Assembly: GCF_003854935.1 (NCBI RefSeq)
Contig: NZ_CP033969.1
Coordinates: 1,488,001 to 1,552,000, forward strand
Direction: 5' to 3'
Source of the DNA: Cupriavidus pauculus
GTDB taxonomy: Bacteria; Pseudomonadota; Gammaproteobacteria; Burkholderiales; Burkholderiaceae
DNA length: 64,000 nt
Below the pieces are notes generated by a model that was given only the letters and a program-made list of their open reading frames with translations, ran no database searches and was not told where the DNA came from. The translations under genes were made by a program, and so were the position numbers. The stretch's first letter is position 1, and every line of letters starts with the position of its first letter. This document shows, one piece after another, positions 1 through 64,000 of this stretch.

Positions 1-393
1 TTCGATCCATGTGGTCGGGATGGCGGCGCGGTAGCGGATCGGCGGGTCGCGGTCCCAGAGCCAGGCAGGTTCGTCAATGCACCGCGCGCCCGCCGGCAGC
101 GTCCTGAAATCGCCGAGATCGACCCCGGCACGCAGGCGCGCCAGCGCGGCGTCGTCGGGCGTGCCCTCCACCTGGGCCAGATAGGTCTTGGCCAGCTTGT
201 GGCGCGGATCGGCGATGCGCGCCTGCAGCGCGCCGTCGTCCGTCAGCAGCAGCAGGCCCTCGCTGTCGGCGTCGAGCCGGCCGGCCGGGTAGACGCCGGG
301 CAGGTCGACACAATCGGCCAGCGTCGCCCGCGTGGGGTGGGCGGAGAACTGGCTCATCATCTGGTAGGGCTTGTTGAGGGCGATCAGGGTCAT
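1..393 (-). CDS. rluE: 23S rRNA pseudouridine synthase RluE, 3' part cut by window edge
   Basis: The minus-strand frame opens at an ATG (391-393) and runs off the left edge, giving 131 N-terminal residues of a protein that is usually about 190-220 aa. It shows the RsuA/RluB/E/F catalytic block [17 protein letters not shown], with the nucleophilic Asp at about residue 41, and the following KTYLAQVEG strand. The start [16 protein letters not shown] lacks an S4 domain, which fits RluE (modifies U2457 of 23S rRNA) better than RsuA or RluB. It is divergent from icd, 125 bp away. A GATAAT -10-like box (402-407) lies 8 nt before the ATG, so the message may have almost no leader. Confidence 0.88.
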
Positions 394-518
394 GGCGGCG
401 CATTATCCCCCAGGCGGCGGTGGCCGTTACAATGCCTCGCACAACACAATCGCATCGCCGGGCGGCGCGGCCCGGCGCCAGCCATCGAGTCATCACCCAT
501 CCGCAGTTGGAGACGCAT

Positions 519-1769
519 ATGTATCAGCACATCAAGGTGCCGGCAGGCGAGAAGATCACGGTCAACGCCGATTTTTCGCTGAACGTGCCGGACAATCCGA
601 TCATCCCGTACATCGAGGGCGACGGCACCGGGGTCGATATCACGCCGGTGATGCTCAAGGTGGTGGACGCCGCGGTGGCCAAGGCCTACGGCGGCCGCCG
701 CAAGATCGCCTGGATGGAGGTGTTTGCGGGCGAGAAGTCAACGCGGATCTATGGCCCGGACGTGTGGCTGCCCGACGAGACGCTGGACGTGGTCAAGGAG
801 TACGTGGTGTCGATCAAGGGCCCGCTGACCACGCCCGTGGGCGGCGGCATCCGGTCGCTGAACGTGGCGCTGCGCCAGCAGCTCGACCTCTACGTGTGCC
901 TGCGCCCGGTGCGCTATTTCAAGGGCGTGCCGTCGCCGGTGCGCGAGCCCGAGAAGACCGACATGGTGATCTTCCGCGAGAACTCGGAGGACATCTACGC
1001 CGGGATCGAATGGGCCGCCGGCAGCGAGGGGGCGAAGAAGCTGATCGCGTTCCTGCAGACCGAGATGGGCGTCAAGAAGATCCGCTTCCCCGAAACCTCG
1101 GCCATCGGCGTCAAGCCGGTGTCGCAGCAGGGCACGCAGCGGCTGGTGCGCAAGGCGATCCAGTACGCGATCGACAACGACAAGCCGTCGGTGACGCTGG
1201 TGCACAAGGGCAACATCATGAAGTTCACCGAGGGCGGCTTCCGCGACTGGGGCTACGAGCTGGCGCAGCAGGAATTCGGCGCCGAGCTGGTGGACGGCGG
1301 CCCGTGGTGCAAGTTCCGCAACCCGAAGACCGGCCGCGACATCGTGATCAAGGACGTCATCGCCGACGCCTTCTTGCAGCAGGTGCTGCTGCGCCCGGCC
1401 GAGTACTCGGTCATCGCCACGCTGAACCTGAACGGCGACTATATTTCCGACGCGCTGGCGGCCCAGGTGGGCGGCATCGGCATCGCGCCGGGCGCCAACA
1501 TGTCCGATTCGGTGGCGATGTTCGAGGCCACCCACGGCACGGCGCCCAAGTACGCGGGCAAGGACTACGTGAATCCGGGTTCCGAGATCCTGTCGGCCGA
1601 AATGATGCTGCGCCACATGGGCTGGACCGAGGCGGCGGACCTGATCATCGACGCGATGGAAAAGTCGATCCTGTCGAAGAAGGTCACCTATGACTTTGCC
1701 CGGCTGCTGGAGGGCGCGACGCAGGTGTCGTGCTCCGGCTTCGGACAGGTGATGATCGACAACATGTAA
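519..1769 (+). CDS. icd: NADP-dependent isocitrate dehydrogenase
   Basis: TCA-cycle enzyme converting isocitrate to 2-oxoglutarate, CO2 and NADPH in the cytoplasm. The 416-residue length equals that of the E. coli enzyme, and the substrate-binding/phosphorylation loop [13 protein letters not shown] puts Ser113 at the E. coli position. [14 protein letters not shown] and the C-terminal [18 protein letters not shown] are typical of the type I homodimer. The ATG at 519 is chosen over the upstream in-frame ATG at 420 because GGAG sits at 509-512 and homology starts at [15 protein letters not shown] box at 428-433 is a plausible -10. It is followed by a strong terminator at 1793-1831. Confidence 0.97.
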
Positions 1770-1792
1770 GGCGCTGGCGGCTGACGCCAACA

Positions 1793-1831
1793 AAAACGCC
1801 CGGCACATGGTTCACATGGGCCGGGCGTTTT
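1793..1831 (+). terminator. Intrinsic terminator after icd
   Basis: A 12-bp inverted repeat AAAACGCCCGGC (1793-1804) / GCCGGGCGTTTT (1820-1831) begins 23 nt after the icd stop. The A- and T-rich ends make it usable in both directions, so it may also stop transcription of the convergent cold-shock gene. Confidence 0.85.
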
Positions 1832-1979
1832 GCCGGATGCTTGGCGTACGCGCTTGTTTCAGCGTGCCCCGGTCGGGGCATTGCCCGCCGTGGCACAGGA
1901 TCCCGTTCCGAAGGGGTTGCCCCCTTCCCATCCGCATTGGCCGACGCCGCTCTCGATGGCGCGTTCGGCCGCGGCGCAC

Positions 1980-2189
1980 TCAGGCCGTCGCGTCCTGGAT
2001 GTTCGTGGCTTGCTTGCCCTTCGGGCCTTGCACTACCTCGAACGACACGCGCTGGCCTTCCTTCAGCGTCTTGAAGCCCGACATCTGGATAGCCGAAAAG
2101 TGCGCAAACAGTTCTTCCTCGCCATCGTCCGGCTTGATAAACCCGAAACCCTTGGCGTCATTGAACCATTTGACGATACCGCTTGCCAT
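1980..2189 (-). CDS. Cold-shock domain protein (CspA family)
   Basis: A 69-residue single cold-shock domain, the normal size of CspA/CspE proteins, which bind single-stranded RNA and DNA and melt RNA structure. The RNP1 motif KGFGFI (about residues 13-18) and RNP2-like LFAHFSAI (about 27-34) are both present. The ATG at 2187-2189 is preceded by the strong ribosome site GGGGGAG. The gene converges on icd and has no gene for 566 bp upstream; a possible promoter at 2451-2479 would give a leader of roughly 255 nt, as expected for a cold-inducible csp. Which csp paralogue it is cannot be decided here. Confidence 0.95.
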
Positions 2190-2450
2190 AAACTCCCCCA
2201 ACGAAAAAGCTGATTTCAAGCGGGGAAACCAATGGCCAGCCGAAAACCACCATCGCGGCCCGGCCAGCCCGCCCCGGTGGGAACGGTCTGCAAGCGCCGC
2301 GCAAATGAAATTCGCGTCGCCAGCCGTCGGCGTTCGTCCGAAAACGCACCGCAAATGGCTGCCTACGCCGGTCGTGGGCCTCCCTGCTCACGGAAACATC
2401 CGGTCCGGACTTTATGCTTGGCTCGCTGCCAGGCCCGGGATGTGCAAACG

Positions 2451-2479
2451 ATTTTTCTGGCAAACGAAAATACTGTCAA
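2451..2479 (-). promoter_or_regulatory. Candidate promoter of the cold-shock gene
   Basis: On the minus strand a perfect TTGACA (2474-2479) is followed after 17 nt by AAAAAT (2451-2456, 4 of 6 matches to TATAAT). Transcription from here would start near 2444 and leave about 255 nt of leader. The -10 is imperfect, so this is a prediction. Confidence 0.4.
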
Positions 2480-2720
2480 GCTGGCAGATTCCCCACTCCG
2501 CGAAGGGTGTGGCAGGATTGAAACGGCCAGGAATGGTACCTTTGCCGCTGTGGTGCGACGCCCCTGCGCGGCGCCCGGCCGGCCGCCCGTTCGTGCCCCG
2601 GCATGGGTCGGCAGGCACGGGGCTTGCACCGCAAACGTGCGCGGGGCGCCCTTTGTGCGGCAGCCCACGTGCCAGCTATTTCCGACGGGCTGCCCTTGAA
2701 TACCGGGCCAGTTCCCCAAA

Positions 2721-2748
2721 TTGCAGACTTGTGAGTAAGGGTTAGAAT
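2721..2748 (+). promoter_or_regulatory. Candidate clpS promoter, probably leaderless
   Basis: TTGCAG (2721-2726), a 16-nt spacer and TAGAAT (2743-2748) lie directly before clpS. Only 7 nt (2749-2755) separate the -10 from the ATG and there is no ribosome site, so the mRNA would start at or next to the start codon. Confidence 0.55.
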
Positions 2749-2755
2749 AAAAGCC

Positions 2756-3082
2756 ATGGCGACACGGCTGGCGAACACCCCCCAACGCGAAGCAGGCACA
2801 GTCATCGAGCGGAAAGAGCAGCAGCTCAAGCCGCCGGCGATGTACAAGGTGCTCCTGCTCAATGACGACTACACTCCGATGGAGTTTGTCGTGATGATCC
2901 TGCAGCAGTATTTCAGCAGGGACCGGGAAACGGCGACGCAGATCATGCTCACCGTCCACCGGGAAGGTAAAGGCGTTTGTGGTATCTACACGCGGGATAT
3001 TGCGGCGACCAAGGTCGAGCTTGTATCAACCCATGCGCGGCAGGCGGGCCACCCGCTGCAGTGCGTGATGGAGGAAGCATGA
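2756..3082 (+). CDS. clpS: ATP-dependent Clp protease adaptor ClpS
   Basis: ClpS binds the N-domain of ClpA and hands it N-end-rule substrates for ClpAP degradation. The 108-residue protein has the family core [17 protein letters not shown] (about residues 30-46) with the Asn-Asp pair of the N-degron pocket, then the [20 protein letters not shown] helix region ([17 protein letters not shown]). The stop overlaps the start of clpA (ATGA-type overlap at 3079-3082), so the two are translationally coupled. No Shine-Dalgarno sequence is visible before the ATG, in line with leaderless initiation. Confidence 0.97.
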
Positions 3083-5376
3083 TTGCGCAAGAATTGGAAG
3101 TAAGTCTGCACATGGCCTTTGTCGAGGCTCGCCAGGCGCGCCACGAGTTCATTACCGTGGAGCACCTGCTACAGGCGCTGCTCGACAACCCCACGGCAGC
3201 GGAAGTGCTGCGCGCCTGCGCGGCCAATATCGAGGACTTGCGCACGAGTCTGAAGAACTTCATCGCCGACAACACGCCCGTGGTGCCCGGTACCGATGAA
3301 GTGGACACGCAGCCGACGCTGGGCTTCCAGCGGGTGATCCAGCGCGCCATCATGCACGTCCAGTCGACGTCGAATGGCAAGAAGGAAGTCACCGGCGCCA
3401 ACGTGCTCGTGGCCATCTTCGGCGAGAAGGATTCCCACGCGGTCTACTACCTGCAGCAGCAGGGCGTTACCCGCCTGGACGTGGTCAATTTCATCAGCCA
3501 CGGCATCCGCAAGGACCAGGCCGAGCCGGCCAAGCACGGGGAAGGCAATCCCGAGGGCGAGGGCGGCGACGGCAAGGAAAGCCCGCTGGAGCAATACACC
3601 CAGAACCTGAACGCGCTGGCCAAGGCTGGCAAGATCGACCCGCTGATCGGCCGCGACAGCGAGGTGGAGCGCGTGGTGCAGGTGCTGTGCCGCCGGCGCA
3701 AGAACAACCCGCTGCTGGTGGGCGAGGCCGGCGTGGGCAAGACCGCCATTGCCGAGGGCCTGGCGTGGCGCATCACCAAGAACGAAGTGCCGGACATCCT
3801 GGAAAAGGCCACCGTGTACTCGCTCGACATGGGCGCGCTGCTGGCCGGCACCAAGTACCGCGGCGATTTCGAGCAGCGGCTCAAGGGCGTGCTGAAGTCG
3901 CTCAAGGACAATCCGAACGCCATCCTGTTCATCGACGAAATCCACACGCTGATCGGCGCGGGCGCCGCATCGGGCGGCACGCTGGACGCCAGCAACCTGC
4001 TCAAGCCGGCGCTGTCGTCGGGCCAGCTCAAGTGCGTCGGCGCGACCACGTTCACCGAATATCGCGGCATTTTCGAGAAAGATGCGGCCTTGTCGCGCCG
4101 GTTCCAGAAGATCGACGTGGTCGAGCCCTCGGTGGACCAGACCGTGCAGATCCTGCGCGGCCTGAAGTCGCGCTTCGAGGAGCACCACGGCGTCAAGTAC
4201 GCGGCGTCGGCGCTGACCGCGGCGGCGGAGCTGTCGGCCCGGTTCATCACCGACCGCCACCTGCCGGACAAGGCCATCGATGTGATCGATGAGGCAGGCG
4301 CCGCGCAGCGCATCCTGCCGAAGTCCAAGCAGAAGAAGACGATCGGCAAGGGCGAGATCGAGGATATCGTCTCGCGCATCGCCCGCATCCCGCCGCAGAG
4401 CGTGAACCAGGACGACCGCAGCAAGCTGCAGACGCTGGAGCGCGACCTGAAGTCGGTGGTGTTCGGCCAGGACCCGGCCATCGAGGCGCTGTCGTCGGCC
4501 ATCAAGATGTCGCGGGCCGGGCTGGGCAAGACCGACAAGCCGATCGGCTCGTTCCTGTTCTCTGGCCCCACCGGCGTGGGCAAGACCGAAGTCGCCAAGC
4601 AGCTCGCGTTCATCATGGGCATCGAGCTGTTGCGCTTCGACATGTCGGAATACATGGAGCGCCACGCGGTCAGCCGCCTGATCGGTGCGCCGCCGGGATA
4701 CGTCGGGTTTGACCAGGGCGGCCTGCTGACCGAAGCCGTCACCAAGAAGCCGCACTGTGTGCTGCTGCTCGATGAGATTGAAAAGGCACATCCGGACATC
4801 TTCAACATTCTGCTGCAGGTCATGGACCATGGCTCGCTGACCGACAACAACGGTCGCCGCGCCGACTTCCGCAACGTGATCATCATCATGACCACGAACG
4901 CGGGGGCCGAGACGATGAACCGCGCGACGATCGGCTTCACCACGGCGCGCGAGCAGGGCGACGAGATGGCCGACATCAAGCGCATGTTCACGCCCGAGTT
5001 CCGCAACCGGCTGGATGCGACGATCAGCTTCCGTGCGCTGGACGAGGAAATCATCCTGCGCGTGGTGGACAAGTTCCTGATGCAGCTCGAAGAGCAACTG
5101 CACGAGAAGAAGGTGGAAGCCAGCTTCTCGGACAAGCTGCGCAAGTACCTGGCGCGCAAGGGCTTCGACCCGCTGATGGGCGCGCGCCCGATGCAGCGCC
5201 TGATCCAGGACATGATCCGCAAGGCGCTGGCCGACGAGCTGCTGTTCGGCAAGCTGGTCACCGGCGGCAAGGTGGCGGTGGACCTGGACGACGCGGACCT
5301 GATCAAGCTGACGTTCTCGGAAGCCGATCCGGAACCGCCCGAGGCGCCGGAGAGCGAGCAGCGCGCCGAGGTCTGA
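3079..5376 (+). CDS. clpA: ATP-dependent Clp protease ATP-binding subunit ClpA
   Basis: AAA+ unfoldase that feeds substrates to ClpP. The 765-residue protein has a Clp_N repeat domain (about 1-145), a charged linker, a first AAA module with Walker A GEAGVGKT at about residues 215-222 and a second with GPTGVGKT at about 496-503, plus the ClpP-contacting C-terminal domain. There is no long coiled-coil middle domain, which separates ClpA from ClpB. The ATG at 3079 overlaps the clpS stop; a longer in-frame start at 2977 lies inside clpS and is rejected. A strong terminator follows at 5407. Confidence 0.97.
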
Positions 5377-5406
5377 GCGCGGCCGATCTCCCGTATCGCC
5401 GAATCG

Positions 5407-5433
5407 ATGGCCGGGCCTGTCCCGGCCATTTTT
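5407..5433 (+). terminator. Intrinsic terminator after clpA
   Basis: A perfect 9-bp stem ATGGCCGGG (5407-5415) / CCCGGCCAT (5421-5429) with a 5-nt loop runs into TTTTT, 31 nt after the clpA stop. Confidence 0.88.
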
Positions 5434-5571
5434 GCGTCCGATTGTTCCAGTTCTGGGCGATCACCGACGGTTCTCCCAGCAGGTTGGGCGATCATCGGGC
5501 AAAATACGCGGCGGCGGCCTGCCGCCTTTTCCCGATTCCGCGGCCGTCCGGCCGCCCAGCCCGAGTCACAG

Positions 5572-6585
5572 ATGTCTTCTCCCGACCGCATGCGGCTACG
5601 CCGCCTGCTGCTCAAGTCCCTGCCGGCCAGCGCCTTGCCCGTGGCCTCCCTTGCCGGTCTTGCCCGGATGGCCCACGCCGCGGAACCGGCCACGAGCGGC
5701 CGTCCCATCTCGATGGTCCTGCCGTTCCCGCCCGGAGGCAGCGTCGATATCGTGGCCCGGCAACTGCAGCCGGGGCTAAAGACGGCGCTGGGGCAGACCG
5801 TGGTCGTCGACAACAAGCCCGGCGCCGGCGGCCTCATTGCCAGCAGCGCCGTGGCGCGCGCCAAGCCGGACGGCAGCACGCTGCTGATGGCGTTCGATAC
5901 CCACGCGATCAACCCGTTCGCGTACAAGAACCTGCCGTACGACACGTTCAAGGACTTCACGCCGATCACCCAGCTCGTGCGCTTTCCGCTTGTGATTGCC
6001 GCCAACCCGGCGCTATCGGCGTCGAACGTGCGCGAATTGATCGACCTGGCCAAGACCCACCCGAATGGCGTGCGCTTTGCATCGTCGGGCATCGGCAGCC
6101 TGAACCAGCTTGCCGCCGAGGCGCTGGCCACCGAGGCCGGCGTGCACTTCCTGCACGTGCCCTACAAGGGCGGCGGCCCGGCCGTGCAGGCGGTGCTGGC
6201 TGGCGAAGTCGACCTGTTCTTCAGCAGCTACGCCGCCGTGCAGGCGCATATCGCCGCGAAGACCATCAAGGTGCTGGGCGTGACCGGCTCCAGCCGCATC
6301 AAGCAACTGCCGCAGGTGCCGACCGTGGCCGAGCAGGGCTACAAGGGGTTCGAGGCGTACTCGTGGATCGGCGTCTTCGGCCCGGCGCACATGCAGGCCG
6401 ACACGGTCACGCGGCTCCATGACGCGCTGGCCGCGTCGATCCGCCAGCCCAAGGTGGTGGAAGCGCTGACGGCCCAGGGCTTCGAGATTGCCGTTGGCTC
6501 GCCGGCCGACCTGGGCCACCTGGTGCGCCACGAGCACGACAAATGGCAGGCGGTGGCGCGCAAGGCCAACATCCAGTTCGATTGA
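5572..6585 (+). CDS. Bug-family tripartite tricarboxylate transporter substrate-binding protein
   Basis: Periplasmic binding receptor of the Bug/TctC family (337 aa). An arginine-rich N-terminus (RLRRLLLK) followed by a hydrophobic stretch and a likely cleavage after ARMAHA marks an exported protein. The mature part shows the family signatures [23 protein letters not shown] and [20 protein letters not shown]. No TctA/TctB membrane genes are nearby, as is common for the many orphan Bug proteins of Burkholderiales, so substrate and partner are unknown. The start at 5572 is chosen because the frame upstream does not look like protein; ATG 5590 is an alternative. The stop overlaps the next start. 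Confidence 0.93.
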
Positions 6586-7430
6586 TGACCACGCCGACGG
6601 ACCCGTTCGACCACGCCGTCATCGTCTGCAACGACCTCGATGCCGCCGCCGCGCGCTGGCGCCGGCTCGGGTTCACGCTGACGCCGCGCGGCTTTCACAC
6701 GCTGGGCTCGCAGAATCACTGCATCATGCTGGCGCGCGACTACCTGGAACTGCTGCACGTGACCGCGCCCAGCCCCAGCCGCCAGTATTACTGGGACGCC
6801 CAGCAGCGCGGCGACGGCTGTGCCGCCATGTCGTGCAAGAGCCGCGATGCGTTTGCCACGGCCGACCGGCTGCGCGCGGCCGGCTTCCAGCCGTCGGACC
6901 CCATCGAGTTCTCGCGCCCGGTGCGCCTGGACGACGGCAGCGAGCATCCCGCCACGTTCCGCGTCACCGCGCTGGACCACGCGCCCGGCGCACGCTACTT
7001 CGTCTGCGAACACCGCACGCCCGACCTGCTCTGGCGCCCCGAGTGGACGGCGCACGCCAATGGCGCGCAGGCGATTGCGGCAACGTATCTGGTGGTGGAG
7101 GCCGGGCAGGTGGCCGCGACGGCCGAAGCCTACGCCACGTTGACCGGCGCGGCCATCGGGCAGGCGACTGGCGAAATGGCGATGCTCGACGTCGCCGGGG
7201 CCTCGTTCGTGATCGTGGCCCCGCAGGCGCTGGCCGATGCGGCCGACGTGCCGGGGCTCAAGGCATCGTCCGCCGGCTACGCGGCGATCCGGCTGACAAC
7301 GTCGGACCTGTCCGCGGCCCGCCGTGGCTGGCAGGCGCAGGGCGTGGCGGCGGTCGACATGTCGCCCACGGTGTCGCTGATCCCGGCCGCCGAGGCCAAT
7401 GGCGTCGCGCTGATCTTCGAGCAGCGCTAA
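6585..7430 (+). CDS. VOC (glyoxalase-like) superfamily protein
   Basis: A 281-residue protein that starts with DHAVIVCNDLDAAAARWRRLGFTLTPRGFHTLGSQNHCIML, the first beta-alpha-beta-beta-beta unit of a VOC fold with the metal-ligand-type His near the start. A second weaker VOC half follows (about residues 165-280). Such proteins act as dioxygenases, lyases or isomerases; the substrate cannot be told. The ATG overlaps the stop of the Bug receptor by one base (TGATG), so the two are co-translated and may handle the same compound. It converges on dut with a 20-bp gap. Confidence 0.88.
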   Translation: MTTPTDPFDHAVIVCNDLDAAAARWRRLGFTLTPRGFHTLGSQNHCIMLARDYLELLHVTAPSPSRQYYWDAQQRGDGCAAMSCKSRDAFATADRLRAAGFQPSDPIEFSRPVRLDDGSEHPATFRVTALDHAPGARYFVCEHRTPDLLWRPEWTAHANGAQAIAATYLVVEAGQVAATAEAYATLTGAAIGQATGEMAMLDVAGASFVIVAPQALADAADVPGLKASSAGYAAIRLTTSDLSAARRGWQAQGVAAVDMSPTVSLIPAAEANGVALIFEQR

Positions 7431-7450
7431 GGGTCGGCCGGGGCGGGGGC

Positions 7451-7945
7451 TTACCCCTTGGCGTGCGCCACGCCGGTGGAACCAAAGCCGCCGGCGCCGC
7501 GCGCCGAATCTTCCGAGAAGGTCTCGACGGTCTGGAACACGGGCCGCAGCACCGGCACGAACATCATCTGCGCGATGCGCTCGCCCGGCTGGATTACGAT
7601 GGGGTCGCTGCCCGGCGCGTTGCGGTTCCAGACGCTGACCATGATCTGGCCCTGGTAGTCGGCGTCGATCACGCCGATCGAGTTGCCCAGCACCAGCCCT
7701 TTCTTGTGGCCCAGGCCCGAGCGCGGCACGATCGTCGCGCACATGAACGGATTGGCCATGTGCACGGCGATGCCGGCCGGCACCAGTTGCGCGGCCGTGC
7801 CCGGCGCGATGGTCAGCGGGCCGTCGACGCACGCGTGCAGGTCGATGGCGGCGGCCATGTCGCTCTGGTAGGCGGGCAGGCCCCAGTCGTTCAGGCGGGC
7901 GTCGAGCACCTTGATCTCGACGGTCGGGTTCGCGGCTACGGTCAT
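7451..7945 (-). CDS. dut: Deoxyuridine 5'-triphosphate nucleotidohydrolase (dUTPase)
   Basis: Hydrolyses dUTP to dUMP and pyrophosphate, keeping uracil out of DNA and supplying thymidylate synthesis. The 164-residue trimeric-type enzyme has the motifs RSGLGHKKGLVLGNSIGVIDADYQGQ in two adjoining pieces (about 75-101) with the catalytic Asp, and the glycine-rich C-terminal RGAGGFGSTG arm that closes over the active site. The ATG at 7943-7945 has an AGGAA site 11-12 nt upstream; a GTG at 7966 would add seven residues and is less likely. It is the last gene of the minus-strand block starting at ribF. Confidence 0.96.
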   Translation of the reverse strand: MTVAANPTVEIKVLDARLNDWGLPAYQSDMAAAIDLHACVDGPLTIAPGTAAQLVPAGIAVHMANPFMCATIVPRSGLGHKKGLVLGNSIGVIDADYQGQIMVSVWNRNAPGSDPIVIQPGERIAQMMFVPVLRPVFQTVETFSEDSARGAGGFGSTGVAHAKG

Positions 7946-8059
7946 GGATTCGGTTTCCTGCGGCACCCCGGGCGCACCGGGGATCGTTGGATCGGTGGAT
8001 CGGGAAAGGCGGCATGATACCGCGCCGCCCCGGCCGATCAGACACTTCCCGGCGGTACT

Positions 8060-9079
8060 TCAGCCCTGCAGGTCGAATGCCTCGGCCAGCAACTGATAGG
8101 TGCGCAGCCGCGCCTGGTACGACGCCGTCACGCTCAGCACCACCAGCTCGTCGGCGGCAAAGCGGTCCTGCAGCGCCAGCATGCGCTCGGCAACCTGCGC
8201 CGGCGTACCGCAGAGAGTGCGCGGCCGCTCGCGTTCGATGATCAGGCGGTCGCGCTCGGTGGGCGTGAAATCGGCCGCCTGCGCCAGCGACGGGATTGGC
8301 GCGTTCACGCCATACGCCATCTGCAGCCGGCGGATGTCCACCGCCCGCGCCAGCGCCTCGGCCTCGGCCTCCGTATCGGCGCAGATCACGAACACGGCCG
8401 CCGCGCTGTAGGGCGCGTCATCGTAGCCGGGCGCGAAGTCCTCGCGATACTGCCGCGCCACCAGGTCCCCGTGATGGGCGTTGATGAAATGCGCGAACGC
8501 GAAGCGCAGGCCCAGCCGCGCGGCCAGCGCGCCGCCGAAATCGCTCGACCCCAGCACCCAGAGTTCGGGCCGCGTGTCGATGGCCGGCTGCAGCAGCACG
8601 CCCTCGGCCAGGTGGTCGGGCGGTACCTCGCCACGCAGCAAAAACGCCAGGTCCTGCACCTGCTGCGGAAACTGGTCGCCACGGTTGTACTGGCCCATCG
8701 CCACGGCCTGCGCGGTGCGCATGTCGCCGCCGGGCGCGCGGCCCACGGCCAAGTCGATCCGGTTCGGAAACAGCCCTTCAAGCATGCGGAACTGCTCGGC
8801 CACCTTGAACGGGCTGTAGTAGGGCAGCATCACGCCGCCCGAGCCCAGGCGGATGCGCCGCGTCACGCTGCCCAGCCGGGCCAGCATGACCTCGGGCGCC
8901 GGGTTGCAGACGCCGTGCAGGCCGTGGTGCTCGGCGCACCAGTAGCGGGTGTAGCCGAGTTCGTCGGCCAGTTGCGCCAGTTCCACCGTGGCGGCCAGCG
9001 CGTCGCGGGCGGTATGGCCGTGGATGACCGGGCTCTGGTCCAGCACCGACAGGCGCAGCTTGGGACGGGTATCGCTCAT
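8060..9079 (-). CDS. LLM-class flavin-dependent oxidoreductase
   Basis: A 339-residue luciferase-like monooxygenase with the family features LSVLDQSPV near the N-terminus, WCAEHHGLHGVCNPAPEVMLARL and RIRLGSGGVMLPYYSPFKVAEQF, and DLAVGRAPGGD. It belongs to the group that lacks strong substrate hints (YhbW/MsnO8-like), so the reduced flavin donor and the substrate are unknown. It lies 15 bp after coaBC on the same strand and 114 bp before dut, an insertion into an otherwise housekeeping block; cotranscription with coaBC is likely. Confidence 0.9.
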   Translation of the reverse strand: MSDTRPKLRLSVLDQSPVIHGHTARDALAATVELAQLADELGYTRYWCAEHHGLHGVCNPAPEVMLARLGSVTRRIRLGSGGVMLPYYSPFKVAEQFRMLEGLFPNRIDLAVGRAPGGDMRTAQAVAMGQYNRGDQFPQQVQDLAFLLRGEVPPDHLAEGVLLQPAIDTRPELWVLGSSDFGGALAARLGLRFAFAHFINAHHGDLVARQYREDFAPGYDDAPYSAAAVFVICADTEAEAEALARAVDIRRLQMAYGVNAPIPSLAQAADFTPTERDRLIIERERPRTLCGTPAQVAERMLALQDRFAADELVVLSVTASYQARLRTYQLLAEAFDLQG

Positions 9080-9094
9080 GGCAGGGCTGGGGTG

Positions 9095-10294
9095 TCAGAC
9101 GGACTTGCGCGGCAGGCGCTGGCCGATGGCGGCCACCAGCGCGCGGGCCAGCGACAGCTTGTCGGCGCGCGGCAGGCGCGTCATGCCCTGGGCATCGAAC
9201 AGGACGATCTCGTTGTCGTCCAGGCCGAACGTATGGTGGCCGATGTTGCCCACCAGCAGCGGCACGCCCTTGCGCTGGCGCTTCTGCTCGCCATACTGCT
9301 CCAGGTTCTCGCTCTCGGCGGCAAAGCCCACGCAGTAGGGCGCATCGGCGCGGGCGGCCACGGCCGCCAGGATGTCCGGGTTTTGCACGAACTGCAGCGT
9401 CGGCGTGTCGGTATCGTTGGCCTTCTTGAGCTTCTGCTGGGCGATCTCGGCCGGCCGCCAGTCGGCCACGGCGGCCACGGCCACGAAGATGTCCACGCCG
9501 CGCAGCTGCGCCATCACGGCATCGTGCATCTGCTGGGCGCTGCGGATATCGGTACGCGCCACGCCGCGCGGGGTGGGCAGCGCGGTAGGGCCGGCCACCA
9601 GCAGCACCTCGGCGCCGGCCTCGCGGGCGGCGCGGGCGATGGCAAAGCCCATCTTGCCCGACGACAGGTTGGTGATGCCGCGCACGGGGTCGATGGCCTC
9701 GAACGTCGGCCCGGCCGTGATCAGCATGCGCTTGCCCTGCAGCGGCTTGGGCTGGAAGAAGGCGACGAGGTCGTCGACCAGTTCCTCGGGCTCCAGCATG
9801 CGGCCGTCGCCAATCTCGCCGCACGCCTGGTCGCCGGTGCCGGGGCCCAGGATCGTCACGCCATCGGCGCGCAACTGGGCGGCATTGCGCTGCGTCGGCG
9901 CGGCGGCCCACATCTGGCGGTTCATCGCCGGGGCCACCAGCAGCGGGCATTCGCGCGCGATGCAGAGCGTGGTCAGCAGGTCGTCACAGAGGCCGTTGGC
10001 CACCTTGGCCAGGAAGTCAGTGGACGCCGGCGCGATCAGGATGGCGTCGGCCTCGCGCGAGAGGTCGATGTGCGCCATGTTGTTGTCCACGCGCGCATCC
10101 CACTGCGACAGGAACACCGGCCGCCCGGACAGCGCCTGCATCGTGACCGGCGTGATGAAGTGCGTTGCCGCCTCGGTCATCGCCACCTGCACGGTGGCGC
10201 CAGCCTTGGTCAGCAGCCGGACCAGCTCGGCCGACTTGTAGCAGGCGATGCCGCCAGTCAGGCCGAGGACGATGTGCTTGCCGCGCAAATCCAT
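9095..10294 (-). CDS. coaBC: Bifunctional phosphopantothenoylcysteine decarboxylase / phosphopantothenate-cysteine ligase
   Basis: Catalyses two successive steps of coenzyme A synthesis, CTP-dependent coupling of phosphopantothenate to cysteine and FMN-dependent decarboxylation. The 399-residue fusion keeps the CoaC residues in their E. coli positions: His75 in MAHIDLSR, Asn125 in APAMNRQMW and Cys158 in [10 protein letters not shown]. The CoaB half follows (about 190-399) with [23 protein letters not shown]. The ATG is at 10292-10294. It is separated from lspA by 265 bp that hold a palindromic repeat, and is followed closely by the flavin monooxygenase. Confidence 0.96.
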
Positions 10295-10400
10295 GGGGAA
10301 CGCTCTTCAGAAAATCGGGGGTTCCGCATGATACCGCTGGCGGGGGGGATGTGCTGGGGGGCTTGCGTTGCCGGGATGGCTGCAGGCGCCGGAGGGCGGT

Positions 10401-10441
10401 TCCCCTCTCCCGCAAGCGGGAAAGGGGCCAGGGGAGAGGGC
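10401..10441. repeat. Dispersed CCCTCTCC palindromic repeat, copy 1
   Basis: TCCCCTCTCCCGC is followed by the inverted GCGGGAAAGGGG and then by GGGGAGAGGG. Related copies lie at 25251-25303 and 35134-35177. All three are intergenic. Here it sits between lspA and coaBC. Confidence 0.7.
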
Positions 10442-10559
10442 AGTCGCCTGGAGCACTAGTCCGGCTGGCCAGCCTGCGGCAGGCTTGCCCTCACCGGGGC
10501 AGGACGGTGGAAATCCGCGCGTGGCGGCTTTGGAGAGCGGGGCGGCAGGAATCCGCTGC

Positions 10560-11096
10560 TCAGTGCCGCCTTACCCGCCGCAGTTCGTCCACGATCAGCA
10601 GGACGGCGCCCAGCGTAATGGCGCAGTCGGCCACGTTGAAGGCCGGGAAGTGCGTGTTGCGCCAGTGGAAGTCCAGGAAGTCGATCACGTGGCCGTGGAT
10701 CACGCGGTCTACCACGTTGCCCACCGCGCCGCCCAGGATCAGCGATACGGCCAGGCAGAACAGCTTCTGGCCCGTGTGGCGGTACAGCAGCCAGACGATG
10801 AAGCCGCCCACCGCCACGCCCAGCAGCGTGAAGAACCAGCGCTGCCAGCCGCCGGCGTCGGCCAGGAAGCTGAACGCGGCGCCCTTGTTGTAGACCAGCA
10901 CGAGATTGAAGAAATTGGTGACCGGCCGCGACTCGGCGTACTGGAACGAGCGCGTGATCAGGACCTTGAAGAACTGGTCGATCATCACCACCAGCAGCGC
11001 AAAGGCCATCCACAGCCACGGCGTGACGTTGGCGCCCGACTTGCTCTTGCCGCGCGACGAACCGGCGCGCGAGGAACGGGTAGAGGACGTGGCCAT
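10560..11096 (-). CDS. lspA: Lipoprotein signal peptidase (signal peptidase II)
   Basis: Inner-membrane aspartyl protease that cleaves prolipoprotein signal peptides. The 178-residue protein has four hydrophobic segments (about 28-47, 66-80, 87-105, 113-128 and a last one near 157-172) and both catalytic aspartates, Asp130 in [10 protein letters not shown] and Asp157 in FNVADCAI. A basic 20-residue N-terminal tail rich in Ser and Arg precedes the first helix. The ATG (11094-11096) overlaps the ileS stop by one base, so it is coupled to ileS, the usual arrangement in Proteobacteria. Confidence 0.96.
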
Positions 11097-13975
11097 CAGG
11101 CGTGGCTCCTGTGCTCGCCGGCGCCGAACAGGTTGCTGTCGCAGCGGCCGCAAAGGGTGGGATGGGCGGGGTTGTGGCCCACGTCGGCGCGGTAGTGCCA
11201 GCAGCGCTCGCACTTGGCGTGCTGCGACGGCGTGACCGTCACCAGCAGGTCGCCGCCCTCGGGCGCCGCCGTGACCTTGGCGGCCGACGTCAGCAGCACG
11301 AAGCGCAGGTCGTCGTCCAGGCTCTGCAGCGCGGCCAGCACCGGCCCGCCCGCGGCGATCGTCACCTCGGCCTGCAGCGACGACCCGATGTCGCCTTCCA
11401 CGCGCACCGCTTCAAGCTGGCGCGTGACCTCGGCGCGCACGGCGCGGATCTCGTGCCACTTCTGCAGCAGGTCGTCGGCGTCGTCCACGGCCGGCACCTC
11501 GTAGTAGGTGCTCGTGAAGATCGTGTCGGTGTGCGCGGTGCCGTGCTGGAACACCTGCCAGGCTTCCTCGGCCGTGAACGACAGGAACGGCGCCATCCAG
11601 TGCAGCATCGACTGGGTGATGTGGTACAGCGCGTTCTGCGCGGCGCGGCGGGCCTGCGAGTCGGCCGCCGTGGTGTACAGGCGGTCCTTCAGCACGTCCA
11701 GGTAGAAGCCGCCCAGGTCTTCGGAGCAGAACGTCTGGAGCTTGGCCACCACCGGGTGGAACTCGTACTGCTGGTAATGCGACAGCACTTCCTTCTGCAG
11801 GCGGTCGGTCAGGGCCACGGCGTAGCGGTCGATCTCCAGCCATTCCGACGCCGGCAGCGCGTGTCTGGCGTGGTCGTAGTCGGTCAGGTTGGCCAGCAGG
11901 AAGCGCAGCGTGTTGCGGATGCGGCGGTAGCCTTCCACCACGCGCTTGAGGATCTCGTCGGAGATCGACAGCTCGCCCGAGTAGTCGGTCGATGCCACCC
12001 ACAGGCGGATGATCTCGGCGCCCATCTTGTTCGAGATGTCCTGCGGCGCCACCGTGTTGCCGATGGACTTCGACATCTTGCGGCCCTCGCCGTCGACCGT
12101 GAAGCCGTGCGTCAGCAGCGCCTTGTAGGGCGGCTTGCCGTACAGCATCGACGCGGTCAGCAGCGACGAGTGGAACCAGCCGCGATGCTGGTCGGAGCCT
12201 TCCAGGTACAGGTCGGCCAGGCGGCCATCGGGCGTGTCGGCCGACGGCTCGTACAGTTTGTCGCGGTGCGAGCCGCGGATCACGGTCCAGTGCGTGGTGC
12301 CGGAGTCGAACCAGACGTCCAGCGTGTCGCGGTTCTTCTCGTACAGCGCGGCCTCGTCGCCCAGCAGTTCCTTCGGGTCGAGCGACTGCCACGCCTCGAT
12401 GCCGCCCTTTTCCACGCGCCGGGCCACTTCTTCCAGCAGCGCGGGCGTATTCGGGTGCAGCGCGCCGGTTTCCTTGTGGACGAAGAACGCCATCGGCACG
12501 CCCCACTGGCGCTGGCGCGACAGCGTCCAGTCCGGCCGGTTGGCGATCATGTTGTGCAGCCGCTGCTTACCCCACGACGGGTAGAACTCGGTGGCCTCGA
12601 TGCCGGCCAGCGCCGTCGCGCGCAGCGTCGGGCCGTTGTCGGCCGGATCCACGTCCATGCCCGCGAACCACTGCGAAGTGGCGCGGTAGATGATCGGCGT
12701 CTTGTGGCGCCAGCAGTGCATGTAGCTGTGCTCGTACTTGTGCGAGTTGAACAGGTTGCCCGACTCACGTAGTACTTCCACGATTTTCGGATTCGCGTCC
12801 CAGATCGACAGGCCGCCGAACAGCGGCAGCGTGCTGGCGTAGACGCCATCGCCCATCACCGGGCTGATGATGTCCGCATCCGGCATGCCGTGCGCCTTGC
12901 ACGACTGGAAATCCTCCACGCCATAGGCCGGGGCCGAGTGGACGATGCCGGTGCCGGTGTCGGTCGTGACGTAGTCGCCCAGGTAGACCGGCGCCGTGCG
13001 CGCGTAGCCGGCGTCCATCGTTGCCAGCGGATGGTGGAAGCGGACCTCGGTCAGCGCGTCGCCACGGGCGGTGGCCACCACGGTGCCTTCCAGCGCGTAG
13101 GTCTTCAGTTGCTCCTCGACGCGGTCCTTGGCCAGGATCAGGAAGCCGCGCGGCGTGTCCACCAGCGCGTATTCGACTTCCGGATGCATGTTCAGCGCCT
13201 GGTTCGACGGGATTGTCCACGGCGTGGTGGTCCAGATCACGATCCAGCCCGGCTTGCCTTCAAGCTGGGCCAGCGGCACGTGGAAGGCGTGGGCGATCTT
13301 GTCGGTCTCCGCGAACGGGAAGCCGACGTCGATCGACAGGTCGACCTTGTCCTTGTATTCCACCTCGGCCTCGGCCAGCGCCGAGCCGCAGTCGAAGCAC
13401 CAGTTCACCGGCTTCAGGCCGCGGAACACGTAGCCTTTCTCCATGATCTTGCCCAGCGCGCGCAGCTCGTCGGCTTCGTTGCTGAAGTTCATGGTCAGGT
13501 ACGGGTTGTCCCAGTCGCCCAGCACGCCCAGGCGCTCGAAGTCCTTCTTCTGGCGGGCGATCTGTTCGGTGGCGTAGGCGCGTGCCTTGGACTGCACTTC
13601 CTGCACGGGCAGGCCCTTGCCGAACTGTTTTTCGATCTGGATCTCGATCGGCATGCCATGGCAGTCCCAGCCCGGCACGTAGACGGCGTCCAGCCCGGTC
13701 AGGCCGCGCGCCTTGATGATCATGTCCTTGAGGACCTTGTTCACGGCGTGGCCGATGTGGATGTCGCCGTTGGCGTACGGGGGGCCGTCATGCAGCACAA
13801 ACTTCTTGGCGCCCTTGCGGGCCGCGCGGATCTTCTTGTAGATCTGCTTGTCCTGCCACTGCTTGACCCACTGCGGCTCGCGCTTGGGCAGGTCGCCGCG
13901 CATCGGGAACGGGGTATCCAGCAGGTTCACCGGATACTTGCTTTTTTCGGGCTTGGCGCGTTTGTCGTCGGACAT
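11096..13975 (-). CDS. ileS: Isoleucyl-tRNA synthetase
   Basis: Charges tRNA-Ile and edits misactivated valine. The 959-residue class I enzyme has the HIGH motif at residues 73-76 ([10 protein letters not shown]), KMSKS beginning at Lys633, and a C-terminal zinc ribbon [12 protein letters not shown]...CGRC that is typical of the bacterial type 1 enzyme. The ATG at 13973-13975 ([15 protein letters not shown]) is chosen; the in-frame extension upstream is not protein-like. The stop overlaps lspA. ribF lies 121 bp upstream on the same strand. Confidence 0.97.
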
Positions 13976-14096
13976 GGTCGATTCTCGGGGCAATTCGTCG
14001 GGCGCGCGGCGGGCGTTGGCCGCCGCGCGCGGATCATTCTGGGCAAGGCGGGGCGGGTCCCGGCGGCGCGCTGCGGTGGCGGCGCGCTGCCGGCCG

Positions 14097-15083
14097 CTAG
14101 CTAATTCGGTCGGTCGCGGAGGTGGCGAAGTCGCGGCGGCCGCTGCCGTCGGGCGCCGCCAGGCCAAAGAACGCGCGGGCGTCGTCGGCATCCTTGGCAA
14201 TCGCGGCGGTCAGCGCCTCCAGCGAGTGGAAGCGCGCCTCGTCGCGCAGCTTCTTCATGAATTCCACGCGCACCAGCTTGCCGTACAGGTTCTGGCTCAC
14301 GTCGAACAGGTGCACTTCCAGCAGCACGCGGCCCGCGTCTTCCACGGTCGGCCGCACGCCGATGCTGGCCACGCCGGGCAGCGGCTGGTCGGCGATGCCG
14401 TGCACCTGCACCACGAAGATGCCGTTCACGGCCGGGCGCTTGTGCGTAATCCGCAGGTTCAGCGTGGGGAAGCCGAGGTTGCGGCCCAGCTTGCGGCCGT
14501 GGATCACGTGGCCGCTGATCGCGTAGCCGTGGCCCAGCAGACGGCGGGCATGCTCCAGGTCGCCGTCGGCCAGCGCCTGGCGCACGGCCGAGCTGGAGAT
14601 CCGGATGCCGCCTTCGGACACCGAGCCCATCTGCTCGACGTCGAAGCCGAACTGGCGGCCGGCCTGCTGCAGGTAGGCAAAGTCGCCCGCGCGGCGGGCG
14701 CCGAAGCGGAAATCGTCGCCCACCAGCACCCAGCGGGCGTGCAGGCCGTTCCAGAGCACGTTCTCGACGAACGCCTGCGGCGACTGGGCGGCAAAATGGG
14801 CGTTGAAATGCTCGACCACCACGCGGTCCACGCCATTGCGGCGCAGTGCGTCGAGCTTGTCGCGCAGCAGGGCAATGCGGGTGGGGGCGTGTTCGGGCGC
14901 GAAGAACTCGCGCGGATGCGGCTCGAACGTCATGACGCACAGCGGCAGGCCGCGGGCGTCGGCCGCGGCGCGGGCGCGCGCGAGCAACGACTGGTGGCCG
15001 CGATGCACACCGTCGAAATTGCCGATGGTGAGCGCGCAGGGCGCCCGGCTTTCGGCGTTGGGCAGGCCGCGGAAGACTTTCAC
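14097..15083 (-). CDS. ribF: Bifunctional riboflavin kinase / FAD synthetase
   Basis: Makes FMN and FAD from riboflavin. The 328-residue protein has the nucleotidyltransferase domain ([17 protein letters not shown], about residues 18-34, and GDDFRFG) and the C-terminal flavokinase domain with [15 protein letters not shown] and the [10 protein letters not shown]-like block. It heads the minus-strand block ribF-ileS-lspA, a common bacterial arrangement. The start is the ATG at 15081-15083. Confidence 0.97.
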
Positions 15084-15369
15084 GAGGACGGCGGACGAGC
15101 GTTTCAGGGAAAGCGAGCATTATAAGGCGAATGGCCCGCCCTGCCGCCGCTTGTCCCGGTTTTGCCGGACCGGGCCTGGTGCCAGTGTCGCCAAGCTGCC
15201 CACAAATGGCGAAATTGTGGCGCCATGCGCCACCCCGCGATGGCGCAGCGCCGCAAAAGCCGGCATGATATGCGCGATTCAGAACAAGAACCGCGCGATT
15301 CCTGCAACAGTCGCCGCCGTCCGGGTCGGGTTGCAGCGGAATGTCGTCGCCTTACATGCCAGGCCACAC

Positions 15370-17160
15370 TTGAACGCGCTGCTAAACAAGATCCTGCCGC
15401 CCCCAGGGCCGCAACTGGATACCGAGACGCGGGCCAAACTGCTGGCCACCGTCCACCGCGTATCGCCCACCGCCATTGCATCTTCCGTGCTGCTGCCCAC
15501 GCTGACCGCCTGGGCCTTCTGGCGCGAAGCCAACCACGCCGCGCTGCTGATCTGGTGCGCCATCATGCTGCTGCTCACCGCCGGGGGTAGCTGGTTCTAC
15601 TTCGGTTACCAGCGCGACAGCGGCAAGATGAGCCGTTCGGCGCACACGCGGAAGTGGTGGAACAACATGCGCGCCATCGCGTTCCTGACCGGGCTGACCT
15701 GGGGCAGCTCGGCCGTGCTGCACCTGTATACAGAGTCGGTGGTGTTCTCCAGCGTGCTGTACCTGCTGACGCTCGGCGTGCTGGCCGGCGGCGCCACGTC
15801 CCAGTCGCCGATCCCGTCGAACCTCGTCTTTGCCGGCGTGCCGATCCTGGTGCCCAACATCCTGCTGGCCGACTTTGCCTTCCCCGGCCATGGCGGCTTT
15901 GTGCAGATCCTGCTGGTCGTCTACGCGCTGATGCTGGCGCGCCACTCGCTGAACCTGCAGCACACGCTGGTGCGCGCCATCCAGCTCGAATCGGAAAGCC
16001 GCCGGCTGGCCAAGCAGTTCCAGGAGGAAAAGGAGCGCGCGCTGCACGCCAGCGAGGAAAAGTCGCGCTTCCTGGCGGCGGCCAGCCACGACCTGCGCCA
16101 GCCCGTGCATGCGCTGGTGATGCTGGTGGAAGCGTTGCGCGCGCGCAACCAGTCCAGCGCGCTGCATCCGCTGGTGGAGCAGGTGGCCGCCGGCACGCAG
16201 ACCATCGACCTGTTGTTCCGGTCGCTGCTGGACCTGTCCAAGCTCGAAGGCCGCAAGGTCCTGCCCACGCTGGAACCGTGCGAGCTGCACGTGCTGATCC
16301 ACGACGTGATGAGCCAGTTCGCGGCCGACGCGCGCGAAAGCGGCCTGACGCTGACGCCGCGCGTGCCCGACGAACTCTATGCGATGGCCGAGCCCGTGCT
16401 GCTGCGCCGCGCGCTGTTCAACCTCGTGCAGAACGCGCTGCGCTACACCAGGCGGGGCGGCATCCTGATCACCGCGCGCCAGCGCCGCAAGCACGTGCGC
16501 GTGGAAGTGTGGGATACCGGCGCCGGCATCACGCCCGAGCACCTGCCCGAGATCTTCTCGCCGTACTACCAGGTCCACAACCCGCAGCGCGACCCGTCGC
16601 AGGGGCTGGGGCTGGGCCTGGCCATCTTCAAGGAATGCGTGCGGCTGATGCGCGGCACCTACGGCGTGCGGTCGGTGCCGGGCAAGGGGTCGGTGTTCTG
16701 GTTCGCGCTGGCGCCGGTGCCGGCCGAGACCGTCGATAACGTCCGCGCCATGCGTGCCAACGCGCAGGCCGAGGAAGCGCGGCAGGACCGCCTGCGCGGC
16801 ACGGTGCTGGTGGTGGACGACGACAGCCAGATCCGCAAGGCGTGGATCGCGCTGATGGAGGCGTGGGGCATCCGCGTGGCCTGCGCCGCCCACGGGCAGG
16901 AGGCCGATGCGCTGTTCGCCAAGGGGCTCAAGCCGGACATCATCTTCTGCGACCTGCGCCTGCCCGGCAACGAGAACGGGCTGGACCTGCTGGAACGCTG
17001 GCAGACCACGCAGCCGCAGGCGCGCAGCGCGCTGCTGACCGGCGACCTGAAATCGGCGGCGCTGCTGGCGGCCGAGGACGCCGGCTACTTCGTGCTGCCC
17101 AAGCCGGTGGACCCGGCCAACCTGCGCATGCTGCTGCGCCGCTGGCTGCAGGCCGGCTGA
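15370..17160 (+). CDS. Membrane hybrid sensor histidine kinase / response regulator
   Basis: From the proposed TTG (15370) the protein is 596 aa. It has about six N-terminal membrane segments between residues 30 and 200, no obvious periplasmic sensor domain, a HisKA motif AAASHDLRQPVHAL with the phospho-acceptor His240, an HATPase domain (LFNLVQNALRYT, DTGAGI, GLGLGLAIF) and a C-terminal receiver domain with DDD at its start and the phospho-acceptor Asp528 in FCDLRLPG. The start is uncertain: TTG gives the homology-like MNALLNK reading, while an in-frame ATG at 15265 would add 35 residues. It converges on a NarL-type regulator that is its likely partner. A signal cannot be inferred. Confidence 0.9.
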   Translation: MNALLNKILPPPGPQLDTETRAKLLATVHRVSPTAIASSVLLPTLTAWAFWREANHAALLIWCAIMLLLTAGGSWFYFGYQRDSGKMSRSAHTRKWWNNMRAIAFLTGLTWGSSAVLHLYTESVVFSSVLYLLTLGVLAGGATSQSPIPSNLVFAGVPILVPNILLADFAFPGHGGFVQILLVVYALMLARHSLNLQHTLVRAIQLESESRRLAKQFQEEKERALHASEEKSRFLAAASHDLRQPVHALVMLVEALRARNQSSALHPLVEQVAAGTQTIDLLFRSLLDLSKLEGRKVLPTLEPCELHVLIHDVMSQFAADARESGLTLTPRVPDELYAMAEPVLLRRALFNLVQNALRYTRRGGILITARQRRKHVRVEVWDTGAGITPEHLPEIFSPYYQVHNPQRDPSQGLGLGLAIFKECVRLMRGTYGVRSVPGKGSVFWFALAPVPAETVDNVRAMRANAQAEEARQDRLRGTVLVVDDDSQIRKAWIALMEAWGIRVACAAHGQEADALFAKGLKPDIIFCDLRLPGNENGLDLLERWQTTQPQARSALLTGDLKSAALLAAEDAGYFVLPKPVDPANLRMLLRRWLQAG

Positions 17161-17186
17161 GACCGTCAGGCATCGCCGCAAACAAC

Positions 17187-17214
17187 AACGCCGCCCGGAG
17201 TGGGCGGCGTTTTG
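17187..17214. terminator. Bidirectional intrinsic terminator between kinase and regulator
   Basis: A 10-bp stem AACGCCGCCC (17187-17196) / GGGCGGCGTT (17202-17211) with T-run to the right lies between two convergent genes. Confidence 0.82.
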
Positions 17215-17244
17215 CATGGCGATCCCGCGATGGTGCGGTGGCGC

Positions 17245-17904
17245 TTACTGGCGCAGGCGGAAGCGTTCCATCCGCGACATCACCTGCATGCGCGTGCGCA
17301 CGCCCAGGCGCTGCAGGATGGCGGAGACGTGTTCCTTCACCGTGTTCTCGGTCAGGCCCAGCTTGCGCGCGATGACCTTGTTCGGCAGCCCTTCGAGCAC
17401 CAGCGCCAGCACCGAGCCCTGGCGCGGCGTCAGGCCCAGCTCGGCCGGGGTGACCGGAATGCCGTGCGCGGGACCGAACGATTGCGAGCGGCCGGACAAT
17501 GCCTCGTCCGACGGAAAGCTCGTATCGCCGGCCAGCACCTTGCGCACGGCCGCGGTGAAGGCGTTGGCATCGAGATGCTTGCCGACAAAGCCGCACGCGG
17601 ACAGCGCCCGTGCGCGCCCGACGATCTCGGGCGTGGCCTCGGCGGACATGAAGATGAAGCGCGCGCCCGGAATCACGGTCTTGAACGCCTGCATGGCATC
17701 GAAGCCGGTGCCATCGTTCAGCCAGATATCGAGCAGCACGATATCGGGACGGAGTCCCTGGTTCAGCGAGTGGAGAGCTTCCTTGGCACTACCGGCGGCA
17801 TGGACGGCGACGTCGGGCATCACCTCCGCCAGGAAGGCGGTGGTGCCGGAAAGAGCCATAGGATGATCATCGACCACCAACAAAGTCGGTGCAGCGTTCG
17901 ACAT
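17245..17904 (-). CDS. NarL/FixJ-type response regulator
   Basis: A 219-residue two-domain regulator. The receiver domain (1-120) has the acidic pair DD at 12-13, the phospho-acceptor Asp59 in IVLLDIWLND and Lys109 in GFVGKHL. The C-terminal LuxR-type helix-turn-helix (about 150-210) reads LTPRQGSVLALVLEGLPNKVIARKL in two adjoining pieces and TENTVKEHVSAIL. It faces the hybrid kinase gene tail to tail, which suggests a phosphorelay pair, although convergent rather than operonic. The target genes are unknown. Upstream lies the 237-bp region shared with purN. Confidence 0.93.
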   Translation of the reverse strand: MSNAAPTLLVVDDHPMALSGTTAFLAEVMPDVAVHAAGSAKEALHSLNQGLRPDIVLLDIWLNDGTGFDAMQAFKTVIPGARFIFMSAEATPEIVGRARALSACGFVGKHLDANAFTAAVRKVLAGDTSFPSDEALSGRSQSFGPAHGIPVTPAELGLTPRQGSVLALVLEGLPNKVIARKLGLTENTVKEHVSAILQRLGVRTRMQVMSRMERFRLRQ

Positions 17905-18128
17905 GCGTATTCCCGTCTAATTTCCCGTTTCGTCCTTGTTGTCACCGTATTCGCGGAATCCGGCGCGTGGACGTAGGGCCCACTCTATCAGAGCGGGGTG
18001 CGCGTCACAATCCGTCACACTGGGGTGTTTTTTCTTGCAACACGGACGCAAAGCGTTGTGGGAGGCGCGTTTCGCGGTAATTAAGTACCTATTGAGCACG
18101 GATTGCAAGCGTTTGGACAACAGCTTGG

Positions 18129-18134
18129 TAGAAT
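18129..18134 (+). promoter_or_regulatory. -10 box of purN, probably leaderless
   Basis: TAGAAT lies exactly 7 nt before the purN ATG. The -35 is poor (TTGCAA at 18103-18108 with a 20-nt spacer). No ribosome site fits between the box and the start codon. Confidence 0.5.
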
Positions 18135-18141
18135 CGCGGCG

Positions 18142-18801
18142 ATGAAAAATATTGTCATATTGATTTCCGGGCGTGGCTCCAATATGGAAGCGATCGTCCG
18201 GGCCTGCGCAGCCGAGCATTGGCCGGCGCGCGTGGCCGCGGTGCTGTCCAACCGGCCCGATGCCACGGGCCTGCAGTTCGCCGCCAGCCACGGCATTGCC
18301 ACAGGTGTGGTGGACCACAAGCAGTTTCCCGATCGTGAGCAGTTCGATGCGGCGATGCGCGATGCCATCGACGCGTTCCAGCCCGACCTGGTCGTGCTGG
18401 CCGGCTTCATGCGTATCCTGACCGACGGCTTTGTCGAGCACTACGCGGGCCGGATGCTGAATATCCATCCGTCGCTGCTGCCGAGCTTTCCCGGCATGCA
18501 CACGCATCGCCAGGCGCTGGAGGCCGGCGTGAAGCTGCATGGCGCGACCGTGCATTTCGTCACGCCGCAGCTGGACCACGGCCCGATCGTGATGCAGGCC
18601 GCGCTCGATGTTCTGCCAGGCGACACGCCCGAGTCGCTGGCCGATCGTTTGCTCGATAGCGAACATGTGATTTACCCGCGCGCCGTGCGCTGGTTCGTCG
18701 AAGACCGCCTGCATGTGCAGGACGGTGTCGTTCAAGTTCAACCGGCCGAGCCCCAATGGTTCATGGCCATCTCGCCCACCGAGGCAGGAAAACAGCCATG
18801 A
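18142..18801 (+). CDS. purN: Phosphoribosylglycinamide formyltransferase
   Basis: Transfers the formyl group of 10-formyltetrahydrofolate to GAR in purine synthesis. The 219-residue protein has the GAR phosphate loop SGRGSNMEAI (about 9-18) and the catalytic residues Asn108 and His110 in LNIHPSLLPSFPG with Asp145 in LDHGPIV. The ATG at 18142 is chosen because homology begins at MKNIVILISG. The stop overlaps the rsmB start by four bases, so it forms an operon with rsmB and the channel gene. Confidence 0.97.
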   Translation: MKNIVILISGRGSNMEAIVRACAAEHWPARVAAVLSNRPDATGLQFAASHGIATGVVDHKQFPDREQFDAAMRDAIDAFQPDLVVLAGFMRILTDGFVEHYAGRMLNIHPSLLPSFPGMHTHRQALEAGVKLHGATVHFVTPQLDHGPIVMQAALDVLPGDTPESLADRLLDSEHVIYPRAVRWFVEDRLHVQDGVVQVQPAEPQWFMAISPTEAGKQP

Positions 18802-20192
18802 CTCGTCAAGATACCCAGACCACCCGGGACAATCGCCAACGCCCGCGCAGCAGCAAGGGCAAGGCCAGTCCGATTCGCAAGCCGCAGGGCGCGCAGGCCG
18901 GTCACGCGCCGCGCACGCCCGGCAGCCTCCAGGCATTCCATCTGCAGCACATCGACCGCGTGCTCGGCAAGGTGCTGCTGTTCGCGCGCCCGGCCGATGC
19001 GGTGGTGAGCCACTACTTCCGCGAAAATAGCAAACTTGGCCATCGTGACCGAGGAATCATCGCTGAAGCAGTTTTCGCAGTGTTGCGTCGACGCGTCGAA
19101 TTCGGTCAATTTGCCGAAAGCGGCACCGGCGCCGCCACGCGTCGCCTGGGCCTGCTGGGCCTGGCCGCCACGCTGGGCCGCGACACGCTGACGCCGTTCC
19201 TGTATCCCGACGAAGCCGAATGGCTGGACCGCCTGACCACGATCGAGCGCTCCAGCCTGGCGCCGCGCGTGCGGGCCAATTTGCCGGAATGGCTCTATGA
19301 CGACCTTGTCGCACGTCATGGCGAGGCGTTCACGACGGCGATGGGCGATGCATGGCTGCGGCCCGCGCCGCTGGACCTGCGCGTGAACACCGCCAAGCTG
19401 TCGCGCGAAGAGGCGCTGGCGGAACTGCAGACGGCAGGCATTGTGGCCGAGCCGGCGCCGATGGCGCCCGCGGGCATCCGCCTCAAGGGCAAGCCGGCGC
19501 TGAACCAGTTGCCGCTGTTCATCAACGGCGGTGTCGAGGTGCAGGACGAAGGCAGCCAGTTGCTGTGCCACCTGCTGGCCCCGCGCCGTGGCGAGATGGT
19601 GGTGGATTTCTGCGCTGGCGCGGGCGGCAAGACGCTGGCACTGGGCGTGGCGATGCGCTCGACGGGACGCCTCTACGCATTCGACGTGTCCGAGAAGCGC
19701 CTGGCCAACCTCAAGCCGCGCCTGGCGCGTAGTGGTTTGTCCAATGTGCATCCGGTGCTGATCGATTCGGAGCGCGACGCCAAGGTCAAGCGCCTGGCCG
19801 GCAAGATCGACCGGGTGCTGGTCGATGCGCCGTGCAGCGGCCTGGGTACGCTGCGCCGGAATCCGGACCTCAAGTGGCGCCAGACGCCGGAATCGGTGGT
19901 CGAGCTGACCGCCAAGCAGGGCGCCATCCTCGAAGCGGCCGCCAAGCTCGTGAAGGGCGGTGGACGTGTCGTGTACGCCACCTGTAGCGTCCTGGAGGCC
20001 GAAAACGAGGCGATCGTCCGCGATTTTCTAGCCAAGCACGAGAATTTCCGCTTGGTGCCCGTGGCTGAAGTGCTGGCCGAGCAGAAGATCGAAGTGCGTG
20101 ACTTGCCGGCCGAAGGCGGCATGTTGGCGCTGTATCCGCACATCCACCAGACCGACGGCTTCTTTGCGGCGGTGCTGGAACGCACGCGCTGA
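18798..20192 (+). CDS. rsmB: 16S rRNA (cytosine-967-C5) methyltransferase family protein
   Basis: SAM-dependent RNA m5C methyltransferase of the RsmB/NOP2 family, 464 aa. A basic N-terminal tail (about 1-45) is followed by a NusB-like helical domain and the methyltransferase domain with motif I DFCAGAGGKTLALG, and the two family cysteines in DAPCSGLGTLRRNPD and ATCSVLEAENE. The second is the catalytic and the first the release cysteine in this family. RsmB is the usual name, but the protein could be a related RsmF-like enzyme. Start codon overlaps the purN stop. Confidence 0.92.
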   Translation: MTRQDTQTTRDNRQRPRSSKGKASPIRKPQGAQAGHAPRTPGSLQAFHLQHIDRVLGKVLLFARPADAVVSHYFRENSKLGHRDRGIIAEAVFAVLRRRVEFGQFAESGTGAATRRLGLLGLAATLGRDTLTPFLYPDEAEWLDRLTTIERSSLAPRVRANLPEWLYDDLVARHGEAFTTAMGDAWLRPAPLDLRVNTAKLSREEALAELQTAGIVAEPAPMAPAGIRLKGKPALNQLPLFINGGVEVQDEGSQLLCHLLAPRRGEMVVDFCAGAGGKTLALGVAMRSTGRLYAFDVSEKRLANLKPRLARSGLSNVHPVLIDSERDAKVKRLAGKIDRVLVDAPCSGLGTLRRNPDLKWRQTPESVVELTAKQGAILEAAAKLVKGGGRVVYATCSVLEAENEAIVRDFLAKHENFRLVPVAEVLAEQKIEVRDLPAEGGMLALYPHIHQTDGFFAAVLERTR

Positions 20193-20229
20193 TTCGGATG
20201 ATGGCTGGATCGCTGCCGAAAGCCGCCCG

Positions 20230-21585
20230 ATGAACGCCGATACGCTCGTGGCGCTGACGCGCTCGCATTCCGTGATGGGCAAGATGCTCCAGGATCTTAT
20301 CGACGATGCGGGCGGGCAGGGCTTCTTCTGGCAGATCGGCATCCTGCTGGGATGCCTGCTGGTGGCGTGGCCGCTGGCGCGCCACGTCATCAAACGGCTC
20401 GAAGCCCGGCACGAGACGTCCAGCTTCGCGCTGCGGCTGGCCGCGGTCAGCCTGGAGCGGGCGATGTTCCCGCTGTTCGCGTGGCTGCTGGTGCTGGTGG
20501 CGCGCTACGCGCTGGCGCCGTTTGCCTCGGTCAGCGTGCTGAGGCTGGCGCTGGTGCCGCTGTTCGGCATCACGGCGCTGTACTTCGCGTTCTATATCCT
20601 GCGCCGCGTGATGTCGGCCAGCGGCCAGCTTCACGGCATGCTGGTGCTGGTCGAGAAGGTGCTGACCACGCTGGTTTGGCTTGGCATGGCGCTGTACGTG
20701 GTGGGGCTGCTGCCGGACGTGATTCACTGGATGGAATCGGTGCGGTTCCCGGTGGGCGGCAAGCACCCGATCAGCATCGCCGAGGCGCTGATGGGCGTGA
20801 TCTGGATCCTGCTGACCGTGCTGGTGGCGCTGTGGTTCGGCTCCTGGCTCGAAGAGCGGCTGATGCGGGCCAGGACGCTGGACGCGAACCTCAAGGTGGT
20901 GCTGACGCGCATCGCCAAGGCGCTGCTGCTGCTGGTGTCGCTGCTGCTGAGCCTGTCGCTGGTCGGCATCGACCTGACCGTGCTGTCGGTGTTCGGCGGG
21001 GCGCTGGGCGTCGGGCTGGGCCTGGGTTTGCAGAAGATCGCCAGCAACTACATCTCGGGGTTCATCATCCTGCTGGACCGCTCGGTCAAGCTGGGCGACC
21101 AGATCACGGTGGACAAGTACACTGGCATCGTGTCGCAGATCCGCACCCGCTACACCGTGGTGCGCAACGGCGACGGCGAGACGCTGGTGCCGAACGAGCA
21201 ACTGGTGGCGCAGTCCGTGCAGAACCATTCGTTCTCCGGCACCAACGTGCGGGTGGCGGTGCGGGTGCAGGCCGACTACGCGAGCGACCCCGAGACGGTG
21301 ATCGCGCTGCTGCAGGACGCTGTGCGCGATGTGCCACGTGTGCTGCCCGAACCGGCCCCGGCCGCGTTCCTGGTGGCCTTTGCCGACAGCGGTATCGAGT
21401 ACGAAGCGGCGGTCTACATCGCCGATCCCGAAAACGGCAAGCTGGGCGTGCAGTCGGCGATGAATCGCGCAATCTGGCGGATCTTCCAGGCGAATGGCGT
21501 GTCCATTCCTTATCCGCAGCGGGAACTGCGGATCTTGCCGGGCGCCGGCGAGCCCGTGGCGGCGGCCGCGGTGCCACAGGACTGA
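20230..21585 (+). CDS. MscS-family mechanosensitive channel
   Basis: A 451-residue inner-membrane protein with about five to six hydrophobic segments (near residues 30-50, 75-95, 100-125, 140-160, 190-215, 240-275). The pore-lining MscS signature GVGLGLGLQKIASNYISG with its glycine spacing is followed by the beta-domain entry LLDRSVKLGDQI. This fits a medium-size MscS paralogue that releases solutes on osmotic downshock. The ATG at 20230 is used; no earlier start gives protein-like sequence. It lies 37 bp after rsmB and probably shares its transcript. Confidence 0.93.
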   Translation: MNADTLVALTRSHSVMGKMLQDLIDDAGGQGFFWQIGILLGCLLVAWPLARHVIKRLEARHETSSFALRLAAVSLERAMFPLFAWLLVLVARYALAPFASVSVLRLALVPLFGITALYFAFYILRRVMSASGQLHGMLVLVEKVLTTLVWLGMALYVVGLLPDVIHWMESVRFPVGGKHPISIAEALMGVIWILLTVLVALWFGSWLEERLMRARTLDANLKVVLTRIAKALLLLVSLLLSLSLVGIDLTVLSVFGGALGVGLGLGLQKIASNYISGFIILLDRSVKLGDQITVDKYTGIVSQIRTRYTVVRNGDGETLVPNEQLVAQSVQNHSFSGTNVRVAVRVQADYASDPETVIALLQDAVRDVPRVLPEPAPAAFLVAFADSGIEYEAAVYIADPENGKLGVQSAMNRAIWRIFQANGVSIPYPQRELRILPGAGEPVAAAAVPQD

Positions 21586-21893
21586 GTGGCGCCAACGCCA
21601 TCTGCGGAACGAATGGCGGCAGGCCCTATCAAAGTCGGGGAAAAAGCGGATGTCCCACCCGCCGCGATCCGGTAGAATTGCCGGTTGTCGCGGGTTGACC
21701 GAATCCCCGCTGCCCCACACCAGACAACCGCCAGATTGCAGCGGTTCGTGCCTCGGCCTGGCGCCCCCTCAGGGCAGCGCCCGCGCCAGAAAGCTATCGC
21801 AATCGCTGAATTTGCAGTCCTTTTTCTGCGCGACAGGTGCGCCGCACGGTGGTGCCGCGCTGCAAACACTCGTTTTACGACGGAGAACATAGT
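21586..21893. other. 308-bp region with desaturase promoter and long leader
   Basis: A TAGAAT box at 21673-21678 is the likely -10 of the desaturase and would leave a leader of about 210 nt. The leader contains a 7-bp inverted repeat CTGGCGC (21758-21764) / GCGCCAG (21783-21789). No ORF is convincing. Confidence 0.5.
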
Positions 21894-23084
21894 TTGTTCG
21901 ACATTATTCTTGACTGGGCCGCCAACGGCCTTGCCAACTGGTCCTGGTGGGAGATCGTGATCTTCACGCTCGTGGTGACGCACATCACCATCGCGGGCGT
22001 CACCATCTTCCTGCACCGCTGCATGGCGCACCGGTCGCTGGACCTGCATCCCATCGCCCAGCACTTCTTCCGCTTCTGGCTCTGGCTGACCACCGGCATG
22101 GTGACCAAGGAATGGACCGCCATCCACCGCAAGCACCACGCCAAGTGCGAGACGGCCGACGACCCCCACAGCCCGCAGACGCGCGGCATCCGCAAGGTGC
22201 TGCTGGAAGGCGCCGAGCTGTACCGCACCGAGGCCAAGAACAAGGAAACGATTGCCAAGTTCGGCCACGGCACGCCTGACGACTGGATCGAGCGCAACGT
22301 GTATTCGCGCTTTGGCTGGCAGGGCGTGGGCCTGATGCTGATCATCGACCTGGCGCTGTTCGGCGTGATCGGCATGACCGTGTGGGCCGTGCAGATGCTG
22401 TGGATTCCGATCCACGCGGCCGGCATCATCAATGGCCTGGGCCACTGGTGGGGCTACCGCAACTACGATTGCGAGGATGCTTCGACCAACGTGTCGCCGT
22501 GGGGCTTCATCATCGGCGGCGAGGAACTGCACAACAACCACCACACGTACCCGACGTCGGCCAAGTTCTCGATCAAGTGGTACGAGATCGACGTGGGCTG
22601 GTGGTACATCCGCGCGATGCAGTCGGTGGGCCTGGCCAAGGTCAAGAAGACCCCGCCCAAGGCTCGCCTGGTGGAAGCGCGTCCGGTGGACCACAACACG
22701 CTGGAGGCGATCATCGCCAACCGCTACGACGTGATGGCCCGCTACGCCAAGGCGCTGAAGAGCGCGTACCGTGCCGAGCTGCGCAAGCACAAGGAAGGCA
22801 ACTCGCCCGAGTACAAGAGCTACAAGCCCGCGCGCAAGTGGTTCCACCGCGAGGAAGTGAAGCTGGCCGCGCCGCAGCGCCAGCAACTGGCCAGCATCAC
22901 CGAGCAGAACAAGATGCTGCACACCTACGTGGAAATGCGCCGCGAGCTGGCCGTGATCTGGGGCCGCTCGAACATGACGCGCGAGCAACTGCTGGCTCAG
23001 CTTCAGGCGTGGTGCCACCGCGCCGAGGCCAGCGGCATCCAGGCGCTGCAGGAGTTTTCGCTGCGTCTGCGCCGGTACGCCTGA
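21894..23084 (+). CDS. Membrane fatty acid desaturase (DesA/acyl-CoA desaturase family)
   Basis: A 396-residue di-iron membrane desaturase with the three histidine boxes HRCMAH, HRKHH and HNNHH and hydrophobic segments between about 20 and 190. It introduces a double bond into membrane acyl chains. The start is taken as TTG at 21894 because GGAGA sits 8 nt before it and the family sequence begins at LFDIILDWAANG; the upstream in-frame ATG at 21837 gives unrelated sequence. A basic C-terminal extension of about 110 residues, ending in AEASGIQALQEFSLRLRRY, follows the catalytic part and is found in proteobacterial homologues as far as I recall. A terminator follows at 23113. Confidence 0.9.
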   Translation: MFDIILDWAANGLANWSWWEIVIFTLVVTHITIAGVTIFLHRCMAHRSLDLHPIAQHFFRFWLWLTTGMVTKEWTAIHRKHHAKCETADDPHSPQTRGIRKVLLEGAELYRTEAKNKETIAKFGHGTPDDWIERNVYSRFGWQGVGLMLIIDLALFGVIGMTVWAVQMLWIPIHAAGIINGLGHWWGYRNYDCEDASTNVSPWGFIIGGEELHNNHHTYPTSAKFSIKWYEIDVGWWYIRAMQSVGLAKVKKTPPKARLVEARPVDHNTLEAIIANRYDVMARYAKALKSAYRAELRKHKEGNSPEYKSYKPARKWFHREEVKLAAPQRQQLASITEQNKMLHTYVEMRRELAVIWGRSNMTREQLLAQLQAWCHRAEASGIQALQEFSLRLRRYA

Positions 23085-23112
23085 TACAATCGCCGACGCG
23101 CCCGTCATGGCT

Positions 23113-23144
23113 AAAAGCCCCGCCCCAGGCGGGGCTTTTCTTTT
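23113..23144 (+). terminator. Intrinsic terminator after desaturase
   Basis: A 12-bp perfect stem AAAAGCCCCGCC (23113-23124) / GGCGGGGCTTTT (23128-23139) with a 3-nt loop runs into CTTTT. Confidence 0.9.
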
Positions 23145-23225
23145 GGCTACACTCCCCCATGTTTCCGGCATAGATCGCGCGGCCGAGCGCGACGGCCCAC
23201 GGGCGCCACGAGGAGTACTGCTTAC

Positions 23226-24380
23226 ATGACCCCACAAACGATCAAGACCGTCGAGTTCGAGAAACCGAACCTCGCGGATGCCGAGAACGCCGCTGGCGGC
23301 AGTTGCGTGGCCCACGCCTGGGCCAAGGTGCCGCCGGCGCTGACCCCCGACGAACGCAGCGCCCTGAAGGACCGCATCCGCCGCCTGCTCAAGGCGCGCA
23401 ACGCGGTGCTGGTGGCGCACTATTACGTCGACGCCGACCTGCAGGACCTGGCCGAGGAAACCGGCGGCTGCGTGTCCGATTCCCTTGAGATGGCCCGCTT
23501 CGGCCGCGACCACGCCGCGCAGACGCTGGTGGTGGCCGGCGTGCGCTTCATGGGCGAGACCGCCAAGATCCTGAGCCCCGAGAAGACGATCCTGATGCCG
23601 GATCTCGACGCGACCTGCTCGCTCGACCTGGGCTGTCCGGCCGACGAATTCGCCGCGTTCTGCGACGCGCATCCGGACCGCACGGTCGTGGTCTACGCCA
23701 ACACCAGCGCCGCCGTGAAGGCGCGCGCTGACTGGATGGTGACGTCAAGCATCGGGCTGAAGATCGTCGAGCACCTGCACGCGCGCGGCGAGAAGATCCT
23801 GTGGGCCCCGGACAAGCACCTGGGCAGCTACATCCAGAAGCAGACCGGCGCCGACATGCTGCTGTGGCAGGGCTCGTGCCTGGTCCACGACGAGTTCAAG
23901 GGTGTCGAGCTGGACCTGCTGCGCCGCGAGCACCCGAACGCCAGGATTCTGGTGCATCCCGAGTCGCCGGCGAACGTGGTGGCCCAGGCCGACGTGGTCG
24001 GCTCGACCAGCCAGCTGATCGCGGCCGCCCAGCAGCTCGACGCCAGGGAGTTCATCGTCGCGACCGACAACGGCATCCTGCACAAGATGCGCATGGCCGC
24101 GCCGGGCAAGCTGTTCATCGAAGCCCCCACGGCCGGCAACAGCGCCACGTGCAAGAGTTGCGCGCATTGCCCGTGGATGGCGATGAACGCGCTGACCAAC
24201 CTGGCCGAGGTGCTGGAGACGGGCCGCAACGAGATCCACGTGGATCCGGCCATCGGCCGCCGCGCCGTGACCTGCATCGACCGCATGCTCGACTTTGCCG
24301 CCGCGCAGAAGGCCAACGTGCGGCCCGCCGCCGACCTCGCCCGCGAGGGCGCGCTGTTCCAGGGAGTCGGCCCGGCATGA
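23226..24380 (+). CDS. nadA: Quinolinate synthase A
   Basis: [4Fe-4S] enzyme that condenses iminoaspartate with dihydroxyacetone phosphate to quinolinate in NAD synthesis. The 384-residue protein has the three cluster-type cysteine regions GGCVSDSLE (about 80-88), [15 protein letters not shown] and the C-terminal [26 protein letters not shown] near residue 62 is also typical. The ATG is preceded by GAGGAGT. A TACACT box at 23147-23152 may be the -10. The stop overlaps nadC by four bases. Confidence 0.97.
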
Positions 24381-25240
24381 GCGTGAATCCGTTGTTCGAC
24401 AGCTACGGCCCGGCACTGGCCGCCGCGCTGGAAGCCAATGTGCGCGCCGCGATTGCCGAGGACGTGGGCACGGGCGACCTGACCGGCCTGCTGGTGCCGG
24501 CCGACAAGCCGGTGCAGGCGCGCGTGATCGTGCGCGAGGGGGCCGTGCTGTGCGGCCGTCCGTGGTTCGAAGCGTGCATGAAGGCCGTGGACGAGCGGCT
24601 GCGCGTGACGTGGCATCGGGAAGAAGGCGCGCGGATGGCGCCCGACGACCTGGTATGCGAGATCACCGGCCCCGCGCGCGCGCTGCTGACCGCCGAGCGG
24701 CCGTCGCTGAATTTCCTGCAACTGCTGTCGGGCGTGGCCACGGCCACCCGCCGCTATGCGGACCTGATCGCCGACACGCGGGCGCGCGTGCTGGACACCC
24801 GCAAGACGCTGCCGGGCCTGCGGCTCGCGCAGAAGTACGCGGTCAAGGTAGGCGGCGGCGAGAACCAGCGGCTGGCGCTCTACGACGGCATCCTGATCAA
24901 GGAAAACCACATCGCCGCCGCGGGCAGCATCACGGCCGCCGTGCAGGCGGCGCTGGCGCTGGGCACGCGGGCGTCGATCCAGGTCGAGGTCGAGTCGATC
25001 GCCGAGCTGGAAGAAGCGCTGACAGCCGGTGCGAAGTCCGTCCTGATCGACAATTTCACGCTCGACATGATGCGCGAGGCCGTGGCGATCAACCAGGGCC
25101 GGGCGCTGCTTGAGGTGTCGGGCGGCGTCAACTACGAGACCATCCGCCAGTTCGCCGAAACCGGCGTCGACCGCATCTCGGTGGGCGCGCTGACGAAGGA
25201 CGTGCGTGCGACCGATTACTCGCTGCGGGTGGCGGGGTAG
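24377..25240 (+). CDS. nadC: Nicotinate-nucleotide pyrophosphorylase (carboxylating), quinolinate phosphoribosyltransferase
   Basis: Converts quinolinate and PRPP to nicotinate mononucleotide. The 287-residue protein has EDVGTGDLT near residue 30, the [20 protein letters not shown] block with the PRPP- and substrate-binding basic residues, ILIKENHI, the VEVES acidic motif and the C-terminal LLEVSGGVN and DRISVGALT phosphate-binding loops. The ATG (24377) overlaps the nadA stop, so both are one translational unit. It converges on nadB with a repeat in the 109-bp gap. Confidence 0.97.
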
Positions 25241-25250
25241 GGGTGGTTTT

Positions 25251-25303
25251 GCTCCCCTCTCCCGCTGGGAGATGGGTTGGGGGAGGGGGGGTGGGGGAGA
25301 GGG
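25251..25303. repeat. Dispersed CCCTCTCC palindromic repeat, copy 2
   Basis: GCTCCCCTCTCCCGC and the inverted GCTGGGAGATGGG-type arm are followed by a purine-rich GGGGGAGAGGGC end. It lies between the convergent nadC and nadB ends and could serve as a terminator for both. Confidence 0.65.
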
Positions 25304-25349
25304 CGTTGAGGTTCAAAGTGAGACTTGTCTGGCCTTGAACCGCCGGCCC

Positions 25350-26954
25350 TCACCCCCGCCGCCGTGCCGCCCGTACCGTCATCGGTTGCAGCACGGTCGG
25401 CAGCGCCTTGGGCAGCGTGTCGGGGTAGTCGCGGCTGTAGTGCAGGCCGCGGCTTTCGTGGCGCGAGTAGGCGCCATCGACGATCATCGCGGCCACTTCC
25501 ACGAGGTTGCGCAGTTCCAGCAGGTCGCGCGTGACGCGGAAGTTGGCGTAGTACTCGGCGATTTCCTCGCGCAGCAGGCCGATGCGGTGCTGCGCGCGTT
25601 CCAGCCGCTTGTCGGTGCGCACGATGCCGACGTAGTTCCACATCATCCGCCGCAGTTCGTCCCAGTTGTGCGAGACGACGACTTCCTCGTCGGCGTCCGA
25701 CACGCGGCTCTCGTCCCAGGCGGGTAGCTGGACGTCGGGCGCGCCGGCCTTGCCTTGCGCGGCGATGTCGTCGGCGGCCGCCCGGCCGATCACCATGCAT
25801 TCCAGCAGCGAATTCGACGCCAGCCGGTTGGCGCCGTGCAGCCCCGTGCAGCCGGTCTCGCCCACCGCGTAGAGACCGGCCACGTCAGTGCGTCCGGCCG
25901 TGTCGGTGACCACGCCACCGCAGGTGTAGTGGGCCGCCGGCACCACCGGGATCGGCTCGCGCGCGATGTCGATGCCAAGCTCCAGGCAGCGCGCGTGGAT
26001 CGTTGGGAAATGTTCCTTCAGGAATGCCTCGGGCTGGTGCGTGATGTCCAGGTAGACGCAGTCCAGGCCGCGCTTCTTCATCTCGAAGTCGATGGCCCGC
26101 GCCACCACGTCACGCGGCGCCAGTTCGGCGCGGTCGTCGTGATCGGGCATGAAGCGCGTGCCGTCGGGCAGCTTTAGCAGGCCACCTTCGCCACGCACGG
26201 CTTCCGAAATCAGGAACGACTTGGCGTAGGGGTGGTAGAGGCAGGTCGGATGGAACTGGATGAATTCCATGTTGGCCACGCGGCAGCCCGCGCGCCATGC
26301 CATGGCGATGCCGTCGCCGGTGGCCGTGTCCGGGTTGGTCGTGTAGAGATAGACCTTGCCGGCGCCGCCGGCCGCCAGCACGGTCTGGGTGGCCGTGATG
26401 GTCCGCACCGTGTCGGTGGCCACGTCCAGCACGTAGAGCCCGTAGCAGCGGTTGCCGGGCAGGCCCAGCTTGGCCGACGTGATCAGGTCGATGGCGAACT
26501 GGTCTTCCAGGATCGTGATGTTGGGATGCCGGCGCGCCTGCTCGGCCAGCGTGGTGACCACGGCGTGGCCGGTGGCGTCTGCGGCGTGGATGATCCGCCG
26601 GCGGCTGTGGCCGCCTTCGCGCGTCAGGTGAAAGCCCAGTTCGGCCTGGTCGTCACGGGTGAACGGCACGCCGCGGTCAATCAGCCACTGGATCGCCTCC
26701 CGGCCGTGCTCGACGATGTAGCGCGTGGCCTCCTCGTCGCAGAGCCCGGCACCGGCCACCAGCGTGTCCTGCGTATGCTCGTCGTGGCTGTCGCCCGAAT
26801 CCAGCACTGCCGCGATACCCCCCTGGGCCCAGTCGCTGGCGCCCGTCGTCATGGCGCGCTTGCTGAGGATGACCACCCGGTGGGTGTCGGCCAACTGCAA
26901 CGCGACGGTAAGGCCGGCCAGACCGCTGCCGACGATCGCGACATCGAAGTTCAT
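25350..26954 (-). CDS. nadB: L-aspartate oxidase
   Basis: FAD enzyme that oxidises aspartate to iminoaspartate, the substrate of NadA. The 534-residue protein has the dinucleotide fold [17 protein letters not shown] (residues 3-19), [12 protein letters not shown], the active-site region [19 protein letters not shown], and the helical C-terminal domain. The ATG at 26952-26954 is chosen; the 49 extra in-frame residues upstream do not resemble the family. It is encoded opposite to nadA-nadC and converges on nadC, so all three NAD-synthesis genes are together but under separate promoters. Confidence 0.97.
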
Positions 26955-27104
26955 GGTGCAGGGGGATCGCTTTGGGGGCGAAAGCGTGATGGGGGAAGCG
27001 GGGAAGTCTACACCGGCTTGCCACAAAACTGACATCTTTCCCTTGTCTGACAAGGGTTGGCGGCCGATGGAAGGGCGCCCGGCGACACGGTGGGGCCCCA
27101 ATGC

Positions 27105-27131
27105 AAAAAGCCCCGCGAATGCGAGGCTTTT
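27105..27131 (-). terminator. Intrinsic terminator after rpmB-rpmG
   Basis: The inverted repeat AAAAGCCCCGC (27106-27116) / GCGAGGCTTTT (27121-27131), one mismatch, is followed by TTTTTGC when read on the minus strand, 20 nt after the rpmG stop. Confidence 0.8.
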
Positions 27132-27151
27132 GGCTGAAGACCATCGATCAA

Positions 27152-27322
27152 TTACTTGATCTTGGTTTCCTTGTAAGGCACGTGCTTGCGGGCGATGGGA
27201 TCGAACTTCGAGATCTCCATCTTTTCCGGCATGGTGCGCTTGTTCTTGGTGGTCGTGTAGAAATGACCGGTACCTGCGGTCGATTCCAGCTTGATCTTGT
27301 CGCGTCCGCCTTTGCTGGCCAT
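27152..27322 (-). CDS. rpmG: 50S ribosomal protein L33
   Basis: A 56-residue basic protein beginning [19 protein letters not shown] and containing [22 protein letters not shown]. It has no cysteines, so it is the zinc-independent (C-minus) form of L33. A ribosome site GGAG precedes the ATG at 27320-27322. It lies 13 bp after rpmB in the usual rpmB-rpmG pair and is followed by a terminator. Confidence 0.97.
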
Positions 27323-27335
27323 GGTGTACTCCTAA

Positions 27336-27569
27336 TTAGACTTCGCCGCGTGCGCGCAGGTCTGCGAGCACGGCGTCGATGCCTTTCTTGTCGATCAGGC
27401 GCAGACCGGCGTTCGAGACGCGCAGGCTCACCCAGCGGTTTTCCGATTCAACGAAGAAGCGGCGGTTCTGCAGGTTGGGCAGAAAACGGCGCTTGGTCTT
27501 GTTGTTTGCGTGGGAAACGTTGTTGCCGACCATCGGCGCTTTCCCGGTCACTTGACAGACGCGTGCCAT
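27336..27569 (-). CDS. rpmB: 50S ribosomal protein L28
   Basis: A 77-residue protein with the L28 features [32 protein letters not shown] and [21 protein letters not shown] precedes the ATG. It is the first gene of the rpmB-rpmG operon, with a perfect TATAAT upstream at 27670-27675. Confidence 0.97.
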
Positions 27570-27951
27570 GAAGCACTCCTAAATCTTATTCGTGGACAAT
27601 GTTCGCAACAGATCAACAAAAGGCGCGCGGGCCCGGACTGCAGCGGATTGGTACTTCAGCGAAACGAACATTATAGACCGGAAACGAGCGGCGAATCAAT
27701 GCCTTCCGAGAGTTTCGGAAGCGGGCCGTTGTGCCGTGCCGCTTGCGTCACGTACGGCGACGCCGATCGGCGGGTCTTGTTCCAGGGCACCGCGGCGGGG
27801 CGCGGTGCGGCCGCCACTGTAATCGGGCGGCCGGCGGAAGTCCAGCGCCGCGCGGCCGGCCGGGGTCGATATTTCCCGAAAGCGATGGGGGCGTCCCGGG
27901 CGGCGGACGGTGCAGTCGCTTACAATGGCGGCTGTTGACCGGTTGACTCCC
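27570..27951. other. 382-bp divergent control region of rpmB and fkpB
   Basis: On the minus strand a perfect TATAAT (27670-27675) with a weak TTGATT (27695-27700) is the likely rpmB promoter, leaving a leader of about 94 nt. On the plus strand TACAAT (27921-27926) lies 25 nt before the fkpB start. The GC-rich part between (27710-27900) contains no gene I can support. Confidence 0.55.
27670..27675 (-). promoter_or_regulatory. -10 box of rpmB-rpmG
   Basis: The hexamer reads TATAAT on the minus strand, a perfect consensus. The best -35 is TTGATT with a 19-nt spacer. Confidence 0.6.
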
Positions 27952-28443
27952 ATGACTTTGCAAACTACTCCGGCGCAGGCCGGCGCCGCGGACGCGTCCG
28001 CGCGCAAGACCGTCCAGGCCGATTCCTTCCTGACGCTGCACTACAGTATCGCCCTCGAGAACGGCACCGAAGTGGTGAGCACGTTCGAGGAAAAGCCGGC
28101 CACGCTGCTGCTGGGCCAGGGCCAGCTGGCGCCCACGCTGGAGCAGGCGCTGCTGGGCATGCCCGAAGGCCAGCGCATGACGTACCGGCTGGACCCGGAC
28201 CATGCGTTCGGCCCGCGCAATCCCGAACTGCTGCAGTGGGTCTCGCTGGCCACGCTGCGCGAGAACAGCTCGTTCGAGGAGGAATACACGCCGGGCGATC
28301 TCGTCGAGTTCAACGCGCCCGGCGGCGGCAAGTACGCCGGTGTGCTGAAGGAATACGGCGACACCGCGGCGCTCTTCGATTTCAACCACCCGCTGGCCGG
28401 ACAGACAATCCTGTTCGACGTCCAGCTGATCGGAATTCTCTGA
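27952..28443 (+). CDS. FKBP-type peptidyl-prolyl isomerase, SlpA/FkpB-like
   Basis: A 163-residue FKBP of the SlyD/FkpB group: [29 protein letters not shown] and [15 protein letters not shown] are the two conserved edges of the FKBP core, with the insert-in-flap domain between about residues 80 and 130. It probably acts as a cytoplasmic folding helper. The ATG at 27952 follows a short leader. The stop overlaps the ispH start by one base; the fkpB-ispH pairing is also found in E. coli. Confidence 0.93.
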
Positions 28444-29420
28444 TGTCTGTCGTGGCCCCCGACCCTACTACCGCCGCCGACGCGGAAATCCTGATGGCGC
28501 AGCCGCGCGGCTTCTGCGCCGGCGTGGACCGTGCCATCGAAATCGTCGAGCGCGCGCTGTCGCTGTTCGGCGCGCCGATCTACGTGCGCCATGAAATCGT
28601 GCACAACGCCTATGTGGTGGCCGACCTGCGCAAGAAGGGTGCGATCTTCATCGACGAACTCGATGAAGTGCCGGCCGGCTCCACGGTCATCTTCAGCGCG
28701 CACGGCGTGTCGAAGGAAGTGCGCGCGGACGCCACGCGGCGCGGCCTGACCGTGTTCGACGCCACCTGCCCGCTGGTGACCAAGGTCCACGTGGAAGTGG
28801 GCAAGATGCGCGCCGAAGGCTGCGAGATCATCATGATCGGCCACAAGGGGCACCCCGAGGTGGAAGGCACGATGGGCCAGTCCGAGCACGGCATGCTGCT
28901 GGTGGAATCGGTCGACGACGTGAAGCGGCTGGAGGTCAAGGACCCGGCCCAGCTTGCCTACGTCACGCAGACCACGCTGTCGGTGGACGAGACCGCCGAG
29001 ATCGTGGCCGCGCTCAAGACGCGCTTCCCGCTGATCCGCGAGCCGAAGAAGCAGGACATCTGCTACGCGACGCAGAACCGCCAGGACGCCGTGAAGTTCA
29101 TGGTGCCGCAGGTGGAAGTGGTCATCGTGGTGGGCAGTCCGAACAGCTCGAACTCCAACCGCCTGCGCGAGCTGGCGGACCGCCTGGGCGTGCCGGCCTA
29201 CATGGTCGACGACCCCGACCAGCTCAAGCCCGAGTGGGTGGCCGGCAAGCGCCGGATCGGCCTGACCGCGGGCGCGTCGGCGCCCGAGGCGCTGGCCCAG
29301 GCGATCGTCGAGCGCCTGCGCACGTTCGGCGTGAAGAGCGTGCGCGCGCTGGAAGGCGTCGAGGAGAACATGTCGTTCCCGCTGCCGCGCGGCCTGGCCA
29401 GCGTGTCGGTCCAGTCCTGA
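28443..29420 (+). CDS. ispH: 4-hydroxy-3-methylbut-2-enyl diphosphate reductase
   Basis: Last step of the MEP isoprenoid pathway, giving IPP and DMAPP. The 325-residue protein carries the three iron-sulfur cysteines at 25 ([12 protein letters not shown]), 109 ([11 protein letters not shown]) and 207 ([11 protein letters not shown]), and the ligand residues of [10 protein letters not shown] and AGASAPE. Translation is coupled to the FKBP gene (TGATG). A strong terminator follows at 29456. Confidence 0.97.
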
Positions 29421-29455
29421 TCCCCGGCGGCCCCGCCGCCCTGGCTGTTTCCCTG

Positions 29456-29492
29456 AACGCCGCTGGCCTGACCGCCAGCGGCGTTTTGCTTT
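29456..29492 (+). terminator. Intrinsic terminator after ispH
   Basis: A 12-bp perfect stem AACGCCGCTGGC (29456-29467) / GCCAGCGGCGTT (29474-29485) runs into TTGCTTTT. Confidence 0.9.
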
Positions 29493-30055
29493 TCCGGGCC
29501 GGTTGCACCGCTGCGGTGCGGCCGGTCGTACCCGCCCGCGCATACATTTGCCACCCGTCAGCGCGGGCGCCCTGCCGCGTGCGCGGCGCATTTGCGACGA
29601 TTATCCCCGACCGGCTGTCCGGACACGCAGACAATATCAGGGTAATCCCGGGGAGTGGGGTTTTCCCTATTATGGTGCGGCGCTACATTCTGCACATTAG
29701 AGAACGCGCCCGGTATTTGGAATGAAATACCTAATTAATAGGACGGCATTATAGGTGGCGCCGGAAATGCTTGATTCAGCGCGCAAGCGGCTTCGCAGGC
29801 GCTGCAGGCATGATTCTTGAAAGCGTAGGAGACGGGTCTGCCAAGTGGGCGGAGATTGCCCCAATCTGTGCATTGGGGAAATTCCCTAGCTCAATTGGCG
29901 GGTAAATGGTTCAGGTTGTTGCGTCGCGTATTGCATCCGCAAAGAAAGGGGATACAATGCGCGCGTTTCAAATTGAAACTAAACAAAGGCGGTCCAGGGA
30001 ATACGTCCGGGAGGCGTGTTATTTCCCTGTTTTTGTGAATCCTAGGAGATCACTC
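29493..30055. other. 563-bp control region upstream of livJ
   Basis: Unusually AT-rich for this genome between 29640 and 29760 (TACCTAATTAATAGG at about 29730-29744). It contains three TTCCCT words, one inside the near-palindrome GGGAAATTCCC (29876-29886), and the livJ promoter at 29931-29958. In the leader, AGGGAA and TTCCCT (about 29997-30026) could pair ahead of a GTTTTT run. No ORF is convincing. Confidence 0.5.
29931..29958 (+). promoter_or_regulatory. Candidate livJ promoter
   Basis: TTGCAT (29931-29936), a 16-nt spacer and TACAAT (29953-29958) would start transcription near 29965, leaving a leader of about 90 nt before livJ. Confidence 0.55.
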
Positions 30056-31264
30056 ATGCAATTCACGTTTGCCAAGATTCTGCCGATCGCGGCCGCTGTG
30101 GCGCTGGTCGCTGCATGTGGCAAGAAGGAAGAAAAGCCGGCCGATGCGGCAGCATCCGCACCGGCAGCCGCCGCGGCCCCCGCCGCTGCCGCTGGTGGTG
30201 AAACCGTCGTCAAGATCGGCCACGCTGCGCCGCTGACGGGCGGCATTGCCCACCTTGGCAAGGACAACGAGAACGGCGCGCGCCTGGCCGTCGAGGAAGT
30301 GAACAAGACCGGTCTGGAGATCGGCGGCAAGAAGATCAAGCTGGAACTGGTTGGCGAAGACGACGCCGCCGACCCGAAGACCGGCACCGCCGTGGCGCAG
30401 AAGCTGGTGGATGCCAAGGTCGTGGCCGTGGTGGGCCACCTGAACTCGGGCGTGTCGATCCCGGCCTCGAAGATCTACAGCGATGCCGGCATCGTCCAGA
30501 TCTCGCCGTCGTCGACCAACCCCGACTACACCAAGCAAGGCTTCAAGACGACCTACCGCGTGGTTGCCACCGACGCCCAGCAGGGCCCGGCACTGGCCAA
30601 CTACGCTGCCAAGAGCCTGCAGGCCAAGAGCGTGGCCATCGTCGACGATGCCACCGCCTACGGCAAGGGCCTGGCCGACGAGTTCGAGAAGACCGCGAAG
30701 GCCGCCGGCGTGAACGTCGTGGCACGTGAAGCCACGAACGACAAGGCCACCGACTTCAAGGCCATCCTGACCAAGATCAAGGGCAAGAAGCCGGACGTGA
30801 TCATGTACGGCGGCATGGACGCCACCGGCGGTCCGTTCGCCAAGCAGGCCAAGGAACTGGGCATCTCGTCGAAGATCGTCGGCGGTGACGGCGTCTGTAC
30901 CGACAAGGTGGCTGAACTGGCCGGCGACGCCGTGACCAACATCATCTGCTCGGAAGCCGGCCTGGCCCTGTCCAAGATGGAAACCGGCGCCGACTTCGAG
31001 AAGCGCTACCAGGCCCGTTTCAACTCGCCGGTGCAGATCTACGCACCGTTCACCTATGACGCCGTCATGGTGATCGTGGATGCGATGAAGCGCGCCAACT
31101 CCGCCGAACCGGCAGCCATCCTGGCCGAAATGCCCAAGACGAACTACAAGGGCGTGATCGGCAACATCGCCTTCGACGAGAAGGGCGACATGAAGGAAGG
31201 CACCATCACGCTGTACGAGTACAAGGACAAGAAGAAGTCCGTCCTCGACGTCGTGAAGATGTAA
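30056..31264 (+). CDS. livJ: Branched-chain amino acid ABC transporter substrate-binding lipoprotein
   Basis: A 402-residue LIVBP-family periplasmic receptor. The N-terminus MQFTFAKILPIAAAVALVAAC is a lipoprotein-like signal with Cys21, followed by an Ala-rich linker (about 30-48) that would tether it to the membrane. The binding domain has KIGHAAPLTGGIAHLGKDNENG and the two-lobe periplasmic fold. The ATG at 30056 follows TAGGAGA. livHMGF lies downstream after a terminator, so the receptor is transcribed separately or in excess. Leu/Ile/Val is the inferred substrate class, but related receptors take other amino acids. Confidence 0.93.
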   Translation: MQFTFAKILPIAAAVALVAACGKKEEKPADAAASAPAAAAAPAAAAGGETVVKIGHAAPLTGGIAHLGKDNENGARLAVEEVNKTGLEIGGKKIKLELVGEDDAADPKTGTAVAQKLVDAKVVAVVGHLNSGVSIPASKIYSDAGIVQISPSSTNPDYTKQGFKTTYRVVATDAQQGPALANYAAKSLQAKSVAIVDDATAYGKGLADEFEKTAKAAGVNVVAREATNDKATDFKAILTKIKGKKPDVIMYGGMDATGGPFAKQAKELGISSKIVGGDGVCTDKVAELAGDAVTNIICSEAGLALSKMETGADFEKRYQARFNSPVQIYAPFTYDAVMVIVDAMKRANSAEPAAILAEMPKTNYKGVIGNIAFDEKGDMKEGTITLYEYKDKKKSVLDVVKM

Positions 31265-31285
31265 TCGGGCTTACCGGCCCCATCG

Positions 31286-31321
31286 AACGGCACCGTGAGT
31301 ACCTTGCGGTGCCGTTCTTTT
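31286..31321 (+). terminator. Intrinsic terminator after livJ
   Basis: A 10-bp perfect stem AACGGCACCG (31286-31295) / CGGTGCCGTT (31307-31316) is followed by CTTTTT. It may lower expression of livHMGF relative to the receptor. Confidence 0.88.
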
Positions 31322-31483
31322 TAGTCTCGCCAACGTGTTATCAGCATCCTTACCATGGATGGAACAGGGCGGGCAGCACACCAGCAAACTCACTACCAAC
31401 CTACCCGATCTATCCAACATTACCGTCCCTTCCCAAGGCATCCACACCATGCCGGCCGGAGCGGGGCTGAAGCAGGAGTTTTC

Positions 31484-32419
31484 ATGGATATCTTTATCCA
31501 GCAGATCGTGAACGGTCTGGTGCTCGGCAGCATCTACGCGCTGATCGCACTGGGCTACACCATGGTCTACGGCATTCTGGGCATCATCAACTTCGCTCAC
31601 GGCGACGTCCTGATGATTGGCGCGCTGACCGCTTTGTCGGCAATCATGGGGCTGCAGAAATTCGCCCCCGGCCTGCCCGAATGGCTGACGCTGGTGATCG
31701 CCACGCTGATCGCCATGCCCGTCTGTGCAGTGCTTGCCTACACGATCGAGCGGGTCGCCTACCGGCCGTTGCGCAATGCGCCGCGCCTGGCCCCGCTGAT
31801 CACCGCGATCGGGGTCTCGATCATCCTCCAGACCATGGGGATGCTGATCTGGTCGCGCAACCCGCTGACGTTCCCGCAGCTGCTGCCGTCGGAACCGATC
31901 GACATCGGCTCCACCGGCGCCACCATCACCGGCAAGGAAATGGTCATCATCGGCCTGGCCGTGATGGTCATGGCCGGCCTGCTGGCCCTGGTGAACCGCA
32001 CCAAGCTCGGCCGCGCCATGCGCGCCACCGCCGAGAACCAGAAGGTGGCGGGCCTGATGGGCGTGAACCCCAACTTCGTGATCTCCGCCACGTTCATGAT
32101 CGGCGCCACGCTGGCGGCGCTGGCTGGCGTGATGATGGCGACCAACTACGGCAACGCCCACTTCTACATGGGCTTCATCCCGGGCCTGAAGGCGTTCACC
32201 GCCGCGGTGCTGGGCGGCATCGGCAACCTGGCTGGCGCCATGGTGGGCGGCATGCTGCTGGGCCTGATCGAGGCACTGGGCGCCGGCTACATCGGCGACC
32301 TGACCAATGGCGTGTTCGGTTCGAACTACCAGGACGTCTTTGCTTTCATCGTGCTGATCACCGTGCTCGTGTTCCGTCCGTCCGGCATCATGGGCGAACG
32401 TGTGGCAGACCGCGCCTGA
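31484..32419 (+). CDS. livH: Branched-chain amino acid ABC transporter permease LivH
   Basis: A 311-residue inner-membrane permease with about eight hydrophobic segments. The family signature IINFAHGDVLMIGAL (about residues 34-48) and the cytoplasmic EAA-like stretch RAMRATAENQKVAGLMGVN are present. AGGAG at 31474-31478 supports the ATG at 31484. It starts the livHMGF operon, 220 bp after livJ. Confidence 0.95.
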   Translation: MDIFIQQIVNGLVLGSIYALIALGYTMVYGILGIINFAHGDVLMIGALTALSAIMGLQKFAPGLPEWLTLVIATLIAMPVCAVLAYTIERVAYRPLRNAPRLAPLITAIGVSIILQTMGMLIWSRNPLTFPQLLPSEPIDIGSTGATITGKEMVIIGLAVMVMAGLLALVNRTKLGRAMRATAENQKVAGLMGVNPNFVISATFMIGATLAALAGVMMATNYGNAHFYMGFIPGLKAFTAAVLGGIGNLAGAMVGGMLLGLIEALGAGYIGDLTNGVFGSNYQDVFAFIVLITVLVFRPSGIMGERVADRA

Positions 32420-32432
32420 GGAGAGAGAATCC

Positions 32433-33587
32433 ATGAATACCCCGATTCCATCCACGGCCGTGGCCGCGCCGTCGCGCGTGCCGGCCAAGACGCTGGCCGC
32501 GCTGCTGGTGTTCCTGGCGGTGGCGCTCTGCGCGCCGTTCTTCGTCCAGTCCTTTGGCGGCAACTACTGGGTGCGCGTGCTGGATTTCGCGCTGCTCTAC
32601 ATCATGCTGGCGCTGGGCCTGAACATCGTGGTCGGCTTTGCCGGCCTGCTTGACCTGGGCTACATCGCGTTCTACGCGGTGGGGGCCTACAGCATGGCGC
32701 TGCTCGGGTCGCCGCACCTGGCCAACCAGTTCGAGTGGATCCAGCAACTGGCGCCCAACGGCGTCCACCTCACGATGTGGCTGGTGCTGCCCATCGCGGT
32801 GCTGATCGCGGCCACGTTCGGCGTGCTGCTGGGCGCGCCGACGCTGAAGCTGCGCGGCGACTACCTGGCCATCGTGACGCTGGGCTTTGGCGAGATCATC
32901 CGCATCTTCATGAACAACCTGGACCGTCCGGTCAACATCACCAACGGCCCCAAGGGCATCACGGCGGTAGACCCGGTGCACATCTTCGGCTTCGACTTCT
33001 CGAAATCGCACGAGATCTTCGGGATGAAGTTCACGCCGGTGTTCATGTACTACTACCTGCTGGTGTTCCTGGTCATCGTGATCGTGTTCATCTGCCTGCG
33101 CCTGCAGAACTCGCGGATCGGCCGCGCGTGGGTGGCCATCCGTGAAGATGAGATCGCCGCCAAGGCCATGGGCATCAACACCCGCAACATGAAGCTGCTG
33201 GCGTTTGCCATGGGTGCGTCGTTCGGCGGCGCCTCGGGCGCGGTGTTCGGCGCGTTCCAGGGCTTCGTGTCGCCGGAATCGTTCACGCTGTGGGAATCGA
33301 TCTACATCCTGGCCATCGTGGTGCTGGGCGGCATGGGCCATATCCCGGGCGTGATCCTGGGCGGCATCCTGCTGGTGGGTTTCCAGGAACTGCTGCGCGT
33401 CGTGGCGGAACCGATGCAGACCGGCCTGTTCGGCCACGTGATCGTCGATGCCGAGGTGCTGCGCCAGCTTCTGTTCGGCCTGGCGCTGGTGGTGGTGATG
33501 CTGTATCGCCCGGCCGGCATCTGGCCGTCCCCGCGCAAGGAAGACCGCCCGGTGGTGCGCCGCGCGGGCAGCGTGGGCCGTTTCTGA
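32433..33587 (+). CDS. livM: Branched-chain amino acid ABC transporter permease LivM
   Basis: A 384-residue permease with a short variable N-terminus, about nine to ten hydrophobic segments, LGLNIVVGFAGLLDLGYIAF, TLGFGEIIRIFMNNLDRPVN and the EAA-like RAWVAIREDEIAAKAMGIN loop. GGAGAGAG precedes the ATG at 32433. It pairs with LivH in the membrane and lies 13 bp after it. Confidence 0.95.
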   Translation: MNTPIPSTAVAAPSRVPAKTLAALLVFLAVALCAPFFVQSFGGNYWVRVLDFALLYIMLALGLNIVVGFAGLLDLGYIAFYAVGAYSMALLGSPHLANQFEWIQQLAPNGVHLTMWLVLPIAVLIAATFGVLLGAPTLKLRGDYLAIVTLGFGEIIRIFMNNLDRPVNITNGPKGITAVDPVHIFGFDFSKSHEIFGMKFTPVFMYYYLLVFLVIVIVFICLRLQNSRIGRAWVAIREDEIAAKAMGINTRNMKLLAFAMGASFGGASGAVFGAFQGFVSPESFTLWESIYILAIVVLGGMGHIPGVILGGILLVGFQELLRVVAEPMQTGLFGHVIVDAEVLRQLLFGLALVVVMLYRPAGIWPSPRKEDRPVVRRAGSVGRF

Positions 33588-33600
33588 ACAGGAGGACAAC

Positions 33601-34377
33601 ATGAGCCAATCCGAATTCCTCCTGTCCGTACAGGGGGTCAACAAGCGTTTCGGCGGCCTGCAGGCGCTGTCCGATGTGGGCCTGCAGATCAAGCCCGGTG
33701 AAATCTACGGCCTGATCGGCCCCAACGGCGCGGGCAAGACCACGTTCTTCAACGTGATCACCGGCCTGTACACGCCCGATTCGGGCGAGTTCGTGCTGAA
33801 CGGCGCGCCGTACCAGCCCACGGCCGTCCACGAGGTGGCCCGCACCGGCATTGCGCGCACGTTCCAGAACATCCGGCTGTTCGGCGACATGACCGCGCTG
33901 GAAAACGTGATGGTGGGCCGCCACGTGCGGACCAAGGCCGGCATCTTCGGCGCCGTGTTCCGCCCGCCCGCGGTGCGCCGCGAGGAAGAGGGCATCGAGG
34001 ACATGGCCCACGACCTGCTGGACTACGTGGGCATTGGCAAGTACGCCAATTTCACGTCGCGCAACCTGTCGTACGGCCACCAGCGCCGCCTGGAAATCGC
34101 CCGCGCGCTGGCCACCGAGCCCAAGCTGCTGGCGCTGGACGAACCGGCCGCCGGCATGAATGCGACCGAGAAGGTGGAACTGCGCGGCCTGCTGGAGAAG
34201 ATCCGCAACGATGGCAGGACCATCCTGCTGATCGAGCACGACGTGAAGCTCGTGATGGGCCTGTGCAACCGGCTGACCGTGCTGGACTACGGCAAGGTCA
34301 TCGCCCAGGGCCTGCCGCACGAAGTCCAGAACAATCCTGCCGTGATCGAGGCCTACCTCGGCGCGTCGGCGCACTAA
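33601..34377 (+). CDS. livG: Branched-chain amino acid ABC transporter ATPase LivG
   Basis: A 258-residue ABC ATPase with Walker A GPNGAGKTTFF (about 40-50), the signature NLSYGHQRRLEIARAL and Walker B LLALDEPAAGMN. The C-terminal YGKVIAQGLPHEVQNNPAVIEAYLG is typical of LivG. AGGAGG precedes the ATG. Confidence 0.96.
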   Translation: MSQSEFLLSVQGVNKRFGGLQALSDVGLQIKPGEIYGLIGPNGAGKTTFFNVITGLYTPDSGEFVLNGAPYQPTAVHEVARTGIARTFQNIRLFGDMTALENVMVGRHVRTKAGIFGAVFRPPAVRREEEGIEDMAHDLLDYVGIGKYANFTSRNLSYGHQRRLEIARALATEPKLLALDEPAAGMNATEKVELRGLLEKIRNDGRTILLIEHDVKLVMGLCNRLTVLDYGKVIAQGLPHEVQNNPAVIEAYLGASAH

Positions 34378-34394
34378 GGCGGGAGAGACGCAAC

Positions 34395-35111
34395 ATGACA
34401 CAGACGATTCTCAAGATTTCCGGCCTGAAGGTGGCCTACGGCGGCATCCAGGCCGTCAAGGGCGTGGACGTGGAGATCCAGGACGGCGAACTGGTGACGC
34501 TGATCGGCGCCAACGGCGCCGGCAAGACCACCACGATGAAGGCCATCACCGGCCTGCAGGGCTGGGCCGGCGGCGACGTGGAGTACATGGGCAAGTCCAT
34601 CAAGGGCGTGCCCAGCTACACGCTGCTCAAGCAGGGCCTGGCGATGGTGCCGGAAGGCCGCGGCGTGTTCGCGCGCATGACGATCACCGAGAACCTGCAG
34701 ATGGGGGCGTACACGCGCAACGACGAGGCCGGCATCAAGGCCGACATCGACCGCATGTTCGAGACTTTCCCGCGCCTGAAGGAACGCGCCAACCAGCTTG
34801 CCGGCACGATGTCCGGCGGCGAGCAGCAGATGCTGGCCATGGCGCGCGCGCTGATGAGCCAGCCCAAGCTGCTGCTGCTGGACGAGCCGTCGATGGGCCT
34901 CTCGCCGATCATGGTCGAGAAGATCTTCGAGGTGGTGCGCACCGTGTCGGCCCAGGGTGTGACCGTGCTGCTGGTGGAGCAGAACGCACGCCTGGCGCTG
35001 CAGGCCGCCCACCGCGGCTACGTGATGGAGTCCGGCCTGATCACGATGAGCGGCGACGCCAAGCAGATGCTGGACGACCCGAAGGTGCGCGCCGCGTACC
35101 TGGGGGAATAA
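34395..35111 (+). CDS. livF: Branched-chain amino acid ABC transporter ATPase LivF
   Basis: A 238-residue ABC ATPase with Walker A GANGAGKTTTMKAI, signature MSGGEQQMLAMARAL and Walker B LLLLDEPSMGLSP, and the LivF-type VPEGRGVFARMTITENL block. It is the last gene of livHMGF, 17 bp after livG, and converges on argD. Confidence 0.96.
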   Translation: MTQTILKISGLKVAYGGIQAVKGVDVEIQDGELVTLIGANGAGKTTTMKAITGLQGWAGGDVEYMGKSIKGVPSYTLLKQGLAMVPEGRGVFARMTITENLQMGAYTRNDEAGIKADIDRMFETFPRLKERANQLAGTMSGGEQQMLAMARALMSQPKLLLLDEPSMGLSPIMVEKIFEVVRTVSAQGVTVLLVEQNARLALQAAHRGYVMESGLITMSGDAKQMLDDPKVRAAYLGE

Positions 35112-35133
35112 GCGGGCCAGCCGTCGGTGGGTC

Positions 35134-35177
35134 TGCTCCCCTCTCCCGAATGCGAGAGAGGGGCCGGGGGAGAGGGC
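35134..35177. repeat. Dispersed CCCTCTCC palindromic repeat, copy 3
   Basis: TGCTCCCCTCTCCCG, an inverted CGAGAGAGGGG arm and a GGGGGAGAGGGC end match the copies at 10401 and 25251. It lies between livF and the terminator at 35219. Confidence 0.7.
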
Positions 35178-35218
35178 TGGCAGCACAAGCTGCAAGGGCC
35201 GTCGGCAAGGACCAAAAA

Positions 35219-35247
35219 AAACGCCTCGCAACCGCGAGGCGTTTCTC
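35219..35247. terminator. Bidirectional intrinsic terminator between livF and argD
   Basis: An 11-bp perfect stem AAACGCCTCGC (35219-35229) / GCGAGGCGTTT (35234-35244) has A- and T-runs on its two sides, fitting two convergent genes. Confidence 0.88.
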
Positions 35248-35278
35248 ATTGCCGGACCACTCCGGCCGAGGCTCAGGC

Positions 35279-36466
35279 TCAGCCCAGCTTCTTCAGCAGC
35301 TCGCGCAGCATGCCGATCATCTGGTCGATTTCCTCGCGCGTCACGTTCAGGGCCGGCATGAAGCGCAGCAGGTTCGGGCGCGGGGCGTTCAGCAGCAGGC
35401 CGGTCGGGTTCATCTCGCGGGCTTCTTCCACGATCTGCGGGCCGATGTCCTTGCCCAGCACCAGCGCGCGCAGCAGGCCCTCGCCGCGCTCGCCGCCCAG
35501 GCCGAACTCGGCCGACAGCGCCAGCAGCTGCTCGCGCAGGTAGGCGCCCTTGGCCTTTACGTCGTCCAGGAAGCCCGGCGCGGTCAACTGGGCGATCACC
35601 GAGCTTCCGACGGCCGTCATCAGCGGGTTGCCGTTGTAGGTGCCGCCCTGGTCGCCGGCCTCGAAGCTGGCCACGTCGGCCTTGCAGAGCAGGGCCGACA
35701 GCGGCACGCCACCGCCAATGCCCTTGCCCAGCGTCATGATGTCCGGCTCCACGCCCGACAGCTCGTACGCGAACAGCGTACCGCAGCGGCCACAGCCGGT
35801 CTGCACTTCATCGACGATGAACAGCAGCTTGTGCTTGTCGGCCAGCGCGCGCAGGCCCTGCATGAACTCGCGGCTGGCCGGGATCACGCCGCCTTCGCCC
35901 TGCACCGGCTCCAGCATGATGCCGACGGTCTTGTCGGTGATCAGCTTTTCCACCGATGCCAGGTTGTTCAGCTCGGCCTTCGGAAAGCCCGGCACCTGCG
36001 GCGCGAAGATGGTGTCCCAGCCGGCCTTGCCCGACGCGCTCATCGTCGCCAGCGTGCGGCCGTGGAAACTGTGGTCCATCGTGATGATCTCGAACGCGCC
36101 GTTCTTGTGCTTGCGGCCCCATTTGCGCGCCAGCTTGATCGCGCCCTCGTTGGCCTCGGCGCCGCTGTTGGCAAAGAAGACCTTGTCGAAGCAGCTGTTG
36201 TCGGTCAGCTGGCGGGCCAGCTTCAGCATCGGCTCGTTGTAGAACGCCGGGCTGGGGTTCAGCAGCTTGCGCGCCTGCTGCTCCAGCGCCTGGATCATGC
36301 CTTCGTTCGAGTGGCCCAGCGCGTTGACGGCCCAGCCTTGCACGAAGTCCAGGTATCGCTTGCCGTTATGGTCCGTCAGCCACGATCCCTTGCCTTCCGT
36401 GAAGACCAGTTCGGGGCGGTTGGTGATGTACATCAGCGATTGGACGGGATACTCGGCAAATGCCAT
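35279..36466 (-). CDS. argD: Acetylornithine aminotransferase-type class III aminotransferase
   Basis: PLP enzyme of 395 aa, in family terms N-acetylornithine transaminase of arginine synthesis, possibly also acting on N-succinyl-diaminopimelate. It has [20 protein letters not shown] (98-117), the cofactor Asp219 in FIVDEVQTG and the Schiff-base Lys248 in [14 protein letters not shown] precedes the ATG at 36464-36466. Other arg genes are not adjacent. Its leader is unusual: a promoter with an internal palindrome, a 21-residue Arg-rich ORF and an intrinsic terminator precede the gene, suggesting attenuation. Assignment to ArgD rather than another ornithine-type transaminase is likely but not certain. 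Confidence 0.9.
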
Positions 36467-36504
36467 GGCGGACTCCTGGGGTCGGCATGAAACGATGGAC
36501 GGAC

Positions 36505-36538
36505 AAAAGCAAAAAGCCACGGGGGATGCCCGTGGCTT
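36505..36538 (-). terminator. Intrinsic terminator in the argD leader (putative attenuator)
   Basis: On the minus strand a 10-bp perfect stem AAGCCACGGG / CCCGTGGCTT (36538-36529 and 36523-36514) runs directly into TTTGCTTTTG. It lies between the argD promoter/leader ORF and the argD start, so read-through must be controlled for argD to be expressed. It also ends transcripts of the upstream reductase gene. Confidence 0.8.
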
Positions 36539-36540
36539 GT

Positions 36541-36568
36541 TGACCTGAACAGACGCTGTCGACGGTCA
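36541..36568 (-). promoter_or_regulatory. Imperfect hairpin at the end of the argD leader ORF
   Basis: TGACC and GGTCA (outer 5 bp) and ACAG/CTGT (inner 4 bp) can pair. The outer arm contains the stop codon of the leader ORF, so a ribosome stopped there would open it. It could act as an anti-antiterminator; this is inference. Confidence 0.35.
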
Positions 36569-36631
36569 GCCGCGCGGCACCCCGGAGGGGAGCAACGTAC
36601 GAGCGCGGCGTCGGAGGATGGCGGTGTTCAT
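36566..36631 (-). CDS. Putative Arg-rich leader peptide upstream of argD (21 codons)
   Basis: A 21-residue ORF starting MNTAILRRRAR with five Arg codons (CGA, CGC, CGC, CGT, CGC), four of them within codons 7-11, and a stop at 36566-36568. The ATG lies 7 nt after the -10 box of a near-consensus promoter, so it would be leaderless. It ends about 28 nt before an intrinsic terminator that precedes argD. Position and composition are those of an attenuator leader peptide that senses arginyl-tRNA. Not a database-supported gene; the call rests on architecture alone. Confidence 0.5.
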   Translation of the reverse strand: MNTAILRRRARTLLPSGVPRG

Positions 36632-36638
36632 GGCGGCC

Positions 36639-36667
36639 AATATAAGACGCATGCGTCCGGGTGTCAA
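36639..36667 (-). promoter_or_regulatory. Strong promoter of argD leader
   Basis: On the minus strand TTGACA (36662-36667, perfect), a 17-nt spacer and TATATT (36639-36644, 5 of 6) form the best promoter in this window. The start point would be at or one base before the leader ATG (36631). Confidence 0.75.
36646..36657. promoter_or_regulatory. 12-bp perfect palindrome inside the argD promoter spacer
   Basis: GACGCATGCGTC is a perfect palindrome centred between the -35 and -10 boxes. A dimeric repressor bound here would block RNA polymerase. Its identity is unknown; it does not look like the E. coli ARG box. Confidence 0.45.
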
Positions 36668-36727
36668 AGCGAAATTTGGCAGACCCGGGTGGCATTGTTG
36701 TGTCGGCGGAACGGCTTGGCCCGCGCG

Positions 36728-37783
36728 TCAGGCGGCCCCGGCCGGGTGCAGGTCGGCCTCGGACGTGAACGAATCGGCAAAGAACGCGTCCTCGTGCAGC
36801 CGGCACTGGGCCGTGAAATCGGTCCGCGCGGCGTTGACCATGACCGGGGCGCCGCAGGCGTAGACCTCGTGGCCGGACAGGTCCGGATGGTCGGCGATCA
36901 CGGCCTGGTGGACAAAGCCCGTGCGGCCGGTCCAGTTGTCTTCCGGCCGGGCGTCGGACACCACGGGCACGTAGCGGAAGTTCGGCAGGTCGCGCGCCCA
37001 CTGCTCGCACAGCGCGTGCATGTACAGGTCCTGCGGGCGGCGGCCGCCCCAGTACAGCGTCATCGGGCGCGTGATGCCGGTGTAGGCGGCGTGCTCGACG
37101 ATGGCCTTGATCGGCGCGAAGCCGGTGCCCGACGCCAGCAGGATGATCGGGCTGTCCGATTCCTCGCGCAGGAAGAAGCTGCCCAGCGGGCCTTCGAAGC
37201 GAAGGATGTCGCGCTCCTTCATCGCCGGCATGCCTTCCTTGGCGCCGAACACGTAGTCGGTGAACGCGCCGCCGGGCATGTGGCGGATGTGCAGTTCGAT
37301 CGGGCCTTCCTCGTGCGGCGGCGTGGCGATCGAGTAGCTGCGGCGCTTGCCGTCGCGCAGCAGGAATTCCACGTACTGGCCGGCCAGGAACTGCATGCGC
37401 TCGGTGGCGGGCAACTGGAGCTTGATCGCGATCACGTCATCGGCCAGCCGTTCCATGGTACTGACGCGGCACGGGATCTTCTTGATGGGGATGTCGCCGG
37501 CGCCATGCACCTCGCGGCATTCGATCGTGATGTCGGACGTGGCGTTGGCGCAGCAGAACAGCGCGCGGCCCTCGGTCTTTTCCTGCGCCGTCAGTGCCGA
37601 GGCAGCGTGGTCGCCCTGCTGGATCGTGCCTTCGACGACACGGCCCTTGCAGGACCCGCAGGCGCCGTTCTTGCAGCCGTAGGGCAGGCCGATGCTATGG
37701 CGCAGCGCGGCGCCCAGGATGGTTTCGTCGGCGGCCACTTCGAACTTGTGGCCACTCGGCATGACGGTAACTTGATAAGCCAT
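36728..37783 (-). CDS. 2Fe-2S/FAD oxidoreductase (CDP-6-deoxy-delta-3,4-glucoseen reductase-like)
   Basis: A 351-residue electron-transfer protein. The N-terminal plant-type ferredoxin domain has the cluster cysteines 37, 42, 45 and 77 (YGCKNGACGSCKG, LFCCAN). An FNR-type module follows: RSYSIATPP binds FAD and LLASGTGFAPIKAIVEHA binds NAD(P)H. Such proteins feed electrons to oxygenases or dehydratases; no oxygenase gene is adjacent, so the partner is unknown. In Burkholderiales it is usually annotated as the glucoseen reductase AscD/RfbI type although no sugar cluster is present here. Its start codon is 10 bp from that of the divergent 37794 gene. Confidence 0.88.
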   Translation of the reverse strand: MAYQVTVMPSGHKFEVAADETILGAALRHSIGLPYGCKNGACGSCKGRVVEGTIQQGDHAASALTAQEKTEGRALFCCANATSDITIECREVHGAGDIPIKKIPCRVSTMERLADDVIAIKLQLPATERMQFLAGQYVEFLLRDGKRRSYSIATPPHEEGPIELHIRHMPGGAFTDYVFGAKEGMPAMKERDILRFEGPLGSFFLREESDSPIILLASGTGFAPIKAIVEHAAYTGITRPMTLYWGGRRPQDLYMHALCEQWARDLPNFRYVPVVSDARPEDNWTGRTGFVHQAVIADHPDLSGHEVYACGAPVMVNAARTDFTAQCRLHEDAFFADSFTSEADLHPAGAA

Positions 37784-37786
37784 AAT
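37781..37786 (+). promoter_or_regulatory. -10 box of the 37794 gene overlapping the divergent start codon
   Basis: CATAAT (5 of 6 to TATAAT) lies exactly 7 nt before the ATG at 37794, and its first three bases are the start codon of the divergent reductase. No clear -35 is visible. Confidence 0.4.
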
Positions 37787-37793
37787 CGGGTCT

Positions 37794-38825
37794 ATGAACC
37801 AAATTCTGTCGCCGCAAGCGGCGTTGTCTTCCCCTCGGGGCGTCCGGCGTCGTCGGCTGGGCCGGCCGCGCCTGCTGATCGTGGGCTGCGGCGACGTGGG
37901 CACCCGCATCCTGCGGGAGCTGGCCACGCGCATGCGTGTGTTCGCCGTCACGTCGCAACCGGCCCGGCGGGCCGAGCTGCGCGAGGCCGGCGCGGTGCCG
38001 CTGGTGGCCGACCTGGATCGTCCCGCCACGCTGGCGCGGCTGTCGCGCCTGGCGGACCGGGTCATCAACCTGGCGCCGCCGCCCGGCCTGGGCGAGGGCG
38101 ATCCGCGCACACGGGCCTTGCTGGCCGCCCTGCGGCGCACCGCGTGGCGCCGGGCGCGCACTGCGCGCTTCGGCCCCGGTCCCGGCGAGGCCGCCATTCT
38201 ACCCGAGCGGGGCTGGCACCGCGCGTTCGAGGCGTCCGCGCGCCACCGGGCCAACGGGGCCTTCGTCTACGCCAGCACGACCGGCGTCTACGGCGACCGC
38301 GGCGGTGCCCGCGTGCAGGAATTCCACACGGTACGCCCGCAGACCGCCCGCGCGCGCCGGCGCGTGGCGGCGGAGTCGGCGGTGCGCGCGTTCGGCCGCG
38401 ATGCCGGCTGGCGCGCCAGCATCGTCCGCATCCCCGGTATCTATGCCGACGACCGCCTGCCCGTGGCGCGGCTGCACAAGCGCACCCCGGCGCTGGCGCC
38501 GCAGGACGACGTCTACACCAGCCACATCCACGCCGACGACCTGGCGCGCGCGATGATCGCCGCGCTCTGGCGCGGCCGGCCCCAGCGCGTGGTCCACGCC
38601 AGCGACGACACCGAACTGCGCATGGCCGACTATTTCGACCTCGTGGCCGACCGCAAGGGGCTGCCCCGCCCGCCCCGCATCAGCCGGCAGCAGGCCCGCG
38701 AGACCATCGATCCCACGCTGCTGAGCTTCATGAGCGAATCCCGCCGGCTGGACAACCGCCGGCTGAAGCGCGAGCTGCGGCTCAGGCTGCGGTATCCGAC
38801 CGTGGCGGCGTTCTTCGATCGCTGA
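37794..38825 (+). CDS. NAD(P)-binding SDR/epimerase-like protein (YeeZ type), very Arg-rich
   Basis: A 343-residue extended-SDR-like protein. After a basic N-terminal extension (residues 1-26, with RRRR) comes the Rossmann motif LLIVGCGDVGTRIL, then VINLAPPPGLGEGDPRT, YASTTGVYGDR and a SHIHADDLARAMIAAL block, as in the YeeZ/Gmd-like NAD-dependent epimerase group. I count about 63 Arg and only 3 Lys (18% Arg), with an Arg-rich insertion near residues 110-140. A catalytic YxxxK is not evident, so it may bind rather than convert a substrate. Function unknown. No ribosome site; probably leaderless. Confidence 0.82.
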   Translation: MNQILSPQAALSSPRGVRRRRLGRPRLLIVGCGDVGTRILRELATRMRVFAVTSQPARRAELREAGAVPLVADLDRPATLARLSRLADRVINLAPPPGLGEGDPRTRALLAALRRTAWRRARTARFGPGPGEAAILPERGWHRAFEASARHRANGAFVYASTTGVYGDRGGARVQEFHTVRPQTARARRRVAAESAVRAFGRDAGWRASIVRIPGIYADDRLPVARLHKRTPALAPQDDVYTSHIHADDLARAMIAALWRGRPQRVVHASDDTELRMADYFDLVADRKGLPRPPRISRQQARETIDPTLLSFMSESRRLDNRRLKRELRLRLRYPTVAAFFDR

Positions 38826-38888
38826 GCGGCGCCCGCTGGCTGGTTTGCTCCCCAGGCACGACACTTGCCACGCTTCCGTCACGCCACC

Positions 38889-38900
38889 CTGTCTATACAG
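38889..38900. promoter_or_regulatory. HutC-like operator, upstream copy
   Basis: CTGTCTATACAG. Its reverse complement is identical over 13 bases, including one flanking G, to the site in front of hutH. Confidence 0.6.
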
Positions 38901-39033
38901 CCACGGTGCGCCGGACGGATGTCCATGCTTCCACCCGGTGCACCGCCACCCCCTGATGCACCCCGAAAGGGCGCCAGCACCCGCATAGCGGACGATGCAC
39001 TTTGCCGGCGCCCGGGGTAAACACCGGGTTGGT

Positions 39034-39047
39034 CTTGTATATACAGG
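39034..39047. promoter_or_regulatory. HutC-like operator, promoter-proximal copy
   Basis: CTTGTATATACAGG fits the TGTATATACA core known for HutC of Pseudomonas. It lies about 100 bp before the transporter gene. Confidence 0.7.
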
Positions 39048-39144
39048 TTTGCTAGAGTGCCCGTCAGGCCGAGCGCGGACACAGCGCCGCCTGGTCCAGG
39101 AGACGGGACCCACATCCAGAAAAGACCCAACGGGAGCCGACAGC

Positions 39145-40104
39145 ATGAAGCTGCACCGCCGCGCCGCATTGATCCTTTCCACCCTGGCATTCGCCACGGT
39201 GGCCGCCGCCCCGGCCCAGGCCCAGAACACGCCGGTTGCCATCGGCATGAGCGGCTGGACCGGCTTTGCGCCGCTGTCGCTGGCCGACAAGGCCGGCATC
39301 TTCAAGAAGCACGGGGTGGACGTGGAGATCAAGATGATCCCGCAGAAGGACCGGCACCTGGCGCTGGCCTCGGGCGCGATCCAGTGCGCGGCGACCACGG
39401 TCGAGACGCACGTGGCGTGGAATGCCAATGGCGTGCCGATCACGCAGATCGTCCAGCTCGACAAGTCGTACGGCGCCGACGGCCTGGCCGTGCGCGGCGA
39501 CGTGAAGTCGTTTGCCGACCTCAAGGGCAAGACCATCGGCGTCGATGCGCCGGGTACCGCGCCGTACTTCGGCCTCGCGTGGATGCTGAAGAAGAACGGC
39601 ATGACGCTGAAGGACGTCAAGCTGACCACGCTGTCGCCGCAGGCCGCCGCGCAGGCGTTCGTGGCCGGCCAGAACGACGCGGCGATGACCTACGAGCCGT
39701 ACCTGTCCACGGTGCGCGCCAACCCGGACAAGGGCCGCATCCTGGCCACCACGCTCGACTATCCGATGGTGACCGATACGCTCGGCTGCGCGCCCAAGTG
39801 GCTCAAGGACAATCCCAAGGCCGCGCAGGCGCTGGTCGACAGCTACTTCGAGGCGCTGGAGCTGATCCGCAAGGAGCCGGAAAAATCCAACGAGATCATG
39901 GGCGCGGCGGTCAAGCAGACCGGCGAGCAGTTTGCCAAGTCGTCGTCGTACCTGCGCTGGCAGGACAAGGCGGCGAACCAGAAATTCTTCTCGGGCGAGC
40001 TGGCCAGCTTCAGCAAGGAAGCGGCCGACGTGCTCAAGGACATCGGCGTGATCCGCCAGGTGCCCGACGTGACGGCGCTCTATGACGCCCGGTTCCTCAA
40101 GTAA
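39145..40104 (+). CDS. ABC transporter substrate-binding protein of the hut operon (SsuA/TauA/NMT1-like)
   Basis: A 319-residue exported receptor with signal peptide MKLHRRAALILSTLAFATVAAAPAQAQ cleaved near residue 26 (AQA). The mature protein has GMSGWTGFAPLSLADKAGIFKKHG and DLKGKTIGVDAPGTAPYFGLAW, features of the nitrate/sulfonate/taurine receptor class. Its place as first gene of the hut operon behind HutC-like operators argues for histidine, urocanate or a related compound as the substrate. GGGAG (39132-39136) supports the ATG. Permease and ATPase follow directly. Confidence 0.9.
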   Translation: MKLHRRAALILSTLAFATVAAAPAQAQNTPVAIGMSGWTGFAPLSLADKAGIFKKHGVDVEIKMIPQKDRHLALASGAIQCAATTVETHVAWNANGVPITQIVQLDKSYGADGLAVRGDVKSFADLKGKTIGVDAPGTAPYFGLAWMLKKNGMTLKDVKLTTLSPQAAAQAFVAGQNDAAMTYEPYLSTVRANPDKGRILATTLDYPMVTDTLGCAPKWLKDNPKAAQALVDSYFEALELIRKEPEKSNEIMGAAVKQTGEQFAKSSSYLRWQDKAANQKFFSGELASFSKEAADVLKDIGVIRQVPDVTALYDARFLK

Positions 40105-40117
40105 GCGGGAGGCCACG

Positions 40118-40978
40118 ATGTCGCAAGCCTCCACCACGCAGGCGCCCGCGCCCATCGTCGCCGCAGCGGCCGACCGCGCGGCGCGCGCCCGCCATCCGTG
40201 GCTGTCGCCGCTGGTGCCCGTGTCGTCGCGGGCCCGCTGGATGCTCGGCCTGTCGTTCTTCGTGCTGTTCTTTGGCGTCTGGGCGGCCGCCACGCTGGGC
40301 GGATTCGTGTCGCGCACGTTCCTGGCCGATCCGCTGACGATGGCCAACGAAGGCTGGCTGCTGTTCACGCAGTACGGCTTCATCGGCGACATCGGCATGA
40401 CGGTCTGGCGCGTGGTGGGCGGCTTCGTGCTGGCGGCCGTGCTGGCCGTGCCGCTGGGCATCCTGATGGGGTCGTACAAGGCAGCCGAGGCGTTTTTCGA
40501 GCCGTTCGTGTCGTTCTGCCGCTACCTGCCGGCATCGGCGTTCATCCCGCTGCTGATCCTCTGGGCCGGCATCGGCGAGACGCAGAAGCTGCTGGTCATC
40601 TTCATCGGGTCGTTCTTCCAGATCGTGCTGATGGTGGCGGTGACCGTGGGCGGCGCGCGCAAGGACCTGGTGGAGGCGGCCTACACGCTGGGCGCCACGC
40701 CGCGCGGCATCGTCCGGCGCGTGCTGATTCCGGGCGCGGCGCCCGAGATTGCCGAGACGCTGCGGCTGGTGCTGGGCTGGGCCTGGACGTACGTGATCGT
40801 GGCGGAGCTGATCGGCTCGTCGTCGGGCATCGGCCACATGATCACCGACAGCCAGGCGCTGCTGAACACTGGCCAGATCATCTTCGGCATCATCGTGATC
40901 GGCTGCATCGGGCTGGTGTCCGACCTTGTCTTCAAGCTGGCCAACCAGCGCCTGTTCCCGTGGAGTTCGATCAAATGA
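40118..40978 (+). CDS. ABC transporter permease of the hut operon
   Basis: A 286-residue BPD-type permease (SsuC/TauC-like) with about six hydrophobic segments after a basic Ala-rich N-terminus (1-45). The EAA loop EAAYTLGATPRGIVRRVLIPGAAPEI (seen as two adjoining blocks near 190-215) contacts the ATPase. GGGAGG precedes the ATG at 40118. The stop overlaps the ATPase start by four bases. Confidence 0.93.
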   Translation: MSQASTTQAPAPIVAAAADRAARARHPWLSPLVPVSSRARWMLGLSFFVLFFGVWAAATLGGFVSRTFLADPLTMANEGWLLFTQYGFIGDIGMTVWRVVGGFVLAAVLAVPLGILMGSYKAAEAFFEPFVSFCRYLPASAFIPLLILWAGIGETQKLLVIFIGSFFQIVLMVAVTVGGARKDLVEAAYTLGATPRGIVRRVLIPGAAPEIAETLRLVLGWAWTYVIVAELIGSSSGIGHMITDSQALLNTGQIIFGIIVIGCIGLVSDLVFKLANQRLFPWSSIK

Positions 40979-41754
40979 GCGCGCTGTCGATCCAGCAGGT
41001 TTCTCGTACTTTCGCCAATCCGAACGGGGGCAGCACGCAGGCGCTGCTGCCGGTGGACTTCGAGGTGCGCGACAACGATTTCGTGACGATCCTGGGTCCG
41101 TCGGGCTGCGGCAAGTCCACGCTGCTGCGCATCGTGGCCGGGCTCGATGCGCCCAGCGGCGGCCGGGTGCTGCTGGACGGCCAGCCCGTGGCCGGCCCCG
41201 GCGCCGACCGCGGCATGGTGTTCCAGTCGTACACGCTGTTTCCGTGGCTGACCATCGAGCAGAACGTCCGCTTTGGCCTGCGCGAGCGCGGCATGAGCCT
41301 GGCCGAGCAGAAGGAGCGTAGCGATTTCTTTATTTCGCGCGTCGGGCTGCGCGGTTTCGAGCAGCACTATCCGAAGCAGTTGTCGGGCGGCATGCAGCAG
41401 CGCACGGCAATTGCGCGCGCGCTGGCCAACGACCCGAAGATCCTGCTGCTCGACGAGCCGTTCGGCGCGCTGGACAACCAGACGCGCGTGCTGATGCAGG
41501 AGCTGCTGCTGGGCATCTGGGAATCGCACCGCAAGACGGTACTATTCGTCACGCACGATATCGACGAGGCCATCTTCATGGCCAACCGCGTGGCGGTCTT
41601 TTCCGCGCGGCCCGGTCGGATCAAGAGCGAGATCGCGGTGGATTTTCCCCATCCGCGCCATTACACGATCAAGACGTCGCCCGAGTTCTCCGTGCTCAAG
41701 GCACGGCTCACCGAGGAGATTCGCGCCGAGGCCATGGCTTCGGCCGAACACTGA
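40975..41754 (+). CDS. ABC transporter ATPase of the hut operon
   Basis: A 259-residue SsuB/TauB-like ATPase with Walker A GPSGCGKSTLL (about 40-50), the signature QLSGGMQQRTAIARAL, Walker B ILLLDEPFGALDNQTR and the switch His in VTHDIDEAI. With the two preceding genes it forms a complete importer. hutC starts 23 bp downstream. Confidence 0.95.
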   Translation: MSALSIQQVSRTFANPNGGSTQALLPVDFEVRDNDFVTILGPSGCGKSTLLRIVAGLDAPSGGRVLLDGQPVAGPGADRGMVFQSYTLFPWLTIEQNVRFGLRERGMSLAEQKERSDFFISRVGLRGFEQHYPKQLSGGMQQRTAIARALANDPKILLLDEPFGALDNQTRVLMQELLLGIWESHRKTVLFVTHDIDEAIFMANRVAVFSARPGRIKSEIAVDFPHPRHYTIKTSPEFSVLKARLTEEIRAEAMASAEH

Positions 41755-41777
41755 CCGGGCAGCCCGCAGACCCATCC

Positions 41778-42557
41778 ATGAATTCGTCCGCCCATCCGGC
41801 AGCCCACCCCGCGGCGCCCGCCCCCGCCTCCAACGCCCCGGCCGCGCTGTACCAGCAGGTCAAGGAATACATCGCGCGCCAGATCCAGAGCGGCGCGTGG
41901 CAGCCGGGCGACCGCGTGCCGTCAGAGCAGGAGCTGGTGAACCGGTTCTCGGTGTCGCGCATGACGGTCAACCGCGCGCTGCGCGAGCTGTCGGAGCAGG
42001 GCAGGGTGGTGCGCGTGGCCGGCGTGGGCACGTTCGTGGCCGAGCACAAGCCGCAGTCCACGCTGCTGTCGGTGGTCAACCTGCAGGACGAGATCCGCAT
42101 GCGCGGGCACGACTACGCGTGCGACGTGATCCTGGTGGAGCGCGTGTCCGCGTCGATCGAGGTGGCCGCCGCGCTGGAGCTGCGCACCGGCGAATCGGTC
42201 TACCACTCGATCTGCATCCACCGCGAGGACGGCGTGCCGGTGCAGCTGGAAGACCGCTACGTGAACCCGCGCGTGGCGCCCGATTTCATCACGCAGGACT
42301 TTGCCGATACCCAGCCCGGCGAATACCTGCTGCGCAACGTGCCGTACGACCAGGTCGAGCATGTGGTCGACGCCATCGCCGCCACGCCCGAGCAGGCCGC
42401 GCAGCTGGAAATGCCGCCCACCCAGCCGTGCCTGCTGCTGACGCGCCGCACGTGGACCAGTGGCGTACCGGTCACGTTCGTGCGATGCCTGCATCCGGGC
42501 AACCGCTACCGGCTGGGCAGCCGCTTTCGCGCCGACGGCAATCCCGCCTTCGGCTAG
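41778..42557 (+). CDS. hutC: Histidine utilisation repressor HutC
   Basis: GntR/HutC-family repressor of 259 aa. An N-terminal winged helix (about residues 22-92: YQQVKEYIARQIQSGAWQPG, SEQELVNRFSVSRMTVNRAL) is followed by a UTRA effector domain (about 105-250) that binds urocanate in this family. It sits inside the operon it should control, so repression is autoregulatory, with operators before the transporter and before hutH. An Ala/Pro-rich N-terminal stretch of about 20 residues precedes the helix region. Confidence 0.95.
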   Translation: MNSSAHPAAHPAAPAPASNAPAALYQQVKEYIARQIQSGAWQPGDRVPSEQELVNRFSVSRMTVNRALRELSEQGRVVRVAGVGTFVAEHKPQSTLLSVVNLQDEIRMRGHDYACDVILVERVSASIEVAAALELRTGESVYHSICIHREDGVPVQLEDRYVNPRVAPDFITQDFADTQPGEYLLRNVPYDQVEHVVDAIAATPEQAAQLEMPPTQPCLLLTRRTWTSGVPVTFVRCLHPGNRYRLGSRFRADGNPAFG

Positions 42558-42613
42558 GACAAGAAGCCCGAGGGCCGGCCAGAAACCGGTCCACGGGTTT
42601 ATTTTTCGACTAA

Positions 42614-42627
42614 CCTGTATAGACAGG
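42614..42627. promoter_or_regulatory. HutC-like operator in front of hutH
   Basis: CCTGTATAGACAGG, a near-perfect palindrome 36 nt before the hutH ATG. It overlaps a possible -10 (TGTATA or TATAGA), which suggests an internal promoter for hutHUDIFG repressed by HutC. Confidence 0.7.
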
Positions 42628-42662
42628 CTCATACAACAAGCCACTACCCGAGGCGCCGCAAC

Positions 42663-44225
42663 ATGACCGCAGATTCCCGCCCCCTCCTGACCCTGAACCC
42701 CGGCCACGTGACGCTGGACGACCTGCGCCGCATCCATCGTGGCGAAGTGCGCTTGGCGATGGCCGACGCCGCCTGGGCCGGCGTGCGCGCCGCGCAGGCC
42801 ACCGTGCAGGACATCATCGACGCCGACGCCGTGGTCTACGGCATCAACACCGGCTTCGGCAAGCTGGCCCAGTCGCGCATCGCGCACGACAAGCTGGCCG
42901 AACTGCAGCGCAACCTGGTGCTGTCGCACAGCGTGGGCACCGGCCCCGACCTGGCGCCGGACACCGTGCGGCTGATCCTGGCGATCAAGGCCGTGAGCCT
43001 GGCGCGCGGCCATTCGGGCGTGCGCCGCGAACTGATCGAGGCGCTGCTGGCGCTGGCCAACCACGGCGTCACGCCGTGCATCCCGGCCAAGGGGTCGGTC
43101 GGCGCGTCGGGCGATCTGGCGCCGCTGGCGCATATGTCGTGCACGCTGATCGGCGTGGGCGACGTGCTGGTCGATGGCCGCCGCGTGCCGGCCGCGCAGG
43201 GGCTGGAACACGCGGGGCTGCGGCCGTTCACGCTGGGTCCCAAGGAAGGGCTGGCGCTGCTCAACGGCACCCAGGTGTCCACCGCGCTGGCGCTGGCTGG
43301 CCTGTTCGCGGCCGAGGACACCTTCGCCGCCGGGCTCGTGGCCGGCGCGCTGTCGCTGGAAGCCATCAAGGGCTCGGTCAAGCCGTTCGACGCCCGCATC
43401 CACGCGGCGCGCGGCCAGGCCGGCCAGATCGCCGTGGCCGGCGCCGTGCGCGCGATGCTGGACGGCAGCGACATCGTCGACTCCCACAAGACCTGCGGCC
43501 GCGTGCAGGACCCGTATTCGATCCGCTGCCAGCCGCAGGTGATGGGTGCCTGCCTGGACAACCTCGCGCACGCCGCCCGCATCCTGCGCATCGAGGCCAA
43601 CGCCGCGTCGGACAACCCGCTGGTCTTCTCCGAGCAGGGCGACGTGGTGTCGGGCGGCAATTTCCACGCCGAGCCGGTGGCCTTCGCGGCCGACATCCTG
43701 GCGCTGGCCATCGCCGAGATCGGCGCGATCTCCGAGCGCCGGCTGGCGCTGCTGCTCGATACGGGCCTGTCCGGCCTGCCGCCGTTCCTGGTGCGCGACG
43801 GCGGCCTGAACTCGGGCTTCATGATCGCGCAGGTCACGGCGGCGGCGCTGGCGTCGGAAAACAAGTCGCTGGCGCACCCTTCCAGCGTCGACAGCCTGCC
43901 CACGTCGGCCAACCAGGAAGACCACGTGTCGATGGCCACCTACGGCGCCCGCCGCCTGGGCGACATGGCCGCCAACACGGCCGTGATCGTCGGCATCGAG
44001 GCCATGGCGGCCGCGCAGGGCATCGAATTCCACCGCCCGCTCAAGTCGTCGCCGCTGGTGGAGCAGGAACTGGCCCGCATCCGCAGCCGCGTGGCGTTTG
44101 TCGAGCAGGACCGCTACCTGGCGCCCGACATCGAGGCGATGAAGCAGTGGGTGGTACAGGGCGACGCCGGCGCCGGCTGGCCCGCCGCCGTCCGCGACAT
44201 CCTGCCCACCAACGCCGCAGCCTGA
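42663..44225 (+). CDS. hutH: Histidine ammonia-lyase
   Basis: Deaminates histidine to urocanate, step 1 of the pathway. The 520-residue enzyme has the MIO-forming tripeptide Ala148-Ser149-Gly150 within [27 protein letters not shown] near the N-terminus, and [14 protein letters not shown], all typical of the aromatic amino acid lyases; the partner HutU next door supports the histidine enzyme. An operator and a probable internal promoter precede it. Confidence 0.97.
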
Positions 44226-44259
44226 CATCCGAACCCCTTCGCAGAGACACGAGACCGCC

Positions 44260-45963
44260 ATGAACGCCAACGAACGCCAATTCACCGACACCGCGCGCGG
44301 CCAGCGCGAGATCCGCGCCCCGCGCGGCAGCCAGCTCCACTGCAAGAACTGGCTGATCGAGGCCGCGTACCGCATGATCCAGAACAACCTCGACCCCGAC
44401 GTGGCCGAGCGCCCGCAGGACCTGGTGGTCTACGGCGGCATCGGCAAGGCTGCGCGCAACTGGGAATGCTTCGACGCCATCCTGGACAGCCTGCGCCGGC
44501 TGGGCGAGGACGAATCGCTGCTGGTGCAGTCGGGCAAGCCGGTGGGCGTGTTCCGCACCCATGCCGACGCCCCGCGCGTGCTGATCGCCAACTCCAACCT
44601 CGTGCCGCACTGGGCCACCTGGGACAAGTTCAACGAACTGGACCGCGCCGGGCTGATGATGTTCGGCCAGATGACGGCCGGCTCGTGGATCTACATCGGC
44701 ACGCAGGGCATCGTGCAGGGCACGTTCGAGACGTTCGTCGAGGCCGGCAACCAGCACTACGGCGGCGACCTGACCGGCAAGTGGATCCTGACCGCCGGGC
44801 TGGGCGGCATGGGCGGCGCGCAGCCGCTGGCCGGCGTGCTGGCCGGCGCGTGCGTGCTGGCGATCGAGTGCCAGGAGTCGCGCATCGACTTCCGCATCCG
44901 CACGCGCTACCTGGACAAGAAGGCCACCACGCTCGACGAGGCGCTGGCGATGATCGAATCGGCCACCCGGCAGGGCCAGGCCATCTCGGTGGGCCTGCTC
45001 GGCAACGCGGCCGAGATCGTCCCGGAACTGGCGCGCCGGGCGCAGGCTGGCGGCATGCGGCCGGACATCGTGACCGACCAGACGTCGGCGCACGACGTCA
45101 TCAACGGCTACCTGCCCGAAGGCTGGACCGTCGCGCAGTGGGAAGACCTGCGCGTGCGCGACCCGAAGGCCGTCGAGGCCGCCGCGCGCCAGTCCATCGT
45201 CAAGCACGTGCAGGCGATGCTGGCCTTCCAGCAGATGGGCGTGCCGACCGTCGACTACGGCAACAACATCCGCCAGGTGGCGTTCGAGGAAGGCGTGCAG
45301 AACGCGTTCGACTTCCCCGGCTTCGTGCCGGCCTATATCCGCCCGCTGTTCTGCCGTGGCAAGGGGCCGTTCCGCTGGGTGGCGCTGTCGGGCGACCCCG
45401 AGGACATCTACAAGACCGACGCCAGGATGAAGGAGCTGTTCCCGGACGACAAGCCGCTGCACCGCTGGCTGGACATGGCGCGCGACCGCATCGCGTTCCA
45501 GGGCCTGCCGTCGCGCATCTGCTGGGTGGGGCTGGACGAGCGCCACCGCGCCGGGCTGGCGTTCAACGAGATGGTGCGCAACGGCGAACTGAAGGCGCCG
45601 GTCGTGATCGGGCGCGACCACCTGGACTGCGGCTCGGTGGCGTCGCCGAACCGGGAGACCGAGGCGATGCGCGATGGGTCCGACGCGGTGTCCGACTGGC
45701 CGCTGCTCAACGCGCTGCTGAACACGGCCGGCGGCGCCACGTGGGTCAGCCTGCATCACGGCGGCGGCGTGGGCATGGGGTTCTCGCAGCACGCCGGCGT
45801 GGTCATCGTCTGCGACGGCACCGAGGCTGCCGACCGCCGCATCGCGCGCGTGCTCTGGAACGACCCGGCCACGGGCGTGATGCGCCATGCCGACGCGGGC
45901 TACGACATCGCCATCGCCTGCGCGCAGGAAAAAGGCCTGAACCTGCCGATGGTGAACCGCTGA
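44260..45963 (+). CDS. hutU: Urocanate hydratase (urocanase)
   Basis: NAD-dependent hydration of urocanate to imidazolonepropionate. The 567-residue protein shows [24 protein letters not shown]-like [27 protein letters not shown] (in adjoining blocks), [14 protein letters not shown] with the NAD-binding glycines, and the active-site Cys region [15 protein letters not shown]. Length matches the family (about 555-570). The stop overlaps hutD by one base (TGATG). Confidence 0.97.
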
Positions 45964-46556
45964 TGCGCGCCACGCCGTTCACGCTGGACGCCATCGCGCC
46001 CACGCCGTGGAAGAACGGCGGCGGCAGCACGCGCGAGATTGCCGTGTGGCCGCCCGGCGCGGGCATGGACACCTTCGACTGGCGGATCAGCGTGGCCGAC
46101 ATCGCCACGGACGGGCCGTTCTCGGCCTTTCCGGGCATCGACCGCCAGATCGTGCTGATGGAAGGCGCGGGCGTGCACCTGCAGGCGCACGACGACTCGT
46201 TCTGCCACAAGCTCGTGCGCGTGGGCGAGCCGTTCGCGTTCTCCGGCGACACGGCCGTGCACGCCACGCTGGTGGACGGCCCCACGCGCGACTTCAACGT
46301 GATGACCCGGCGCGGCACCTGTCGCGCCCTCCTATCGACGATGCATGCGCCATTCACGACCGAGTCGGTCGACGGCGCCGATGCCACCGTGCTGCTGCTG
46401 GCGTTGCGCGGCGCGTGGCAGGCCGGCGACGGCCAGCGGCTGGCGGCCGGCGCGGGCCTGCTGGTGCCTGCCGGCTTGCCGGCCATCGCCTGGCAACCGG
46501 CCGAACCTTCCGCGCTGTGCCTGCGCGTGACCTTGCTTGGGGAGCGGGACCGATGA
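45963..46556 (+). CDS. hutD: HutD family protein
   Basis: A 197-residue cupin-like HutD protein, beginning with the family motif [15 protein letters not shown] (about 14-28) and [29 protein letters not shown] in adjoining blocks. HutD is widespread in proteobacterial hut operons and has been proposed to limit pathway flux; its biochemical role is unsettled. It overlaps hutU by one base and hutI by four. Confidence 0.93.
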
Positions 46557-47779
46557 ACATCCACGACGCGCCGTCCGCCGACGGCGTCTGGCATCACTGC
46601 CACCTGCTGCCCGATGGCGACCCGGACCGCGCGATCCGCGACGGCGCGCTGGTCGTCGAGCATGGCCGGGTGGCCTGGGTCGGCGCGCACGCCGCGCTGC
46701 CGGGCGACTTTGCGCACCTGGACCGCCACGATGCCGGCGGGGCGTGGATCACGCCTGGGCTGGTCGATTGCCACACGCACCTGGTCTACGGTGGCCAGCG
46801 GGCCGACGAGTTCGCGATGCGGCTGGCCGGCGCCAGCTACGAGGACATCGCGCGCGCCGGCGGCGGCATCGTGTCCACCGTGCGCGCCACGCGCGAGGCC
46901 GACGAGGCCACGCTGTTCGCGCAGTCGGCCGTGCGGCTGCAGGCGCTGCTGGCCGAGGGCGTGACGGCCATCGAGATCAAGTCCGGCTACGGGCTGTCGC
47001 TGGACGCCGAGCGCAAGCAGCTGCGCGTGGCGCGGCAACTGGGCGAAGCATTCGGCGTGACCGTCCACACCACGTTCCTGGGTGCCCACGCGCTGCCGCC
47101 CGAGTACGCGGGGCGCGCCGACGACTATATCGACCTGGTCTGCGGCACGATGCTGCCGGCGCTGGCCGAAGAGGGGCTGGTCGACGCGGTGGATGCGTTT
47201 TGCGAGGGCATCGGCTTCTCGCCGGCGCAGACCGAGCGCGTGTTCGACGCCGCCGCGCGCCACGGGCTGCCGGTCAAGCTCCATGCCGAACAGCTGAGCA
47301 ACCTGGGCGGCGCGGCGCTGGCCGCGCGGCACCGCGCGCTGTCGGCCGACCATCTCGAACACCTGGACGAAGCCGGCGTGGCCGCGATGGCCCAGGCCGG
47401 CACCGTGGCCGTGCTGCTGCCCGGCGCCTACTACTTCCTGCGCGACACGCACCTGCCGCCGCTGGCGCTGCTGCGCCAGTACGGCGTGCCGGTCGCCATC
47501 TCGACCGACCACAACCCGGGCACGTCGCCCACCACGTCGCTGCTGCTGATGATGAACATGGCCTGCACGCTGTTCCGCATGACCGTGCCGGAGGTACTGG
47601 CCGGCGTCACCACGCACGCCGCGCGTGCGCTGGGCGCGGCCGACCGGCATGGCCGCCTGGCCCCCGGCCGCGCCGCCGACTTTGCGCTCTGGCGCGTGGC
47701 ATCGCCGGCGGAACTCGCGTACTGGTTCGGCCGCAATCCGTGTGCCGGCGTGGTGCGGCAGGGCAGGGTGTTCCGATGA
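46553..47779 (+). CDS. hutI: Imidazolonepropionase
   Basis: Amidohydrolase that opens the ring of imidazolonepropionate to N-formimino-L-glutamate. The 408-residue metal enzyme has the metal-binding HTH in [17 protein letters not shown] (about residues 70-86), [25 protein letters not shown] and the C-terminal Asp in [10 protein letters not shown]. Start and stop both overlap the neighbouring genes by four bases, so translation is tightly coupled from hutD to hutF. Confidence 0.96.
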
Positions 47780-49185
47780 ACGCCGGCCAACTGTTCGCGC
47801 GCGACGCGCTGCTGCCCGATGGCTGGGCCCGCGACGTGCTGCTGGCATGGGACGCGCAGGGCGCGTTCACCAGCGTGACGGCCGGCGCCGCACCCGCGCC
47901 CGGCGTGCCGCAGGCGGCGGGGCCGGTGCTGCCGGGCATGCCGAACCTGCATTCGCATGCGTTCCAGCGCGGGTTTGCCGGGCTGACCGAGTACCGCACC
48001 GTGTCGCCCGACGGCGACGATCCGGCCGGCGCCGATTCGTTCTGGAGCTGGCGCACGCTGATGTACCGCTTTGCGCTGCGCGTGGGGCCCGATGCGCTGG
48101 AAGCCATCGCCACGCAGCTCTATATCGAAATGCTGCGCGCGGGCTATACCAGCGTCTGCGAATTCCACTACGTCCACCATGATCCGGACGGCCGGCCCTA
48201 TGCCGACCGGGCCGAGATGTCGCTGCGGCTGCTGCGCGCCGCGCAGGCCGCCGGCATCGGCATGACGCTGCTGCCGGTGCTGTACCAGACCGCCGGCTTT
48301 GGCGAGCAGCCCGCGCAGGCCGACCAGCGCCGCTTTCTGCACGATACCGACGCCATGCTGGCGCTGCTGGAACGGCTGGCGCCGCACTGCGCCGCCTATG
48401 GCGCGCGGCTGGGGCTGGCGCCGCATTCGCTGCGCGCGGTGCCGCCGCGCAGCCTGGCGCAGGCGGTGGCCGCGCTGCACGCAATGGACGCCACGGCGCC
48501 GGTGCATATCCACATCGCCGAGCAGCAGAAGGAGGTGGACGACTGCCTGGCGGCCACCGGCGTGCGGCCCGTGCAATGGCTGCTCGACCATGCGTCCGTG
48601 GACGCGCGCTGGTGCCTGGTGCACGCCACGCACATGGACTGGGACGAGCGGCGCCGGCTGGCGCGCAGCGGCGCGGTGGCCGGCATCTGCCCGACCACCG
48701 AGGCCAACCTGGGCGATGGCGTGTTCGACGCCGCGCCGTACCTGGCGCAGCAGGGCGCGTGGGGCATCGGCTCGGACAGCCATGCCAGCGTCAGCGTGGC
48801 CGAGGAACTGCGCACGTTCGAATACGGCCAGCGGCTGGGCCTGCAGCGCCGCAACGTGCTGGCGTCGGCCGCGCACCCGCAGGTGGCGGACCGGCTGTGG
48901 CTGGAAGCGGTGTCCGGCGGCGCGCAGGCCGCCGCGCGGCCGGTGGCCGGGCTGGCGGCAGGCCAGCGTGCCGACTTCATTGTGCTGGACGGCCTGCACC
49001 CGACGCTGGCCGGGCTGGATGGCCCCCAGGCGCTGGCGACCCACGTGTTCGCCAGCCACGGGCATGAGACACTAGCGGAAGTCCGCACGGGCGGCACGTG
49101 CCGCGTGCAGCACGGCGTGCATCGAGATCAGGCCGATGCCGGCCGGTTGTTCGCCGAGGCGCGCGCCCGGCTGCTGGCGGACTGA
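47776..49185 (+). CDS. hutF: Formimidoylglutamate deiminase
   Basis: Removes ammonia from N-formimino-L-glutamate to give N-formyl-L-glutamate, the first reaction of the five-step branch. The 469-residue amidohydrolase has HSH in [46 protein letters not shown] and the Asp in [15 protein letters not shown]. Its presence together with HutG (deformylase) and the lack of a formiminoglutamase defines the pathway variant. Confidence 0.95.
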
Positions 49186-49239
49186 CGCGCCGCCGGCCCG
49201 TCCTCGTTACAAAAGCCTCAGAGACACAAAGCCCCCACG

Positions 49240-50061
49240 ATGTCCTCCTCCTTCCGCACCGATACTCCCGCCTTCACGCTGCATCGCGGCACGCGCCCGC
49301 TGCTGGTGTCGATGCCGCACGTCGGCACCCACGTACCCGCCGGGCTGGCCGCGCGCCTGACGCCCGAGGCCCGCACCGTGCCCGACACCGACTGGCACAT
49401 GGACCGCCTGTACGACTTTGCCCGCGACCTGGGCGCGTCGATCCTGATGGCCACGCATTCGCGCTACGTCGTCGACCTGAACCGCCCGCCCGACAACGCC
49501 AACCTGTACCCCGGCCAGGACACCACGGGCCTGTGCCCGGTGGACACGTTCGACAAGACGCCGGTCTACGCCGACGGCGCGCCCGGCCCCGACGACGCCG
49601 AGATCGCGCTGCGCCGCGACGCGATCTGGCATCCGTACCACAACGCGCTGCAGGCCGAACTGCAGCGCCTGCGCGACGCCCACGGCACGATCGCGCTCTG
49701 GGACGCCCACTCGATCCGCTCGGTGCTGCCGCGCTTCTTCGAAGGCAAGCTGACCGACTTCAACCTGGGCACCGCCGACGGCAAGAGCTGCGACCCCGAA
49801 CTGGCCGCCAGCCTGTTCGACATCGCCAGCGCCGTGCCCAACCATACGGCGGCGCTGAACGGCCGCTTCAAGGGCGGCTACATCACGCGCCAGTACGGCA
49901 ACCCGGCCGCCGGCGTGCACGCCATTCAACTGGAGCAGACGCAATCGTCGTACATGGAAGAGGTCTACCCGTTCGCGTACGACGAAGCCAGGGCCGCCAA
50001 CATCCGCCCGGCCATCCGGCAGATGCTGGAGACGGTGCTGGCGTTCGTCGAGGCGCGCTGA
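49240..50061 (+). CDS. hutG: N-formylglutamate deformylase
   Basis: Hydrolyses N-formyl-L-glutamate to glutamate and formate, the last step. The 273-residue protein of the FGase family shows LLVSMPHVGTHVP, DTDWHMDRLYDFA, the RYVVDLNRPPDNANLYPGQ block and LWDAHSIRS with metal-type His. It lies 54 bp after hutF and ends 9 bp from the convergent aspartate decarboxylase gene, with no terminator between them. Confidence 0.95.
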   Translation: MSSSFRTDTPAFTLHRGTRPLLVSMPHVGTHVPAGLAARLTPEARTVPDTDWHMDRLYDFARDLGASILMATHSRYVVDLNRPPDNANLYPGQDTTGLCPVDTFDKTPVYADGAPGPDDAEIALRRDAIWHPYHNALQAELQRLRDAHGTIALWDAHSIRSVLPRFFEGKLTDFNLGTADGKSCDPELAASLFDIASAVPNHTAALNGRFKGGYITRQYGNPAAGVHAIQLEQTQSSYMEEVYPFAYDEARAANIRPAIRQMLETVLAFVEAR

Positions 50062-50070
50062 GCCGGCGGC

Positions 50071-53437
<3,367 letters not shown>

Positions 53438-53518
53438 GGAAACTCCTCTGCGAAACAAAGGCTGAAGGGGCGCGGACCGGCGAGCGCTGCGGCAGCCCGC
53501 CCGGCCTGCGGGGCACAG

Positions 53519-53630
53519 CTACTTCGGCACCGTGGCGAGGGCGCCGGCCATGGCGACGGCAACCGGGCCGAGCAAATGGCAGCAGGACATTGGAGATGGC
53601 GTAGGGAATCGTGTAGCCGCCTTGCGGAAG
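53519..53630 (-). pseudogene. Vestigial C-terminal fragment of a second AspT-like transporter
   Basis: On the minus strand one frame reads LPQGGYTIPYAISNVLL and the next frame continues LLGPVAVAMAGALATVPK to a TAG at 53519-53521. Joined by a one-base shift near 53580, this matches the end of AspT-family proteins (compare [18 protein letters not shown] in the intact aspT about 1.8 kb downstream). No upstream remainder is seen. It looks like the scar of a decayed or recombined tandem aspT copy. Confidence 0.6.
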
Positions 53631-53748
53631 CTCCGCAGGCGTGAGGCATTATCGGTACGCCGCGCCGTGGCGCGTACTGAAAGCTTTTGGTGACGCGTAT
53701 TAAACGCGTTCAGAAAACAGGGGGGATGAGCGGGGAAGGGAGGGGGCG

Positions 53749-53770
53749 CCGGCCACGCGACGGTGGCCGG
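53749..53770 (-). terminator. Possible weak terminator after the M48 peptidase gene
   Basis: An 8-bp perfect stem CCGGCCAC / GTGGCCGG with a 6-nt loop, 20 nt after the stop. No T-run follows on the minus strand, only a pyrimidine-rich stretch. Confidence 0.35.
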
Positions 53771-53789
53771 GCGGGGGGCGGCGGGCGCG

Positions 53790-54539
53790 TTACTTGCCGC
53801 TGTTGAGCCGGTCCTGGATGTGCTTGGCGCGGGCCTCGGAGCCCGGGTGCGAGCTGAGCATGCTCGACTTGCCGCCATCGAGCTTGGCCAGCTTCTGGAA
53901 CGCCGTGACCAGCGCCTGGCGGTTGGCGCCGTTCTTGGTCAGCAGGTCGAACGAGTAGTCGTCGGCCTCGCTTTCCTGACGTTGCGAGAACTGCGCATTG
54001 ACGAAGGTCTCGCCCAGCTCGCCGATCTGCGACGACGACAGCGCGGTGAGCGTGGCGTTGCCGGTGGACCCCAGCAGCCCGCGCGCGGCGGCCGTGGTGT
54101 AGGCCACCTGCATGGCGCGCTTGGTATGGCCCAGCGCCACGTGGCCGATCTCGTGGCCCAGCACGCCGCGCACCTCGTCGTCGGTCATCATGTCCATCAG
54201 CCCGCTGTACACGCGCACGCAGCCGTTGGCCATGGCCCAGGCGTTGACGTCCTTGGTCATGTAGACCTTGGCGTCCAGCGGCAGCCCGGTGTTCTTGAGC
54301 CCGCTCATGACGTTGACCAGCCGCTTGGCATAGGTGCTGTCGGCCGGGGCCACCTGGTTCTTCTTGTCCATCTCGGCGCAGGACTGGTCGGAAAGCTGCT
54401 TGACGTTGGCGTCGGTCAGCGACGCCGCCGAAAACAGGCTGCCGCCGGCCTGGGTCAGGCTGTCCATGTTGGCACCAGCGCAGCCGGCCAGCAGCGCCGC
54501 GCAACCTAAGGCCGCGGCAGTAGCAGTAAGGCGATTCAT
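53790..54539 (-). CDS. M48-family metallopeptidase lipoprotein (LoiP/YcaL-like)
   Basis: A 249-residue envelope protease. The N-terminus ends in the lipobox LLAGC with Cys20. The zinc motif HEIGH is at residues 129-133 (LGHEIGHVALGH), and the third ligand is probably Glu in RQESEADDYSFDLL (about 195). AWAMANGCVRVYSGLMDMMTDDE is the conserved strand-helix before the motif. Such proteins degrade or proofread outer-membrane proteins. The ATG at 54537-54539 follows CAGGGA. No operon partner is visible. Confidence 0.93.
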   Translation of the reverse strand: MNRLTATAAALGCAALLAGCAGANMDSLTQAGGSLFSAASLTDANVKQLSDQSCAEMDKKNQVAPADSTYAKRLVNVMSGLKNTGLPLDAKVYMTKDVNAWAMANGCVRVYSGLMDMMTDDEVRGVLGHEIGHVALGHTKRAMQVAYTTAAARGLLGSTGNATLTALSSSQIGELGETFVNAQFSQRQESEADDYSFDLLTKNGANRQALVTAFQKLAKLDGGKSSMLSSHPGSEARAKHIQDRLNSGK

Positions 54540-54742
54540 CTTCGGTTCCCTGAAAGCAAGTCGTTGTTGTGACGGAGGCGCTGCGTGAAGGATAAGCATC
54601 GACGGGCGCGCGGGCCAGTGGTTTATGTCTGACAAGGCAGGGGCTGCACGGGGATGCGGACGTGCGGCATCGCGAAGGCTGCGGGACGGCGGGGGCGTTA
54701 CGGTGGCCAGGACGGCCGCGGCGCGCCGGATGGCGCGTGAGG

Positions 54743-54827
54743 TGGTGCCCGGGGTCGGACTCGAACCGACACGCCTTGCGGCGGGGGATTTTGAGTCCCC
54801 TGCGTCTACCTGTTTCACCACCCGGGC
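54743..54827 (-). tRNA. tRNA-Leu (CAA anticodon)
   Basis: An 85-nt gene with encoded CCA. The acceptor stem GCCCGGG/CCCGGGC is perfect, the anticodon stem GGGGA/TCCCC closes a CTCAAAA loop with anticodon CAA (reads UUG), there is a long class II variable arm (GCCGCAAGGC) and a T-arm with GGTTCGAGTCC. Confidence 0.95.
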
Positions 54828-54877
54828 ATGGGCTGGGCGATGGCCTGGACTGCCCATCGCGCGCTGATGAATCGCGG

Positions 54878-54906
54878 ATTATGCCGGAATTCACCGGGCC
54901 GGACAA
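54878..54906 (-). promoter_or_regulatory. Promoter of tRNA-Leu
   Basis: On the minus strand TTGTCC (54901-54906), a 17-nt spacer and CATAAT (54878-54883) precede the tRNA by about 45 nt. It overlaps the 3' end region of the HNH gene. Confidence 0.55.
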
Positions 54907-54924
54907 CCGCGCGCCGGGCCGCGC

Positions 54925-55287
54925 CTAGCGTCCGCGCCGGGCGTTGGTGGTGCGGCTGCGGTCGTAGAAGCCGGGCGGCTTGCGGGCGATCCAGCGGATG
55001 AAGTCGGCCATGGCCGGGTGGGTGCGCAGCGCGTCCCAGTCGTGCCACGTGGTGGCCAGTTCGGCCTCGGTGAAGACCGAGTGGATCTTCTGATGGCAGA
55101 CCCGGTGCATGGCCACCACGGCCCGGCCGCCCCGGCTGCGTGGGACGGGATGGTGCAGGTCGGTGCTGGCGTCGTCGAGCAGCGGCCGGCCGCACAGCGG
55201 GCACGTGGCGGCGGCCGGGGCGGGCGCGACATCGGGCGGGCCCGGTTGCGAAACCTTGCCGGCGCGCAGCCGGCGCTTGACGACCAT
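54925..55287 (-). CDS. Small HNH endonuclease-like protein
   Basis: A 120-residue protein with a zinc ribbon CPLCGRPLL (about 32-40), the HNH core DLHHPVPRSRGG (about 46-57) and CHQKIHSVF, followed by WHDWDALRTHPAMADFIRWI. It resembles stand-alone HNH proteins found on many proteobacterial chromosomes; whether it cuts DNA is unknown. The ATG at 55285-55287 gives MVVKRRLRAGK. It lies between tRNA-Leu and a divergent hydrolase gene, without mobile-element genes. Confidence 0.85.
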   Translation of the reverse strand: MVVKRRLRAGKVSQPGPPDVAPAPAAATCPLCGRPLLDDASTDLHHPVPRSRGGRAVVAMHRVCHQKIHSVFTEAELATTWHDWDALRTHPAMADFIRWIARKPPGFYDRSRTTNARRGR

Positions 55288-55387
55288 GCGGGGGTCCGGT
55301 GAAAACGGGGGGGTCTGGCAGTTGCGGTAGGATAGCGCGCAACCGCCCCACGCGGTGCCGCACCGAATCCACCCGGAGCCGAGAGCC

Positions 55388-56326
55388 ATGTCCGCCCAGC
55401 CGACCCTCGATGCCACGCCCGCCGCCAGCCTTGCCAGCCTGGCGGCGTTGCCGTCCCAGGACCCCGCGTTCTACGCCAAGGCGTACAACAATCGCGCCAA
55501 TGTGCCGGACAATGCCATGCACATGGCCCGCTGGGCGGCGGATTCGGCACTGGCGCGGGCCGGCATGGTCACGTACTTCGAGAACCTGAACTACGGCGAT
55601 ACCGATTCGCCACTTGCCGCCACCGAGACGCTCGACTACTTCCCGGCCGCGCTGCGCGACGACGACGCGCCGCCGCTGCTGGTGTTCCTGCACGGCGGCT
55701 ACTTCCGCGCGCTGGACAAGCACGACCACAGCTTCGTCGCCAACGTGCCCACGCGGCGCGGGGTGTCGGTGGCCGTGGTCAACTACGCGCTGTGCCCGGC
55801 CGTGAGCGTGGAAACCATCGTCTGGCAGGTGATGCAGTCGGTGGCGTGGCTGTACCGCGAGGCCGACCGGCTGGGCCACGATCGCAACCGGATCTTCCTG
55901 GCCGGCCATTCGGTGGGCGGGCACCTTGTGACGATGCTGATGGCGGCGCTCTGGCCGCAGTTCGGCGGTGACCTTCCGGTGGACCTGATCAAGGGCGGCC
56001 TGTCGATCAGCGGGATCTACGACCTGGAACCGCTGCGCCGCGCCGATTTCCTGCAGGCCGACCTGCAACTGACCGAGGCCGAAGTGGCGCGCCTGTCGCC
56101 GGCGTTCATGGCGCCGGCCACGGCCGCGCCGCTGATCACGGCGGTCGGGGCGCTGGAATCGAGCGAGTACCACCGCCAGCACGCGCTGATCCGCGCTGCG
56201 TGGCCGGCCAACGTGCGCGAGGACATCGTGCTGGCCGGCCGCCACCATTTCAATGTGATGGACGACCTGATGCGCGACGACAGCGCGCTGTCGCGCGCGC
56301 TGCTGGGGATGATCGCCGGGGTCTGA
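55388..56326 (+). CDS. Alpha/beta hydrolase, arylformamidase-like
   Basis: A 312-residue alpha/beta hydrolase. HGGYFRALDKHDHSF is the oxyanion-hole HGG motif and GHSVGGHL holds the nucleophile Ser; the catalytic His is likely in AGRHHFNVMDDL near the C-terminus. The pattern is that of kynurenine formamidase-like and carboxylesterase-like proteins, but no kyn genes are near, so the substrate is unknown. CGGAG precedes the ATG at 55388. It converges on the dehydrogenase gene with a 15-bp gap. Confidence 0.9.
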   Translation: MSAQPTLDATPAASLASLAALPSQDPAFYAKAYNNRANVPDNAMHMARWAADSALARAGMVTYFENLNYGDTDSPLAATETLDYFPAALRDDDAPPLLVFLHGGYFRALDKHDHSFVANVPTRRGVSVAVVNYALCPAVSVETIVWQVMQSVAWLYREADRLGHDRNRIFLAGHSVGGHLVTMLMAALWPQFGGDLPVDLIKGGLSISGIYDLEPLRRADFLQADLQLTEAEVARLSPAFMAPATAAPLITAVGALESSEYHRQHALIRAAWPANVREDIVLAGRHHFNVMDDLMRDDSALSRALLGMIAGV

Positions 56327-56341
56327 GCCGGCGGCATCGTC

Positions 56342-57211
56342 CTAGGGCTTGATTTCCAGCACCTTCAGCAGCGACGACGTATCGTCCTTGCCCCAGCCCT
56401 GGGCCATCAGCGTATCCAGCTGGGCGGCCGTGGCGCGCATGGCGGGCAGGTCCAGGCCGATCTCGCCGGCGATGTCGGCGGCCAGCCCGAAGTCCTTGGC
56501 ATGCAGCCGCGATTCGATGCCGGCGCCAAAGTCGCGCGCCACCATCTTCGGTCCCATCATGTCCAGCATGCGGCTGCCGGCAAAGCCGGTCGACAGCGCC
56601 TGGAACACCTTGCCGGTATCCACGCCCTGGGCGCCCGCAAAGCGCATGGCCTCGGCGATCCCCTCGATGTTCACCACCTGCGCGATCTGGTTGCAGAGCT
56701 TGGCCACCTGGCCGGCGCCGTGGTCGCCGATATGGGTGATGGTCTTGCCGATGCATGCCAGCAGCGGGCGTACCCGCTCCAGGTGCTCGGCCTTGCCGCC
56801 GACCATGATCGTCAGCGTGCCGGCCTGCGCGCCCATCGTGCCACCCGAGACCGGGCAGTCGAGCGCCGCGATGCCGCGCGCGGCCAGCGCCTGGGCAATC
56901 TCGCGCGTGACGATGGGCGAGATCGTGCTGTGGTCGACGCAGATCGTGCCCGGCGCGGCGCCTTCGATCACGCCGTCGCGGCCCAGCAGCACCTCACGGA
57001 CATCCTCGGACGAGGTGACGTTGGTGAACACCACCTCGGCGCCGCGTGCGGCCTCGGCCGGCGTGAAGAACGGTTCGGCGCCCAGCGCGCGCGCCGCGTC
57101 GGCGGCCTCGGGGCGGCGGACGAAGGCGCGCACGGTATGCCCGGCGCGGATCAGGTGACCGGCCATCGGCGCGCCCATGGCGCCCAGGCCGATAAAAGCC
57201 ACGGTAGTCAT
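56342..57211 (-). CDS. NAD(P)-dependent beta-hydroxyacid dehydrogenase (tartronate semialdehyde reductase-like)
   Basis: A 289-residue 6-phosphogluconate/3-hydroxyisobutyrate dehydrogenase-family enzyme. It has the Rossmann motif FIGLGAMGAPMAGHL, DHSTISP, the substrate loop DCPVSGGTMGA and the catalytic Lys in GQVAKLCNQI. It may reduce tartronate semialdehyde, succinate semialdehyde or 3-hydroxyisobutyrate; the exact one cannot be told. ATG at 57209-57211 with GAGGAA 6 nt upstream is preferred over the adjacent TTG. It follows the methyltransferase by 45 bp on the same strand. Confidence 0.9.
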   Translation of the reverse strand: MTTVAFIGLGAMGAPMAGHLIRAGHTVRAFVRRPEAADAARALGAEPFFTPAEAARGAEVVFTNVTSSEDVREVLLGRDGVIEGAAPGTICVDHSTISPIVTREIAQALAARGIAALDCPVSGGTMGAQAGTLTIMVGGKAEHLERVRPLLACIGKTITHIGDHGAGQVAKLCNQIAQVVNIEGIAEAMRFAGAQGVDTGKVFQALSTGFAGSRMLDMMGPKMVARDFGAGIESRLHAKDFGLAADIAGEIGLDLPAMRATAAQLDTLMAQGWGKDDTSSLLKVLEIKP

Positions 57212-57256
57212 CAATGCTTCCTCGGGTGGTCTCGGGTGGGTCTTGAGGGGTGGGCG

Positions 57257-58408
57257 CTACTTCGCGGCCAGCCGCCACAGCGACGTGACCTCGGCCTTGC
57301 GGGCCGCGTGCAACGGGTCATCGGCGTCGGTGGACTTGGGATGCTTGGGGCGGATGTGGGCACGGCCCAGCACCTTGAGCCCGGCTGCGTCGATCCATCC
57401 CAGCAACTCGTCGCGCGTGCGCAGGCCCAGGTGCTCGGCAAAGTCGGACAGGATCAGCCAGCCCTGGCCGCCCGGTTCCAGGTGCGCCGCCAGCCCGTCC
57501 AGGAAGCCGCGCAGCATGCGGCTGTCCGGATCGAACACGGCGTGCTCGATGGGCGAACTCGGCCGCGCCGGCACCCACGGCGGGTTGCAGACGATCAGCG
57601 GCGCGCGGCCTTCGGGGAACAGGTTGGCGTCGACGATCTCCACGTGCTGCGCCAGGCCCAGCCGGTCGATGTTCTCGCGCGCGCAGGCCAGCGCGCGGGG
57701 GTCCTGGTCGGTGCCGACCACGCGCCGGACGCCGCGCTGCGCGAGCAGCGCCGCCAGCACGCCAGTACCGGTGCCGACGTCGAAGGCCAGCGCCTTCGAC
57801 GGCAGGTCCTGCCGCGCCACCAGTTCCAGGTACTCGCCGCGCACCGGCGAGAACACGCCGTACCACGGATGGATGCGGTCGCCCAGCAGCGGAATCTCCA
57901 CGCCCTTGCGGCGCCACTCGTAGGCGCCGATCAGGCCCAGCAGCTCGCGCATCGACGCCACGTAGGGGGCATCGGCCGGGCCGTAGACCTGCTCGCAGGC
58001 CTGTTGTACGTCGGGTGCCCGGCGCAGCGGCACCACGTGGCCGGGCTCGAACGGCAGCAGCAGCATGCCCAGCGTGCGGGCGCGCTGGGACTGGGCCAGC
58101 CGGTGCTTGTGGAAGGCTTCGGTCAGGCTGGCCGGTGCCTGGGCGGCGCCGCGCGCCTTGCGCTGGGGTTTGCGGTCGACGCGCCGCGCCATGGCCTGCA
58201 GCAACTGGCGCGCGTTCTGGAAGTCGCCGCGCCAGAGCAGGGCGGTGCCTTCGCTGGCCAGCCGGTAGGCGGTATCGGCCGCCATCTGGTCGTCGGCCAC
58301 CACCACGCGCCGGGGCGGCGGCAGGCCGGCTTCGGACCGCCACAGCGCGCTGCGCTCGGCGCCGTCCTCGGACCAGTGGAGGCGGGGAGGGGAATCGGAT
58401 ACGGACAT
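57257..58408 (-). CDS. Class I SAM-dependent methyltransferase (HemK/RsmC-like small domain)
   Basis: A 383-residue protein. The N-terminal half (1-200) is a poorly conserved domain with a basic segment near 75-90. The C-terminal half has the SAM motif DVGTGTGVLAALLA and the N-methyltransferase motif CNPPWVP that marks enzymes acting on amide or exocyclic nitrogens of RNA, DNA or protein. The target is unknown. It begins 22 bp after cysB, so it may be transcribed with that regulator; no ribosome site is obvious. Confidence 0.87.
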   Translation of the reverse strand: MSVSDSPPRLHWSEDGAERSALWRSEAGLPPPRRVVVADDQMAADTAYRLASEGTALLWRGDFQNARQLLQAMARRVDRKPQRKARGAAQAPASLTEAFHKHRLAQSQRARTLGMLLLPFEPGHVVPLRRAPDVQQACEQVYGPADAPYVASMRELLGLIGAYEWRRKGVEIPLLGDRIHPWYGVFSPVRGEYLELVARQDLPSKALAFDVGTGTGVLAALLAQRGVRRVVGTDQDPRALACARENIDRLGLAQHVEIVDANLFPEGRAPLIVCNPPWVPARPSSPIEHAVFDPDSRMLRGFLDGLAAHLEPGGQGWLILSDFAEHLGLRTRDELLGWIDAAGLKVLGRAHIRPKHPKSTDADDPLHAARKAEVTSLWRLAAK

Positions 58409-58430
58409 ATCTATATAGAGGAGGGCCGGC

Positions 58431-59372
58431 TTACAGCTCGTAAGCCTCGTGGTCGCCGGACATCGCCTGCTCCACGAGCTTGCGGTTCAGGGTCGGCGAG
58501 AACAGTTCGATGAAGGTATAGACGAAGCTGCGCAGGTAGGCGCCCTGCTTGACGGCCAGGTGCGTGACATTGGTGCCGAACAGGTGGCCGGCGGGCAGGC
58601 CGCGCAGGTTGCGGTCGCGCTCGGGGTCGAAGGCCAGCCCGGCCACGATGCCGATGCCCAGGCCAATCTCGACGTAGGTCTTGATCACGTCGGCGTCGAT
58701 GGCTTCCAGCACGATGTCGGCTTCCAGGTGACGCAGCGCGAACGCCTTGTCGATCTTGGGCCGGCCGGCGAAGTTCACGTCATAGGTGATCAGCGGGTAG
58801 GTCGCCAGGTCTTCCAGCGTCAGGTGCTTCTTTTCCAGCAGCGGATGGTCAGGTGGCGTAATCACCATATGCTGCCACTGGTAGCCGGGCAGGGACACCA
58901 GCGCCTTGTCGCTGGAGATGCCTTCGGTGGCGATGCCGATGTCGGCCTGGTCGTGCAGGATCATGTCGGCAATCTGCACCGGCGTGCCCTGCTGGATCGA
59001 CAGCCGCACCTTCGGGTAGCGCTTGGTGAACTCGGCAATCACGCGCGGCAGCGCGTAGCGTGCCTGGGTATGGGTCGTGGCAATGGTGAAGTTGCCCTGG
59101 TCCTGCGCAGCGTAGTCCTTGCCCACCCGCTTCAGGCTTTCCACTTCCTGCAGGATCTTCTCGACGGACACCAGGATGCGGCGGCCCGGCTCGGTGAGGC
59201 TGCGGATGCGCTTGCCATGCCGTGTGAAGATATCGACACCCAGCTCTTCCTCAAGCTCGATGATGGCCTTCGACACGCCGGGTTGTGATGTGTAAAGCGC
59301 TTTTGCCGCTTCCGTCAGGTTGAAGTTCTGCCGGACGGCCTCACGCACGAAGCGAAACTGGTGGAGATTCAT
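58431..59372 (-). CDS. cysB: LysR-type regulator of sulfur assimilation, CysB family
   Basis: A 313-residue LysR regulator. The winged helix (about 1-60) reads MNLHQFRFVREAVRQNFNLTEAA and TSQPGVSKAIIELEEELG. The effector domain (90-300) has the CysB-type ATTHTQARYALP and QGTPVQIADMI that bind sulfate or O-acetylserine-type ligands. It is divergent from the sulfur operon that starts with the tauE-like gene, the standard place for its regulator. A Cbl-type paralogue is the alternative. Confidence 0.92.
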   Translation of the reverse strand: MNLHQFRFVREAVRQNFNLTEAAKALYTSQPGVSKAIIELEEELGVDIFTRHGKRIRSLTEPGRRILVSVEKILQEVESLKRVGKDYAAQDQGNFTIATTHTQARYALPRVIAEFTKRYPKVRLSIQQGTPVQIADMILHDQADIGIATEGISSDKALVSLPGYQWQHMVITPPDHPLLEKKHLTLEDLATYPLITYDVNFAGRPKIDKAFALRHLEADIVLEAIDADVIKTYVEIGLGIGIVAGLAFDPERDRNLRGLPAGHLFGTNVTHLAVKQGAYLRSFVYTFIELFSPTLNRKLVEQAMSGDHEAYEL

Positions 59373-59544
59373 ATAACTTCGCTCGTATAAACAAACAACT
59401 TCTTATTAGTTTGAGATATGAGGCGAGTTTATTACGATTCTCGAACTTTGTTAAACGTTCGCCTGCCCGAATTGCGTCCGCGGCCCGCCTGAAGAGGTGG
59501 CGCCGGCACCACCGGCGGCAGGCGCAATCCGATAAGCGTCCCCG
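59373..59544. promoter_or_regulatory. Divergent cysB / sulfur operon control region
   Basis: A 172-bp AT-rich island in GC-rich surroundings, with TATAA-type words (59371-59375, 59386-59391) and TTATTA (59402-59407 and 59429-59434). This is expected for binding by a LysR regulator. I cannot assign individual -35/-10 boxes with confidence. Confidence 0.5.
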
Positions 59545-60318
59545 ATGTCCCTGGCTTTCACCGTTTCCGGTCTGCTGGTAGGTATCCTGGTTGGTCTGAC
59601 CGGGGTAGGTGGCGGCTCGCTCATGACGCCGCTGCTGACGCTGCTGTTCGGCTTCTCCCCGGCCACTGCCGTGGGCACCGACCTGGCCTTCGCCTCCATT
59701 ACCAAGGGTTTCGGCACGATCGCGCACCGCGCGCACGGCCACGTGCAGTGGCAGGTGGTGCGCCGCCTGTGCATCGGCAGCCTGCCGGCCGCGCTGGCCG
59801 CCATCCTGGTGCTCAAGAGTGCCGGCGAGCTGAACGCCCAGTGGCTGCATGCCATCCGCGTGACGATTGGCGTCTCCGTGCTGCTGACCGTGCTGTCGCT
59901 GCTGTTCCGCAAGCAGATGCTGGCGTGGCTGGAACGCAACCCGCGCTACCAGCTGGAAGGCCGCCGCCAGGTGGTGGCCACGATCGTCGTGGGCGCCGTG
60001 ATCGGCGTGCTGGTGACGGTCTCGTCGATTGGCGCCGGTGCCGTGGGCGCCACGCTGATCCTGCTGCTGTACCCCCATATGAAGCCGGCCGAGGTGGCCG
60101 GCACCGATATCGCCTACGCCGTGCCGCTCACGGCCGTGGCCGGGCTGGGCCACGTGTGGCTTGGCACCGTCGACTGGAATCTGCTGCTGGCGCTGCTGGT
60201 GGGATCGATCCCCGGCATCTGGCTGGGCGCCCAACTGTCGCGGGCGCTGCCCGAGCGGCTCGTGCGCGCCGCACTGGCGACCACGCTGACGCTCGTCGCC
60301 ATCAAGCTCGTTTCCTAA
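59545..60318 (+). CDS. TauE/SafE-family sulfite exporter-like permease
   Basis: A 257-residue membrane protein with about seven to eight hydrophobic segments. The duplicated family motif appears as GLTGVGGGSLMTPLL (about 17-31) and VSSIGAGAVGATLILLLYPHM (in the second half), with VGTDLAFAS and GTDIAYAVPL. Being first in a sulfate-reduction operon it may export excess sulfite or import sulfate-type anions. It lies 31 bp before the cysI-type gene. Confidence 0.92.
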   Translation: MSLAFTVSGLLVGILVGLTGVGGGSLMTPLLTLLFGFSPATAVGTDLAFASITKGFGTIAHRAHGHVQWQVVRRLCIGSLPAALAAILVLKSAGELNAQWLHAIRVTIGVSVLLTVLSLLFRKQMLAWLERNPRYQLEGRRQVVATIVVGAVIGVLVTVSSIGAGAVGATLILLLYPHMKPAEVAGTDIAYAVPLTAVAGLGHVWLGTVDWNLLLALLVGSIPGIWLGAQLSRALPERLVRAALATTLTLVAIKLVS

Positions 60319-60349
60319 GCATCCAACGAATACTGAACGGACCCACACC

Positions 60350-62032
60350 ATGTATCAGTACGATCAATACGACCAGCGCATCGTCCAGGAACGTGTCGCG
60401 CAATTCCGCGACCAGGTGCGCCGCCGCCTGTCGGGCGAGCTGACCGAGGAAGAGTTCCTGCCGCTGCGGCTGCAGAACGGCCTGTACATGCAGCGCCACG
60501 CCTACATGCTGCGCGTGGCCATTCCGTACGGCCTGCTGGCGTCGAAGCAGCTCCGCATGCTGGCCCACATCGCCCGCAAGTACGACCGCGGCTATGGCCA
60601 TTTCTCCACGCGCCAGAACATCCAGTACAACTGGATGGAGCTGGAGCAGGTGCCCAACGTGCTGGCGGACCTGGCCAGCGTGGAAATGCACGGCATCCAG
60701 ACCTCGGGCAACTGCGTGCGCAACATCACGACCGACCAGTTCGCGGGCGTGGCCCCGGACGAGTCCGTGGACCCGCGCGTGCTGGCCGAACTGCTGCGCC
60801 AGTGGAGCACGTTCCAGCCGGAATTCGCGTTCCTGCCGCGCAAGTTCAAGATCGCCATCTCGGCCAGCCAGGACGACCGCGCCGTGGTGCAGATGCACGA
60901 CATCGGCATCTACGCGTACAAGAACGCCGATGGCGAGACGCGCCTGCGCATCCTGGCCGGTGGCGGCCTGGGCCGCACGCCGATCCTGGGCACGATCATC
61001 AAGGAAGACCTGCCGTGGCAGCACATGCTGACCTACGTCGAGTCCGCCATCCGCGTCTACAACCGCTACGGCCGCCGCGACAACAAGTACAAGGCCCGCA
61101 TCAAGATCCTGGTGAAGGCCATCGGCGCCGAGAAGTTCGCCGCCGAGGTGGAAGAAGAGTGGCAGTTCAGCAAGGACGGCCCCGGCACGCTGACGCAGGC
61201 CGAGTTCGACCGCGTGGCCCAGTACTTCCAGCCGCCCGCCTATGAAAAGCTGCCGGACACCGACGCGTCGTTCGAGAAGCACCTGCTGGAGAACAAGGCG
61301 TTCGCCCGCTGGGTCAGCCGCAACGTGCGCGCGCACCGCGTGACGGGCTACGCGTCGGTGACGCTGTCGACCAAGCCGGGCCCCGTGTCGCCCCCGGGCG
61401 ATGCCACCGCCGAGCAGATGGAAGCGGTGGCCGACCTGGCCGACCGCTACGGCTACGGCGAGCTGCGCGTGGCGCACGAGCAGAACCTGGTGCTGCCCGA
61501 CGTGAAGAAGAAGGACCTGTTCGCGCTGTGGGAAGCGGCCCGCAAGGCCGGCCTGGCCACGGCCAACATCGGCCTGCTGACCGACATCATCGCCTGCCCG
61601 GGCGGCGACTTCTGCTCGCTGGCCAACGCCAAGTCGATCCCGATCGCGCTGGCCATCCAGGAACGGTTTGACGACCTGGACTACGTGCATGACCTGGGCG
61701 AGGTGTCGCTGAACATCTCGGGCTGCATCAACGCCTGCGGCCACCACCACGTCGGCAACATCGGCGTGCTCGGCGTCGACAAGGACGGCTCCGAGTGGTA
61801 CCAGGTAACGCTGGGCGGCGCCCAGGGCAACCAGTCGGCGATCGGCAAGGTGATTGGCCCGTCGTTCAGCGCCGAGGAAATGCCCGAGGTGGTGACCCGC
61901 ATCATCGACACGTTCGTGGCCAACCGTGCCGGCGACGAGCGCTTCATCGAGACGTTCGCCCGCATCGGCATCGCCCCGTTCAAGGAGCGCGTGTACGCCG
62001 ACAAGCAGCGCGAAGAGCGCGCCGAAGCCTGA
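60350..62032 (+). CDS. cysI: Assimilatory sulfite reductase hemoprotein (nitrite/sulfite reductase family)
   Basis: A 560-residue siroheme and [4Fe-4S] enzyme reducing sulfite to sulfide. Two ferredoxin-like repeats are seen, and the cluster cysteines occur in CPGGDFCSLANAKS and SGCINACGHHHVG, with siroheme-binding basic residues in RGYGHFSTRQNIQYNW and TSGNCVRNIT. The neighbours cysH and cysD make sulfite, not nitrite, the likely substrate. No flavoprotein cysJ is adjacent, so electrons probably come from ferredoxin or another reductase. 12 bp before the DUF934 gene. Confidence 0.95.
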   Translation: MYQYDQYDQRIVQERVAQFRDQVRRRLSGELTEEEFLPLRLQNGLYMQRHAYMLRVAIPYGLLASKQLRMLAHIARKYDRGYGHFSTRQNIQYNWMELEQVPNVLADLASVEMHGIQTSGNCVRNITTDQFAGVAPDESVDPRVLAELLRQWSTFQPEFAFLPRKFKIAISASQDDRAVVQMHDIGIYAYKNADGETRLRILAGGGLGRTPILGTIIKEDLPWQHMLTYVESAIRVYNRYGRRDNKYKARIKILVKAIGAEKFAAEVEEEWQFSKDGPGTLTQAEFDRVAQYFQPPAYEKLPDTDASFEKHLLENKAFARWVSRNVRAHRVTGYASVTLSTKPGPVSPPGDATAEQMEAVADLADRYGYGELRVAHEQNLVLPDVKKKDLFALWEAARKAGLATANIGLLTDIIACPGGDFCSLANAKSIPIALAIQERFDDLDYVHDLGEVSLNISGCINACGHHHVGNIGVLGVDKDGSEWYQVTLGGAQGNQSAIGKVIGPSFSAEEMPEVVTRIIDTFVANRAGDERFIETFARIGIAPFKERVYADKQREERAEA

Positions 62033-62044
62033 AAGAGACCGAAC

Positions 62045-62623
62045 ATGGCAAAGATCATTCAACTGCAACGCGACGACGCAGGCCAATTCCGTCCCGTCAT
62101 CGTCGAAGACCACTGGACCGTGCTGCGCGCCACCGACGAGCAGCCGCTGGACGCCGCGCGCATTGCCGCCGTGGCACAGGGCGCCGACGCCGTGCTGTTC
62201 CCGCTGTCCGTGTGGAAGGACAACCAGGCGCTGCTGGCCGGCCGCGACAAGGCTGTCACCGGCGTGTGGCTGGCCCCCGAGGACGAACCCGCCGATGCGC
62301 AGCCGCTGTTCGACCAGGTGTCGGTCGTCGCGGTCGACTTCCCGGTGTTCCGCGATGGCCGCGGCTTCTCGTCGGCCTACCTGCTGCGCACCCGCTACGG
62401 CTGGACCGGCCAGCTCCGCGCCATCGGCGACGTGCTGCGCGATCAGCTCAACTTCATGAAGCGCTGCGGCTTTGACACGTTCGCCGTGCGCGCCGACAAG
62501 AACATCGACGACGCGATCAAGGGCTTCACCGAGTTCACGGTGGCGTACCAGGCGTCGGTGGACGAGCCGCTGCCGCTGTTCCGCCGCGCCCGCGCCGACG
62601 TGACCGCGCAAGGTTCGGCATGA
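62045..62623 (+). CDS. DUF934 family protein of the sulfur operon
   Basis: A 192-residue cytoplasmic protein of the DUF934 family, beginning MAKIIQLQRDDAGQFRPVIVE... and containing VDFPVFRDGRGFSSAYLLR (about 97-115) and FMKRCGFDTFAVR. The family is almost always placed between the sulfite reductase and cysH genes of betaproteobacteria, which suggests a role in the reductase complex, but no activity is established. It overlaps cysH by four bases. Confidence 0.93.
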   Translation: MAKIIQLQRDDAGQFRPVIVEDHWTVLRATDEQPLDAARIAAVAQGADAVLFPLSVWKDNQALLAGRDKAVTGVWLAPEDEPADAQPLFDQVSVVAVDFPVFRDGRGFSSAYLLRTRYGWTGQLRAIGDVLRDQLNFMKRCGFDTFAVRADKNIDDAIKGFTEFTVAYQASVDEPLPLFRRARADVTAQGSA

Positions 62624-63426
62624 GCACCATTTCCGAGATCCCCGTGGTCGACGGGGCCGCGCCCCAGGTGTCGTCGCTGCGCCCCCCAGCGCTGTGGACG
62701 ATGCCGCTGTACATGGGCTCGGTCGAGGCGCTGGAAGCCAAGGAACGCGCGCTGGCCGAGCGGCTGGCGGGCATCGCCGGGCGTTTCTTCCGCGCGCGCT
62801 TTGCCACGAGCCTGGCCGCCGAGGACATGGTGCTGACCGACGCGATCCTGCGCGGCACCGACGCCGTGCGCGCCGGCATCCGCGTGTTCACGCTGAACAC
62901 GGGCCGCCTGCACGCCGAGACGCTGGCGGTGCTGGACGCCGTGCAGACCCGCTACGGCTACACGGTCGAGCAGTTCACGCCGGACCAGGAAGCGGTGGAC
63001 AACTACGTCCGCAAGCACGGCCTGAACGCGGTCTACGACAGCGTGGACCTGCGCAAGACCTGCTGCGGCATCCGCAAGGTGGAGCCGCTGAACCGCGCGC
63101 TGTCGCACGCCGACGCGTGGATGACTGGCCAGCGCCGCGAGCAGGCCGTGACGCGCGCCGAGCTGCCGTTCGAGGAACTGGACGAGGCGCGCGGCATCCC
63201 CAAGTTCAACCCGCTGGCCGACTGGACCGAGGCCGAGGTCTGGGCCTACCTGACGCGCCACGACGTGCCGGTCAACGCGCTGCACGCCAAGGGCTACCCG
63301 AGCATCGGCTGCGAGCCGTGCACGCGGGCCGTGAAGGCGGGCGAGGATGTGCGGGCGGGGCGCTGGTGGTGGGAGTCGAAGGACTCGAAAGAGTGCGGGC
63401 TCCACGAGCAGAACATCAAGCATTGA
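62620..63426 (+). CDS. cysH: Adenylylsulfate (APS/PAPS) reductase
   Basis: A 268-residue thioredoxin-dependent reductase making sulfite. The P-loop region FATSLAAEDMVLTDAIL and TLNTGRLHAETL bind the nucleotide. Two cysteine pairs, CC in RKTCCGIRKVEPL and CxxC in GCEPCTRAV, would bind a [4Fe-4S] cluster, so it should be the APS-type enzyme. The C-terminal KECGLH holds the catalytic cysteine. No cysC-like kinase is in view. Confidence 0.95.
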   Translation: MSTISEIPVVDGAAPQVSSLRPPALWTMPLYMGSVEALEAKERALAERLAGIAGRFFRARFATSLAAEDMVLTDAILRGTDAVRAGIRVFTLNTGRLHAETLAVLDAVQTRYGYTVEQFTPDQEAVDNYVRKHGLNAVYDSVDLRKTCCGIRKVEPLNRALSHADAWMTGQRREQAVTRAELPFEELDEARGIPKFNPLADWTEAEVWAYLTRHDVPVNALHAKGYPSIGCEPCTRAVKAGEDVRAGRWWWESKDSKECGLHEQNIKH

Positions 63427-63452
63427 ACGAATTACCAGAGGCCGATAACGAC

Positions 63453-64000
63453 ATGGGCATCATGAACGACATCGCAGACGCAGGCGTGGCCGCCAACGTG
63501 GAACACCTGCTGCAGGTCCAGAACGACCACCTCGACCGGCTGGAAGCCGAGTCGATCTACATCATCCGCGAGGTGGTGGCCGAGTGCCGCAACCCGGCGC
63601 TGCTGTTCTCGGGCGGCAAGGACTCGATCGTCATGCTGCACCTGGCGCTGAAGGCGTTCCGCCTGGGCGACCGCAAGGTGGAGCTGCCGTTCCCGCTGGT
63701 CCACATCGACACCGGCCACAACTACCCCGAGGTCATCGCCTTCCGCGACCAGCGCGTGGCGGAACTGGGCGCGCGGCTGGTGGTGGGCCATGTCGAGGAC
63801 TCCATCAAGCGCGGCACCGTGCGGCTGCGCAAGGAAACCGATTCGCGCAACGCCGCGCAGGCCGTGACGCTGCTGGAAACCATCGAGGCGCACAAGTTCG
63901 ACGCGCTGATGGGCGGTGCCCGCCGCGACGAGGAAAAGGCGCGCGCCAAGGAGCGGATCTTCTCGTTCCGCGACGAGTTCGGCCAGTGGGACCCGAAGGC
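63453..64000 (+). CDS. cysD: Sulfate adenylyltransferase subunit 2, cut by the right edge
   Basis: About 182 N-terminal residues of the ATP sulfurylase small subunit (normally about 300). NDHLDRLEAESIYIIREVVAE is followed by the PP-loop LLFSGGKDSIVMLHLALKAF and by FPLVHIDTGHNYPEVIAFRD. It activates sulfate to APS together with CysN, which should lie beyond the edge. AGAGG (63437-63441) supports the ATG at 63453; ATG 63462 is a second option. It follows cysH by 26 bp. Confidence 0.95.
   Translation, partial: MGIMNDIADAGVAANVEHLLQVQNDHLDRLEAESIYIIREVVAECRNPALLFSGGKDSIVMLHLALKAFRLGDRKVELPFPLVHIDTGHNYPEVIAFRDQRVAELGARLVVGHVEDSIKRGTVRLRKETDSRNAAQAVTLLETIEAHKFDALMGGARRDEEKARAKERIFSFRDEFGQWDPK

Follow-up and report, generated by a model that had tools for sequence, protein, structure and literature searches.

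A probable ribosome-mediated arginine attenuator upstream of argD in Cupriavidus and other Burkholderiales

How do Burkholderia-like bacteria adjust a gene of arginine synthesis to the need for arginine? A regulon survey describes ArgR as absent, among the genomes it studied, from classes other than the gammaproteobacteria (PMC5343134), and we found the Arg_repressor domain (PF01316) in 0 of 61 genomes of the family, including that of the strain studied here, with 9 of 14 controls positive. The question takes a concrete form in a 64,000-nt stretch of Cupriavidus pauculus DNA (hereafter the window; the genome that contains it is 6.18 Mb), in which an open reading frame (ORF) with a cluster of Arg codons lies ahead of the arginine-biosynthesis gene argD and an intrinsic terminator lies between this ORF and the gene, both of them parts expected of an attenuator. 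Amino-acid leader-peptide attenuators are known from the trp, his, leu, thr, ilv and phe operons. Here we ask whether the leader of argD is a further one, with arginine as its signal.

Results

All parts of the locus lie on the minus strand of the window. The argD gene (35279..36466) encodes an acetylornithine transaminase of 395 aa, which matched the NF002985 equivalog at 783.8 bits (cut-off 568) and Aminotran_3; the gene upstream of the locus, on the same strand, encodes a ferredoxin-type reductase. A −35 hexamer, TTGACA (36662..36667), and a −10 hexamer, TATATT (36639..36644), separated by a 17-nt spacer, form a strong promoter, the sole promoter-like site within 36400–36900 (shuffle mean, 0.1). 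Seven nucleotides after the −10 hexamer, the ATG at 36631 opens a leader ORF of 21 codons, MNTAILRRRARTLLPSGVPRG followed by a stop (36566..36631), with five Arg codons at positions 7, 8, 9, 11 and 20. Codons 7–11 (CGA CGC CGC GCT CGT; 36599..36613) are the candidate control codons, and this Arg run is kept across genera. Downstream lies the intrinsic terminator, AAGCCACGGG-CATCC-CCCGTGGCTT (36514..36538), with a 10-bp stem and a 5-nt loop; directly after the stem comes a U-rich tract, TTTGCTTTTG (36504..36513), at which the short RNA is expected to end. It was the one terminator-like site within 36400–36900, with a shuffle mean of 0.5, so such a site alone is not rare. The argD ribosome site, AGGAG (36473..36477), lies in the 37 nt that separate the U tract from the argD ATG, and the window holds no promoter-like site between the hairpin and argD. 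The leader RNA of the window has a fold z-score of −2.91. The initial annotation had described this promoter, the ORF with its spacing and its five Arg codons, and the hairpin, TTTGCTTTTG tract, ribosome site and gene that follow, and all were borne out base for base. The pairing that it suggested between GCGGCT near the end of the ORF and the first arm of the terminator is possible, by way of the AGCC in that arm.

A specificity detector that asked for an ATG 3–8 nt after TA...T, an ORF of 7–45 codons and at least three Arg in five codons gave two matches on both strands of the 64-kb window, of which the argD leader alone had a terminator. A spacing of 7 nt from the −10 hexamer puts the ATG close to +1, which makes a leaderless transcript probable. 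Among 114 detected leaders, the distance from the −10 hexamer to the ATG was 7 nt in 93, 6 in 11, 8 in 9 and 4 in 1, which places 113 of the 114 at 6–8 nt. The leader promoters also include a TTTACA type.

Conservation of the leader was followed in 138 argD upstream regions of further genomes, using a leader detector that required 'RR', which its matches therefore contain by construction. The detector found the leader in 114 of the 138 regions: in 99 of the 99 that had been picked by leader similarity or by the Rfam family RF02884 (the window itself among them), and in 15 of the 39 picked by argD alone. Four more recognized by eye (L128, L129, L131 and L134) bring the latter to 19 of 39. Detector and eye together found no recognizable leader in the other 20 of these more distant argD-only regions; by genus, the 20 include g36 (3/3), g39 (3/3), g40 (2/2), g47 and two g44 genomes, and by family f4 (4/4), f8 (1/3), f5 (2/3), f21 and f39. 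In a set picked by ArgD alone, some of whose records are the same as genomes of the 138-region set, 76 among the best 80 ArgD matches listed had an ORF with at least RR and an ATG 6–8 nt after a −10 hexamer; one of these positives, L220, has two adjacent Arg codons only. The leader was absent upstream of argD in the remaining four of these best 80: Robbsia andropogonis, a Burkholderiales MAG and two Polynucleobacter MAGs. Outside the window's own family, leaders occurred in families f3, f8, f11 (L250), f15, f24, f30, f35 and f5 (1 of 3 regions). The terminator was present in 117 of 118 leaders, L134 being the one without it, and f30 is the family whose leader lacks it.

The encoded peptides read MNRFLSALRRRRSPLRPDAAGSSRTRA in Burkholderia, MNRIQSELRRRRSPLP in Paraburkholderia, MNQALHLRRRRTLLPPGSRAAVC in genus g48 (probably Ralstonia, judging by 85% ArgD identity) and MNMIRTLLRRRSPLPLPGKPCA in family f8, with similar leaders in Herminiimonas and Collimonas. 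Across the 118 leaders the ORF spans 15–36 codons, and its stop position varies between genera. Start context, Arg run and terminator are kept; the remaining peptide and its length vary. Conservation of the Arg run in Cupriavidus, Ralstonia and Burkholderia, the check suggested by the initial annotation, was thus confirmed, and the same holds for the spacing from the −10 hexamer to the ATG, for the terminator and for an antiterminator strand whose distance is fixed. Two outcomes that had been named as counting against attenuation, loss of the ORF in relatives and a main argD start downstream of the hairpin, did not appear: relatives retain the ORF with its Arg codons, and the 37 nt after the U tract in the window are free of promoter-like sites.

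Searches with R1, a covariance model of the leader, gave one full-length match in the window's own genome, with an E value of 4e-36; the next full-length match stood at 0.32, and partial matches at 5e-8 and weaker. The R1 tally of 171 among 399 genomes of the order was dropped as a measure of prevalence, since many of the partial matches were plain terminators. Among the R1 matches was also another, unrelated type of leader, located ahead of an EamA transporter.

Within Cupriavidus, the variable columns of the leader ORF fell evenly over the three codon positions (8, 10, 8 and 9, 8, 10), so selection seems to act on the Arg codons and not on the leader peptide; with no third-position bias, the coding signal comes from the Arg run, the in-frame length changes and the start context. 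Codon choice in the run, defined as five codons counted from the first RR, was narrow: its 175 Arg codons in 49 distinct contexts comprised 85 CGC, 50 CGA and 40 CGT and not one CGG, AGA or AGG; elsewhere in the same leaders, CGG, AGA and AGG made up 16 of 103 Arg codons. The first codon of the run was CGA in 48 of the 49 contexts; among the Arg codons of four genes of the window, CGA accounts for 1 of 77. In most bacteria, one inosine-carrying Arg tRNA reads CGC, CGT and CGA. The choice of codons in the run fits a sensor of the charging of one tRNA, and the A in the first CGA may have a cause at the level of the RNA.

An alignment of 31 diverse leaders gave a terminator with 98.6% of 277 cells paired, 9 double-change cells and a covariation score of 0.144, each of these values being reached by 0 of 500 shuffles; a fourth measure, 'further pair types', was reached by all 500. 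The 5′ arm of the terminator, AAGCCACGGG (36529..36538; strand 3, placed by alignment and covariation), would also serve as the 3′ half of an antiterminator, the 5′ half of which is GCCGCGCGGCT (36568..36578; strand 2, placed by the position of the best duplex with strand 3). Strand 2 can pair as well with a segment of the Arg codons, CGCCGCGC (36603..36610; strand 1), as it does in the minimum-free-energy fold. In the alignment, strand 2 (GCCGCnCGGCU) and strand 3 (AGCCAcGG) had 78.9% of 246 cells paired and 4 double changes; of 500 shuffles, 37 reached the percentage, 60 the covariation score and 19 the double changes, and slid versions of the antiterminator were 25–46% paired. The antiterminator thus appears conserved, with weak covariation. 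At some distant loci both strands have changed, for example to UGCGGCC/GGCCGCA in f24 and to CCGUGGC/GCCACGG in f5. Of the further features that the initial annotation had suggested checking in relatives, the terminator is borne out and the stop moves between genera; covariation of the antiterminator is weak.

Duplex energies at single loci proved uninformative, GC-rich shuffles being mostly equal to them, and were replaced by tests of position and of switching. These tests and a permutation test drew on 37 loci whose relatedness makes the figures overstate their independence: the best duplex with strand 3 began 22–30 nt past the second Arg codon at 29 of 37 loci, compared with 15% in mononucleotide shuffles; native strand pairs exceeded the mean of swapped pairs at 29 of 37 with strand 3 given and at 24 of 37 with strand 2 given; and the native pairing sum was reached by 0 of 10,000 permutations. 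For the switch, the RNA was folded up to the end of strand 3, and a locus passed if strand 3 paired with the strand-2 window at above 0.5 with a stalled ribosome and below 0.3 without one. Mean pairing was 0.74 with a ribosome stalled at the Arg codons and 0.10 in the ribosome-free RNA; the mean of 0.02 with a ribosome at the stop is largely set by the assumed footprint. Of the 37 loci, again related ones, 32 passed, compared with a mean of 4.0 and a maximum of 10 in 40 sets of dinucleotide shuffles. An antiterminator that excludes the terminator and is freed by stalling is a prediction of these computations, set beside the weak covariation.

An Rfam scan at a lax threshold placed RF02884, BcKCsr7 ('Burkholderia sRNA 7'), on 36645–36510 of the window, aligned from one end of the model to the other. 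The two are homologous RNAs at the same site before argD; unlike the leader described here, RF02884 is annotated as an sRNA gene, and the window, at 24.8 bits, falls under its gathering score of 59 and is not a member by that measure. Of six Cupriavidus loci, five scored 23.7–30.7 bits and the sixth (L013) had no listed match. Across 201 genomes of the family, 120 matched at E ≤ 0.001 and 81 lay above the cut-off, as did 65 of 65 Burkholderia genomes; controls gave 0 of 14 in both cases. These genomes held 125 RF02884 places, 117 of them directly upstream of argD, including 81 of the 81 above the cut-off. Seventy places were fetched (30 automatically, 40 picked for spread), with argD next in 70 of 70; another 27 above the cut-off and 8 weaker ones were matched to argD coordinates, and 12 more were fetched and checked. 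At L101 the argD match covers residues 132–394 only. The eight places away from argD are weak, at 29.7–33.3 bits against the cut-off of 59.

The RNA that gave the family its name has been observed in Burkholderia cenocepacia. Bc_KC_sr7, also listed as nc5U30, RIT34 and IG1_2967543, maps to the plus strand of chromosome 1 of J2315 at 2,967,641–2,967,787, or 147 nt by its coordinates, and is recorded as expressed in biofilm, down in Caenorhabditis elegans infection and up with organic peroxide (PMC10987360). In eight Burkholderia loci, counting from the leader ATG, the terminator stem ends after 142–150 nt, a range that includes the published 147, and the first T run ends after 149–155 nt. The distance from 6S to the leader is 31,856 nt in print, 31,918 in genome G441 and 25,634 in G423; in the G212 stretch examined, 6S was not found. 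A published list of genes with a methylated GTWWAC in the 60 bases preceding the start site includes BCAL2701, ArgD (PMC7364216). Of seven Burkholderia loci, five have a single GTWWAC upstream of argD, at −38 from the leader ATG, and the remaining two have a second one further up. Both observations, neither of them exact to the base, suggest that argD transcription begins at the leader rather than past the terminator. A study of transcription start sites in J2315 reports many leaderless transcripts, and its main text mentions none of 'arginine', 'argD', 'attenuat' and 'nc5U' (PMC4603805). The RF02884 'sRNA' is most plausibly the argD leader ended at its terminator.

Other genes of the arginine pathway were less clear. 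No clear leader precedes carA in the window's genome. Upstream of argF in that genome lie a terminator-like hairpin and an Arg-rich frame with a doubtful start (24 further loci were also viewed). Cupriavidus keeps both, and nine g48 loci keep the hairpin and lack the frame. Since the ATG of the Cupriavidus frame overlaps a TATGAT that resembles a −10 hexamer, and g48 has the hairpin without the frame, we do not claim an argF attenuator.

Discussion

The locus is, with high probability, a ribosome-mediated transcription attenuator for arginine. We read it so because of the parts found in its sequence, their conservation, the covarying terminator, the computed switch and the homologous short RNA of B. 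cenocepacia. Ribosome-mediated attenuation, as first proposed for this locus, gains support from the conservation tests; that transcription starts at +1, that the ORF is translated, that ribosomes stall on it and that the locus responds to arginine we infer. Transcription would begin at or beside the ATG of the leaderless 21-codon ORF. With Arg-tRNA plentiful, a ribosome would pass the Arg run, reach the stop and cover strand 2; strand 3 would then pair with strand 4, the terminator would form, and only an RNA of about 120–130 nt would be made. With Arg-tRNA short, the ribosome would stall on the Arg codons and leave strand 2 free to capture strand 3, and RNA polymerase would continue into argD. 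If the ORF were not translated, strand 1, with the Arg codons, would pair with strand 2, which would make termination the default.

Could the RNA instead come from a free-standing gene for a trans-acting sRNA, as which it is entered in Rfam (RF02884) and in catalogues of Burkholderia sRNAs, with argD next to it incidentally? Rfam types the family as 'Gene; sRNA', and RIT34/nc5U30/Bc_KC_sr7 was detected as an RNA that responds to infection and to organic peroxide (PMC10987360, Table 2). However, argD follows directly at all 81 above-cut-off places and at 117 of 125 in total, on which ground we rejected a separate sRNA gene as the main reading; moreover, the window has no further promoter-like site from the hairpin to argD, the Arg-run frame is present in 99 of 99 leader-selected regions, and what is conserved corresponds to the parts of an attenuator. 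We regard such a gene as very unlikely. Chance is still less credible as an explanation: some argD genes of the order lack such a leader, as might be expected if an ordinary upstream terminator, an argD promoter and an accidental ORF had no regulatory role, but the promoter precedes the terminator and not the reverse, the ORF with its Arg run reappears in many genera, and shuffles fail to reproduce the switch.

SpeFL and TnaC are examples of sensing by a nascent peptide in the ribosome. An arrest peptide of that type, whose nascent chain would bind arginine or ornithine so that the stalled ribosome controls the terminator, could draw on the C-terminal VPRG that is well kept within Cupriavidus. 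Between genera, though, only the Arg run is kept: everything after it varies, within ORFs of 15–36 codons, the endings differ (PLP, SSRTRA, AAVC and VPRG), and no conserved peptide emerges, whereas the Arg codons and their distance to strand 2 are kept, which is what stalling at codons needs. We rejected this reading and give it little chance.

Like the classic leader-peptide attenuators, the argD leader has a short ORF of cognate codons, an intrinsic terminator before a biosynthetic gene, a mutually exclusive antiterminator (here a computed one) and a default pairing of strands 1 and 2; it differs in sensing arginine, as we read it, in having argD as its gene, in its probable leaderless start and in its spread across Burkholderiales. 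A closer parallel for the start is trpL of Sinorhizobium meliloti, described in a paper that also treats trp attenuation, where the 5′ end of the attenuator RNA is the ATG of the leader ORF and the terminated RNA, rnTrpL, is an sRNA with an activity of its own; that system has Trp codons, precedes trpE and belongs to an alphaproteobacterium, and trans activity has been demonstrated for rnTrpL whereas it is hypothetical for the argD leader (PMC7298713). For carAB of Pseudomonas aeruginosa, likewise an arginine-pathway locus with a leader peptide and proposed attenuation, the gene is a different one, attenuation is tied to pyrimidines and arginine control acts at the transcriptional level; the leader peptide has no possible start codon in P. 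syringae DC3000 (PMC4997734). In Salmonella orf34-speF, consecutive Arg codons in a leader ORF also sense arginine, but the target is a decarboxylase, control runs through mRNA stability, Rho and access to the ribosome site, and no intrinsic terminator stands before a biosynthetic gene (PMC6386406).

By analogy with rnTrpL and peTrpL in Sinorhizobium, the terminated RNA might have two functions, as a leaderless mini-mRNA that encodes an Arg-rich peptide and as a stable trans-acting sRNA (BcKCsr7/RIT34) that would broadcast the arginine state to other genes, its codons tuned to the single inosine Arg tRNA and opening with the otherwise rare CGA. We consider this speculative extension rather doubtful.

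The mechanism is of a known kind; what appears to be new is its use for arginine and for argD, together with the probable leaderless start and the wide occurrence within the order. In the open-licence literature searched, we found neither an arginine attenuator reported for argD nor RF02884 interpreted in this way, and the main text of a survey of premature terminators contains neither 'arginine' nor 'argD' (PMC2965389). The novelty that the initial annotation had supposed thus holds for the attenuator in that literature and not for the RNA, which Rfam already lists among sRNAs.

Control of argD by a leader peptide would close, for this gene, the gap left by ArgR, and offers a testable answer to how an arginine-pathway gene is controlled where an ArgR-type repressor was not found. 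Arginine would join the amino acids sensed by leader peptides with intrinsic terminators, and RF02884 would turn from a Burkholderia 'small RNA' into a cis-regulatory leader, so that its changes in expression under stress would be re-read. Very probably, this attenuator restricts ArgD synthesis in many Burkholderia-like bacteria to times of arginine shortage.

Arginine codon choice and promoter motifs in argD leaders

The arginine run of the argD leader (36599–36613, minus strand) and of the leaders in its relatives opens with the same codon, CGA, in 48 of 49 distinct contexts; in four genes of the window, CGA accounts for 1 of 77 arginine codons. In the Burkholderia leaders (for example, at locus L033), the −35 region contains GTTTAC, positioned at −38 from the leader ATG, which matches the GTWWAC methylation motif. 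A study of B. cenocepacia J2315 lists the promoter of argD (BCAL2701) with a methylated GTWWAC, and reports no significant change in BCAL2701 expression in the methylase mutant (PMC7364216).

Other leader regions

About 4 kb before the window in the same genome, the region upstream of argF (locus L265, approximately 1355–1483) carries a hairpin, AAGGCGGCTC...GAGYCGCCTTCTTTGTTTT, the end of which abuts the argF ATG. This hairpin is kept in Cupriavidus and takes a similar form at loci of genus g48, probably Ralstonia. An arginine-rich frame upstream of argF, MIFAITLRKRRERRLRDTLQS, was found in Cupriavidus only, and its ATG overlaps TATGAT, a probable −10 element.

A second leader type, unrelated to the argD leader, was observed among the covariance model matches in Burkholderiales at nine loci (L247, L249, L251, L252, L254, L255, L256, L258 and L262; around 1500–1700 in match orientation) from families f15, f25, f43 and f50. 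Here, the ATG of a mini-ORF lies directly past the −10 element; this ORF (for example, MNSPSLTLVRVRPAARLQMACRSSFRGRESQR) spans roughly 30 codons, lacks an arginine run and is followed by a GGCCAC-type terminator and then an EamA-family transporter gene, as assigned by Pfam at L247 only and judged similar by eye at L251, L252 and L254–L256. Separately, one f37 genome (L257, approximately 1540) carries a leader, MNSLNRNIRRIERAIIAVPRRFVRSRVTT, with a terminator, GGCCACGG, before a transglutaminase-like gene (PF01841) rather than argD.

Pairing of the leader 5′ end

In the minimum-free-energy fold of the window leader, UGAACA in the start-codon region (36630–36625) pairs with UGUUCA just before the terminator. 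Similar short start-region matches seem, by eye, to be present in other genera. Such pairing could close the leader RNA after its release.
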